A stretch of 64,000 nucleotides of DNA from Ectocarpus siliculosus (Eukaryota; Sar; Phaeophyceae; Ectocarpales; Ectocarpaceae), in the NCBI GenBank assembly GCA_000310025.1, contig FN649734.1, positions 5,091,547 to 5,155,546 of the forward strand, written 5' to 3'. The notes under the pieces were generated by a model that had not been told where the DNA came from, did no database searches, and was given only the letters and a program-made list of their open reading frames with translations. Both the position numbers and the translations under genes were made by a program. Shown here piece by piece: positions 1 to 64,000 of the stretch (position 1 is the stretch's first letter; every line of letters begins with the position of its first letter).

Positions 1-1102
1 TTTTTTCGCTGTTGTCTAATTTACCAAACTTGTCCATGTCACACCCTCTCTGTCTCATTTCCTCCTCGAGATCCTCTCTTTCCTTCCTGTACAACTCACA
101 CTCCCCAACTATGTGGGGTCTACTCTCCTCCGATTTGCCACATGGACATGTGTGTCTATCCTCCTCTTCCTCTCTCCTACGGCTGGTATACCTCTTCCTC
201 CGTTCTGGCAAGTCCAGATCGCCTACTCGAAATTGCAATTTCAGCTTTTTCGCATAGTCCATGGGGCCGTCCAAGTACTTCTTCATCCCTATCCCTTCTT
301 TCAACTTCCCGTATATCTCCAAGTGGTCTTCGCTTCGTACCTTCTTCCGAAGGGTTGCCTCCTCCCTACTCTCTAGCATCTCCTTGACTTTCGTCTTGAA
401 CCCCCCGAACCCTTCCGTGTCCAACGTCTCCTCCTCGTCTCCTATCTCCTTCCAAACCTTCTCTACCACCTTGTCCCATCTGATTCCCTTCTTCCCTGGA
501 GTCGCTTTTCCCCAAGCTGCCTCGTCAACCATGGCTGGTAGTCTATCGTCCGACATTCTACTTACCTTGTACTGCCAATTCAACTTCTGCATGTCTCTCT
601 TTGTTTTAAGAGAGTACATTCCCAATTTCTGCTCTCAATACAGTGTTGCTCGTTGTACTTGAACATCCTAGTATTTTCTTGGCCGCTGCCATCTGCACCG
701 TTTCCAGCTGCTTGACGGCCTTTTCGTTACCTTCCCATATCTCTCCTGCATACTCTAGCTTAGGTACAATCACCTTCAAGAGAATACACCTCTTAATCCT
801 AGTGTCTAGGTGTGGGTCCGTAAGGATCTCGTCCATCTTGCCTATCTGAGCTTTACTCTTCCCAATCAACTTCGCTATGTGTGCGTCCCATGAGCACTCC
901 TTCGAAATCTCTACTCCCAGGTACGTATACTTGTCTACTACCGGTAGTTCTTCCTCCCCCCATTTCCATTTGAATTCTACGGGATTTTTCTTATCTTCGT
1001 TACAGACCACTACTGCGCATTTTCCTACGTTCGCCGACAGTCTCCATTTTCGGGTGTATCCTACCGCCGCATCTATTTGTTCTTGCAACCCTTCTGGAGT
1101 CA
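1..1102 (-). mobile_element. 5'-truncated non-LTR retrotransposon (LINE), C-terminal part of the reverse-transcriptase ORF
   Basis: Read on the minus strand, this encodes the C-terminal part of a LINE polyprotein. Visible are the stretch LSANVGKCAVVVCNEDKK, the RT thumb-type motif KYTYLGVEIS, and further on a zinc-knuckle-like CPCG...H...EC cluster near the window edge (about 60-130). The catalytic FADD-type palm motif is absent, so the copy is 5' truncated. The reading frame breaks near 615-620: the frame 1151-606 stops just after AEIGN, while the next frame continues with MYSLKTKRDMQKLNWQYKV to position 1. Dropping one G from a GGG there would join the two frames, so the copy is dead or carries a sequencing indel. 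The 5' junction is a run of 14 C (minus strand; G at 1103-1116). The element continues past the window start. It lies where the 3' end of the neighbouring beta-helix gene would be expected. Confidence 0.85.
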
Positions 1103-1697
1103 GGGGGGGGGGGGGGAGGGAGTACCTTTGCCACAGAACTTGGGCCATCAACTGGAAGATGGCAAGTGATCAGTGGTGTGATTCACTCCGAGCCGACGCG
1201 TCAGGACGTCTAGAACGCTGTGACATTTCGACCGATCAACTACGAATTTGGGGTAAAGAGTCCATAGTTGACTATACCTCGGTGTCCAATTTGGCAACCT
1301 CGATTACAATTCTACGGCTGAAGCAAGTAGGTCGCTGAAGATACTACACCTTCTGATCCGATTTTCAAATCTTGACTACTCCTCGACGGAGAGGATGCAA
1401 AAAAAAAATGAATCGTCTTCGGAAGGCTCTCAAAGAGACGGTTCCAGCGCCGCCATTTTTGGCACCGTCACGGCTGTTTTTGCGGCAGAGTGCAGAAATC
1501 GGGCTTTGAGAAATTGGGGTGGGGAATCGCACGCAAACCTACTACTGTACGGGAACGCCAAATCGAACAAAAGCAGACGGTCTAGTGGTCTTTGTGCATG
1601 GAGCAAGGGTCTATGTACAACTATGCTTGGTTGAGGTAGTCCCGAAGGCTCGGGGTTGATCAACTACACTACACGTGGTCAGGTATTAGTGGTTTAC

Positions 1698-4600
1698 CGA
1701 TGGCTGATGTCGCATTGTCGCCGCCACAGCTCTTGCAGCTGTACTGCAACCCAGACGCATAGCCCTCCTCGCATGCCGCACAGTCTGAAAAAACAAGAAT
1801 CCGCGAAACGAATGGAGTGGATTGAAGATTATGGCACGTCCATGTACCTAACCGTTGAACGCGGCGGGGAGCTACTACAACAGGAGACACCCATTGCAAT
1901 GTTCTCACATGCCCCTTGATAGCCCGTAGCACAGTACTCCCCCGCGGTGCTGCCCCCGACGCAGGCCTCTTCGCGGTGACATTCCAGGATAATGTCGCTT
2001 TCGGCAGACGTGCGGTAGTACCCGCTTTCCAGGTCCAGCGTTTGCAGCGTGGTGCCCGCGTTGCCAGAAACGTTCACACCCACTGCCACCTGCGTCGTCC
2101 AACGCGCAAGATGGGACCGGAAGAAACGAGAGGGCACGTTTTCTTTAGACGACGTCTTGCTCTCGTCGGGACCACGTCGTGAATGTCTACCTGTGGTTGC
2201 GCAGAAGAAGTCCAAGGTAGATCTACGCCGACGTTCGTTCACGGCAGAACACCCGCGTTCTCCAGGAAGATATTGTCACTCCAACTCAAACCGACAATGG
2301 AGGGCGAGACCCATAGACAAGTACTTTGGAGTTCGGGGTGATGGAGAAATCCACTTTGGAGTTCGAGGTGATGGAAAATCCTCGACTGTGGCCGAAGTGT
2401 TCATGGCGGTTGGTAGTAGTCTGCTCTGTCAGGACGCACGCGCGACAAGTTTCGTGCTTAGTTTTCCGACGTCTCCAGAAGACGGCAATTGCCCTAAAGT
2501 AGGTCGTAGGTGCGTCGTATTGATGGGAGTGCGAATAACGAATGCGTTTTGATATACCTACCTGGGTCGTTGATGCCTCCGTATCCCACAAAACAAGGAT
2601 TTCATAGAAATTACCGCCTACCCTGAGAGGACAAAAAGCGAGGGGCGGCGGACACTACGAACGGTCTGGATGGTGATTCGTTGCACCTTGTGATGTACGA
2701 AGAGTCTCCGGGATCGTATCTTACGCCGACTATAATGTAGCTGGGAACGCTTGGTACGCTCGGTGGTGACACCGTACTGGGAAGCCTCCGGGCATGTGAC
2801 AGTCACGGGCGATCGGAGCTCCTTGCGTTCTCCCTTTTTGCTCTCCCACTCTACATAATTTTTTTTTACCGTGTCCACACGATGAGCCGGGGTGCAAAAT
2901 ATGGGTAGATATGGCACGGGGTTTGGCGTCTCCCATCGGACTGTTTCGCCTCGGTGCTGCCACGGAAAGAAATCGGACAAAGCAAACACTTCTGCAAGGC
3001 CTGCATACCAGAAGATACACATCAACTTAGTTAGAAACGCCTCACGTTGTGTTCCAGCGCTCTGTAACTCCGGGATGGAGGTAGGATAATAACTTTGGAG
3101 GCGGGGGCGCCGCAGCAATCACTTCGCATTCCGATGATGGGTATATCTTCCAATACATCGCAATATTTCCTCCCCACAACCTAAACTAAAATGCACATTC
3201 AACTAGGTTTAGCGAAGGCATTCGTTCACCGTTCCTTTCGTGTTAGCAAGGAAGGCATATGCCATGCGCACTGATGGAAATATACTCTGTGTGGCCCCGG
3301 GCCGTCGATGGAAGGATACGTTGGATGGCCGCCGCTTCTGCTACGAGCAGTAGTCCGCTTCTGGCCAAGGGTTGGCCCGGTTCCTGCACAGCAAGGGGGC
3401 ATCGTGGAAAAAATGAGCAGACTCCCCCCCGGTCGTGTCATCAACAATACACTGTCTTGTTAAGCTCGAAGTCTACTTGATTGACCAGTATGGTTTCGCT
3501 AGGGAGCGTGGCCGTCAACTGAAGAAATTGTCCGCTGAATATTGTTTTCCCTGCCGAATCCTGGCCTGTACGAAACGTTTTCGCGTACTCGACCGCGCTT
3601 GTTAACACTTACCGCTTTGCAGTGGGGCACGACGTTGTCTTCAAGCACACTTATGCCGTTGTCTAGCATATCGTCATCCTCACAAGGAGATGAAACGCAT
3701 CTCGAGCAGACTACCTCGAGCCGGCAGGTGTCAGCGACCTGAAGAGAAGAGCGATGCAGGTTTTGGGGCGAAAACACGTCATCAAGTTTGGTGCGACCCA
3801 ATGTGACATGGTGACGTGATTGGTTCAGCCCGGGTGGACGAACGTTCATAATGATCCAGCCGGAATGGGCCCAGATAGAATACATTCCTTCTTATCCAAT
3901 GCTTGTCAGAGCTGCGCCGGCGTACTGCTGTCGTCCAAAACCATCACGTGTCACTGCTACCATAACACAAGCTATGCTTCCGTCCAACTAATTTCTTCAC
4001 TTGGGCACAGTTCGGGGAAATACTAAGTGATGTATTGTTTCCTCGACGTTTGTTTGTGTTGCTTCCAGGACGGCACGGCGATAGACCTTCAAACATGAGT
4101 TGTTCTCGCCCACATCATGATACCCCGAACCCCGTTCAGACTTTCCTGTCTCAACACGATCTTGTCTCCATAACAGGGCAACTTCAACGACACATCGTGT
4201 TGGGTACATACCGCACCTTTCTCCAAGCTTTGTTTCAATATTCTTGACCCAATTCAACTACAAAAGTGGCACAAGAATCTAGGCCTCTGCAAGCATGCAA
4301 CACCGATCACTCTGCTCGAGCAGGCATTCTGACGTCTTTCTTCAGAAGAGAGTAGCACACAGCGAAACCCAGGGCCTCTCGCCAGAATGATGTCAAAACC
4401 TTTCCCTATTCAACAAACTTCGTCTCGGCTAGCGTCATGGAACCTTCACTGCCTTTAATGGGGCCCCAGGCACCGATCTCGGTTCCGCAGCAACAGTCGG
4501 CGGTCCTTCTTTGGGCTTCCTCTGCTGCAAGCAGAAAGAATCCGGCACGCATTGCAACGGTTGCGCAATAAATCTTCACCTCTTCGTCCAAGAAGTGCGC

Positions 4601-7600
4601 GTCGGACCCGTATTGGCCGGGAGCGCAGTAGAATGTATTCTCTGCGAATGTGACATCGGTGAAGTTCTCCGCAATTCCGAGGCTCATTATGGCCAGCCCA
4701 TCCTCACCGGCTCGATTTGCCTGGAAGGCTGTGTTGTGTACGCCGACAAGAACTCCTGAATGGAGAAGCGCGCCTCCCGATAAAGCTGTTAAGGAGCGGA
4801 GGAAAGCAAAGGAGATGGAACGTTTACGGGGGGAAAAACTCTTAATGCTGGGCTAGTTTCTCTGTCACATGTGTTGAGGCTCTCCTATTGTCAGCAGGTC
4901 CCGATCGATACAGGCGGGAATTCAAGCAAACAACAAAATCAACTTCAGGTTCGATCTCCTCGATCGAGATGGCTTACTCAATTGTGTCTTGCTTCGGGCT
5001 AGAGGCAAGTTTCTGATCCATCAATTTTCCATTTCACCTGAGGCCAAGCGTTGCCCTGGCGCTGGAAAAATTCGGCAGTTCAGCCCAATTCGCAATCCCC
5101 AACGCCAACACATTACCATATCTGTATATGTTTCTGCTGCATCCTATTCCTTACCCTATTCATTCTTTGGAAGCGCGATCTCTACTAGCGAAAGACCCAA
5201 ACGCCGCTTGAAGCTGAACATTTCCCCCATTGACGTAGTTCATGAACGTTCACCACTCCATATTCTCGCAGCAACACATCTTCGCCGTCTTCTGTCCTGT
5301 AAAATACCCCAACATCCCTGCAAGTTGATATCGAACATCTCTCCGAGCATTGATCTCTCCGAGCATTGCCTTGTCGTTGGCGAAGGCTATCGGCCCCTCT
5401 CAGCGCTCTCTGATCCCTATCACGTTCTGTAGATTTCGGCATGCACTCAAAGAGATATTTCGCTATGTTTGACAATAGTGAGCCATATCCTTTTCGTGAC
5501 ATGTTGGCCGTTTCTATTGCACATAGCGTTCCCATGCTAGTATTACACTGTCCCCCGGTCCTACGGTTCCTTGCACGCCCGTTGTCGGCCTGAACGGCAA
5601 CTTCATTCTCAACATCGTTGATAGTTCTGCCACCTGTTTTATCCCATGTACTTACTTTTCTTTATGGTTGTGTTGCTGAATGTGCTTTGATTATGTTTGG
5701 CTTGTTTCGCGATGATGCGATTGTCCTACTTTGCTCTGCCACCTAGAGCTACTGCGTCAACCTTTTCCGCGTTTTCCGGCCCGCGTTTCTCGTGAGCTTC
5801 GATGTAGTCATCATCATAAGATAGAATGCCTGCTGGCCCGCTAACAGCAGTCTTTCTGTTCCACGCCGCCATACAAAAAGTCACCGTCCTCTGAGAATCA
5901 ATGCCCAAATGACTCCAGAAGCACCTGTTTGGAGCACATTTCATTCATGTCCGATACCCGCCTTCAACCAGCGGACTCGTATTTTCCCAACAGTGGTCTC
6001 GTCGTCATGTGCACCGAACTTCTTTTCCCACCGTCGTAAGCGCCCTGCCTAGCTTTGGGTTCCGGCGTGGTACCTGCGAAGTTGGCCTGAAAGGAGCAAT
6101 CCTGGACAAGGTCGTACCCGGCCGCGCTGTAGAAGGCACCCCCATCGTCGGCGCTGTTCCGCTCGAACACGCAAGCGGTAGTGTTTACGGGCCCAGAGCC
6201 TTCTAGTGACCCAGAGGAGAAAAACGCCATACCTGAGTGTAGAGCGCCCGACGGTTCAACAGAAGCAATTGTTTCGAAAAGCGCTTGTTTGGCAATACTT
6301 CCGCAGGCATATTCTACTCTGTTATGTATGCATACATGATGGCAAGCACCGCACATAAATTGTCTTCTGTTTGACTCCGGGTTGGGGTTCGTCAGCTAGA
6401 GACGCAAGACCGTACCGTGGGCAGTGACTGTTGCGAGAGACTTCCGTCAATAGCATGGCGAGCAACAAAGCGCGGCATCGCGGCAACATCGTTTCTGCAC
6501 CACGTTTGAATGGTGCGGGTAGTTAAGACTCGCCTCCACCCCAAACGGCAGTGTTGGAAGTGAAGGTCGCGCCGTTGATAGTGGCCGCGGAATTGGAGAA
6601 GTATATTCCCCCTCCCGCGCCGCTAACAGCTGTGTTGCTAGACACGTTCGTCCCTGGCCCTACGAGGATTGTAGAGTCAGTTCCGTAGATGGCGCCTGGC
6701 GAAAAAGCTGGAACCGTGTCGCAGAAAAAGTACTCAATCAGGCTCATGCGTTGAACAGCCTGGACGTTCCGACATGAAGTAGGCGTCGGCTACCAGCAGC
6801 GCCGGCGAGCAGAAACCCTAACAGTCGAAGGCCTCTCTACCTCCTAATGAGGCGATTTTCTTGATAGTGGGCTAAAATACAATTGTGTCGGACATGAGGC
6901 TTGTTGTGACGGGTCCCCGGGATTGGGGAATTCATCGGCCAAGAGTTAATTTTCAAAAGCACACACTCGTGAATCGTGCTGATGTCAATGGCACATGGCG
7001 AACGCCAGTACCGTTACACACGATGCGCACACCGGCACCACGCAAACGCTTGCGGTACCTGCATCGAATACGTCTGTGGTTTTCTGATTGGCCGATTTTT
7101 TTGAACGGAAATTTCCTTTGGTCGAAAATTCCAGCACATTATATTTTATACAGCGAAGCCATTGCTGCATCCTCAAGAACCACACAACCTCTTTGAAGGC
7201 GGTTGTTGATAGAAGTTGCCAAAGGGAATGGAATTCCCGCTTCTCCAGCACCAACGGACATTAGCGCCCGTGGGTGGTATTGTATATACTACATCCGCAG
7301 TAAACACCACACTCCTCGGCAGATACGACAGCAGGTGGTAGAGTGTCTAGCTTTAGTTCGATCCACGAAACTAAGAGCTCTCTCAGGCCGCGGAATAGTG
7401 CAGCACAACACAATGCGACAGAGACCACTTACCGGATTGCGGTCTCTAAACGTCACCCATAACGCGGGCCTGGCCACCACGGTAAGTTCTTTACGCTCTA
7501 GGCTTTCTGCGCACGTCTCATACCTCCATTATTGTCTGCCTTGTTTTCCAGGAACGTGGTTAGGCCGCTCACGCTCAAGGTGGAGTCTTGAGAAATTGCC

Positions 7601-10600
7601 AATGCCCCTGTTGGGATCAGGCGGGCGTTGTAGAGCCAGAGGCAGTGCGTGAGCTTCGCGAAACCGGGGGTTCTTGGGGGTCGATCTTCGCTGCACCTGA
7701 TATTATACTACACGGAAGATAGGTATGCACCAAAGACTCCACCAACTTTCTACTTGTTGTACCAGCAAGCTCGTGCAGAAGGGTCGACAAGAACTTCCAT
7801 CCATTGCTACCAGTTGCGTTTGTCGAACACTTTATTGCTCTGCAGAATGCAGGATTTGAAAATCCTATAAAGCCCAACACGCAGAAAGAAACCTCTCCTC
7901 GAGGGTGAGCCCGCAAATGAGAAGGTCATATTATCGTTTTCACCTCCATTCGATGTTGCCGAGTTTCTTACAAATATCGCGTTTCCTTCGCTGATGGAAA
8001 ACGTCGTAGACTATTCAAAACAGCGTATAGAGAAAGCGCGAATGGAGGATGTACCGGCCTTGATTAATCCGTATCTTTGATGATACGCTCTTAAGGGAAG
8101 ATAATAATATAAAAGATTGGTCTCGGCTTGCCCCGCCCTCAATTAACCTTAACCGCTACAGTCGAAGTGAACGCTCACCTCCAACCCCGCCCGAGGTGTT
8201 CTCGACGAACGTGGTTTGCCCGCCCGTCGAAAAAGCTCCTCGGAAAACGTCAACAGCCCCTGTCCAAAAACAAGAATATGTATCGTGAAACCACATGCTT
8301 CTGCGGATAGACGAACCGCGAATCGAAACCGTTCTATGCTACTCTGCTCGCATTTTGTACAGACCATCTCGCCGAAGTTACATACCTCCGACTTCTGTTG
8401 CAGTATTGCGCACGAAACTCGTGGATCCTAAAACAATCCCTTCCGAAAATGAAGTCTCAATCGCGCCTGCAAAATCAATCGAGTACATACGGCGGGAAGG
8501 GTTAATCGCGATAAGATAGTGGGGGGGAAAATATAAAAAGCACGGCAGCGACGAAAGCAGGGTTTTGACCATTGAAAACCTATCCTTGAAAGGCACAGAG
8601 ACTGCAGGTGCTAGACGAGCCCAAATGATGCGCTCCGTTGCCATCAAGCATGCGTCGCCATCAAGCAACGAAATACAACGCTTGATGTGCCTTCCCGTAG
8701 TGTTGTCGGCAGGAGTTCCGGGGACGTGGTGCTCAATATGGACTTGATGGAACATTTACAAAAGGGATACAGCTTACGACGATACCAACGGCAATAAAAA
8801 AAAACAAGAAGAACTAGACCAGTCCGCGGCCAGCCAGCCCGTCCACAGGGTCAGTCGCAGAAACATGTGATTCACATGGTGAACATTAAGTATATGGGGT
8901 GTGTTACTTATTTAATTGGTTTTAGGTTTGGGGAGAACATATTAACAACAGCAACAGCAACAGCAACACAACCACAACGACCAACAACAGACCCGAGGAC
9001 CACGGCGACGACGACAAGAACAACAAAAAGACCAACAAGAAGAACAGGAGAAAGAAGAAGAACAACAACCCAAACAACCGCAGCAGCAACCATATCGTTG
9101 CCAGCATGGGTGCGGTAGGGGCGACGACACAAAACATGCCGAGAAAAGAACACTCCTAGTCCGGGGCGTTCTCAAAGGAAGGGGGGTTAAAACACAGCAG
9201 GAATTCGGCACGTGCTTGGCTTCACCGGTGAGTACTAGTATTGTGGGATGGAGGCTTTCTCATGACCAGGGGGCGCTCTCAGATGATATTACTTTGGTAC
9301 GGTGGTTGTTGTATTACAAACAGTAGCTTCGGGAAATGGAAAAGGTGTGCAATTGAGAGCTCGAACAGACATCAATATTCTACCGGTCTTCAATGATGTT
9401 GGATACACAGGGTGCTTCCGTTCTCGCCAGGGTATCTATCTATCACCTTCGGTGTTGTTCTCAAACAAGGTTACTCCGTCGAAAACAAATGACGCGCCTT
9501 CCTCGCAGTACATTCCACCTGAAACGGCGGAAAATGGCGTGTTGAGTCTTCACCAAGAACTGAAAAACTTGCGATCGACCCTATGATGGTGAAAAATAAG
9601 GACAACCCAGCAAGTAGAGCAGAGAGACACGCCACGGAGAGAATGATCAAGCGAATGCGTTCCCCCGTGTTGCACGGTCTTATGCCCGCACCATTTGGGA
9701 AGTACACGGTGCGAGTTGGTAGCCGAATGGTGGGGAACAACCGACAGAACCGGCGCGTTTCATCTAAAAAAATGTTGGTAACATAGTTTCAGCAAATAAT
9801 ACAGAATTGATACATACCCAAAGAAACACATCGGGGGCATGGAGGACGTAAGTTCGTGGCTTCCCACGAGCTGACAGCTCGTGCAGCCAATCGTCGAGTA
9901 TGCGCGGTGGAATGCCATGGCTGCGAGAAAATCTTCAAAGCAACACAATTCCAAGATACATCAAACCGCAACCGCATCGTCTCTACGTGTTCACCTCCCG
10001 AAGGCGCAACGTTGTCCAGCACCGAAGTGTTCCCAGTTGCAGCAAGGGTGCTCGACAGCATGTATATTGCGCCTGTCGCGATGCACCAGAATAAGCTTTG
10101 TTGTCGTACAGAGTCTTCCACAATGAGTGAACGACTGACCTTGCGTTGAAACTCGAATACACAGTAGTGGCATATATATGTTTTGTCCAAAGTGGCTTGA
10201 AGCGTCTCATGGAAGCATTTCACGGAACGTTTGCAAACATGATAGAGTGACGCGAAAACACTCACGGAATCCCCGTGTCCAGCGACCAACGCTTCGCCCC
10301 TTAGCAGCGACGAAAAAAAAAAAAATCCTTTCCATGCACGATCATCTAGCCAAGGGGTTCCACTTTGACGGGTAGCCGGTCTTGCCCCATCTCAGAATCC
10401 CGTGGGTGTGTTTGAAATGTTGAGGACGCTTATCGCAGAGGGTGGCAGATGTTCTTACAGGTCCTCGTGGCTCGCTGCACGCGGCGTCAGCGGCGACGAG
10501 CGCCACAAGAAGAAACTCATCGGCCTGTCTTTATTACGAAGTACTAGAATCGACAGTGTCATGCGACTGGCCATTGAAAAGACGCCAGTCTCAATGCTGC

Positions 10601-13521
10601 TAAAAACGGGAAAGGTTTCAAAGCGGGTGTGTGGTCGGGTCAAAAGCGTTGGTCGGATATCTTCCGCCCAATCGACACGCTCGGCCTCCAAAATCAACCT
10701 CAAGGCGAAACAGCAAGAGCAACTGCACATACGTCGGAGAGTCTTAGGCTGTGCTTGTTGGTGAAATCCCTTGTCTCTATGCGGTGCATCGTGTAATCTC
10801 CTATTTCGTCTGCCCCCATTCCATCTCTTTGCTCGGATATTCTCTGGGGGGGAGTGGGGGGTGCACTCATGGTCGTGCATGCCGTAGTCGTTAGACCATT
10901 GACCTCGCATCCCTAGAAAGCCAGGACGGAGCACGCCGGGTTCTCACCGGACCAGGCTCTCACATCACCAAGCGCGAAGTGCCATGAGGTACGGTAAACA
11001 CCGGGGGGGGGGAAGGTAGATAAAAAAAATAATAACAGGGGGGCGGGGGGCACAAAGGGCAGCGACGCACATAGCACACTGTCCCAACCATCACTGTCAT
11101 TCTTTCCGAGTTTCCCGATACGTTTTGAAAGAGAGTGGACACATCATCACCGTTCGAGATAACCCGCCAGTCGAAGAGAGGCGTTGAAGTCTTTGCAGTG
11201 AGTGGGGAAACAAACCTGCCGGATACTGCAACATTTACACGACAACGGTACAATGAGACACAATTGATCCAGCGAAAAATTGATCGCCCTGGGGCGCGCT
11301 TGTTGGCTCGTGCAGTCACCTCCAGTTTCTGAAGCACGGTTGTTGATGAACGAGGTTTCGCCATCGATAGAAAACGCGGTGTAGGAGGCGTAGATGGCAC
11401 CTGCGAGAAGGAAGGAATCGTGAAAACCGAACGGCGTTATCGCAGGCAACCTGCCGTAAACGGAAGTAGAGCCTGAACCGGGGGGCCGTTCCGTCCACAG
11501 CGAAAGAGAGTCTCAAAAGCTCTCGACAACGCATGCCCCATAACGCTATTGGCGCGCAAAACCCAACCACCAACACATCGTCAGGGGCAGCGGACGTGTG
11601 TCGTTGCTACGAGAAAGGGGCAGGGATTGAGTTGCTAAATGTCCTATTTTTAGTTGTTCTGCAAGAGTCTTTGGAATCAGACCGGGAGAGACTTCCTTCG
11701 AACAAAGTACGAGAAGCGTTTGCGGCTCGATCGACCAAACTACCATCCGCACCGCTGTGCACAGGGATAATCAGGGGGAGAGTATGCACAACATGAGCAA
11801 CACGCACAAGCAAGACCAAGGATGAGGTCTCGGGCGACTTTCCAAGAGTGCAGACTGTGCGTCGTAGGGAATAAGAGCCTATCGTGACCGGTCTTCCTAC
11901 GGCATGCAGGAGAACGAAATCACCAAAGCTAACTCCGTCGGTTCTCCGGAACGCAAACTGACGGCAATTAATCATTAACCCTGCGGTATTCAGAAAGGCT
12001 TCGCCGACGCTGACAAAAAGCTGACAAAAAGCGCATCGTCAGAAAGCAGAAGCCAAGGCAAGGTTACTTGCTGTTGGAGAGGCACAAGCTGCACGCCCGC
12101 GTGCAAACCGCCAAACGACGCAAACATCGTATCACCTAATCCGATAATTCCGGAGCGCGGAACAATACATACAGCAGTACTACTGAATGGATTAAGAAAA
12201 AGTTGAAGTCTGTCGCTTCAGATGGGCCAATGGATACCTGTGACAATTCATCACCTCCCCGTAAATCTGCTGAGTTATCCGAAAACGTCGTCTTGCCCGT
12301 GATACTAGCCCGGTCGAAGCTGTTCAAGATGTTCCATACGCCGATTGCACCTGCCGGGTCGTCGAACGCACAAACGCAGTTGAATTCATCAGCGAGACGA
12401 ACCCTAAAACAAATGTTGGAACGTGGAAGTTCCGTCTGGGACGAACGCCGCAAAAACTGTTGTGTCATGTTAGGAAAAAAAAAAAAAAAACTCTGCGACT
12501 ACAGTAGTCGAATCTTGTAATATTCCTCTTCTCAACATGACCTCTCCGCAACAGTGCGCTCTACCTCGCCAATAACTCCTTGTACTCATTTCGATCGCGC
12601 AAACACTCAAAATGGTTTGGAATCCAGCGTTAAGGCCAACTTTCCGTGCGAAGGATGGTCTTCCATAGTTCAGTTTGATTCCATGGAGATGTATCTACTT
12701 CGACAAGTCAGTCGGGAATGCCCAATGGCTGGAGAATTCACCTGCCAAGCTACGTACCACGTGCATGACACCTTCGAGAACGAAAGCGGGCTCACTTACT
12801 TCCTTGGTTCTCCAAAAATCTTGTGTCGCCGCCGATGGTGAGGTTCCCAAGGTACACGAAGATGGCACCTGCGACATGGCCATTGCTTCGTGCGGTCAGC
12901 GTCGATAGTTTCCTCGGGTCTAACCTTTGACCAGTGAGCGGGTTCGGGTTGGCACACGTGAAGGGTTATCAATGGCTGGGCTTTGCTCGGCAGCCGCACG
13001 TGGGCTTGCATGCGTACAGATTCAAAACTCGGATTCCCAGTAGGCCTACATTGTGTGCCTGTGTCCCATCATCCCATGCACGAAGAACAATGAACAACAG
13101 CAACAACAACAACAATTGCACCCACAACTACTTGCCGTCTTGCCGTAGGCGAGGTGTTACCTTACCTGCTAAGGAGGAGGAACCGTTGTTGTTGGAGAAT
13201 GTGCAGTCGGTTGCAGTGACTTGCGATTCAGAAGCTTCCACCGCCGGTCCGAAACTTCCAACAACCGAAACGCTGTCGAGTTCGAGCTGGGACCCATCCA
13301 TCGTCAACCACAAAAAGCTGGACTGCCCCCCCGCCGTCGATCACTGCTCCATCAAAAATTGACCCGGTGACCTTTAGAGAGGTTCCGTTGGATACAGCAA
13401 ACGTCTTCGTCACCACGACCTCACCACTCCACTCTACTTCAAAATCGCCTGCCCCAGAGCATTCGAGCTCGTTGGTAAGCTCCAGTGCTTCAGCTGTGCT
13501 CGAGACGCTGAGAGCCGTCAT
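1698..13521 (-). CDS. beta-helix (PMP/POMP-like) repeat surface protein with C-terminal Cys-rich module, 3' end missing
   Basis: Exons, in gene order: 13521-13166, 12868-12800, 12350-12255, 11400-11320, 10072-9995, 9518-9447, 8466-8386, 8259-8179, (8010-7944 degenerate), 7607-7524, 6695-6540, 6232-6074, 4785-4580, 3738-3613, 2089-1909, 1784-1698. Most middle exons are 69-96 nt (two are 156 and 159), start and end in phase 1, and encode one or two repeats of the type GAIY..S...F.GNT.F..N.A, as in chlamydial Pmp-like right-handed parallel beta-helices. The last exons are Cys-rich: VVCSRCVSSPCEDDD, then LDLESGYYRT with GEYCATGYQG, joined to YCAACEEGYASG. An extracellular or cell-surface role is inferred from the fold and cysteines. 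In related proteins I would expect a membrane region next, but none is seen before the LINE fragment. Exon 1 carries a 1-base frameshift in a G run (see findings). Weak repeats in the long introns may be missed or dead exons. The start at 13521 is the first ATG of the open exon; an upstream leader exon is possible. Confidence 0.72.
2323..2381. repeat. tandem duplication, about 30 bp x 2
   Basis: Two adjacent copies (2323-2352 and 2353-2381) that begin ACTTTGGAGTTC and end in AATCC, differing at a few bases. They lie in the intron between the last Cys-rich exons of the beta-helix gene. Confidence 0.85.
5337..5368. repeat. tandem duplication, 16 bp x 2
   Basis: The unit ATCTCTCCGAGCATTG occurs twice in a row in the long intron between beta-helix exons 6232-6074 and 4785-4580. 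No coding repeat was recognised around it. Confidence 0.85.
10844..10994 (+). mobile_element. tRNA-like SINE, copy a
   Basis: This block is nearly identical to the reverse complement of 26941-27089. On the plus strand it reads like a tRNA-derived head: a box-A-like stretch (GCCGTAGTCGTTAGACC, from 10880) and about 50 bases later a T-arm-like hairpin CCGG-GTTCTCA-CCGG resembling a B box. On the minus strand it ends in a C-rich tail (10844-10862). It lies inside a long intron of the beta-helix gene. The element type is inferred from the repeated copies and the tRNA-like boxes; no target-site duplication was identified. Confidence 0.6.
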
Positions 13522-14031
13522 GTATCGCGGTTCATTACCGCTCTGATGGTTTATTTAGTCGGGTTGTCTGCTGCAGTGGTTTAGTGGCGACACACATGGC
13601 GGCAGTTACAAAGTTACCGGCGACAGGATGATGAGTTGACGATGTATCGGGTTACCCGTTTCCGTCCGATCGTATGCTGCAATATACGATCGTCTGGTTG
13701 TTACCGTCTGCCGTTACTTGTTACTTGTCCTGACCAAAATGCGGTGCAACCAAGAAATGACGCGCGCGGCGGTCCGCGAATCAACGTCTCACGAATCGCA
13801 GATTCACTGGACGCCCGGTCTGCGCTGGTCCTACTAGCTGGTGCACGCCCTCGTCGAACAACCCACACCAACAAAACACCAGAGGCGAAGCAATCAGGCA
13901 GGCAAGGGCGACAGAGAGTATCGCTGCAGCTGCTGGTGAAGTATCTAGAGCCTAGGCAAGAGAGCAAGAGGGAGGAGAGAGGGAGAGCGGAGAGAGAGAC
14001 GGAGAGAGAGAGAGAGCGACCCACGACGAAG
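13522..14031. promoter_or_regulatory. shared divergent intergenic region, with GA-rich leader
   Basis: These 510 bp separate the start of the minus-strand beta-helix gene (13521) from the plus-strand bestrophin start (14032), so they should hold both promoters. The last 50 bases before the bestrophin ATG are almost pure purine (GAGA-type repeats at about 13974-14017) and probably belong to its 5' UTR. No TATA box or other defined element could be assigned with confidence. Confidence 0.4.
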
Positions 14032-17000
14032 ATGGCGAGAATATGCCGCCGAGCTGCTGTGGTTGCGGTCGCCGTGTGCAGCACCTGCCCAGCCTCGAGC
14101 TTCACCCCTTCCACGTTCGTCGGAGGAGGAGCGCAGAGCGCCGTGCTCTGCGGGAAGCCATCAGGCTCTTCGCAGCTCGTATCGCCACACGCGTGTGATG
14201 CATCAACGACGACGATGGCGATGGGATCTGCTGGGGGAAAGAAGAGGGCAAGGGTTCGGAAAGTTTGGCGGCGGGGACATGTCCAGGCCCGCGAGGTCAA
14301 GGACAAGCTCAACGCTGGGGTGTGGGACAAGTTCAGGGCCCCGCCGGATACCCGGGGGCACGACGAGGTTACGTTCAGGAGCGGCTTCGAGGGGAGAACG
14401 CTGACGATCCCTCAAGGTGGGTGCTGTCGGCGTCCATTTCGGTGTTGTCGTACTTTTTTCTCTTTCCGATGATGACTGCTGCTGATAAATTGATCCACAC
14501 AGGTATGTACCGCATATCATATATCGACGTGGTTTAGAAGTTGATCAGTGGCAACATTGATGCTCCCCGTTACTGCTACTGCTGGAGCCCTGTGGTGCTG
14601 TTTTTGTCCTGTTTCCTGGTTGGCCTACTACCTCACCCTAGATTTGATGGCGCCTCGGTGGCCTCTATTCGCCGTCGGGCGATGCGTCACGAATGATGAT
14701 GATGGCGATCGAGATTCCAGGACCGTTGGATTGTTGGACGGACTGGTGTCACGCGTCGACGCGCTGGCTTGTTTGTTGCGTTTGAGGGCAATGTGGACTT
14801 GCACTTCAACTGGCTTTAGATCTCTGCAGCGAGACAGAATTGCTGCTGTGACGCGCTATCTCTGTACTGTACAATGCTCAAAATAGCCCCCAAGAAGAAA
14901 TGGTCTTCGCACGCGCGATGTGCTTGTATCCACCCGGTGATGGTTGACCAATCTTTGTCATACATGCAGCATATTCTACAAGCGCAACTATGCATATGCG
15001 TATGTACATTAGTTCAACGTTTTTCCGGGCGCGGTTGCTCGACCGTTACAGTAGCAGCAGGTGACGCCAGAACTGCTCTCCGTTCGACTTGAACAAGTGT
15101 ACCATCGCCCTTCGGCAGAGGAAGGCCGGCAGCGGGGAGAGCATTACATTGTATCTTTATAACCTCGCGCTATTTTGTTGGACTGTGTCCGAAAGGCATC
15201 AATCCATCTTTTTTGCGACGGATAAAGTACATGCCATAAAAGGTAGCAGGGTCAATGTCAAATGTAGGCAGATGCCACATGCAGGGACGCACTCTTTTGG
15301 AAGTATCGGCGTGATCCGCACTGGGAGGCGTTGGGGCCTACGTTACTCTGTGTTCGTGCACGTATGGGTGGAGCCGTCGGTTGTTCATCATACTACTCTG
15401 GAACCAGTATAATAGTCAGGATTGAGGTCGGCCGCACACATCACCCGTATTTTTTGAAAATGCATCTCGCCAATAAACCAAGGATCTAAACTACAGCAGT
15501 ATACCGTATGCATACATGCGGCGCGGCTTTCCATTGCAGTCTATGGCGTAGCACACTCTGGGAGTATCGCATCCGTTCTATTTGTACAAACAGCGGCATG
15601 CGGGTATGTAGGCGATTGACCGGCCCTCGCAGCCCCTCGAATCGAATGTTTAGTGGCGGCTGTGCATCGAACATTCCATTGGAATATTCGTCAACGGGCG
15701 GCAAGGGGGATCTCACATTCATTTTACAAGATATCGTGTTTTCTTGGCACCGTTTCGTCGCATCTTTTCGTTTTGGTTTTCGCCGTGGACTGGCTTGATG
15801 GCGTCAACTACCGGGCCTGCGACTTGGCATGCGTACCGTACGTTCTCATTTTTTTGTGCTGAGAGTGTTCTGTTTTGTCGCGTTCGTACTTGAAAATATG
15901 AATATATGGACCGCATCGAACATTCTCTTCCCTGGTTTATCCTTGTCACCCTCAAATCATTGTCTGCTCTCCCCCCCCCCCTGCCCCCCTCTCTCCGCAT
16001 CAAACATTCCCTTCCCTGGTTTATACTTGAGTTGTCAAATCATCATCTGCTCTCTCCCCCTGCACTCCTCTTCGCATCGAACATTCCCTTCCTTGTCTCA
16101 TCCTTGAATTTCTCAAATCATCGCATGCTCTCCCCCCCGCCCCCCTCTCTCGATCTCAGCCGAGAGATATTCGTCGTCCGCATGGTGGCACAACCTCCGC
16201 ACGCTGCCCACAAGCGTCATCCTGCACCGAATCAAGCACCCGCTGCTGGTCCAGACCTTCTGGGCGACAGCGGTTTCCTTGGTGCACGCTGGGTTGGGTG
16301 GTGTCCACTCTATGAGCATTAAGGTGATGGGTGTGCATACAGCATCAAGGTGATCATAAGTTTTCAGAAGTATTTTTTGAGTGCAAATTTTTTTATTGCT
16401 TCAAGGGGATCTGCTGTAGAAGTAGAGAGTATGAACGTTTTGCGGTGGTGGTCTTGTGTCATCTGTTTGTTTTGTTTGGAAGGACGAAAAAAGAATACGT
16501 GCGTGTCTTTTATTTGTCTTCGTTATTTTTTGGGTTTGTAGTAGACAAGTGTGCTAATAGTTTGTTAGACGCTGTCTCCGAACGTCACCTCTCCATTACT
16601 GCTCCATCGACAACAAGTTTCCGACACTAACCCGGAACGCTCTTCGCTGTACGTGTCCTTCGGTGCTGTACGATACGTGGCCGTTTTTCGTTATCTCTGC
16701 AGCCGCACACTCTGCTCGGTTCCGCTCTGGGTCTGCTCCTGGTTTTCCGCACCAACGCGGCGTACCAGCGGTTTCAGGAAGGGCGCAAGCTGTGGGAGGA
16801 GGTGTTGAACGTGTCGAGAGACATCGCCCGGATGAGCACCCTCTACGAAGACGGTGCGCATGATGAGCAAACGGTGTGCACGGCCGTGTTGGGCTGCCGT
16901 GTGTCATGTCTTGTCGCGACGAATTCATATCGACAACGGTACAAGAGTTGTGAAGCATAGCTCCATCTTCGCCGGGCGTGATTTTAAGAGCTATGTATGC

Positions 17001-20000
17001 ATAGCTCCATCTGTGCCCGACGTGATTTGCCACCGTCGTCGCTCGTATTGTACAACATCCACTTGGTGTGGTGGTCTCGCCTTACTCCGCCGAAGACCTC
17101 CGGTCCGCAGAGGTGTTTCGCGTCAACAGGTGGCTCTCCCTCCCGCGATTGTCTAATAGAACGTGCTGTCGTAAGGTCTGCCATACTTTAAATGTATATC
17201 TGACTTTTGTGTTGCGGCCTGTCGGTGATTTTTTTCTTGGATGCTCCAGTCTTCGGGAGGCGATTAGTCCAGCGCATCGCCAACCTCTTGGCCTGCCACG
17301 CCGTCATCCTTCAGGTGTGTTTTTGTCTGTGTGCCCACCAGCAGCGACGTGTAAAGGTCGAGATCGACAACCCCCACATGTTTACATTTTTTTTTTGTGT
17401 CCCCCCTGTTGACATTTTTGTGTGTGCCTTGCCTGTGAAGGTGAAGTTCATCCCCGCCCTGGGGTGAACGCTGCACAGGCGCAAGACCACAAGGCTTGCC
17501 GAGTTTCTGGGAAAACTACCCCGTTCAGAACAAACCATGGGCTATTCTCTTTTACCCCCGTGTTGTGAACTGGGAGGTTTGATTTGACAATGCCTCCTGA
17601 ATAACCCCCTCCCCAAAACAAAACAAAACGTAAGGGTACGCCCTGCCCCCCCCCCCCGTCTCTGCTTTATATGTGATGTGTTTTGCAGGAACACCTTCAA
17701 GGGTACAAGCTGCCGCGAGTGTGGGAGGACCTCCTTCGGCCGGAAGAGGTTAGGGATCTCATGACGACCAACTGCAACCGCCCCCTCAAGGTCGTCAACA
17801 TGATCTCCCGTGAGGTGAGAACGGGGAAGAGAGAGAAAAAGAAAAGAAAAAAAGAGACAAAAGAATGAGACAGAGAGGAGTGAGGCAGACAGAAAGACAG
17901 ACAGGCAAACAGGTATGGTTGGTATCGTTGGAAGGCGACTCCCCTTTTACGCCTCCTGATTTTGTCTGAGTGCACCTACAGAAGTGGGGTACGTCGGCAG
18001 TTATCATCCAAGGTTTTAATACTACAGGACCCCGCACCGACATGACCAGAACCAGGTTTTCTAGAGAATCTGGAGGTTGAGTTGTGAACTGCTGTTTCAG
18101 GTTTCCGTTTGAAACATGCCACCTTCACACGCGGAATGCGGCGGTTTTGTAGTGGTATTGCATGCATGCATAGCGCGCCTCACTGACGGTTACAACTCCG
18201 CTTTCGCTGTGCGACACGTGCAGATCAAGTCAGTGCCGTACCGATGCGAAGACTGGTCCTCTCGCGAACGCCTGGCGATCCTGTCCATGTGCAACAAGCT
18301 CGGGTCCACGATAGGGGGGTGCGAACGGCTCGTGCAGACCCCGGTGCCCCTCCACTACGTGCGTCACACGAGTCGGTTCCTTACGATATGGTGCTTCCTC
18401 CTGCCGCTCGTGATCGGTGAGTGTACCCTGGGAGTGCCTGTGTTTGTGCCCTATTCGGCTTGTAGCCGTTGATCTTTGTAATCTACTGGAGTATGTCGGT
18501 AAACACCCTTGACTACCATGAAAGGTCAGTCCGTCCGTTCCGTTGGATTGTATGGTACGGAAGAGGAAGAACTGGGTGATTTTTTTTTGTTGTTGTTGTC
18601 ATGTCCAGACTGCAAACAATATCCTCAAGCGGTAGATCACACACGAGACATCGGACTCGCCGTGCTGTTGCACAAAGGGGCTGTAAGGCTATCGCGTCTG
18701 CTAGATGCCGGTACTGCTGTTCCTCGCCAAGCCTATAGATATTTGTCGTTGCTGTCACTCTCTTGTCTCACCCCCCCCCCCCCCTCTTTCACCTCATGTG
18801 TCAGTTGGAGAGATGGGAATGGCCACGGCTCCAGTGGTGTTCCTGGCAACGTGGGCTCTCTTCGGCATCCAAGAGATCGGCCTCCTTATCGAAGACCCCT
18901 TCCAGGTATTGAAGCTCTTTACATGTACGCCATGTGCAATGGTCAATGTAAAATGTAAATGGGCCTAAGGTGGTATACATACATGATGTACCGCCGCCGG
19001 TGCAGCGTTCTTTCATGTTCCACCTCCCTTGGGGGTCCCACGAACGCCTTTCTTCTTTCTTTGCCCGTTGAGGCTTCCGTGAGGATGAACCTACTCCCGT
19101 CAAGAGAGTTCTTTGGAACACTCCAGCCTCTTGAGGTTTTCTCGGGGGACCTGCGCGACCCCCCCTTCCCTCGGGCAAGCAACAGCTGTAGTTTCTTGAC
19201 CGAAGCGGGGAACCTTTTTGGTTGGTCATGTCCGCTAGAGGGTGCTGAGATTCTGTGGGAAGGAAAGCATGGCCGCGGGTAACGTCGTCTTCCTCTAAAG
19301 GAGCGCATCGACTCGAATTTTTTGTCCTTCATATCTAGGTGTTGCGGTTTTTTCACCGACTGCATAACCGTTTGGTGGCGAGCTTAGATATTTTTTCAAG
19401 CGATGTATCAACCCCCGCCCCCCCCCCTCGTTACTTTCCCTATATCCCCTCCGTTTCCTCAGTCCGCGCTGAGCCTGGATATCATGTGTAACTCCGTCTA
19501 CACCGACGTCATGCAGACGGTGGGGGTGGCTGACCCCACGCTTCCGCAGCAGCCGATACCGATGCAGGTCAGCAAGGGGTCTGTCGGCTGCGGATGCTGC
19601 TGCTGCTGCTGCATCTTTTTTTGTTGATTTTGTTTTGTGTCGCGCGAAGCCCTAGTTGTTCCGCCCATGAAGGCACCTACCTTTGTGTTCCCTCAAGTCT
19701 CACCCTCTGCCATGATTTTCTTGGTGTTCGGAACTTTTTCTCGGCTTTTGTTACCGTCCGCGTTGGTCCTTTTGTCCATTTTCGTCAGTATTGCGAAACC
19801 GCCTTGAAAATGGCCATGCTTGTCTCTTCTCCTACAAAAGAAAACCGAGATTCGGTGTGTGCCCTGCCTTCCTCCTGCGTGTCGCGGCTGATGCGGCAGA
19901 AATGCACCCCTGCCAAACGGCGTGTAGACTGGCGCCAAGATACGTGGTGGCATGAACACACATAGGAGTCAACACATGGGAGTACACAACACAGCAGACG

Positions 20001-20216
20001 CACAACAGGATATAGTTTACCACCCGCCACGCCGAAATCGGAACCAACATTTTCTCATGTCCCTCGGCGCCTTCACAGGTGGGTATCGCGGTTGCGGACC
20101 TCCAGGACACCCGTGTGGACCAAGACGTCGTCCCGCTCTCCGCCCGCTGCAAGCACCCGGTCCTTGCCGACTGGAACCACGACGCAAGCGAGCGGCAGAC
20201 GGAGCTGGCGCACTGA
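14032..20216 (+). CDS. bestrophin-family anion channel with plastid leader (complete, 9 exons)
   Basis: Coding exons: 14032-14416, 16160-16323, 16703-16853, 17250-17314, 17689-17814, 18224-18416, 18805-18905, 19463-19567, 20079-20216. All junctions are GT..AG, phases agree throughout, and the sum is 1,428 nt (475 aa). Bestrophin/UPF0187 hallmarks: WWHNLRTLPTSVILHRIKHP, LLGSALGLLLVFRTNAAYQR, LQGYKLP, IGGCERLV.TP.PLHYVRH and the signature EIGLLIEDPF. Hydrophobic segments fall at about residues 150-175, 184-205, 350-370 and 375-395. The N-terminus is a signal peptide whose end (PASSF, Phe24) fits the ochrophyte ASAFAP-type cleavage motif, followed by a Ser/Arg/Lys-rich transit-like stretch, so import into the plastid is inferred. 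Plastid bestrophins of plants and green algae conduct chloride or bicarbonate across thylakoids, which makes ion balance or carbon concentration the likely role. Length and motifs are normal for the family. Confidence 0.93.
15912..16150 (+). repeat. three-copy tandem repeat at the 3' end of bestrophin intron 1
   Basis: Three diverged copies of about 75-85 bp start near 15912, 15997 and 16073, each beginning GCATC(G/A)AACATTC and ending in a C-rich run. The last copy ends about 10 bases before the AG of the acceptor at 16158-16159, so the repeat supplies the polypyrimidine tract of exon 2. Confidence 0.8.
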
Positions 20217-20654
20217 GAAACCATGGTAGATATTTTTTAACCAACCATTCAGCCAGTGACGGTGGGCCTCGGAACGTTCCACGTTACTAATAATATGTTT
20301 GTCCCGTGGAAGAAGAAGAAGAAGAAAATGTCGCACGTTTTTCGACTCATAGTTTTATTCCGCTTGAGCAGTTCGGCGATTGGGTGGGTGGGTGGGTGGG
20401 CGGACGTCTGCGCCGTCTCCTACGGTGTACGCGCTGCGCTTCCACAGTGTACGCGGGGCGTGCGTAGACGAGAGAAATGGTGGCGGGGGGCGGTTATAGG
20501 GGTGTGGCACGATCGGGGTGATGGGTGGAGAGTGGTGACTGCAGTCTTGAAATGGCGTCTAGAAAGAAACAAGTGGCGTGGTGTGTGTGTATGTGTGATG
20601 ATTTCCCTTGCCGAAGGAGGTTTAGCGGGAGGGAGTCCGGTAGTGGTGTATCTA

Positions 20655-20687
<33 letters not shown>

Positions 20688-23379
20688 CGTGAAGAGGAAA
20701 AGCTCGAAAATACGTTTCGGAAATCTGCGTACTTGCTGAGCTATGGACATGTAGCGTTGGTGGCCGCCGTCCGGGCGCCGCAGCTGCCAAGTATGAGTCA
20801 TGACTTCGGCACTAATGTTTGTGTGGTCTATTTGGGGGTGGGTGGGGCAAGGCCGCAGTATAGCGTGGGGGCCGCTGCTCCAGGGATAGTTGTTACTTTC
20901 ACGAGGAGATGGCAATATAAATTTATGACATGGGTTGATCCGCCGCAGTCTTTTGCGTTCATCTGTGTGTGTAAGGCCCAACCATGCCGAGCCATGCCTA
21001 CTTGAAAAATAATAAAAGGTATCTCCTTCCATGATGGGAAAACAGTCATGACACGTTTGCTCGGGCGAGAGCGAGAACTGAGCAGAGGAGGAGGCAGGCG
21101 CCAATATCTCAACAACGGTGGTGCAGCAGCAGCACGCAGTCCCGTAGCCTCGTTGGTTGCTACCGCGTTGGAGAGAGTGGTGGCACTGCTGACTGCTTGT
21201 GTCGTATGCCGTGGGTGGGTTTTTGCTGCAAAGAGGCATCTCGTTTCTCTCGGAGTTTTCTCATGTTACATCGTTTTGCATGGGTCACGCAAGACAAAAC
21301 GCGTGCGTGGGTTGCATGCATGTGCGTCGACTCTTTGTGCTATCGGCAGCACTAGAATGGAAGTGGTGTCATTTCTATTTTTTTGTTGGTGGGCGTTGGC
21401 GTTATTTGCCGTTTAAGTACAAGTAGCGGTGCGTGGAAACGGTTGAACTTGCGTGCGTGCGGCTTGCATCTGTTTTAGGGGTTTGTTTTCTTGCGCTTGC
21501 CGTAGCAGTGTCGCGGCGTGAAACCCCCTCCTCGCTGTCAACAGGTTAGTAGGGAGGGGTAAGAGCAAGAAGGTAGATATGTGCATGTTGGTGAGGTAGA
21601 GGGCAGGGGGAGGGCCGAGCATTGCCCTAGTTTCCGTGTGTGCGACAGTTGGGAGTTGCGGGATAGGAGTGATGAGGGGGGGGGGGGGGTGACGGTAACG
21701 AGTGTTTCGATTGTGGTGGTCTCAGCTAAAAAAAATATATAGGGGGGGTGGCATGCACTGCGGCAAGAAAGGACGCCCCTATCTCTGTGGTACTGCTGTG
21801 ATGAGAGAAGAAAAGGGGAGGGGCGGAGACGCAAACATCGTGCAAAACTGAGCGGGAACCCAGTCGCCGAGAAGCTGTTGCATTTTCGATCTCCGTGGCA
21901 GCACCTCTCGGCGATGTCATATGAGGAGGCAAGGGTGGGAAATAGGGCAGGTAGTTGTTAGTCTTGATGGGTATCCGAAACACTCCACAAATACGGCTGT
22001 AGTAGTAGGTGCGTGGATGGATCCCTTGGGATACACGGCAAAAAAGGAAGAAAAAAAAGGCTCGAGCCGCAGTGTCCCTTCTCTTGAAACAACCTTGAAT
22101 CTTTGAACGCAAACCAAAATCGAAACGGATTTCGCCCTTCTTCGCGGATGCCCGTTTGATTTGACGGAAGAAAAAACGTCGACTTCAAGTGTGTTGTGTA
22201 TGTGCGCGGGGTCGTGTCCTTGAATCGGCGTCGAGGAACAACGTCGTGTCGACAAATGCATGTAGCGCCGTGTCGCTACTTGCCACAATGCACGCAAGGG
22301 GAAGATTGTTTTGCGCTGAGAGGGGAGGGGAGGGCGTTGGTCCGCGTGTATCGTCACGTTCATGCCCTCGAACTCGAAAATGCGAATGCGCTGGTGTAGC
22401 ATTATCTGCTGTGTGTAGGTTTGTGCTCTTGGTCGTTTCTTGTGATTGTCTTTATTAGTAAGTGTACGCGTTGTTGGTGGCGTTTTTTTTGTGAACTGTT
22501 TTTTTCGAATCTGGCGTGGGCGTGATAATGCTTTGTCTTTTTTTTTTTTTTCATGATCGATACGTGAAGCGTGGCCTTCGGTGCTAGGCTAGGCTCGGCT
22601 CGATCGATCTGAGAGGGTTGGCAATGTGGGAATACGGCATCTGGTCTGTATGGGTCAGGGTGTTGAAAAATATATGCGAAGGAGTTGTTGGATCCGTGTT
22701 GCGATTTTGTTCAAGAAATGCCTACCACATGAGAAATATGCTGTCTTCGTTGCCCATCGGAAGCCAAGACTCGTCCCAGTGTGAGTTGCCGAAGACACCT
22801 ATCGTAGCAAGGACGGCAAGGAAGTCGCGTTGTGAAAAACACAACTCACACCGACCTTTGTACGTGTTGCGGGGAAGGGCGAGGTCTTGAGCATTCTTCA
22901 CTCAAGAGGCGTTGTCGCAAAATAGGACACCCTCCCCTTCAAAGTACGGTCGTTAGGACCCAACGTCCAGGCAAGGCATCGGACCGAACGATACCGCCAG
23001 CGTAACATGTGGATACCACACATTCCCGACGAATCGCATTTGAACACAGTAGTCCTCTCCAGAGCGCGGTCTGGAAAGGGCCAAATCATACTTCTTTCAG
23101 CCACAGCGCGGTAATTCCGGAAGCAGGATTGATCGATCAAATCTCAGTACTGCTGTACCAGACCTCTTGGTTACTGGCCATCGACAATCTACTTATCTTT
23201 TGCCGTTTACCGAACAAAAAACTTGGGTTGCCGGCGAGCAATACGATGTACCAACTTCTCACAACGTCGAGTCACCCAAACCGAAATGACTTAAGACCAT
23301 GAACGGCTGTATCTGCGAACAAGATACAACACGCTCTTCTCGACTAAACGCCACTATCCGATGATGGCCGAACATCCCA
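20217..23379. other. convergent intergenic region, no gene recognised
   Basis: This 3.2 kb lies between the ends of the bestrophin gene (plus) and the unknown plastid-protein gene (minus), so both 3' UTRs should lie here. It is G/T-rich on the plus strand, with simple repeats: GGGT units near 20383-20402, TTG x about 11 at 20656-20688 and a G run near 21677. The long frames present (for example 20256-21005) are low in complexity, contain a poly-Cys tract made by the TTG repeat, and resemble nothing I recognise. Confidence 0.5.
20656..20688 (+). repeat. TTG/CAA microsatellite
   Basis: About eleven perfect TTG trinucleotides in the non-coding stretch downstream of the bestrophin gene. Confidence 0.95.
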
Positions 23380-26300
23380 CTAAACGACCATGCTGTCGAG
23401 GTCCACGTCATCATCGTCCGATCCCACGGGCATGTTGTGGACCTCCGTAAACGCGCTCCCGATGTCATCCCAGGGTGTCTCCAGCTCCGCCTCTTCCTTC
23501 TTGCGCTTCTCGTTCTCCCTGAAACGACGCATGACACAACATGACACATGTTACCCTTAATGTTGGTCCCGTCCACGTTGCGGTTTTCTTACATAATAAC
23601 CGTTCCGCTGCAGCGCGGTCGGCAGCAAATCAAACGCCTTTTCACGTGCGTAGACCCCCACCACCCGATTGGACGAAACGCTGCAATTGTTTCCAACATC
23701 ATGCATAAAAATTCTTCCTCCTTCCCCCTGATTCCAAGGCGCCCTTAGCGTTGGCACACACATGGTGTGGCTACTAGATACCGACAGAAGTCCTGCGGGT
23801 TTCGTCCCACGTAATATTCGAAACAATATTTTTTACATCTTTCCTTATAATACAAAATATGTATGGCTTGGACGCACTGCCCGGGACCACACCGATGGAT
23901 GGAAGGCCGCACAAGGCATGATTTAATATTTTTTACAGCACGTCTGTCGCAAGAAAAAACCATCGAGTTCAAAGCAGACTCAACCCTTGACCAAGAGCGC
24001 GATGCAGTTGGTGCTGGCAGCCTGGAACAGCTGCACTTGCGTAGCAAGAGAACGGCAGGTTCCAGCAGCGTCTCTCTCTTTCGTAATCGAATACAGCTTT
24101 CTGTGAACGTTACCTAAAAAACGCGTCTAACCAACGTCTGCCGAAGACGACTCTCTCTTTTCTCCGGTAAATCCACCTCTATCAGGAAATTAAACGTCAA
24201 CAAACCGGACCCCCCAGCTTCGAACGAACAACCGGTGCGTTTCGAGAGAGAACTGCCAGAGAATCAGAGCCGTCAGCGACCGCCTATACCTGAGCCGAAG
24301 AATCCGCTCGTTGAGGACCGCTTTCGCATCCTCGGACAGCCCATCCACCTTGTACACCGCACACAGTCTCGACGGCTTGAAGATTTTGGCGTTGAACATG
24401 ACCACCGGAGGGATGTTTGCGATCCCGTACTGTTTTTCGAGGCACGAGTAGGCCGGGTTTTACCAACAAGGGGAGTGAATAACCATAAAAAAAAAACGGG
24501 ATTAAGGTTGGGGAGAAGACTGGGGGGCCAGGATGGGTAAAACACCCGTTTGGGTAAAAAAGCGTACCCCTCAACACGCAGGTGTTTTCACGATCGCACC
24601 ATGCATCGGCGTTGGTGAAATGCTCCTGTAGTTCGATACAATCAATCCGTCATACACAAAAAAAGTACAGCGCTGAGATGGGGCCGCACGATAGCCCCGA
24701 CCGCACGACAGGAACAGTAGCCGTCGCAGGGTTTTCGACGACGGTATGCAAAACACTTTGAATAAAGCATGCAATCAATCGGGGGAGTTAGGTTAGGGTT
24801 AGGGTAAGGGATACGGTCTGCGTACCCCCTCCCTGTTCTATTTCCTCATATGATAGACCTTATTTTCTCGCGGAGGCGGTCCGACATGAAATACGTAGAG
24901 AAGATGAGCACTGCTGTACTGAAAGCACAAAGCGGTAGCACCGCTGGAAGGACTCCTGGTATTGAGTATATATACTTACGCCTCTCGCGGGACCCCGGAA
25001 AATCAGTCGTTTCTCAGTCTCGAGCATCAGAGCACAAGCTAGATAGATAGACCGCTGCCCGTGGACCAGGAAAGCGCTGAAAGTCCACGACGGTTTCGAC
25101 ACGTGACGCCAGGACAAAATACACCCGCACAAATACGAAGGCCAGAAAGAAGCAACGACAACGGCAACGACAGCAGCAGCAGTTTTGTCACCTGTTCGTT
25201 GAGGAAGAACTTCTCCTCGATGTCTTTCGGCATTCCCTGGGGGGTGGCTTGACTGTACGGCACCGGCTGGAAGATCTCACCTGTTTTACAGGGTCATCGT
25301 ACGTGTGGGGGGTAGTCGTGTCGTCAGACAAAAAAAATGCAAAAAAATGGTTTCAAGGACACAAAAAGCTCTACTCAAGGCAAAACGGTCGTTCACAATG
25401 TACTGCGCTGCGCGGCCACCATGATTGGTCACAGATGCCTGTACGTGATGAAATGCAACTCTTGTGGCGCACCCGCGGTCGTACTAATTAGCAAAACGCA
25501 TGCATGCCACGACAGAAGCAGCGCTTGGACGAAACCGTTATCGTGTATATTGGCTCACCGACGTATTCCGCGCTTTCGCAATCGAATTGCTTGCACACCT
25601 CCGCGATCATGTCCTTATGCCGAAGGTACCCGTCCAGGGTAGCCGCCGTCTGAACGAAACAGCCAGCCAACCACGGTAGAACGCACACGCAGAAGACATG
25701 GGAAATGCCGTGTTTCGTCAAATGCTGTTGCGAATCCGTGGGTCTTCCGACACGAACAATGAGATCGTAGAGCAAGTGCTCGGCAGCGTTGACAATAAAA
25801 ACAACAACCACCGACACGAAGGAAAGGCTCACCAAAACACGGACGGATGTACACCCGCCCCAGGGTATGACGGACTGTCGGAATATCAAAAAGTCGCACA
25901 GGAAGCTGATGCTTATCATATCAAGCTCAATTTGTGGATATTCCTTACCGCGACTTGCTTGTACCCGGGTGGCGGGGGGAGCGTACTCTTCTGTTTTGCG
26001 TGCCTTAGCGGTTAACACCATTGACCACGCGTCCTCGAGAGGACGGAGCATGGTTCCCACAGGACCGATCACCGATGGCCAATCGTTCCTTCCTACTTTG
26101 CCAAAGGTGGCTCAAAAATGTCTTCCCTAGTCTGTCTATCCTAACGATATCCCTTCCCGCCTCTTCAAACCACTTCCTACTTCCCAGTACAGCTACCGTC
26201 CTCTCCTCTCTATTCCATGCCTCAAACATCTCCCTGTACGTCCCTTGTATTTTTCCCAGCTCAGTCATGTACCCGGGTGGCGGGGGGGTGTTATTCGGGG

Positions 26301-28895
26301 TACGGACGATTCCGATGAAACGTCGGCCGAAAACCGAGAAGAGCTGTACGCGATCGCACTCACTACCATGNNNNNNNNNNNNNNNNNNNNNNNNNNNNNN
26401 NNNNNNNNNNNNNNNNNNNNNNNNNNNNNNNNNNNNNNNNNNNNNNNNNNNNNNNNNNNNNNNNNNNNNNTCGCCTACAGCTCTTCTCGGATCTCGGCCA
26501 CAGTTTTTTCGGAATCTTCCGTTCTCCCAATAACACCCCCCCGCCCCCCCCTCGGTGTTTGCCATCGGGATTGGGATTTCGTCACTTGGCAACGACGTTG
26601 TAAAACAAGCCAATTCACTTCATGAACTCGGCAACCAGGTTACCGGGGTTTTTTGTTGCCTCTGTTTTTATTTTGGCGGTAACCATAATGGTGGTCGAGT
26701 AGGTCATGTTGTGCGGGGTGGAGAACCCTCACTCCGCGCAAGGGGGATGATTGCACCACGTTGTGTTAAAATGGTCAAGCACCCTCGAGGCAGTTACACA
26801 GTGCTTATAACTGTCTCTGGAAGTGAAAGCACCAGAAAATAAATTATGTCATACGCAGCTGTCATCCGTACGCAAGCAAGTAAGCACAAGATGCCGAACA
26901 CCCTGAGCAGGATGCAGCGCACCCTTCATGCGACTCGCCGAATACCTCACGGCGCTTCGCGCTTGGTGATGTGAGAGCCTGGTCCGGTGAGAACCCGGCG
27001 TGCTCCGTCCCGACTTTGTAGGGATGCGAGGTCAATGGTCTAACGACTACGGCATGCACGATTATGAGTACCCACCCCCCCCCCTCCCCCCGCGCCACCC
27101 GGGTACGAGCAATTCGCGGTCAGGAACATCCACAAATTGAGCTTGATGTGATACGCATCAGCTTCTTGGACGGCCTTTTGATATTCCGTCAGTCCGTCAA
27201 CCTTGGGGCAGGTGTGCATCCGTGTTTTGGTGCGCACCGTTACTTTTCGAGGTTCTTGGCGTTCAGCTTTCGTCCACGGTTTCTCATTATTGAGTCGGAG
27301 ATTTTGGACGACAGTAGTAACAATCGTTGCCGCAACGCCGCACCTTCTCCTCCAACTCGAAATCCGCGTTGAAGCTCTCCACCGCCCGAATGGCCATCGA
27401 CAACGGGGCAACGGCGGCGGCGGCGTCGGTTTGTCGTCCCCTTCGACACGTGGCTGATCTCCTCTCTGCCGTGGCTTGCGGCGCGGAAGATAACCTCGCG
27501 CCTGGCCGGCGTATTTGTGTTTGTTCCGCAGCGTGCAGCCGGGGGAGGGGGGCACACCAGTACGCCGGGCAACAATGTTAGCGGTGCACATTGCACGTGC
27601 GGCGGGAGAATATTGTTGTCAGCACCATCCGATCTCTTGTTCAGTGCCCTCAAACTTATGTACCCTTAGCCCCATTTGAGCGGCTCGTGTTGTGGATGAT
27701 GGTCTAACTGATCGGACGCCTTCCCTTCGGACAGGCTTAACTACCCCCCAAAGGGCATAATTTTCTGAAACACGAAGAGATAACCATGTACTACAAGGCC
27801 CTACGCATATAGCAATCAACACCAAACGGGTCTCTCTTTGTATGTATGCACACGGCAGGTGTTTACAGTACAACACAGCACAGGTGAGGTGTTAACTGCT
27901 GTCATTATGCCGACAACGCGGGAGGCTGAGAAAGCGACCTGTCCGCGACACACAACAATAGCAAGCTTGACACACCAGATGAGTGTGCGTGTGCGTGAGC
28001 GAGCTGGCAGGTGTTTAAGTACAACGGGTGCCTCTCTTCGCTTTCGACAGCGATACAAGCTGTTGCTCAGACACATGTATGTACCACCTCGCTGTTGCCG
28101 CTCCCTGGTGCGGGGTTGACACGCGTTCACTGCTGTAAGGAATCCCTTAGACTCAAGACCCTCAAATTCAGCAACTGCTGCCTGCTGTAGGCCGCCGCAT
28201 AGATATCTGCATGGCTGGCTACCGGAAGTCAGGGAGATAGGGAGGGGGCGGGACTGAATCGTTGCTCGGCTCCTGCCGCTACCGCCGTGGCTGCAGAGTG
28301 TATTACTGCTGTCATCGGAGACAGCGGACGGTGCAGCGCGGAGTGTTCCAACCTGGGGAGAGCCTGCATGCGGGAAATAAAGCATCGGCTGTACTTTCTG
28401 CTGTAGACCGCTCTACAGCTCAAGGCCAGGGCCGGTTCTGTACAGCACGCAGAGCAGCATACAAGTGCCTTCTTGCTAATGGCTTATGCTGCCGAGGGCC
28501 ATAGTCTACATGTGTACACGTCTGGTGTTGCTGCCTAAACTTGAAGCGCGTCCTCAGTCCTCAGGGATGGGCGGACAGCCGGCTGCAAGCAGTACACGGC
28601 ATTCAGGACCGGAGGACGGGTGATTATATCATGTGGTACATGAAAGAGAGGAGCACGCTTCCTTCATCGAATCGTGTAGCAGCCGCCAACCTTCCGTATT
28701 CCATGCACCACGCCCTCATGAACATGCGCACGGCACCCACTCCACAAAGCAACGCCATATGTACAGCGCGCCCTCTCATGCTTTTACTTCATGTCATGTG
28801 GCGGGGTGAATCGACCCACCTCCCATTGGCACGAAGGCTGTGGTGGAAGACACGATTGCCGTGGCTGCGAGAACGTATGCTGCTGATCGCGCCAT
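23380..28895 (-). CDS. putative plastid-targeted protein of unknown function (complete, 6 exons)
   Basis: Exons in gene order: 28895-28820, 27501-27344, 25649-25559, 25280-25192, 24429-24233, 23518-23380. Phases agree at every junction and the total is 750 nt (249 aa). The N-terminus MARSAAYVLAATAIVSSTTA is a signal peptide followed by FVP, which fits the heterokont AF-type cleavage site; then comes an Ala/Ser/Arg-rich transit-like region to about residue 58. The mature part includes AIRAVESFNADFELEEK, LDGYLRHKDMIAEVCKQFDC, GMPKDIEEKFFLNEQYG, IFKPSRLCAVYKVDGL and a very basic helix LNERILRLRYRRSL. It ends in a charged tail (ENEKRKKEEAE, then GSDDDDVDLDS). No membrane segment is clear in the mature part and I recognise no family. 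The weakest points are the link from exon 1 to exon 2 and the donor GTTGTT at 24232. Intron 2 (25650-27343) holds several mobile elements and the assembly gap. Confidence 0.62.
24787..24810 (+). repeat. short TTAGGG-like tract
   Basis: About four degenerate units (TTAGG, TTAGGG, TTAGGG, TAAGGG) in an intron of the 249-aa gene. This is a telomere-type motif but far too short to mark a chromosome end. Confidence 0.7.
25830..25979 (+). repeat. repeat X, left copy (short conserved frame)
   Basis: This 150-bp block is an inverted copy of 27090-27234. Both keep one open frame; here it reads DGLSEYQK..QEADAYHIKL then NLWIFLTA. It ends at a GTACCCGGGTGGCGGGGGG junction that abuts a LINE fragment. 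Most differences between the two copies are synonymous or conservative, so the block was probably protein-coding at its source. It lies in intron 2 of the 249-aa gene but on the opposite strand. Confidence 0.7.
25985..26272 (-). mobile_element. LINE 3'-end fragment (copy c), flanked by a probable target-site duplication
   Basis: The minus strand encodes a LINE C-terminal tail: TELGKIQGTYREMFEAWN, then VAVLGSRKWFEEAGRDI and APSSRGRVVNG. The fragment at 42768-43185 is a diverged relative. It is flanked on both sides by CCCCCCGCCACCCGGGTAC (minus-strand reading), which looks like a target-site duplication of about 19 bp. The 3' end is C-rich rather than A-rich. The region encoding APSSRGRVVNG reads, on the other strand, like the tRNA-like head of the SINE. 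Confidence 0.75.
26280..26544. mobile_element. palindromic MITE-like element containing a 100-N assembly gap
   Basis: The left arm (26280-26353) and the right arm (26471-26544) are inverted repeats of about 74 bp with roughly 85% identity by eye. Both arms start with a G run and TGTTATT and run to GAGAAGAGCTGTA(C/G)GCGA. Between them are 17 readable bases and exactly 100 N (26371-26470), which is a gap of unknown true size. Long terminal inverted repeats with little inside suggest a MITE or other non-autonomous DNA element; the class is unknown. Confidence 0.65.
26941..27089 (-). mobile_element. tRNA-like SINE, copy b
   Basis: Reverse-complement twin of 10844-10994, with the same box-A-like and T-arm-like features on the minus strand and the same C-rich tail on the plus strand (27071-27089). 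The tail runs directly into repeat X. It lies in intron 2 of the 249-aa gene. The high identity with copy a implies fairly recent movement. Confidence 0.6.
27090..27234 (-). repeat. repeat X, right copy (short conserved frame)
   Basis: Inverted partner of 25830-25979. On the minus strand it reads VDGLTEYQKAVQEADAYHIK followed by LNLWMFLTANC. It starts immediately downstream of the C-tract of SINE copy b. It could be mistaken for an exon of the 249-aa gene, but it would break the phase between exons 27501-27344 and 25649-25559, which fit each other directly. Confidence 0.7.
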
Positions 28896-31048
28896 GGCTC
28901 CTGCTCCGCTTCTGGCTCGCCGGATCCGTACGCGTGATGTATGTATGCTGTGATGCTGTGCTTCTCTCCGTACCCCTGCTCCCTGCTGTGCCCTGCCTGC
29001 TCCAACCTCGAAAATGCGCACAATTTTCTCTAGAAAACATGCGATGAAAATGTCGAACTCCAAAACCGGGGATCGGGGAACATTGCTAATCTGTGTCTCT
29101 GACTCTTTTGATGGAGAGATGGATTCGTTGTGTCATATTAAGAAAAAAAAAAAAAGTGGCACGAACCGGCAGTCCGCGACCGTCGGCAACACACCTATTT
29201 TTCCATGGATCCGCGGGTAGCTAGGCCGCGATGATGACCACGGATGACAAAACGAAGTACGGGGGGAATGGACGGTATGCGCGGGGTGAAATGTATCTGA
29301 TCCTGGCCGCACGTATTGCATACGTCTTGAAAAATAAAGATCTCGGGGTAGCTGTACTTCGGATGTTGGACACTCTGGCCACCCATCCTGTGGGTGACGC
29401 CCAACCCAATTTCGGTACTCTTTGTTGCGCCTGATAATGAGGAGGGTTTGTCGATGTAGTATGCAGTGCGCCGTACCAACTATCGGAACGACATACCATG
29501 CCAATCGATCGCCATAGAGAAGAACGACTTTGTTCAAGAGAATCTCCCCATCAACCAATGAATCGAAGGGAGGGAGAGAGGAGGGTGTTTGTCTTTCATT
29601 TTTCCCTCTTTTCGTACAACGAATGAAACTGTTCTTTTTCTGGACACCTGGAGCCCGCGAACATTCTACCGCCGCCGTGCGACTGGTCGTACTCGCGGTC
29701 TCGATGAACGTCTCGATCCATGCAGACTACAGGCGGTCAGATGTATAGCCATCTTCGCGCGACGTCAACCAACCGCAGGCGTTTACTCATCGCGCAAAAT
29801 ATGGCATGAATGAGAGCTAGCGAACAACGGCGAACCAGTCAAGAGCGAAAGCTCCTGCGTCAGAGTCCATGCGTGCTGTATAATGTAGGTGTAGAGGCCA
29901 AAGACATGGCAAGGAGACCAGGAGGAATATAAAATACGAAGGAGGACGAAAAAGCCTCTTCATTCCCGTAAATATTAGCTTTCTTTGTTGAGCTACCATC
30001 GAGGCTCTCACGTGCTCACCACTGCTCTCACTTGAAATTATTTTTCTTTGTTTACCTTCCCATCCATTCTGGGTGCCAGTCTACACACCACCTTTCTTTC
30101 GGTCAATAATATTCAACGCACCACTCTGATCTGCGCAACAGGAAGAACTCTCTTGCCTCTCCTCCTGCGGCCTCCAAACTTGACTTGACTACAGATGTTC
30201 CACGTTTAAAGTACTCACCACGCGAAAGTAGAACGAAAACAAAGTGTTGCTGCAAAGAATGTCCCCACTCTGCAAACACTACAACGACACAGCACCAGAC
30301 AACCTCTCTTCGCACCATCTTCCAATCAATCCTCTCGGTTGTCTCGAACGTACGCGGGCGCCTTGAAAGGCGCTCCGAGAATCAAAGCAGCCGCCAAAAC
30401 GAACTCATTTTACCGAAAATATACAGAGTGCCCGTTCAACTCGTGACGATTTCCCTCGCGATTACACATGCGTCGGCGGCAAGCGCAAAAAAACAAAGGA
30501 AAATGAACACAACGTGCGGCGTTCTCTAGCTCATCGCTTCCCCCAACAAGACAAGCGACAATAACAGCGGTAAAGACCCCCTGCGCGCGCTGTTGATCTG
30601 TCCACAACAAATTAATATATGGGAGACAAACGGCCAACCTTTTTTTTTACGCCCCTCCTCCCACAGGCCGGATTTCTCGAAACGCCCTCTCCTACTCCTG
30701 TCAAAAGCCTAAGGCTGATGATAGCACACGCTGAGACCCTACATAGTCGCCTTGCTGGTTTCGGCAACACACACTAAACCAGCATTAGCGAAGGACGATC
30801 GATACGCCGTCCCCGCCCCTAAATGAAACCAACAGTTGATAAAAAAAGAACTAGCTCACGCAAAGAAGACGAAACGCTCGGTTCGGAATCCCCCTCCCCC
30901 CCCCAGCTTTTGGTATTTTACCCTTCGAGCGGTCTCGTTACCTTCCCTCTCTAAAGTCATCGCCATGATTACACCCCTTTACTTTTCGAGAGTTTCTTCA
31001 TCTCGCGTATAATCTTAAATCTTCCGACGAAATGAAATACCGCACGTG
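28896..31048. other. intergenic region, no gene firmly recognised
   Basis: This 2.15 kb lies between the start of the 249-aa gene (28895) and the proposed end of the giant gene (31049), both on the minus strand. One possible first exon lies at 30318-30218 on the minus strand (MVRREVVWCCVVVVFAEW, a signal-like start, followed by a good GTGAGT donor), but no following exon could be found. Otherwise I see only chance frames. Confidence 0.4.
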
Positions 31049-34000
31049 TCACATGTCACAGACAGGCCAACCATCCGGAACTCCACAAAGACCGGGTGCA
31101 AATACCTTGCACTCCTTGCCTGCCTGAGAAAATGAGCAATTCTACCTTTTTTTTCTTCTGAAAACAGATGCATGGAATAAAGCAGCATACGAAAGGAGTA
31201 GCAGTGATACCGTCAACACAGCAGCAGCCGAAGCCGCACGCACCTACTACCCATCCAAACAAACAACGTGCAACTTTCGGCCATCACCGCCGGCCGGTCG
31301 TTCTTGAAGGAAGAAACGACACCGCTTTTGCTGCTGCTGCTGCTGCTGTACGATAGCAACGGGCTCAACGAGGTCACAACGGCGCGCCAAGCGAACCCAC
31401 CCCCACCAGGCGGGCGAACAGCTGGTAGGCCCCCTCGCCGCCCGCAGCCGCGGCGACAGCGGCGGCGGCGTCCTCCTCCTCCTTCTCCTTGGCGCTCTTC
31501 TTGGCCCGGGCCGCCGTTCTGCTGACTCTGCTGTTGCCCGGGCGCGACGAGCGCGAGCCGGTCTTGCTGACCTGTTGTTTCGACGTGACGTCACGCTGGG
31601 GGGGCGCGAGGCACGAACCAAAAGAAACGTGGGACTTATATTTCTTGCTGTCGGCTTTACACCACAAGAGTGCGCATGCAATCATAAATACAGCAGTATA
31701 GACCTGAAATTCACGGGCCTTAGATTGGAAAACACCGTCCCTTCAAAACGCTCATACCCACATTGGCACACCCGCGGGCCCTCCGGACTCCCAAGCGCGT
31801 ATTTTTTCTGGATTAGCGTTCTCTTGCTACTCAGCGGTCGGTAAGCGTCCATGTTGCATAATGAAATACACTCGCGCAATCGAGCGAGCGGGCACGGGCG
31901 CGAACGAACCACCAAAAAAACAAAAGTCGTACGCATGCATAGTGTGGGCGTGAAAACAAAAGACAAGGGTCCCATTTCTAATCTCCCTACAGAAACGCCG
32001 TCGACGTCGATTCCTGATTTTTCTTATGAACAGATCACATCAAACGTAGTATTCCACGAACATACGGTCAAAAATTCGCTGCTTTCTACTGCCACGTTGT
32101 GGCGAGGGGATCGAGAACAAAAAATACACGACGTGACGCATACGGTGCGGTCCACATTTGGACATGAAAAAACGGCCGTGGAGGAGAAGAGAGCGAAAAC
32201 AGGGAGCCCGCATGCACCTCACCCACCCATGACAAGCAGAACGCTGACGTACGACCGCAACTCTTACGTCGGTTGCACTCAAACGACCTCGGGACTATCA
32301 GTGGACTAACCTTGGTGTTGGGAGTCGCCGGAGACATGTTGACGGCGGCTGCCTTGTCTACGGCCGCCAGACCCACCGACAATGCCTCGGGGACACGAAC
32401 AGGGGAGGAAAGAACGCCTCCTCCTCCTCCTCCGCTCGCCGTCACCGCCTGCTCCTTCACACACAAAAAAAAAAACATTCGTCGCAAAGAAAACGAGTAC
32501 CACCACCGGGAGGTGTGCAAGTAATTGGCAAGCGTTTCGGTTCGGTCAGTGGAAAAGAACGAAAAAAAAATTGATCCTCGAATACGTCAAAATACTTAAT
32601 ATCAATTATAATGCTTGATTTTCGGGAGGGCGAATAAAGACACAGAGAGAAGAGGGTCACCGAGAGAAGAGGGTCCCTCGGAAAAACGAGATGCGACCAC
32701 CACGCGACGAAACAAAACGACAGATAACAGAATACAAAAAAGCGCGTACCCAAGACGCCGGCCGGCGTGATTTGATCAAGGTCAAGATACCACATGTGCG
32801 GCCATCCTGGGCAAACCAAGAAAAGACGAATCAGGGGTGCAAGACTGGACCATCGTAATCGACATGGGAGTTCCGCCGCAAACGAAAACGCGTCGCATGT
32901 CCTTGCTGTTGCGCCATGAACGTTTCACCGCCACCCCTTACTTGCATGCTTCTCTTGCTCAGGCATGGATGGGTGCATACAAAATGCTTCGGCCTTTCAA
33001 CTCTCCCTAAACCTCAATGCAACATCCCGATTGGTGCAGTTGTTTCCCCGACAATCCTTCGCCGCCAAACATCTGCACGCGGCAACAGCACGCGACAAAC
33101 TACTTACGCAACAACAATACCAGCTTCAATGTGAGGTGCATGTAAGTGCGGTAGTCCTCTCACGTTGTGGCCCAGGTCCTCGCCCCGGTATCCCAGCTCC
33201 TCGTACCACTCCGCGTCGTATAGCTCTTCAGCGCGCACCTCCTCTTCCTCCTCCTCCTCCTCGTCTTGTTCTTCTTCCTCCTCTTCCTCGGACATGTCCC
33301 TCCCATACCACGCCGTTTCGTGTCCCTCCACGTTTGCCGCCACCTCTCCCGCCTCCTCTCCCTCGTCCCTTTCCAAGGCCTTCTCGATGATCTCCCTCTG
33401 GTACCACGCGGTGAAGTCCTCGTCCTCATCGTCGTCGTCGTCCTCCTCCTCCTCTTCTCCCTCCTCTTCCTCCGTCTCCTCCTCGATGTCCTTCAGATTA
33501 TAGGGCGAGGCGACATCGCCACAGAATAGACGGGTTCGTCAAGACAAAACAAGGATTGGCCTGCCTTCGGGGGGCTTTGTAGCAACACAACAGCTGCCGT
33601 GCCGTCTCGCCGAGGTGCGCGGGCCCCTAGCTAGGGTTGGGTGCCTTGGAAGCGTGCTCCAGATATGCGACATGGACGGGGCTAGTTTCAATCGTTCCAT
33701 TCCGCATCGATCGCGACTGCGCAAGCTGACAACGGACAACCGCGACTCCTCCCATTAATTCGACAAGTCACAAACAAACACACACTATTATATACTAATG
33801 CTGTCAAGCCAGTCAGCAGCAGCTGACAACCAAGTAAGCCCTTGAACCCGGGGGCCAAACCCACTAAAAAAACAATCGAGCGCGGTGTGTCACGATATTT
33901 TACTACGGGTGTGGCGATATCAAGAACCGTTCTTTAGCTTGTTCTTTGCGTAGAACATCATGCGTAGAACTTGCCACCCTGTGTATTTCGGATGGGGACT

Positions 34001-37000
34001 CCTCGGCGCTTCGAGAAAAGGCGGAAAGCAGAATTTGAGGCGAACGTACCAAGCGCATCGCCAGAGTTGACGAAGGAAGTAAGCCTAAATCCCGAAGCCT
34101 TGCAAGCCCGCTGTTTCTCGGTCCCATCTCAACCAAGAAAATAGCAGAACCAACAACAAAGATGCACTCTGTACCTCCAACACGTTGGGCTCCGAGCACC
34201 AGGTAGAGATCGCGAACACGCCTCCGGTGGCAGAAGAAACGCATTCTTCGTCGTAAGAACCGTCTTCTTGAGCATCACCAGCAGAATCCTCTCCAGACCC
34301 ATCCTGTTCAGCAGCAGCAACGCCTGCAGCAGCAGCAGCAGCGGAGTCGTCCGTGGCGTCCTCGAGAGACCCCTCGTCGTCGCTCGGCAAGGGGCTCAAG
34401 GTCTCGGCACCGGCCAACGCCTCCGAGGCAGCACCGACGGCGGCGGCAGCCGCTGGTACATCAGGCGCAACAGCAACAGCGGCGGGCCCGGCCTCTTGCG
34501 CGGGCGAGGGCTTGGGGTAGTAGCCGCACCCCGGGAGGTCGTCCCAGTCCGCAGGGTAGAAGCCACACCCTGGGAGGTCTTTGCACGCCGCCGGTGCCTC
34601 CGGCGACGATGGCGACGGCGGCTTTGAACCTGCTGCTGCTGCTGCTTCCATGGACGCGTCCACGACGATGCGGGCACACGAGAACCTTGCCCACTGATGC
34701 AGCGGAGTGCGGGGAGGGAGGGAGGGAGGGAGGGAGGGAGCGGTGAGCTAAGCTCGTACATACGCGAAGCCCCCTATTTTTATTTGTCCGGGCAAAGGAG
34801 GACCTTGCCCACAGAGAGGAAATACGCGATGCGCGGAGGAGTGGGGGGAGGGAGGGACGGCCCGGTGGGGGAAGCCAAGGCGCTACTTCGTCCTCCTGCT
34901 GCGGACTATTGGATGAAACGGGAGAGAAAAATCTGTTGTTCGTTATGACCGTTCCTCATCAAACTCAAGGATCATACCGGTTTGACGGCGGGCTTTGCTT
35001 AGATACTGCTGTCTCTGCAAAAAGATAACGACATCGTTCGCCCGTGCCGTACCAAAAAATGTCGAGACACACCAAGCCCCATTTCCTGGGAATCTTGCGG
35101 CACTTTTAACGCCGCCATTCGATTGACCCTGTCCCGCTATCTCAACTCGCAATAAACGCCTCCAAGTTTCGTCACCAATACTGTAACAGGCTTACGCCTG
35201 GGAGGTTGGAATTGGTGCAACCATAATACGGAATACAACACCCCCCAGCGTCTCCCGAATGCCACAACTCCGTGCTAGATGTAGGTTTTCGGGTGCCAAA
35301 AATACTGCGACGGGACACACACGGAACCTTGTGTTTACGCTGCAGAGCGCTCATGCAAATTTTCTTTTTCGTCGGGATTGCACGTAAATTGTACTGGAAA
35401 TGATGGACTCACACGCGCGATCGTCTCCTCGACCGAAAGAGGCGCCTTCCCGTGCTTCACGCTGTCACACGCTGGCACGACTCTCGTGTCCTCCTCGTCC
35501 TCTTCTTGCTGTGCCAGCCCCTCTCGCTTGGCGCTGGCCTCCTCTGCCTCCTCCTCGTCCTGCTTCTTCTCGATTGGCTCCCGTGGCAAGATGCCTTCCT
35601 CTTCCTCCTCCTGTTGCACGATTTCCTCCGCTTGGTGCTGCTTCCTCTCGATCGGCTCTCGTGGCAACATGTCTTCTTCCTCCTCCTCCTCCTCCTCCTC
35701 TCTCTCCTCCTGCCTTACAGCAGCGTCTTCCCCCTCCTCTTCCTCTTCCTCTTCCTGGTGTACGAGGATCCCCTCCTCCTCTCTCTCCTCAAGGTCAACA
35801 GCAGTGCCCTCCCCCTCCTCCTCTTTTTCCTGTTGTACGAGGATCCCTTCCTCCGCCTCCTCATCCTCTTCTCCCACTTGCTCTTGTTCTTCCTGTTGTA
35901 CGAAGACCTCCACCTCCTCTTCCCCCTCTTGCACGTGCTCTTCCACTTCTTCTACTAGGACTTCTTTTTCTTCCTCCTCCTCCTCCTCCTCCCCCTCCTC
36001 CGCCTCGTTCAATTGGTCCTCCTGTCGTACCGTAATGTCCTCTCCTCCCTCCGCTGGCTCCTGCTGCACAGCATCCTTCTCCCCCATGACCTCCTCTTCT
36101 TCCTCCTATTCAACCAGGAACCGCATGGCAACAGCAGAGAGACAGACAGAGACGACGGGCTATAGTTGTAAAAACAGCAACACGTGTGCCATGATTGAGG
36201 GAGTGTTCACCAAATAGCGACTAGTAGCCCCTCGCGCGTGGCCTTCTGCGCACGGGTATGTGGTATCTTGCTTAACACCAGGTAGGCAAGGCGCAAGGAA
36301 GCCGAAACGGCCAAAGCTACATAGATGCAACGACGTGATGGGCACAACAACAGCTACCATCAAACTACGCATGCCCGAGTGAAACAACATTTGATTACGT
36401 AACCAGCCTTAAAACTCCTCGGCAAAACTAAGCGAACCAGTCTGTCCTTCGCACCCTCATCAGGGACCCCGCGAACTGGTAGCCAACGGTCGTTTTTCGT
36501 GTACCGATGAGACTCGTGTCCTTTGCCGAAGGCGAGCGGGCTTCAGAAAGCACGGGTCATTGCTACCATCCACAAGACACTAGAAAGACAAAATCACCAA
36601 CCTCAAGTTCCGCCGCGGAGCTCCCAGTCCAAGAAACCGTCGACACGGCTGCACCAGCAGCAGCAGCAGACACCCCCGAGGCGACGTCCTCACCACAAAC
36701 CTCTCCGCGCGGCGAGGCCGGGGGGGGGCTACGCGTCTCAGCCCCAGCCGCCGCGCCCCCAGAGATGCTCATCGGACGCAGCCAGGCGAATAGGTCCGCG
36801 GATGGCTCGGCCGAGGTCTCGGGTATGGCCAAGGTGGTGTCCCGGTTGCGCAGAGAGGCAGGGAAGTCGCGCAGGGATGGTTGTGACCACGACGACGATG
36901 ATGGCAGCGTCTTGGTGGTCTTGTTCGATGCTTTCGCGGGGGGCTTGCAGATGCCGGGGTGTGAGAACCGCAGTCGTGATCCCTGGGTTGAAAGGAGGAG

Positions 37001-40000
37001 CCGAGATGGGGGAAGAGAGGGAGGGAGGGAGGGAGGGCATCAACGAAAACGAACAGTTTTTGATTCGATCGTACCCTCACTCCACAACAACAAAAAAAAC
37101 AAGGAGAAAATATTCCGCTCACGCCGTGTAGAATGGTGGAAAGAGCGCGGCCAAAGCAGGTCCTGACTCGTGACAGCCACGCAACACGATTAAAAACTCA
37201 TGAGGGGCATGAGGGGGCATGGGCTTGCTTTTTTCCCGGCTCGAGAGATTCTTTTTGATGCCAAGCAAAACACGCCTTCGGTTGGACCGCAGATCATGGG
37301 TGTGGTTCCATCCAACGGCATCTTGTTTCGCAGTTTCAAATCCCTCGTCGACATTTTTCGTTGTTCCTTTTTCTGGACTGAGAGCCCCACTTTCTACGTT
37401 GTGCTGTGGCCAACAAATTGTTTGACACGATTTTTCCGTTTGTGTTGCCGGACAGGCCACTTTCGTGCTTGCCTCGGCACTTCATATTCGCGTCTCCATA
37501 CGTATGTTTCTCTTACGTCGGCCACATTTTCTCCGTGTTTCTCAGTCTTGCTTGCCTTGATGGCACCGGGGTATCATGACCGTTCGCTACGCAAGTGATG
37601 TCGACACGCCAAAAAGGCGACGCCATGGAAAGACCATATCGTCCACGCCTGGTGTACAGTGTATCGCTTGATCATACCATACATGAACCCTTTCGTGAAC
37701 CCGCAAAATCGACAACACAAGGGTTTTTCAAGAAGCGTGTTTTTCGCACAGATTGGTGCGGAGCGAAGCAGTATTTTTACCGCTCCGCTCCGTCACAATG
37801 CCCAAGAAAAAAACGCACACTCCACTCCCCTGCGTGACATGCACTCCCAAAGTAAAAAAAGACGCTCTGGTCCGTACTGTGATGTTCTCAAGCAAAAAGC
37901 GCGGCATCCCGCACGGTGCGTGTTCACAACAAACCGCCGTGTAAGCGATCTACGGATTTTTTCCTTCTCCGTCACAGAACCCACGGCAGCAACCGCAACA
38001 ATTCCACGGGTTTTTGGAACGGTCACGACGCGGACAATAGACACAGACGTGTGTCCCGACGCACCCGCCCACAAGGCACACGCACCACGACGTTGCCGGC
38101 GCGCAGTGCAACTGATCGTTGAGGAGGTCAAGCCTAACTCAGTACTCCTAGATTAGCGACGTCCTTGTGGCCAAGCGGGTCTCTTGGTGGCGAGTGTGTT
38201 CTCTGTGTATCAAGGATGGAGACAAATTTGTGTCTTCTCTGAAACAAAAAAATAAGACATGAGGGGGCTTGGGCCACCAGAACAAAAAGCACTGGCAAAA
38301 CCCTAGCAGCAAACAAAACGAAGCTTCTTCCTTCGAGATTGGGCGGCCGCGAGTCTGCGGATGGTGTCTCACACACAGGCTGGCGTTCACGCTCAGCGTA
38401 TTCTCGACAAAACTCATTTTTCGAGTTACCAATCCCAAAGTATTTCACCAAGTCGCAGATGAACCGTCACACGAGAATCTAGAGACCAGCGTTTCTTTTC
38501 TGACGGTTTACCATCGCCAAACCCGTGGTTCGGGCGGCTGTTGCATGTAAACAACCACGGAGTACACAGTAGAGCCGTACGAAAGTCGCGACGAAAAAAC
38601 CGCCCGGCTCCGTGGTATTAAGCGAAACAAAACCTTCCGCTCTGGTCGGGTGTTGCCCTATTTGTAGGAGTAACAGCTACAACGTTCGTGAACTCCTCCT
38701 CCCAAAAAACAGGTCCACTCGACACCGTGACTTTTCCTCAACACAACACAACCCTTTGCTCCACGAACTATTTTCAAACTCAAACACAATATTTTTTGGA
38801 GCTTCCTCCTAATACGTGAACAGCCATAAAAAAATACGTGTGCCCATAAAACGATTCATAACAATCTCCCATCAAAATCGGATACATACCGCGATTTCTG
38901 TCAGTCCCAGCACGACCATCGAGGACTGACGACATCACAGGTAGGTAGGGCTGGCACTCCACGAGGCTGGTGTCTACTTGGTATTTTTTGAACACGTCAC
39001 ATTCTACAAGGGTGTCATGAAGACCGAACGTCTAAAGTCGGAAAGACTGACACCCTGCCTAACGACCGATTCATCCCTGTTGCAGACACAGACGTTGCCC
39101 GTCGTTCCGCACGCCCGCCCTACGGGGGGGACTAAATCCAAGTTGCTGCTGGTTGAGGTATTGGTTGAACTCTTGCGTGAACTCTCACAATTTGCTCCAC
39201 GTCCTCCTCCTCCTCCATCGAGTCCAGGTCATCGTCCGTTGAATCCTCTTGCTCCTCGTCGTCGTAGCTCTCGTAAAAATGCACACCAAGCACCTCCTCC
39301 TCCTCCTCCTCTACTCCTCCGGACTTAGTCTGGTCGTCCTGATGCGAAGGGGAATCATCACGAAGAAGCGAGCATGGGAGTCAGACGAGTACTATGACAC
39401 CTTCGAGGCAAAGATGCACGGAAGACGTGCCAGTATATGTCAGCACGCGATTCCAGTGACGGGCGAACAGGCCTGCTCGCAACCCTGAAAGTCTCCAAAG
39501 AAAAACACAAACAAGACGCTCCGCGGCCGTACTGCCGACAGAGCCCGCACACTATACTGTTGAAAGAGCCCGCGCACCGTGTTCTCGTCGGTTGTCAGGT
39601 CACGAGCCCAATGTCGTTATATGGTTGGTCAGCTGGCTATGAATAGCGCAGTCGAAGCTAACTTTACACACGCACACAAACGGAGGCGCAAACGAGCGTT
39701 TTTTCTCGCTTCGAGGCTGCCCTCTTTTCATGGGTCAGCAGGTAAACAAATGCGGCTGATGCTTACCAAAGAACGCACACAAACGAGACTGGCCTAATTC
39801 ATTGGTCAGCCGGTCAACAAATGCGGCTGATGCTTATCGAAGAACACACACGAACGAAGACTGGCCTCATCCATTGGTCAGCCGGAAATACCCGTGGTCG
39901 ATACTCATCGAAGAAATACCCCCACACGACACACGCACATGATCAGCGCGGTCGACACTAACAACAAAAAGAGACACACAAACGTACACGCTTCCACCCC

Positions 40001-40237
40001 TCGCCAACGCACGAACCTGCAGCAGCTGCGTCGCCGTCGTCATCATCGTCACGCCCCCGGTGGGTGCCGAAGGAACGTTCGCGCCTGATGCCGAGGGGCG
40101 AAAAACGCCTGTCGAAGAAGAAACGCCTTCCCCGTTGCCGGAGAACCTGGCGGCGAGCTCCGCGACAGAACGCTTCCTTTCGATCGGTGGTAGCGACAAA
40201 TGGCCGTGCGGCTCATCGCAGGACTCCGCTACCGCTG

Positions 40238-40280
<43 letters not shown>

Positions 40281-43200
40281 AGAAGAAGAAGGAGAATTGT
40301 CTACCGAAGACGCGGCGGAGGCGGAGGCAGTCCTAACTTCTCGGGGCCCCGCGACTGGGACGATGTAATCCTTGGGGTGGTCTAGCGAAGACACGGTGAG
40401 GGGGTCCTCGTCTTCCTCCTCCGACGAAGCCGCCGCTGCCGCCGCGGGCGAGCGCGACGAATACGACGACGACGACGAAGCCAGCGCCTCGAGGGCCTTG
40501 TTGATGGCCGCTTTTCGAGCGGAGGCGTTGGCGACCCCGGGCTGAGAGAAGAGAAGCCTCGCCTCCTGGTGGATGGGGAACGGAGGAAAACGCAACATTC
40601 AAGAAGTACGTGTGGTTCAGAGCGCGGCATCAACAGACAGACACGCGTGCAAGCAAACACATGTTGATTCTATGGCGTGTTAGATCTTCTCTAAAAGTGG
40701 AAACCTTTAATCAAATCGACCGTATTTACGTTCGACGGGTGCCAACGCTGCCGGTATGTACAAAGAAAAAACAACTCATGTCTCCAAAGGGCACCAAGTA
40801 GATCAACAAGATCGCCACGACTTAACCTTCACCACTTGCTGTCCGGGTCAGCCCGTGCAGTATGTGCGTGTACTAGTGGTGAGGCTACTCTGGGGCTCAA
40901 AGGAGGCAATGCTCGATGGAGGCTATTTGTAGAACGATCTTCAAAGTGTGAAAAAAATAACAACAGGCTAGAAGGATGTTTGCTATAAACAACTGCAGCT
41001 GCAGCAACGACAAAAAAAACGCCGCCATCACGCTTTGATTCAAACCACACTGTACAGCGGCCCCACTTTTGTGGCAGTGCCGGAGTTGCCTACATCATGG
41101 CCGATCAAACATTAGACGACGGTGAGGAGGACGAAAACCGTTGCCACCGACTGTTACAAGAAAGCGGCAGTCCACGAAACAGACAAACAACACCGACCCG
41201 ACACGAATTTACTAATTGTTACACACGCACCTCCAGCAGCTCCGTTGCCGAAGCTCCGGCCGAATTCTTCGAAGAAACGCCTGGTGCGGTGGAAACCTCT
41301 TCTCGCGGCGGCGGGGTAGGGTCTTCGGCGCCGGCTTTTACCTCCGGGGCCCCATCCTCGGCAGCATCGTCGACGGCCGCCGCCTCGGTGAAGGCGGCAG
41401 CGTCAGGGGTAACATCGTCGGCAGTCACTTCGCTGATGGCATCGGCAGCGTCAGGGGTAACATCGTCGGCAGTCACTTCGCTGATGGCATCGGCAGCGGC
41501 ATCGGCAGCGGCATCGGCAGCGGCATCGGCAGCAGCGTCGTCGACTGCTGCTGCATCATTAAAGCCGGCGGTGTCAGCGGCATCGTCGTCAGCGTAGTCG
41601 ACTGCCGCTGCATCAGTGAAGGCATCGTCGTCAGCGACATCGTCGACGGCAGCCACCTCAGTGACAGCGTCAGCGTCATCAGCAGCATCGTCGAAACCAA
41701 CCAACTCAGCGAAGGCGGCGGTGTCAGGCGCAGCATCGGCAGCAGCATCGTCGACGGCCGTTGCCTCAGTGAACGGGGCAGAATCGCCCGCAGCACCGTC
41801 ATCGGATACCATCTCAGTGAAGTCGGCAGCGTCGTTGACAGCATCGGCAGCAACATCGTCCACGGTCGCTGCCTCAATGAACGGGGCTGCATCAGGGGTA
41901 GCATCGGCAGCAGCATCGCTGGCGGCAGCCACCTTAGTGTAGGCAGCAGAAGCAGCAGCAGGTTCAGCAGCAGCATCGTCTACGGCCGCGGCCTCAGAGG
42001 CAGCATCGTCGATGACATCGTCAGCAGCATCGAAGACCGCAACCGCGTCAGTGGAAGCGGCAGTTTCAGGGGCAGCATCGTCGAATACAGCAGCCGCGTC
42101 AGCAGCATCGTCGACCGCCATCGCCTCAGTGACGGCGGCGGTGCCAAGGGCAGCGTCGGCAACAGCATCAATCACGGCATCAGCATCTGCGGCAGCAGCA
42201 GCAGCAGCAGCAGCATCACCAACCTCAGGCGCCACGGGAGCCGCGGCCGTCGCCGTTGTAGCCTCTGCCTCCGGCATGAACAAGGTCTTGGGGTCGTACG
42301 CGGAGGCGCGGGAGTAGTCCGAGGACGACGACGACGAAGCGGGTGACGAGGGCTTTGCCGCTGCTGGTGCTGCTGTTGTAGTGGGCGTCACTGCTGGCCT
42401 AGACGAAGGGTCGAAGCTCCGGGGGCGGTAGAACCTTGTCCCGTGGCTGCAAGGATTGAAGGACGAGTTGGACCCCCTTCTCTCGATCATGCTCTGGAGA
42501 ACGAAGACAGACGCCACAACAAACGGCGAGGTTTCAATACACTACTGAAAATACTTCACCACATCCCTTTCGACTGAGGTTATTTCTCGAACGGGTAGTC
42601 TTTTTGTGAGGTTATGTTTACTTTCTGAAAACGGCGAGGAGGAGTTGAGAGTTAAAAAGTGGAAGATGCCATCAGGTGCAGCAACTAGACGTGAAAAAAG
42701 GCTCGAAACAGGAGTGACGCGAGGCCAACGGTCTAACGACTACGGCATGCATTTGCGTAAGAACAACCCCCAATTTCGAGTGTGAATGCGGCGCCGAGCG
42801 CGAAGACCGGATTCATGTTGTGGCAGAATCCGTTTTACGAAAAGGAGAGAGAGCTGTACACGACGGAGCTGGGAGAAGTAGAAGGAAGGTACAGAGATGT
42901 TTCGAGGCATGGTAGCCAGGAGAAGAAGGTAGCTATACTGGGGCACAGAAAGTGTTTGAAAAGGTGGGAAGTGATATCGATAGGATAGATAGGGTGCAGT
43001 AGGGACAGCATTTTTGAACCACATTTGGCAAAACGAGTAAATAGGCAGGAACGATTGGCCTTCGGTGATCTTTCCTGGGAGAACAATGGTCCGTCCTCTC
43101 GAGGGCGCGTGGCCAACGGTCTACTTGTAATCGCTAAGGCATTCAGAAATGGAGTACGCCCACCCCCCTCGCCCCCCCAGCAAAACAGGGTGAAATACTC

Positions 43201-45231
43201 TTCGTTCACGAGACATGTCGCACTTGATAAGCATACAATACGGCATGCCCCGAGGTGTTGTTACATCTGACGTCTTTCAAGTATGAATACGAGCGTCTTC
43301 AAAGCAGCAGAACGCAGTGATAAAAAAATCCACTAACTCAAAACAATGCTTCTACTTATTCTACACGGCATTTCTCTTGCTGCCGTTGCATTTCACCCAT
43401 GAGAGGGAGAGAGAGAGAGAGAGATGCACACCACTGAGAACGGCCAACAAGCGACCGGCATTCATACAGGTATGCTACGGGTGCCAGAACAATTTCGTCT
43501 ACAACCGCAATATAACAGGCTCACCACCAAGCTCTTGACCTTCTGCAGTGGAACGACGTCGGTGTCACTGGGACCGCCGATGGTACTACGCCGGCTCCGG
43601 GCCGCCGCCGCCGCCGTTCCCAAGCCTCCGTCCCGTTCGCACGCAGCAGGAGCAGGAGTGTCCATAGTAGCACGTCGAGCAGCAGCAGCGGCAGGAGGAG
43701 GAGGGCTAGCAGCCCGAGCACAAGCAGAAGCAGCCGTAGCAATGGCAGCAGCGGCGGCAGCAGCATTGTTGTGCACCTCCCGGTCCATGTCCAGCTTCCG
43801 CGAAGTGCTCCCCCTGCGGCGCCCTCCCGCAGCGCCGGCGTATCCCGCCGCCACCGCCGCCGCCGCCGCGGCGGCAGCAGCGGCCGCAGCGGCCGCGGCG
43901 TTGGCGCTTTGCGTCATGATCTTGGCGGCGTCAGAGAGCGCCGCATCAGCAGCGTCGATGGCGGCCGCGACCTCTTCCTCGGAGTGATCCCCGCCGCCGG
44001 CAGGGCCCTCCACGACAACCGGCCCCACCGGTGACAGCAGCAGCTCGGCCGTGGTATCTTGCGCATTCGGAGCGGTGGCGGCGGCTGCGGCGGCCGGTTC
44101 GGGAAGGTCGTGAGAGACTGCTGCTGCCGCAGATGACGATTCGACGACCTGCTGCCGTTGCTGTTGCTGTTGCTCCTGCTGTTGTTGCTCGTCTGCGGGG
44201 CTATTTGGAGGGGTGCCGTCGCGAGACGAAGGGTCCTTGGCAGGGGCAGGAGAGGCAGTGACAGCAGCAGCAGCAGCCGCCGGAGAAGCAGCGACAGCAG
44301 CAGCAGTGCTAGGGGCGCATGAAGAATCAGCAACGGCCTTTGCCTTACCCCGGCCACTGGTGGCGCTCCTGCGGCTGCTGCTGGTGACCCGAACCTTCCG
44401 GTCGTCGCAGCTGGACATCATTTCTTTCCACCACCGGACCAAGCTCGCCACCTCACACCACACCAGCAGGAAGACGAGAAGGGCCATCACCAGCATCGCC
44501 GCCGCGGCGTGATCGTTCACGTCCCGGCCGAGCGCCGCGCCGACTCGCGCGCTTGACCGCCTCGAGGTCTCCTTGACCAGCCGGCCTGCCTCAAAGGTCC
44601 TCTTAGTCAACGCCCTCCCCCCCTCCGTCAAAGCTACCGCCGGCTGCAAGACCGTGCGCTGCGCAACAGCAGCAGCAGCAGAAGAAGAACGCTCGTGCTT
44701 GGCCTGCTGCTGCTTTGGAGATGGTTCCACGGCAGTTGCGGGCCTCTTCCTTTGAGCAGGAGCCGGTCGCCCTTCCGCCTTTGGCGCGTTTGGAGCCTTT
44801 GGCGGCGCCGGGCTGTGCACGGCTCCGTTCACGGACGCCGTGACGTAGGTGGTGTAGGATGACAGCACGTCCGTCCATGCGTCCGTCGCTGGGGAAGTCG
44901 GCGCCGGCGTTATGGGCGGCAAGGCGGCACGCGCCGCCGCCTTCTCGCGGGCGGGGGCGGGCGCCCGCTTCTCGGCCTTGCCGGCAGGAGCATCTGCGGG
45001 GATCGACGGCGAGGGCGGTAGAACCACCGAGCTCACGGCGGCCGTTGCCGAAGCCACAGCGTGGGACGTCGAGTTCACCACCCCGTCCGCGGCTTCGGTC
45101 GCGTAGTTCACGTAGGAAGTCACGCACTCCGCCCACGTCGCCGGGGGCGGAGGCTGCGCCGCCTCCGCCGCCGCCCGCGCCGCCGCCGCCCTTGCGGCCG
45201 CCGCTCTGCTGAGCACGGAGTAGAGAAACAT
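31049..45231 (-). CDS. giant Ala/Asp/Glu-rich low-complexity protein with one membrane segment (11 exons, all phase 0)
   Basis: Exons in gene order: 45231-43525, 42493-41231, 40565-40017, 39338-39189, 36982-36602, 36105-35413, 34693-34220, 33490-33164, 32454-32311, 31595-31407, and a tentative last exon 31123-31049 with its stop. Every exon is a multiple of 3 and every junction is phase 0, giving 1,983 aa. Exon 1 holds two related segments (WAECVTSYVNYATEA and WTDVLSSYTTYVTASVNGAV) and one hydrophobic segment at about 240-262 (AAAAMLVMALLVFLLVWCEV). Exon 2 is an Ala/Asp repeat of the kind AVDDAADAA. Exon 6 is a Glu-rich probable coiled coil with LPREPIERKQ repeats; exon 7 has DLPGCGFYP and DLPGCGYYP; exon 8 has AWYQREI, AWYGRDM and EWYEELGY. 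I recognise no family. A membrane-anchored, mostly disordered acidic protein is all that can be inferred. It could in truth be two genes; the shared phase and strand argue for one. Confidence 0.5.
34713..34740 (+). repeat. GGGA microsatellite
   Basis: About seven GGGA units directly upstream (in gene order) of exon 7 of the giant gene, inside its intron. A similar run lies at 37018-37038, near exon 5. Confidence 0.95.
39730..39890 (+). repeat. 72-bp tandem repeat, 2.3 copies, in an intron of the giant gene
   Basis: The units start CAT(G/T)GGTCAGC at 39730, 39801 and 39873; the third is partial. The related words CATTGGTCAG and GCGCGGTCGA recur near 49857-49885 and 39946-39955, so this belongs to a dispersed repeat family. 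Confidence 0.85.
41397..41540 (-). repeat. in-frame coding tandem repeats: 48 bp x 2, then 12 bp units
   Basis: Two perfect 48-bp copies (41397-41444 and 41445-41492), followed by about four 12-bp GGCATCGGCAGC units, all inside exon 2 of the giant gene. Unit lengths are multiples of 3, so the repeats add whole Ala/Asp-rich modules (ISEVTADDVTPDAA and ADAA) without breaking the frame. Confidence 0.9.
42714..43185 (+). mobile_element. SINE 3'-tail joined to a LINE 3'-end fragment (copy d), in an intron
   Basis: 42714-42767 matches the SINE 3' part (GGTCTAACGACTACGGCATG) and ends in a short C run. It is followed directly by a decayed LINE C-terminus: ECECGAEREDRIHVVAE, then in another frame KERELYTTELGEVEGRYRDV, and later QERLAFGDLSW and PSSRGRVANG. 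At least two frameshifts show it is dead. It ends in a C-rich tail at 43158-43183. It lies in the intron between exons 1 and 2 of the giant gene. Confidence 0.75.
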
Positions 45232-46585
45232 GAGCACGCGAACAGGCCCGCCTTGGGGTCGCCGGCGGGAGGTCTGCCGTTAACTTTTGAGGATGCAACG
45301 AACGAACGAGAGTCTTGGCCCAATTCCACAAGAGCGCTTCTGCGCCGGTTGCGAGGGAGCACAGCAGCACGGGGAGGGGAAAGCAAAGTTGGGCATCGGC
45401 CTTTGCATCATGCGCGGACGCGCAGCGTGTGCGATGCAGCGATCATTTGTGTGCAGGTTGCATCTGTGGGGTGACCACGTTGTTGAAGGAACCCTTCTGC
45501 TGTTTTTTGAAAAGTCTGCAGGGGAGGGAATAAGAATGGTGCCGTATCTCACCTGTTGTACCTTACAAAGCGCGAAGGCGCGGTCTATTACCGGTGAAGG
45601 TCAGCTCGAGCTTACGGTTGCGGCGCACGCAGGCCCCGCACGACGGTATGTTTGCCCGTAATGGCGCGTTGTGAGGTCTCCCTCTCGCCTCTCGTGGCCC
45701 CTCCTACCGCCTGTACACTGAATCTGGAACGGGCGAACTTGCTGGCTCGGACGAGGGGGCCCGTCAAACTGGAAACACGCTCACATGCCAGGTACCGTAC
45801 TACCTCTGAAAAAAAAATGCGGGAACGAGTGTGGAGGGGGTGCGGGGAGGGAGGAGACTCTTCGAGCTGCTGGAGGTACCAAATGCCAATCAAAGGCCCA
45901 AACTATAGCAGCAGTAGGCTTCATACGATATTTCTATTGGAAAGTGCCATTCGGACAACATTCGTTCGCCTTTGGATACGTATCGATCGGTGACAAAATT
46001 GATCTGTGCTGAGAACAGCAGTTACCACTCACTGCTGTAAGTGAGATCAACGATGAAGATTATTACGTCGTTCCTCGCTCCCCGCTTTGTTGTTCATGTC
46101 GGGTATCATTAGGAGAAGGTCAATGGGGTGGTCGACAGCATGGGGCAGGCGATTAACACGAAATACGAAAGTAAACGTGATCCACGAAACGAAGCGTGTG
46201 CGATTGCCATGCTACGATTCACCACAAAAAAATAGGAAAACATTCTGCTACACGCTACATTACCGTAAGTAGATTAACTGCCGAACCATTTTGAGTGGGG
46301 GATCTTCGGATTTATTTCATCGAATTTGCGTCGCCTTACTCCATGTTTACATTCGGCCTCGCGCCATGTTCTGGCGACAGCTTCCACAAAACAAAACCAG
46401 TGCTGCAAACTACGTTGGGGGCAACCACACGACAAGAACAACCGCCGTCCCAACCAGGATAGCCGCCCGTCAGATGTTCGTTCGACATTCGACATGAAGG
46501 AAGACCTTCGTAGAGACCGCTGTAGGGGAACGAATCGGAGTGGAGAACGAGACCTCGAAGAACACTTAAGGTTGGATGTTTCGCA
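45232..46585. other. intergenic region, no gene recognised
   Basis: This 1.35 kb lies between the methyltransferase stop (46586) and the start of the giant gene (45231), both on the minus strand. It should hold the promoter of the giant gene and the methyltransferase 3' UTR. No further coding or repeat structure was recognised. Confidence 0.5.
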
Positions 46586-49309
46586 TCATGCCGCGCTCGG
46601 AAGCGAGGCGTGCGTGAAGAGTCGGAGCTTCACGCCGCCGTGCAGCCCCACCCCTGCCTCCCGCACCGCGGTCGCTCCCGGCACTCCCCAAGTGTTACAT
46701 ACAATTCGGCATGGCTTCATACCGCCACCCACCCCACCACCATCATTGCCACAACCACCATTCAAACGACGCTCTTCTTCCCCCCCCCGTGTTGATACCG
46801 CCTGATTGTCGGCTCCAGGAGCCCCCTCACTCTCTAGTGTTTCCCGCTCTACCCGCTGTGTCTCTGAGTCTCCTGGGAGAGGGAATGGTGTTGTTGTTGT
46901 TGTTGTTGTTGTGGCGGGGGTGCCGTGGCCGCGGCGGAGCAGGGGGAGGAGGTGGGACTGCGCGATATCGGCCATGGCGTCGGGCAGGAGGTACATGACC
47001 ACCACCGTGGCGTCCGAGAGATCGACATCTCGTAGATCGCCGTGAACCACCGATACCTGCCAGAAACAAGCCAGAAGAATGGACCGAAAAAAGGCCGGAA
47101 ATAGTATACAGCAAGCGCAGGTTACAACGGAGAAGAGGAGGGCCAGCGATTGAGGGCCAGGGGAAGACACCTGACATCGAAATAGGTCTCCCCCGAGATG
47201 TCGTGAGAGGGATCGCGAATGAAAGATGTCAGACAAGGTGAAATAGAGGACATTCACTGACCCAAACACCAGAGCCGGAAAAGGAATCGCATCAGAACGT
47301 CGCCACACAAAAGCAGGCAAAAAGAGCGAGCAGCATTTTTATCTGTCGCAGCGCCTAGACTAGCCTTCACCCTTCGCCCCAAGTCTCATCTCAAATACCC
47401 TGTGCGCTACCCACTTTTAGTTTCTGAGAACGGCCGGGTACTTCTCGGGCAACTCTGTTCGAACAATCAAATGTCTCGGTGCCTTGTCTCTCCTACGTGC
47501 CACAAAAACAGTTCCTCTAAAGCTAAATCGATCGTCGGCAGCAGCTATATATGTGATGGAGTCGCTGATACTGAACGAAGCGACCGCAGGTCCATCGACA
47601 CACACCTTCGAGTTCAAGCCTTTCGCGGCGACCCGTCGTCGGAACTTCTCCGCCAGGTCTTCCTCGATCTCCACCCCTTCGTTAATTGAGTTCGAAAAGG
47701 CAAGCATCAGGACACGACATGCAAACGATGGCCCGATCGGCCAATAAACGGGACATGAAAATAGAGCATCAAGACCTCGACCAATGAGGATGGGGCCAGC
47801 CCAAAGAAAGGTTCGTACTACTGTAGTATCGACAACAAGGACGGACGGAGACAAAGAAGAACGGCAACAGCCGACACCGCAGCAGCGACCAATGCCGCCC
47901 TGGGAGGGACTCACCAAGCGCCCACATCAAGATTTAATCAGCCAACCATGACAAGGGTTGGGGGCCCGACTGTTGTTGGTTACGATCTGGATGTTGAAGG
48001 GTCGTTCCGCCCTCTATGCCTATTCAGCCCCTCTTGTTCCCTACTCTTGAAAAGGAAAGAAACATACCGACTGGTAGAAAGGAGTGTCTGAGGTCGCCTC
48101 AAGCTACACCAAACAAGAAGTACCAAATAGAGAAAATGTGGAGACCGAATGTCAGGAATTTGGTCCAAGAAATTCGATCAACCACGAGATCCGTTATTTC
48201 GCTGGGTACCTGCCCATTGCAGCCCCATTCCTGTCGGGAGTACTGTGTAAACGAGCGTGTTTTGGCAGAGAGGACCAACGTCTCCCAGAAAACGAAGACG
48301 ACATAAACCCACAGCAGAAGTGCATTAACCGGCGCCTGTGTGTTTAATATTTTCCTGTTTGAATCTTTTGGTCTTAATCTCTTTCGAAGCGGTCATCTGC
48401 GATAACCGTTTTCACAAGCGAGCGCCGGAGACTGCACGCGAAGCAGGCGCAGCAGATGGCACCCCAGTTGCATGATGGGCGTCTGCCCTGAAGCCTTGAA
48501 AGCCTGATGCAACTTGCTCCGTCAACGCTAACCTTGACAAAACACGAGCCCCAGCAACAACAGACTCGAAGGCGGGCGCACAGCGGCAACACCATCAACT
48601 TGCCCCTTACCGCAAGCCTTGGCCCCCCGGCTTTCGGCGGCCTCAATGCAGATGCGCCCGTCTCCGCACCCGAGATCGTACAAAACCTTCGTTTGCCAAA
48701 GATGCGCGGATAGCGAGTAACATGGAAGGCGTTCCGCGGGCGATCTCACTCACATTGCTAGCCATGCAAGAGAAAAATAGTAGTGATGCAGGTATTATAT
48801 GACGTAGTGTAGTGCAATAGTGTGGTACAACGCACGTACTTCTCCGTCGGTCGATGTAGAAAATAAGCACGCTTGAAACCGATTGTAGTTTGCGACATGC
48901 AGCGTGTCCTGGGCAGGAGGGATAGTGGGGTCATGGCAGAGGCCTGAACAGCGGTACATAGCAGCAGAAACAACCATGATCACCACACAGATGCATCCCC
49001 ATCGCTACCTCAATCAAGATCACTTCCAAAAATGCATGTTTTGTCCAGAAGGACGTTGATGTCCAGAAGGACAACCACGCCAACCGCTAAAATAAAACCA
49101 ACACATGCCTTAAAACTTACGTCATCCGCGGTAACCCCCGCAAAGTCGATGATGGCTCGCACGACGTCCATATCGGCTTGGCAGGGAGGCGCTAGCGAGT
49201 CTCCCTCCATCCACGCGGGCAAGGGGTTATCGCTGACCCCCTCATCCTCTTCTTCTTCCTCCTCTTGTCGCCCATGTGCAGCGTCGTCCGATCGAGACCC
49301 CGACGCCAT
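46586..49309 (-). CDS. class I SAM-dependent methyltransferase (complete, 4 exons)
   Basis: Exons in gene order: 49309-49121, 48686-48611, 47676-47606, 47056-46586. The phases agree and the sum is 807 nt (268 aa). An acidic N-terminus (poly-Glu at residues 16-21) is followed by IIDFAGVTADD, the SAM-binding motif I VLYDLGCGDGRICIEAA (about 64-80), then GVEIEEDLAEKFRRR with the ribose-binding acidic residue. Next come VVHGDLRDVDLSDATVVVMY with LLPDAM, and the late strand CRIVCNTWGVPG. The pattern matches the bacterial and eukaryotic methyltransferases that include FAM173/ATPSCKMT-type lysine methyltransferases; the substrate cannot be read from the sequence. An insertion of about 80 residues (poly-Thr, Glu-rich, Gly-rich) interrupts the C-terminal half of the fold. 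No transit peptide is evident. Confidence 0.85.
46887..46912 (-). repeat. coding GTT/ACA microsatellite (poly-Thr)
   Basis: A trinucleotide run in exon 4 of the methyltransferase gene that encodes about eight threonines at the start of the low-complexity insertion. Confidence 0.9.
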
Positions 49310-52300
49310 CTATCTATGGTTTCGTGCGGCCCCCAACAACATACACCCATCCAAAGCGCGGACCGAAAGCAAGGGTGGTTGGTGGAGTGCTATTTTTCGC
49401 GTACGTCAGGAAAGGCCAACAAGAAGCCCACGACCCAGTCGCGGTTTGTTCATGTAGTGCCTGCATGATTTTTCAGGTTTACGTGTGGACATGATGCGAG
49501 ATACATTTTGTTCATGTAGTAGCTGTACGGTTTTTCAGGTTTACGTGTAGACTTGATACGAAAGTTCAGTTTTCCACGTTGGTATGACCCCGATGACCGT
49601 CGGAATTTGGCACAAAGAGTCTAAGGAAAAGATGTGTTACTCTTTCCTTGTTTTTTCCGACTTAGACTCATCTCCTTTGCTTTTCAACCGACGAACGTAA
49701 ACACCGATGTTGGCGTCCACGGTCATTGGAGCTGTTTTCAGCCACCAATATGTTGTAGCGGTTATCGATTCAAATATTGGGGGACCCCGCGCGCGCTTGC
49801 GCTAGCACACACTTCACAGCACATAGCGAAAGACACACACACAGACTGACGCCGTTTCATTGGTCAGTCAGTTTGCGCGGTCGATGCTAACAATAAAGAC
49901 ACTCCATGTGGTGCAGTTAATGTAAGCGTCTACTGTAGATTCGGCACCGCGTCCAACCGGGGCGCACATTTGTCATGGTGGCTGTGGTGGCCGAAGGTAC
50001 GGCGTGTGTGGGGAGGTGGAGGATCCGGTTGACGGCGAGATGCACCGCATTTGCCGCTCATGTGCGGCCGAAGGCGTAGACTTACTTCCCCACGAGTCTC
50101 GAATCTATCCAGGCGCAAAGAGGGTGGTGACCTTCTAGCACCAGGCACGCGGAAGAAACCAACTTGCGTTAAAGCTGCACACGGGTGACAAAACAAACTG
50201 CCTACAACTAGGCCACCCACTTCGTCGTATACTCCGAGACGTGTAGAAAACAGTCCAGAATGGAGAAAAGTTACTGGTATATTGTAGTGAGAACTGAAAC
50301 GCAATATGAAGTGTAATTTCTGTGTTGTCTTCCTTATGGTGGTCACTTCTTCATCCACACAATCGTACGAATGCGGCATGCAGTGATGCCCTGCACATCA
50401 AACACTTGGGTGCTTGGAGTCTAAGCTTTCGACGCTGTGCTCGTGTTGCCCAAATATTGGGTTTTCCGGGTGTAAAGCGGTTCACAACCGACTGAGCCTC
50501 CCGGTTTACAAAGGTTCATAAACACTAGAGAGGATTAGCTGCGATGTCCTGAACAGCGGTTATAACACTTCGTGACACTACTATGGACCGCAAACCGGGA
50601 TCACCATTGCAGGAACACGGAGTAAACCGGGATCAGACTGTGGAGCCTGCCGTAGAACACAGCAAAACTGACAGTCCCGTGACTGAACAGCAGCATCTCT
50701 CTCGACTGGTGCTATTTGCCAGGCGGGAACCCAGTCACGAAAGGAAGTAACACGATCGGTCTCACCTGTTACCTGTCACGGCCAAGTGTCTTCGATCGCA
50801 GTGCAGTTATGCGCGGCAGCAGCGGCAGTAACGGGTGGGTGGACAAGTTGGTGCGTTGACCCTGGGGGCTCGGTGTATGGGACGCACAACGAATGGGTAG
50901 TCTTTCTGTGTGTGTTTTTATTATTCCTAACTATGTTCAACCCACGGCAGCACGGCAGGAAAAAACAAGTTTTTTTTTGAAAATTTGAAGTTCGCGCACC
51001 ACAGACCAAGTGCATTTGTCGGCAGGGTGTAGTTATATGCATATATGTGTCAACGTGCCCGTTGTAAGTATGCCAATGTGCCCGCACAAGTTAATAAAAT
51101 TATTTGTGCTCGTCTGCTTGGAATACTTGTATAAATTTCTTCAAAAAAAATGTTGTACTTTTTAAGTATTACGCACATACGGGGTGAGATTCAGAGTGAG
51201 AACTTGCCAGGCCTGAGAACAATTAACCCGAATTAGGTGCTGCAACATGCTCTCCACAAAAATCTCGTGAGATATCAACATCCTGAATGCTATCAGAACA
51301 GGAGTGAGAGCAACGCCGTACACGGTCCGTCACTTGCTCAATGTGAACGAGGAGGGAAGAAGATTAATGAGAACTCTCTGCACTGCTCAGGTAATCCCTG
51401 CGGAAGGAGGCAGATCCGAGGAAGCAGCAGTTACACCCACGGCATCTGGGCGGTGCCGAAAGAGGCGGGTTTGCCCCTGACAGTTATTCATTACATTTTT
51501 TTTGAAAATTTTGATTGAGTATTCGCCTCCCCAAAGGAGGTGGGCTTCACAGTTCGATGCGATGCGATGCCTTCCTTCATAAAATATGTACTCACTGCTG
51601 CCAATGGCGGCAAGCAGCGGTGGCAGTAGTCCTATCGACAGTCTCGTCAACGCACACAACGTTCCACATAACATCCAAAACTGCACCTGAGAGTTTCTCG
51701 CACATGAAGGGGAAAGAGTCGCACTCTCAAGGGATGTGCACCTGCCTGCGAAACCGCAGAAAAAATACCCACCGCTCAAACCATTCGAAGACGAAAAAAA
51801 AAAAAGCGGGAGCGGCACGTACAAACGAAAGCGTTCGCCTTGTTTCGTACGTCCAGCCACGAAACTTAACATGCCCGTCGCGCGGTCAACGTTACAGACC
51901 CATAAAAACAGCACAAAAGGGAAGTCGGCCTTGAGCAGGGACCTCTTGTGTCCTAATCCACGAAAGAAGCGACCGAAAAAAACACGCCACACAGAACCGA
52001 AGTATGCTGCTCCAGCTGTGCTGCCCAGCTGGAAGACACACCATGCTACTTGCCGAATTACGCGAAAAACCTACGAAAAATAGTCCACGAGTCACCAGAT
52101 TCATCCATCTCACTGAACACACCAAGAAAAACGCCGAAAACACTTTTTCAACACTCAAAACCATTGGTCAAACTGAAATCCAACGCTCGTTTGTTTTCTC
52201 CACAAAACTAGATGTGGACACGACATCCGAGCGCGTGTTGCACCGGTCTGGTGCCTGCGACAGTAAAGCTAGAACAACTAATTCTTTCGTCCATCTCGTC

Positions 52301-52532
52301 TCGGGGCCAATATCCGAGAGCATGACTCACCAAACCCGGTGCTTGTGACCAAATACAAGCTGAACAATTAACTACTATCCATCCATCCCACCCTCAAGGC
52401 AAAAAAAAAGCCAGAAAAATCGAAAACAGCAGTGGTCGAGAGCCCTCCGTGAGGGAGGGCTGGCTTCTGACCCACACTGATCCTCCTAAAAATATACTCC
52501 CCGAGAAAATACAAAATAATCGACCAAAAAGA
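49310..52532. other. intergenic region, no gene recognised
   Basis: This 3.2 kb lies between the methyltransferase start (49309) and the sideroflexin stop (52533). It contains a 62-bp tandem duplication (49445-49563) and short words shared with the 39.7-kb repeat. All frames are short and interrupted. Confidence 0.5.
49445..49563 (+). repeat. 62-bp tandem duplication
   Basis: Two adjacent copies begin TTTGTTCATGTAGT (49445 and 49507) and contain TTTTTCAGGTTTACGTGT. They lie just upstream of the methyltransferase start, so they may be in its promoter region. Confidence 0.85.
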
Positions 52533-55500
52533 TCACAAGCCCTTGTTATACCATACCCGGGTCACCGGTTTCCCCGCGGAATCCGAAAGGCCCGAAAACT
52601 TGGGCTCTAGCGTATCTACCTCGAGAGAATCCCGCTGCGGGAAGAACGCCAGCGCTGGCGACACGGCCGCCAGCAGGCAGGAGGTCACCACCGCCGTCTC
52701 GCAAGCCATGCGAAGTCGCGGGCTCGAAGACACCAGCCGCAGGCGCTCCAGGCGCGACATGATCATGGGCGGGAACATCATGACGGGAACGTTCCAGATC
52801 ACCCGGGCCGCCGCGCACTTCATCAGCCCCATCTTGCCAGCCTGCGTTGTAGGGGTTCCGCAAGGGTGGATCGGAGGGGGGGGGGGTCAGATCTCTTGCC
52901 AGGCGAAACAAACCATACGGTGGGGGGGGTGGGATGCCGTACCACCCAAGGAACCCCTCAGCCTCTCTGTATGGGTTGCCGCGTTGTTCACCATCCCCAT
53001 CTTGGCAGCCCGAAATTTCGGAGCCAGGTATACACAAGAGCAAGGGTTCGTTAACATTGCCGAATATTTGAGCGTGATGCCAGAAGATTTTGCCTGGTCA
53101 CCGAAATCATCCATTTCAGACCATGACTACAGCTCCGTTTCCGGTTACGAAAACATGTTTTACATATGGGGTGTGGGGGGTCCAGGACAAGGCGTGCGTG
53201 TATGGATGGAAACTTCAGCCTCGCTGATGCGCCATCATGTGAGCTTGGTTTGTCGCCTGTCGACCAACACCCGCACGTACACTGTGCTGTTGAACGAGCA
53301 CAGCGGCATGCCTACCGCGTTTAATTCATCCATACTACTTTCGGTGCACGCGAGCAGCGGCCCTGTGCACACCGCACAACCAGTGGGTTACAATCGCGTC
53401 TGAGGCGTGTTCGAGGCACCGCTACAGCAGTTGGGGGTGGGTGGTGGGGGGCGAGACCAAAATAGTGGGGCGAGGCCAAAAACCAGCAAGACCTCTTGAA
53501 ACCTTCTCACAAGAAGCCGAGGGCAAGGCTACAGCGGTTGAGATTTCATGCGATGGGCATCTTCTGCAGCGCGTCTAGGCTTGGATCCCATCAGTACCAG
53601 GGCAAGCCCCGCGCAGCAAAGAGGGTTTCCGGATAAATTTCAAAGTTAAAATGAGGATGTGTCTCGAAGTCTTTAGACCCACGTGCGAGAAAAAGCGATC
53701 CTGGTTGCCATACTCGGGTGCATCAAGGAGAACGCGAACAATACGGCGGTACTGTGAAAGCGACTGCATTCCCGTGCATGCACACATCGCGCCCCTCTCC
53801 AATCTCAGGCTACAGCACAGGGATATCTCAGAAGGGAGCTGAGCTTCAGCAAGCAAAAAAAAACACTGCTGTTGCTGTAAGGTCCCGACACTGGTACTGG
53901 TCATTGATGAATTCTTTTTCCGACAGACCGAGGTACGACAGGAGCAAGACGTTCTGAAGTGCCGGCACTACTTGTACTTACGCACGAAACGATTGGCACA
54001 AGTGACTACAACACCTTTCCAGGAAAAATAATGGGACTTCAACGCGAACAGACTTGACGTTCCTCGACTTCACTGAAGAACGATTTCTCGACTTCACTGA
54101 AGAACGATATGCATACATCTGTGGTTACATGCTCGTTAATGCAAACCGAGTGGAACATCGGACGGTGAGCGGTAATGTGGCAAACGAGCTTAGCATACTG
54201 TACAACAATGCAACCTTTGCAAAGAATTTTCTTCCAAAGGCCACTTCAAACAGCAAATGGAACTTCGACAAAAAATCCGGCATTCCGTGCTCGGATATAT
54301 AAGAAGGCGGAGAAAAATGTGTGGTACGCATAGATGCGTTGGGTGTGATCAGGAGCCTCGAATGTGACAAGGATACAGCAGTAGTCCCGCGTGGTACACC
54401 GCGACAAAAAACCGAACCAGAGGAAAACGGGTTCTGTCCATAGCGAAGACTCAACGTTAACGGGAAGCATTTATCACCCACACAACATCGCGGAGGGAAA
54501 TGCACCTCTAAGCAAGTGTGCAATAGCGGTCACGCTTGGTATATCTACTGCCGTGTAATGTAGCCTGTGACCCAGTCTGTTCACCGACACGTCTGCCATT
54601 GTCGAAAAAGAATCCCAATCGCAACCATGCGTCGTAGCCAGCGTGGGAGATCGGTCAGACCAACCAGGAAGCTTTAGTCGAACCACGGCCACATCTCATC
54701 CGGTAATAGGTTTGCAATACATACAACGCTGTGCACGGTTGTCTGCTCTAAGGGCACCCTAAACTCTAAACCCGGGCAAGTTGTGCACACAACCATCTTA
54801 CACTTCAAAACAGCACTGCGTTGGGAACAACCCAGCAAAAGCCACACCAACAACACCTACCTCGACGCTCTTTCCCAAATCCTTGCCCTCGTCGTCGAAC
54901 ACGTCCACCCCCGTTGTAAGCTCGTTCCGTCTCATCAGCAGCACGTTGCTCGCTCCGGCGCCGGCCACCGCCAGGAACGGCAACGTGGACCGAATGATTG
55001 CCGCCGCCGGCCCGCCCGCCCCGCCCGCGCGCGCGGCCACCCTCTTCGTGAGCGCGGTCGAGAGCATGCCTATCGACAGGGACGTGATCACCGCTCCCGC
55101 GTAGCCTTCCACGAGCCGCGCCCTGGGCACCGGGTTGGACGCGTTCCGGTTGGCGTAGTTGATGGCTGCGTTGTACGTCTGGTTTAAGAAGTGGATGAAG
55201 GCCGTCGCCGGGAAGCTCGAGATAACGGCCGGCGTGACGGTTGCCGTGACGATCACCATGTTCACGGGCACGAACGCCGAGAAGCGGAAGAGAGGGAATA
55301 TCGGCTCCCCGGTGTCCGGATGGAGGGCGGACTCGAGCACGCGCCGGGCATGCCACAGGTCGGCGTCCGTGGTGCCCTCAGGAGCTTCGCCGATGTCGGC
55401 CAGCTTGAGCAGCTTCTCCGCCGACTTGGTGTCCTCGTCCGTGAAGAGCAGCGTGCGCGGGTCGTTGACGCTGTAGAAGTGCAGCATCCGGCCCACGAAG

Positions 55501-55586
55501 GTTGACATGTCGTAGCGCGGGCCCTCGCGTCGGAAGGGCGGGACCTCCTGCGCGTCTGTGACGGCGCTGCTGAACTCTGCGCCCAT
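52533..55586 (-). CDS. SFXN: sideroflexin, mitochondrial inner-membrane amino-acid transporter (complete, 2 exons)
   Basis: Exon 1 is 55586-54861 and exon 2 is 52841-52533. The junction is phase 0, and together they encode 344 aa, close to the usual 320-330. Family marks in order: RYDMSTFVGRMLHFYSVNDP then RTLLFTDEDTK; LWHARRVLESALHPDTGEPI; the signature LNQTYNAAINYANRNAS; LVEGYAGAVITS; LLMRRNELTTGVDVFDDEGK; FPPMIMSRLE; LAFFPQRDSLEVDTLEP; and the typical C-terminal end VWYNKGL. Sideroflexins sit in the inner mitochondrial membrane with several membrane spans; SFXN1 imports serine for one-carbon metabolism. No cleavable presequence is visible, as usual for the family. The single intron is long (about 2.0 kb), with a G-rich tract next to its acceptor. 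The ATG at 55586 starts the conserved region and agrees with family length. Confidence 0.95.
54063..54110 (+). repeat. 24-bp tandem duplication in the sideroflexin intron
   Basis: CTCGACTTCACTGAAGAACG plus four bases occurs twice back to back, differing at one base. Confidence 0.9.
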
Positions 55587-57367
55587 GGTGGTGGGTGGGT
55601 GTTCTGCTCTGTGTGCGTCGTGTTTGCCTCTGGTGCGCTGCTGCTTCGGCTGCCGTTCTCCTGCGGTTCCCGGCCGCAGTACCGCTGCTGTGGTATGGTG
55701 ATGATGCCGAAGCTCAGAGCAGATCGGTCCTGGCCGCAAGGCGAGTTGCCCGATTGCTCTCTGCGCTGGAGAGGGTTTCGTCTGCAATCAAGCAAGCGCA
55801 GCCGACGACGAGGGTGTGGCGGAGACTGGAGAGCAAGAAGGGAGGGAGCGGCGGAGAGGCTGTGCAGAAGACGCGCTACGGCAGCAGTGCGCGGTGAAAC
55901 CAAAATTGAAACACGGGGCCCCGATGAGCCTTTGCATTTTGATTCCCCCGCATTTTTTTCGCAGCAGCCAACACAACTGTTCTTGATGCAGGGATAGTGG
56001 CAGCATAACCCCACCCACACACCCACGCGCGCCCCTGCAAGAGGAGACGGGGGGAGACGAGCCCAAACAAAGGGGGGAGGTCACCTGAGGTCTGGGGCGA
56101 AGGTCTTTAAGATTGAGTGGTGGCGGCGTTGGAAAACGACTGCAGTCGGGTGAATAGCTGGATACCACGGGTCCGTGTGGTGACCGCTGATCCTTGATCC
56201 TTTGTCGTGTGTCGCGATCGTTCTTGTTCGGGCATTCGAACGTCTGTGGTCCTCTTGATCGAGGTGCGTGGTGGATAATGCTCAGCAGGTGTTCGCGCAA
56301 TCCCGAAAATATGCTACGCCCGGCTTGCAATGTTCTGTTTCCTGTCCAGTCACCGACCAACGCTTGATCGACCGCAAAATAGAGCCATGTATTCTGCTGC
56401 GTACGGTATGTAGTGTGAGGAGCAAGAATCCTGCGTTTGTAGCCCATGCCACTGTTGCTGTGTATGCTACAGCTAACAGCAGCTCGATCGGCCGTCTGTT
56501 CAACTTTGCAATTTTTCAATCTACAAGTGGGAGCCTCGGTCTACGTCTGTGGGGAGTGTTGAGTGGAGGGTGCTTGAGCTTATCGTCAGAGATGCCAACA
56601 AAAGGTTCTCAGGACCTTCCCATTTAGACAATTGAGTGAAAAGGCACATGTGTTGCTCCCCTCATGGAAGAATGACAACAAACAGCAGTAGATTGTCCTT
56701 TTTGGATTGACCAGAAACTAATGTTTGCATTACAGTTGTCAAGAACACTATGTACTGTAGTGCATAGCTCCATCGGCTACCGCATTTGTTTCTTCCTTGC
56801 TAAGAACACAGGCATGCGTTTGTGTCCGTGGGCGGTTGGAAGCGCGCAGCGAGAGGTTTTTATTTCAAACAAGAACCTCGCTTTAGCACTTCATTCAAAT
56901 CCCAGCTTTGTTCGGCACTGCTGCAGCAGACGCATTATTTGCATGTCGAGGCTGGGTCGCTAGTGGTATGACATTGTTCACAGTTGTTCCAGATTCCCCC
57001 GCGGGAAAGCATGGAACAACGGTCTGTCCACTCTGTACAGGATCCCATGGCATTGGCTGAATGGTTCAGTTGGTAAGCTCGTTAAATCCCCAAGCTGTAG
57101 GGTGTGGTTTCCAATGTCTCCAGAATGAAAAAATCTGGCCTTTGTACTCCTGACAGCACACAGCGAGGAGGTTAGCTGAAACGGTCTCGCGTTAGCACTT
57201 GAAGTCAAAGACCGCAGGAAGAAAGGTGGAGAGTTCCTTCTGTGTGACCCTATCTGCTGCGTGAACGTGTACCGGAGGGTGTATGGCGGGCAATAGACAC
57301 GACCAGTGGCGGGTGCGGCGACCGAACACCAGGTCTAATCGCCAAACTGTACCACACGCAGGTGCCC
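55587..57367. promoter_or_regulatory. divergent intergenic region between sideroflexin and LRR-GTPase genes
   Basis: This 1.8 kb should hold both promoters. A CAG just before 57362 would be a normal acceptor for an upstream 5'-UTR exon of the LRR gene. At 57049-57118 a tRNA-like stretch occurs: box-A-like TGGTTCAGTTGGTAAGC, with ends that can pair over 7 bp (one G-U). The rest does not fold as a standard cloverleaf, so a decayed tRNA-derived repeat is more likely than a tRNA gene. Confidence 0.4.
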
Positions 57368-60300
57368 ATGGCTGATACGGATCGCGGCGCACTGAAGGCC
57401 TTATTTCGTTCGACCGGCGGGGTCAGATGGAAGAGGAAGGACAACTGGGACACAGCCGCTGACCTACATGTCGCAACGTGGTTAGGAGTCGAAGTCAACC
57501 ACCAGGGCCGCGTGATGAAGCTTTCCCTCGATAAGAACAATCTCCAAGGTATTATTTCCGCCTCTCTTTGCTGCTGATAGAGATAGATGTGCATGGCCAC
57601 CCCTAACTATTCGTGATCGGTGAGTGATCCTCTTAAAACGTGTCGGCAGATGATTTTGCCAGCCATATTTTTTGTTCATGGCATGCATTCCATTTCCCAA
57701 CTCTTTGGGGTGCTCCGTACGACTTCACAATTCCTTGCCAAACGTACCCGTACCTTACCTAATAGCATTGACAGTTTGGTCCCCAGAAAATGTTATGCAA
57801 CCTCAGCACAATCACAACCAGTTGCATGACGCCTTGCCCACGCGTTGGGGGGAAACCTCTTCTAGAGCACGGAACAAAAATCCACAACAACGATGATACC
57901 CCGTTTACTCCTCCGTGTATCTTGCGCAGGGCCTATGCCTGCGGAACTGGGAGCTCTTGCCGAGCTGAAGGAGCTTTGGCTACATATCAACAAACTTGAA
58001 GGTGAGACGCGTGCACCTAATCAGTTTTTCTACACTTGTAAAAAGGTTGCTTCACGGGGAGATAGAAGGCTAGTTTTCCTGCGCGTGGGCAATTAGGCCA
58101 TCACATGCTCTATCTAGAAGTACGGCGAGACAACCTTATTGTAGATGCCAAAGGAATCTATTTTTGCAGTTCCCCGTTAATTTCATTTGTTCTTCATTTC
58201 TGCAGGTCCCATCACGCCGGAACTAGGAAGCCTCGCGACCCTCAGGCTCCTCTACCTCGGGGGAAATCAACTTTGCGGTGAATACGCGACATGTGCATGT
58301 TGAACGTTTCCTTGATCGAATTTCGGGATGAACGCTTTGGCGGATTTCATGACGGAGTCGGCACGAGTCCTCTCAAGTTCTGTCTGTTCACCGTGCGCAC
58401 AGGATGTATTCCCGGGGCGCTAGGATTTCTCAGCAACTTGGAAGTTCTTCGACTCGAAAACAACCAGCTTTCCGGTGAGAGGCGTTAGCAACCGTTTCGT
58501 GTTGTCCGACATGTAGAGAGAGGCCCCGTTGGCTTCTAGAAGAGCAATGACCTACCCACCCACCGGCGTGTGGGGAGTGGGATCACAGGCTCTGGGGGTA
58601 TGCGCGTTGATGAACATGCTTGCTTCGTGTCTCCGTTGGGTGTGTGTTTGCCCCTTGGCCGCAGGTCCCATTCCGCAGGAGCTGGGGAAACTCACAGCTT
58701 TGCGCTACCTCAACCTGTCAGAAAACAAGCTCAGCGGTGAGTTCCACAGCTAAAAATGGGTCTGAATCTCAACAATTGTTGTTGTTGCTCGCACATGCGT
58801 CCCGTCAACGTGGGTGAGCAACATGTTGAAGAAAACAATTTAGTTGAGATACATCATGAACTTCTACTACAGAGAGATACAAAGCACCGGTGCATGTAGT
58901 GACTACTGCTTCGCTGGTTCTTGTGGAGGGCAAGGGGCTCCAGTCCTCACAAGTCCGGCGGGATTGGAAATGCAGCTAACGAAGAAATAGGAACTAAGTG
59001 ATGTGCGTATGTGTGTATGCGGCAAGAGTAGCCGATTGGCCGCGGAGCATTCCATAGAAGTCGGACTACACATCGCCCTATGCTCTCATGGCACGCTGGT
59101 TGAGATGTGCCAGCGCTTCGGAGACACGCCCCGTGCCAGCTGCGAGCGAGCGAACGAGCAACGCTCTTCAGATGCCTTGAAACAATAACGAATCCGCCAT
59201 GAACCTCTCCAACACGTGGGTGGGCAAGTGTTGTACAGAACACCAAAACGCGAGTGTTGTTTGCGAGGGACCGCGTCTCCAGCTTGGTCCATCGAAGCGA
59301 ATTTCACAACGTGAATGAGACTTTTAGAACATGAGACCCTCCTACTCGCCAACGCAAGATCCACATTCTAGCTCTTTTTCGTTGTTTTTCTTTTGTGTTG
59401 GCTCGTGCAGGGCCCATCCCCAAGGAGCTGGGAGCCCTCACCGACCTGAAGAGGATTGTGCTGTTCGATAACCAACTTACAGGTAAGACGCGGTGGATTT
59501 GAAAGAGAAGATGTATGTTCGTTTTAGCGGTTGGTTTTAGTCGTGTCATGTACTACCGTCGCCCATTGTCTACCTACCCTGTCGTGTACCAAGCTTTCCA
59601 GTATGTGTTGCACTCATTTCCAGCACTGTTGCGAGCCACCTTAGATACAAGAACTTGTTCTGAAGATTACATGTAAGCCATCTTTGAACGCGTGAGAGCC
59701 GTATTGGGTCTTTCTGACTGGTATGTATTAAGCGGCGCATCTTGTAGGAAAACGGCACGGGGGGTTGATGATGCCTCCAGGCGTTCCTATCGTGTGCCAT
59801 AAACGAAACAGCGCTGGCAAGCAGGATCTTCTTCTTCGGCAAGGCTCGTCCGCCTATTTTCGCGCCTAGTAGGCTCTACTCTCACTTGACTCTGGGTTCA
59901 ACAACTGCGTGTGACATGTGGCTCATGCAGCGTAGTTGCCATGGGTAGGATGAATGAAAACGTTTTCTCAGCTTGCCCGGGTGCAGAGCCACAAACGACC
60001 AACGTTAGCGGCCCCGCTTATGCTGGAACCATGATCAACGTCGAAATAAAGCACACAAATTTGTTTTGATACAGGAGAAGCCAATGTTGTCCTCACAAGG
60101 CGGCATACATCTATAGTTCGTCTGCTCCGGGGTATGATGCGATCACGTGTGTTTTATCCGCTAGGCTATCTGCTTCCTGAGCCCGTGTTCTGTACGAGCT
60201 TACACACTGGGGCAACACCGTATGCCCGTCTTCCCTGTGGTTGTCTGCGCTTGTATCTGTCTGGTACTCTGTTCGCTCGACAGCTCTCTGGGACCACACC

Positions 60301-63162
60301 CACTACCTACAAGATATCGTCCACGAAGAAGGAGCTCACGGGATGTCAGGTGTGACTGGAAACGGCGCTGTACGCACAGCATTGCCCTTGCCACAGTAGG
60401 TCTCACTGTAATAGGTGTGCATGTGTATGCCTCACTGGAAGCGGTGAACGTCGCAATCACTGTCCTCGATGCCAGCAGCAGTGCCAGGCTAGAGTCTTGT
60501 TCCGGAATACTTATGGTGGAGAGTATTTACTGGGTGGACAAGCAAGCAATATCTGTTGGGTGCAATCCAAGGCAACACCTGATTGGTCGTGCTCCATCAT
60601 GAGTGATTCTTCTCGCACCACAACCGACGTCGAACATCCACTCGACATGTTGCAGTCTTGTGTGTTAGGGTGCACCATTACTGTTCGCCCCACCCGTAAC
60701 GTAGATACTCTGTCCTCACGTTTCAACTTCGTCGCTCGTTGTGCGCCCACCACGAGAGAACGCTGAGCAGGCTGCACTGGAATTTTTCAGCGCCAGATGT
60801 TGGGGCTTACTGGAGCATCTACACTTTAGCCTCGTGATAACCATCCTCCCAAAATGTTCGTACTCTACATGGCTGGGTAGGTGGGCGGATTCCTAGCCAG
60901 CTGTGCCGATTGCTTGACGTCCTGGATCGTGCAGAGGGAGGGGTCCTCAGTCTCGAGGATAACCCATGGGCTGAGCCTCCAGAGTCCATCGTGGCCAAAG
61001 GCCCAAAGAGTATCAGAGGGTATTTTGAAGATCTCTATGCCGAACCCTGTCGGGTCGAGCGCAGCAGCGTCAAGGTCATTCTTGTGGGACAGGAAGGTGC
61101 AGGGAAGACAAGGTTGGTGGAGAGGTCCTGCTCGTGGCCACTACTGGATTGGCATCAAATTGTGGTTTGCTAGCATTTCTCGACAGAACAGTACATGTGG
61201 CGGTAGTGGTGAGAAAAGTTTCAATACGCTCGCATGATAATGTCGCATGGACGGATTTTGAACAGGATGGGGGGTGGCCAACGTGAAATCCCCTTGTTTG
61301 AACTCTCTGCTCCAGACGCAGATACTTCTGTTGGTTTGTGTGGCTTGCGCTTTTTCTACCCAACTAGTTTTGCTCCTCGGTGGGATTTTATTGTTGCAAG
61401 CGGAATATATCAAACCAAAGCTACAGCATTGCTCCGGCCTCGCTTTAGCCTGCGTTTGGCTTTAGGCGCTCGAGGACCAACCATGGCGGCCTCAAGCTTT
61501 TCGCGCCGATCGACCCCTTTGCGAAATGATCTCCGTCATTCTCATAACGGAAGAAACTCGTACCTACTTGTATCCCGTGCAGTCTGCGCCAGAGCATGAA
61601 GACCAATGAAGCAACTCCTACGGGCGATTGGAAGGAGGAGAGCACAGTTTTCGCTGACGTGGAGCCCATGGAACTCGAAGGTTCATCCGTTCGAGTGTAC
61701 GATTGCGCTGGACAGGTGACAGGTGTTGTTCGAACGATTTACTTACCGCTCAATTGATACGTTGATTGAGGTCGTTGCCCAGGCCCTGGTTCTGCGTCCG
61801 GCATCATACATAGAATACATGCCTTGCTTCACCTTCGGCTTGTAGTGCGTAACAAAATAGGTGGTGTAATACATGGTTGCGGATGCGTGAAGTTTCGTGT
61901 TAATCTCGGCGCTTGCGCGAAACATGTTTTTGGTGTTTGCCCCCTATACGGGAAAAAACCGAAGAGCCGCCGACGCCGTATTGACGGGTTACTGTCTTCG
62001 TTCAGCCCTAACAAAATACCCAATCTCGCTCCTTTCGACGCCCCCCTGAGAGTGCCCATATTACCCGGTGGGAAGCCCTTGCGCACTTTCGTGTAGGAGT
62101 GCTGGCAGCTCTGATTCCGTATTGTGTTGTGGTCTGCACCATAAGGTACATGGACAACCCCTGAGTTGAAGTGGCCACAGGGAAATGGGGCACCATTTGT
62201 TGGGAAAAAATTCAGCGTTCGTGTCCTGTATTTCCTCCTTACGTTATTTTGGGGTTAAGATGTGATGTTTAATAGCATTTTCGCACGTTGCCTTCAAAGA
62301 AGAATTTGGAATGGCGTTTAGGTGTGAAGCACAGGGACAGGGTGGTGCACCTAAGCATGTCCCCCGAGTATTGTATCTTTCGCGCCGAATGGGTCGGGGT
62401 CATTTGTACACCCCAGATGTTTGGGGTGGGGGCGTCGCAGCATCCTGCTCACGAACTACGGTAGCTAGGATTTTCGAGCGCCTTAGAATGTATCAATGCG
62501 AATCGTGTACAATTGTCGTGCTATTTACACGCCATGGAATGATATTCAACCCACAACGAACCTACCTATTACACGCTGCTGCAGGCCGCCTACACCGGGT
62601 TGCTGCAAATGTTCCTGACGCCACGGTCGGTCTGCGTGCTAGTGTGCAACGCGGAGGCTTTCGGACAGCAGCGAGCTAACGACACCGGTGGTCAGATTAT
62701 GGAAGACTGTCGCAAGCTGGAAGAACTGCGAGTCTGCGAGTGGCTACGATCTATCGCTCGCCGCGTTCCCGACAACGACGCCATCCTGGTGGCCACGAAG
62801 TGTGATCTGGTGGGCGGGAACGCCGCGGAGGTTGGCAGAAGAATGGAGCAGGCCTGTCGAATGTGGCTTGCGAGCTGGGTACGCAATGGTATGCAGCCCG
62901 TTCGTTTGGAGCACGGTGTTGGCCTCACGAGCTGCCGGCCTACAAGATTTGGTGAGCATGGCGAGAGGGGCACTGCCAACCACACGGTAGAGGGCGGCTG
63001 GGTGTGCGACTGGCGAGGCCATATTGGTGATGACTCCGCGCCCGGTTTGCTCCACCGGCTCGTCAACAAGCCCGACGGGGGTGGTCTTCGAGGAACGCAG
63101 TTGGTGCTTCCTCGCAGCTGGGACATTGCCCTCACAGTCCTTGAAGCTCTGGAGAGTGGACG
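57368..63162 (+). CDS. LRR plus Roc-GTPase (ROCO-type) protein, 5' part; 3' end beyond recognised exons
   Basis: Exons: 57368-57548, 57930-58001, 58206-58277, 58403-58474, 58665-58736, 59411-59482, 60901-61112, 61583-61715, 62585-63162. The N-terminal cap (MADTDRGALKALFRSTGGVR, then WLGVEVNHQGRVMKLSL) is followed by five exons of exactly 72 nt. Each is phase 1-1 and each encodes one 24-residue plant-type LRR such as GPIPQELGKLTALRYLNLS. Exon 60901 gives LSLEDNPWAEPPESI and the P-loop GQEGAGKTS, completed across the next junction. Then come the G3 motif YDCAGQ and, in the last exon, G4 TKCD. This is the Roc GTPase order; a COR domain should follow but was not found. The family is expanded in Ectocarpus, where LRR exons are known to be gained and shuffled and an immune-receptor role has been proposed (Zambounis et al. 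2012). One junction does not fit: exon 59482 ends in phase 1 while 60901 starts in phase 0, so an exon is missing or lost. Confidence 0.85.
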
Positions 63163-64000
63163 GTGAGCTCGATTCGGTTCGGTTGTTGGGCCCCACAGCC
63201 ATCGTCAAGGAGTTTTTTGTCACACCCAGGGATCCTCCGGAATAAGAACTTTGGACGCGTTGCTCCCTCGCCGGAGGGACGTTTCGAAATCTGCGCGAGT
63301 CTTCTTAAGCCATCGTCCGCGTTAAAATTCCTTCCCCGTCGTTCGAGTGACACGTTGAACGAAAACAGAACATTAGTGGGCTGTGAGACGTTCCTACGCA
63401 TTCAATCATTTTCTGTTGCTCGCCGCGGCGAAACGCTGCATTCAGCTGCTCCCGTTCGTGGAGGTTGCATGCATTTTAATGATCTTCTCTTGGCAAAGAA
63501 CTCGCAAAGGCGTAACGAAATCTGCAGCCAGATATACCACCGATTACATCACAGAGGGAGCGGAATGACCTCTAGGCCCTCGATGACGAAGTCAAAATCT
63601 TTGACTTTCGTGGGTTCTGCGTGCGAAGCTGTCGACAAGCGTGAGACTCGTGGAGTGTCTGCAATAGCACCATATATCGGCCAGTCCCGCAATATCACCA
63701 TTGTTTTCAAGGTGGCAACTTGTTTTGACCTCTGTCCAAGGCGATGAAACGATTTCACGTGGCTACAAGCCGACCCAACGAAAGGTTGATGTAAAACACA
63801 ACCATTTTGGCAAACGGTGTATCGTGAACTCCTAAAAACAGATAAACATTTCAAAATTTCAGAAATACAGAACGTGGGGTAGGGCGGGAGTGCCTACCAA
63901 GCAAATAGAGCTGGATCAAACGCAGAATGTACTACCGCGTCTGGGGTTGGGAACAGCGGGAGTTTGCAGCGACGTGCCCCATGTCCCCCACTTCTTGCCG
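63163..64000. other. downstream of the last Roc exon, no exon recognised
   Basis: A good GTGAGC donor at 63163 implies that the LRR-GTPase gene continues. I could not identify a COR-domain exon before the window end. The frame at 63163-63747 shows no family motif. Confidence 0.4.

Follow-up and report, generated by a model that had tools for sequence, protein, structure and literature searches.

In the closest system described, the genes of the brown-algal ROCO proteins, each LRR exon is 72 nt long, 'nucleotides 3 to 71' encode 23 residues, the phase is constant and a Roc domain follows (Teng 2024, PMC11378527), and the statement that such an exon holds 72 nt and 24 residues is attributed to Zambounis 2012 in an article of 2014 (PMC4104024). 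The one-repeat-per-exon ROCO layout has thus already been described in brown algae, in which it is believed to help diversify candidate immune receptors. The published number of LRR motifs ranges from 4 to 49, a profile detected COR in no more than 18 of the 111 brown-algal ROCOs, positive selection has been described at repeat positions 14, 16, 18 and 19, and splice variants of LRR exons have been documented in two Ectocarpus ROCO genes, Ec-06_001640 and Ec-08_002960, with alternative splicing being favoured over somatic recombination (Teng 2024, PMC11378527). LRR exons have been reported in noncoding regions as well (Zambounis 2012, as reported in PMC4104024).

We analyzed a 64,000-nt stretch of Ectocarpus siliculosus DNA (hereafter the window), and at 57930-59482 found five exons of exactly 72 nt, all of phase 1-1, in the places and of the length that the initial annotation had given. 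AG stands directly before and GT directly after each of the five exons, nucleotides 3-71 of every exon comprise 23 whole codons, and both ends of each fall within a glycine codon, divided 1+2, so that the bordering introns are of phase 1 in the usual sense. The claim that one exon equals one LRR was likewise borne out. Teng 2024 names the exon arrangement 'phase 2' (PMC11378527), a difference that we take to be one of convention, because the exons described in that paper also code from nucleotide 3. The LRR-LRR introns measure, in order, 204, 125, 190 and 674 bp, in agreement with the annotated range of 125-674 bp, and the other four introns of the gene 381, 1398, 470 and 869 bp.

The five-exon LRR array is far beyond chance. 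The whole window, read on both strands, contains 260 open AG-72-GT phase-1 stretches, and an LRR motif, composed after the exons had been seen and hence partly circular, was present in six stretches, these being the five exons plus an offset reading within exon 2; when the window, minus its N run, was dinucleotide-shuffled 60 times, motif-bearing stretches averaged 0.07, with a maximum of 1. The run in question, 100 N at 26371-26470, is probably an assembly gap. A leave-one-out profile test is less circular: whichever four exons supplied the profile, the fifth was the next-best of 2467 open window pieces in 5/5 cases, scoring 10.2-26.3 bits (Table 1), compared to 5.1-7.0 bits for the best other piece. 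A stricter first motif scan recovered 4/5 LRR exons, with exon 5 being missed because isoleucine replaces leucine at repeat position 15. At other exon lengths, the same scan picked up a stretch rich in leucine on the minus strand, near 25.1-25.3 kb, which we take as low complexity.

Table 1. Features of the putative ROCO-type gene (positions within the 64,000-nt window)
Feature	Position	Strand	Remarks
First coding exon (model)	57368..57548	+	ATG, 60 codons + 1 nt, with the LRR N-terminal cap; phase 1 at donor G|gtatta
LRR exon 1	57930-58001	+	72 nt, phase 1-1; leave-one-out 20.1 bits
LRR exon 2	58206-58277	+	72 nt, phase 1-1; leave-one-out 18.4 bits
LRR exon 3	58403-58474	+	72 nt, phase 1-1; leave-one-out 10.2 bits, weakest
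LRR exon 4	58665-58736	+	72 nt, phase 1-1; leave-one-out 26.3 bits
LRR exon 5	59411-59482	+	72 nt, phase 1-1; leave-one-out 25.3 bits; repeat position 15 is I instead of L
Last partial LRR / C-terminal cap (by eye) + Roc start	60881..61112	+	P-loop GQEGAGKT
Roc domain exon	61583..61715	+	ends in DCAGQ
Roc domain exon (TKCD motif), possibly start of COR	62585..63162	+	donor G|gtgagc at 63162/63163

Joined to their neighbours, the five exons form part of a nine-exon partial gene model on the forward strand (57368-63162), encoding a 494-residue partial protein. Searched against Pfam, the whole model matched LRR_1 (2.1e-16), LRR_8 (2.3e-15) and Roc (2e-12), all above cut-offs, with the LRRs lying N-terminal to Roc (best LRR_1 stretch at residues 120-142, Roc at 245-376), and the Roc part alone matched PF08477 with an E-value of 4.1e-13 and 50 bits (cut-off 27), over profile positions 1-119 of 119. 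This part carries P-loop, DxxGQ and TKxD motifs. On its own, the first exon matched LRR_10 weakly, at 18.7 bits and E 0.0015, under the Pfam cut-off of 30. Taken together with the published brown-algal exon layout, the LRR_1 and Roc matches above Pfam cut-offs support the identification of a ROCO-type gene. The following count against it: COR had no Pfam match in the single downstream open frame scanned (63145-63747; the window ends at 64000), the Ras family model is also above its cut-off on the Roc part, albeit at 30.4 as opposed to 50 bits, and in the PDB the Roc part has weak matches, with Rho, Ras, Arf and Rab GTPases leading the best 60 of 183 and a best E-value of 0.00043.

The model is uncertain at two points. 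The pyrimidine tract of the acceptor between exon 5 and Roc (TAG, 60878-60880) is poor, and use of this acceptor brings in one extra residue relative to the repeat register, and at the last-exon donor the frame, if left unspliced, hits a TGA at 63164-63166, so that the 3' end is uncertain, the stop codon adjoining the donor. The end of the last exon resembles a COR start, and the gene probably runs on past the window end. No signal peptide is apparent by eye, and the protein is therefore probably cytoplasmic. Searches for protein relatives by pattern matched 9 stretches in viral_contigs and 39 in genome_contigs, with 0 confirmed in either; these are virus and prokaryote collections and say little about algae.

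On the opposite strand, divergent from the ROCO gene, lies part of a sideroflexin gene (54801-55787; PF03820, 4.4e-68). Elsewhere in the window, two overlapping open frames on the minus strand (2-634 and 606-1169, together spanning 2-1169) look by eye like the end of a LINE-type reverse transcriptase, and two long, alanine-rich and composition-biased frames on the same strand (41219-42541 and 43462-45279) are probably low-complexity sequence; none of the four had a Pfam match at E 0.01. Scans of the window for tRNAs, and against Rfam at the gathering threshold, returned nothing.

Based on these features, we consider it very likely that the locus encodes a ROCO-type protein working from LRR to GTPase, composed of an N-terminal cap, five LRRs, a C-terminal cap, a Roc GTPase and, probably, a COR domain beyond the window. 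In this working model, the five exons would supply the middle repeats in the LRR domain of what is most likely an intracellular LRR-GTPase, a partner or ligand would be bound by positions 14, 16, 18 and 19, which the LRR solenoid exposes on its concave side, and binding at the LRR would be passed on to the Roc GTPase switch. The same-phase, one-repeat-per-exon layout allows repeats to be duplicated, lost or spliced out without a frameshift, which would let the binding face vary. We infer both the ligand binding by the LRR face and the signalling through Roc, and a use of the protein as an immune receptor, with a pathogen-related role, may be put at just under an even chance.

Positions 14, 16, 18 and 19 each hold five different residues in the five repeats, and so do positions 4 and 11; as evidence of selection, such columns were rejected, for random codons give them with a probability of 0.41-0.51 per column. 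Pooled pN at the four positions is 0.82, a value reached by 8 of the 495 four-column sets (own set included) drawn from 12 non-scaffold columns, which were picked after the data were seen, and by 8 of the 8855 sets drawn from all 23 columns. As a set, the four are among the most replacement-rich positions in the array, and pN at positions 8 (0.82), 23 (0.78) and 4 (0.71) exceeds that of position 19 (0.68). With pS at the four positions being 0.76, and both pN and pS at saturation, the excess of pN over pS proves nothing, and a dN/dS test was dropped because synonymous differences are near saturation. The replacement pattern agrees with the published one, and on pattern alone selection and lack of constraint are inseparable.

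The alternative that survives best accepts the same gene and takes it to be static, with the exon-per-repeat layout being an ancient leftover from the tandem duplication of exons and the protein serving in development, stress or housekeeping signalling rather than in pathogen recognition. We find this plausible, though we would sooner bet against it; it overlaps with the preferred ROCO-type reading on identity, and our confidence in the two is not meant to add up to certainty. What speaks for it is the age of the array. The ten exon pairs are identical at 34 to 47 of 72 nt (47-65%) and have 9 to 12 of 23 residues in common, and 38/70 codon comparisons at the seven invariant residues show a difference, compared to 49 expected if drawn randomly from the gene's codon usage. 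When the eight introns were compared to the window by blastn (E up to 0.5), no intron-intron match was obtained within the gene, the 7 non-self matches (13-24 nt) all lying outside its other introns, and strings common to the 60-nt flanks of two LRR exons reach 8 nt at the longest. A search for repeats across 57200-61200 placed the starts of 4/5 LRR exons in one family and returned, besides, three short families of direct repeats and two pairs of inverted ones.

No spare or degenerate LRR exon was detected in the introns (those of 674 and 1398 bp especially), in the rest of the window or on the other strand, and nothing beyond the five exons exceeded 7.0 bits among the 2467 open pieces, using a profile that also left the half repeat at the first-exon end unlisted and may thus miss partial or decayed repeats. 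Noncoding LRR exons are a genome-level feature, larger than the 64 kb surveyed. The exons being diverged, the introns unmatched and no further LRR piece detected, the array looks old and shows no recent duplication or exchange among the copies inside the window, which were those compared. The near-identical exon copies or related introns that would mark a recently shuffled array are absent from it, and actual LRR exon shuffling, which the initial annotation had proposed, was thus not supported here: the exons have diverged, no introns match and no unused LRR exon was detected.

A static gene would further be in line with the case of the gonadotropin receptors, whose LRR exons are similar in size and in phase, and with the stress-responsive expression of many ROCO genes (Teng 2024, PMC11378527). 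It is at odds, however, with the clustering of replacements at concave positions published as positively selected, and with the LRR-exon alternative splicing published for two Ectocarpus ROCO genes (Teng 2024, PMC11378527). All 32 subsets of the five LRR exons keep the frame to the last modelled Roc exon, so that the exons can be skipped in frame as well as swapped, the latter as the initial annotation had stated, and retention of any one intron leads to a stop (8/8 introns). Because all 32 exon subsets stay in frame, exon skipping would be the simplest route to variety, and we infer that the ROCO-type gene at 57368-63162 may be alternatively spliced. That its five in-phase exons act as a combinatorial cassette, in which regulated skipping, or even somatic reassortment, yields up to 32 LRR combinations that tune GTPase-receptor recognition, is unlikely.

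It also appears improbable that this ROCO-type copy is a pseudogene. In its favour, ten ROCO genes are predicted to be pseudogenes in the newer version of the Ectocarpus genome, and 20/37 were earlier (Teng 2024, PMC11378527), and the acceptor at 60878-60880 is poor and puts an extra residue into the repeat register; against this, each of the nine modelled exons is open, with the frame kept at every junction, and the P-loop, DxxGQ and TKxD are present. As for a reassortment of LRR exons by somatic recombination, it is suggested by the symmetric exon layout only, whereas the exon flanks share at most 8 nt, no spare LRR exon was detected in the window, and the vertebrate-type recombination signal heptamer is absent at 57301-61000, though the mechanism need not use that signal. 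This idea of Zambounis 2012, as cited by Teng 2024, we consider very remote, given also that neither somatic rearrangement nor a recombinase has been reported according to the latter (PMC11378527).

The best whole-model PDB matches (best 60 of 300) are headed by plant LRR receptor kinases (FLS2, GSO1, ERL1 and others), which are membrane receptor kinases. They match through the LRR part, in repeat type only, whereas here a GTPase follows the LRR and a signal peptide could not be made out by eye; shared function cannot be concluded from this match. Gonadotropin receptors are not GTPases of the Roc kind. Their LRR exons are in phase and similar in size (as stated in Teng 2024, PMC11378527), and a literature search on 72-bp LRR exons in other receptors found nothing relevant. 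In LRRK2 and other ROCO proteins, an LRR part precedes a Roc GTPase as it does here; the Roc of LRRK2 is a weak match (0.017, among the best 60 of 183 PDB matches of the Roc part), and unlike in LRRK2, no kinase or other domain was seen in the part inside the window.

The nearest counterparts are the brown-algal ROCO groups 1-2. The locus differs from them in that no spare noncoding LRR exon or recent exon exchange was detected within the window, where five LRR exons are present and COR is not visible. C-terminal domains of the kind that marks groups 3/4 would fall outside the stretch analyzed. The locus resembles groups 1-2 in the following: the same 72-nt LRR exons in constant phase, with nucleotides 3-71 coding for 23 residues (5/5 exons) and followed by Roc, and the same high variability at positions 14, 16, 18 and 19. 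The fit to the published brown-algal exon idea, put forward from the start, therefore holds for exon layout and LRR-Roc order, both of which agree with Teng 2024 (PMC11378527). Should arrays of this kind prove variable, brown algae would possess a means of diversifying intracellular immune receptors that is their own, alongside the means used by plants and by animals, and although the locus does not itself display the variation, it offers a small, clean five-exon case of the brown-algal ROCO layout in which transcripts would readily reveal exon skipping.
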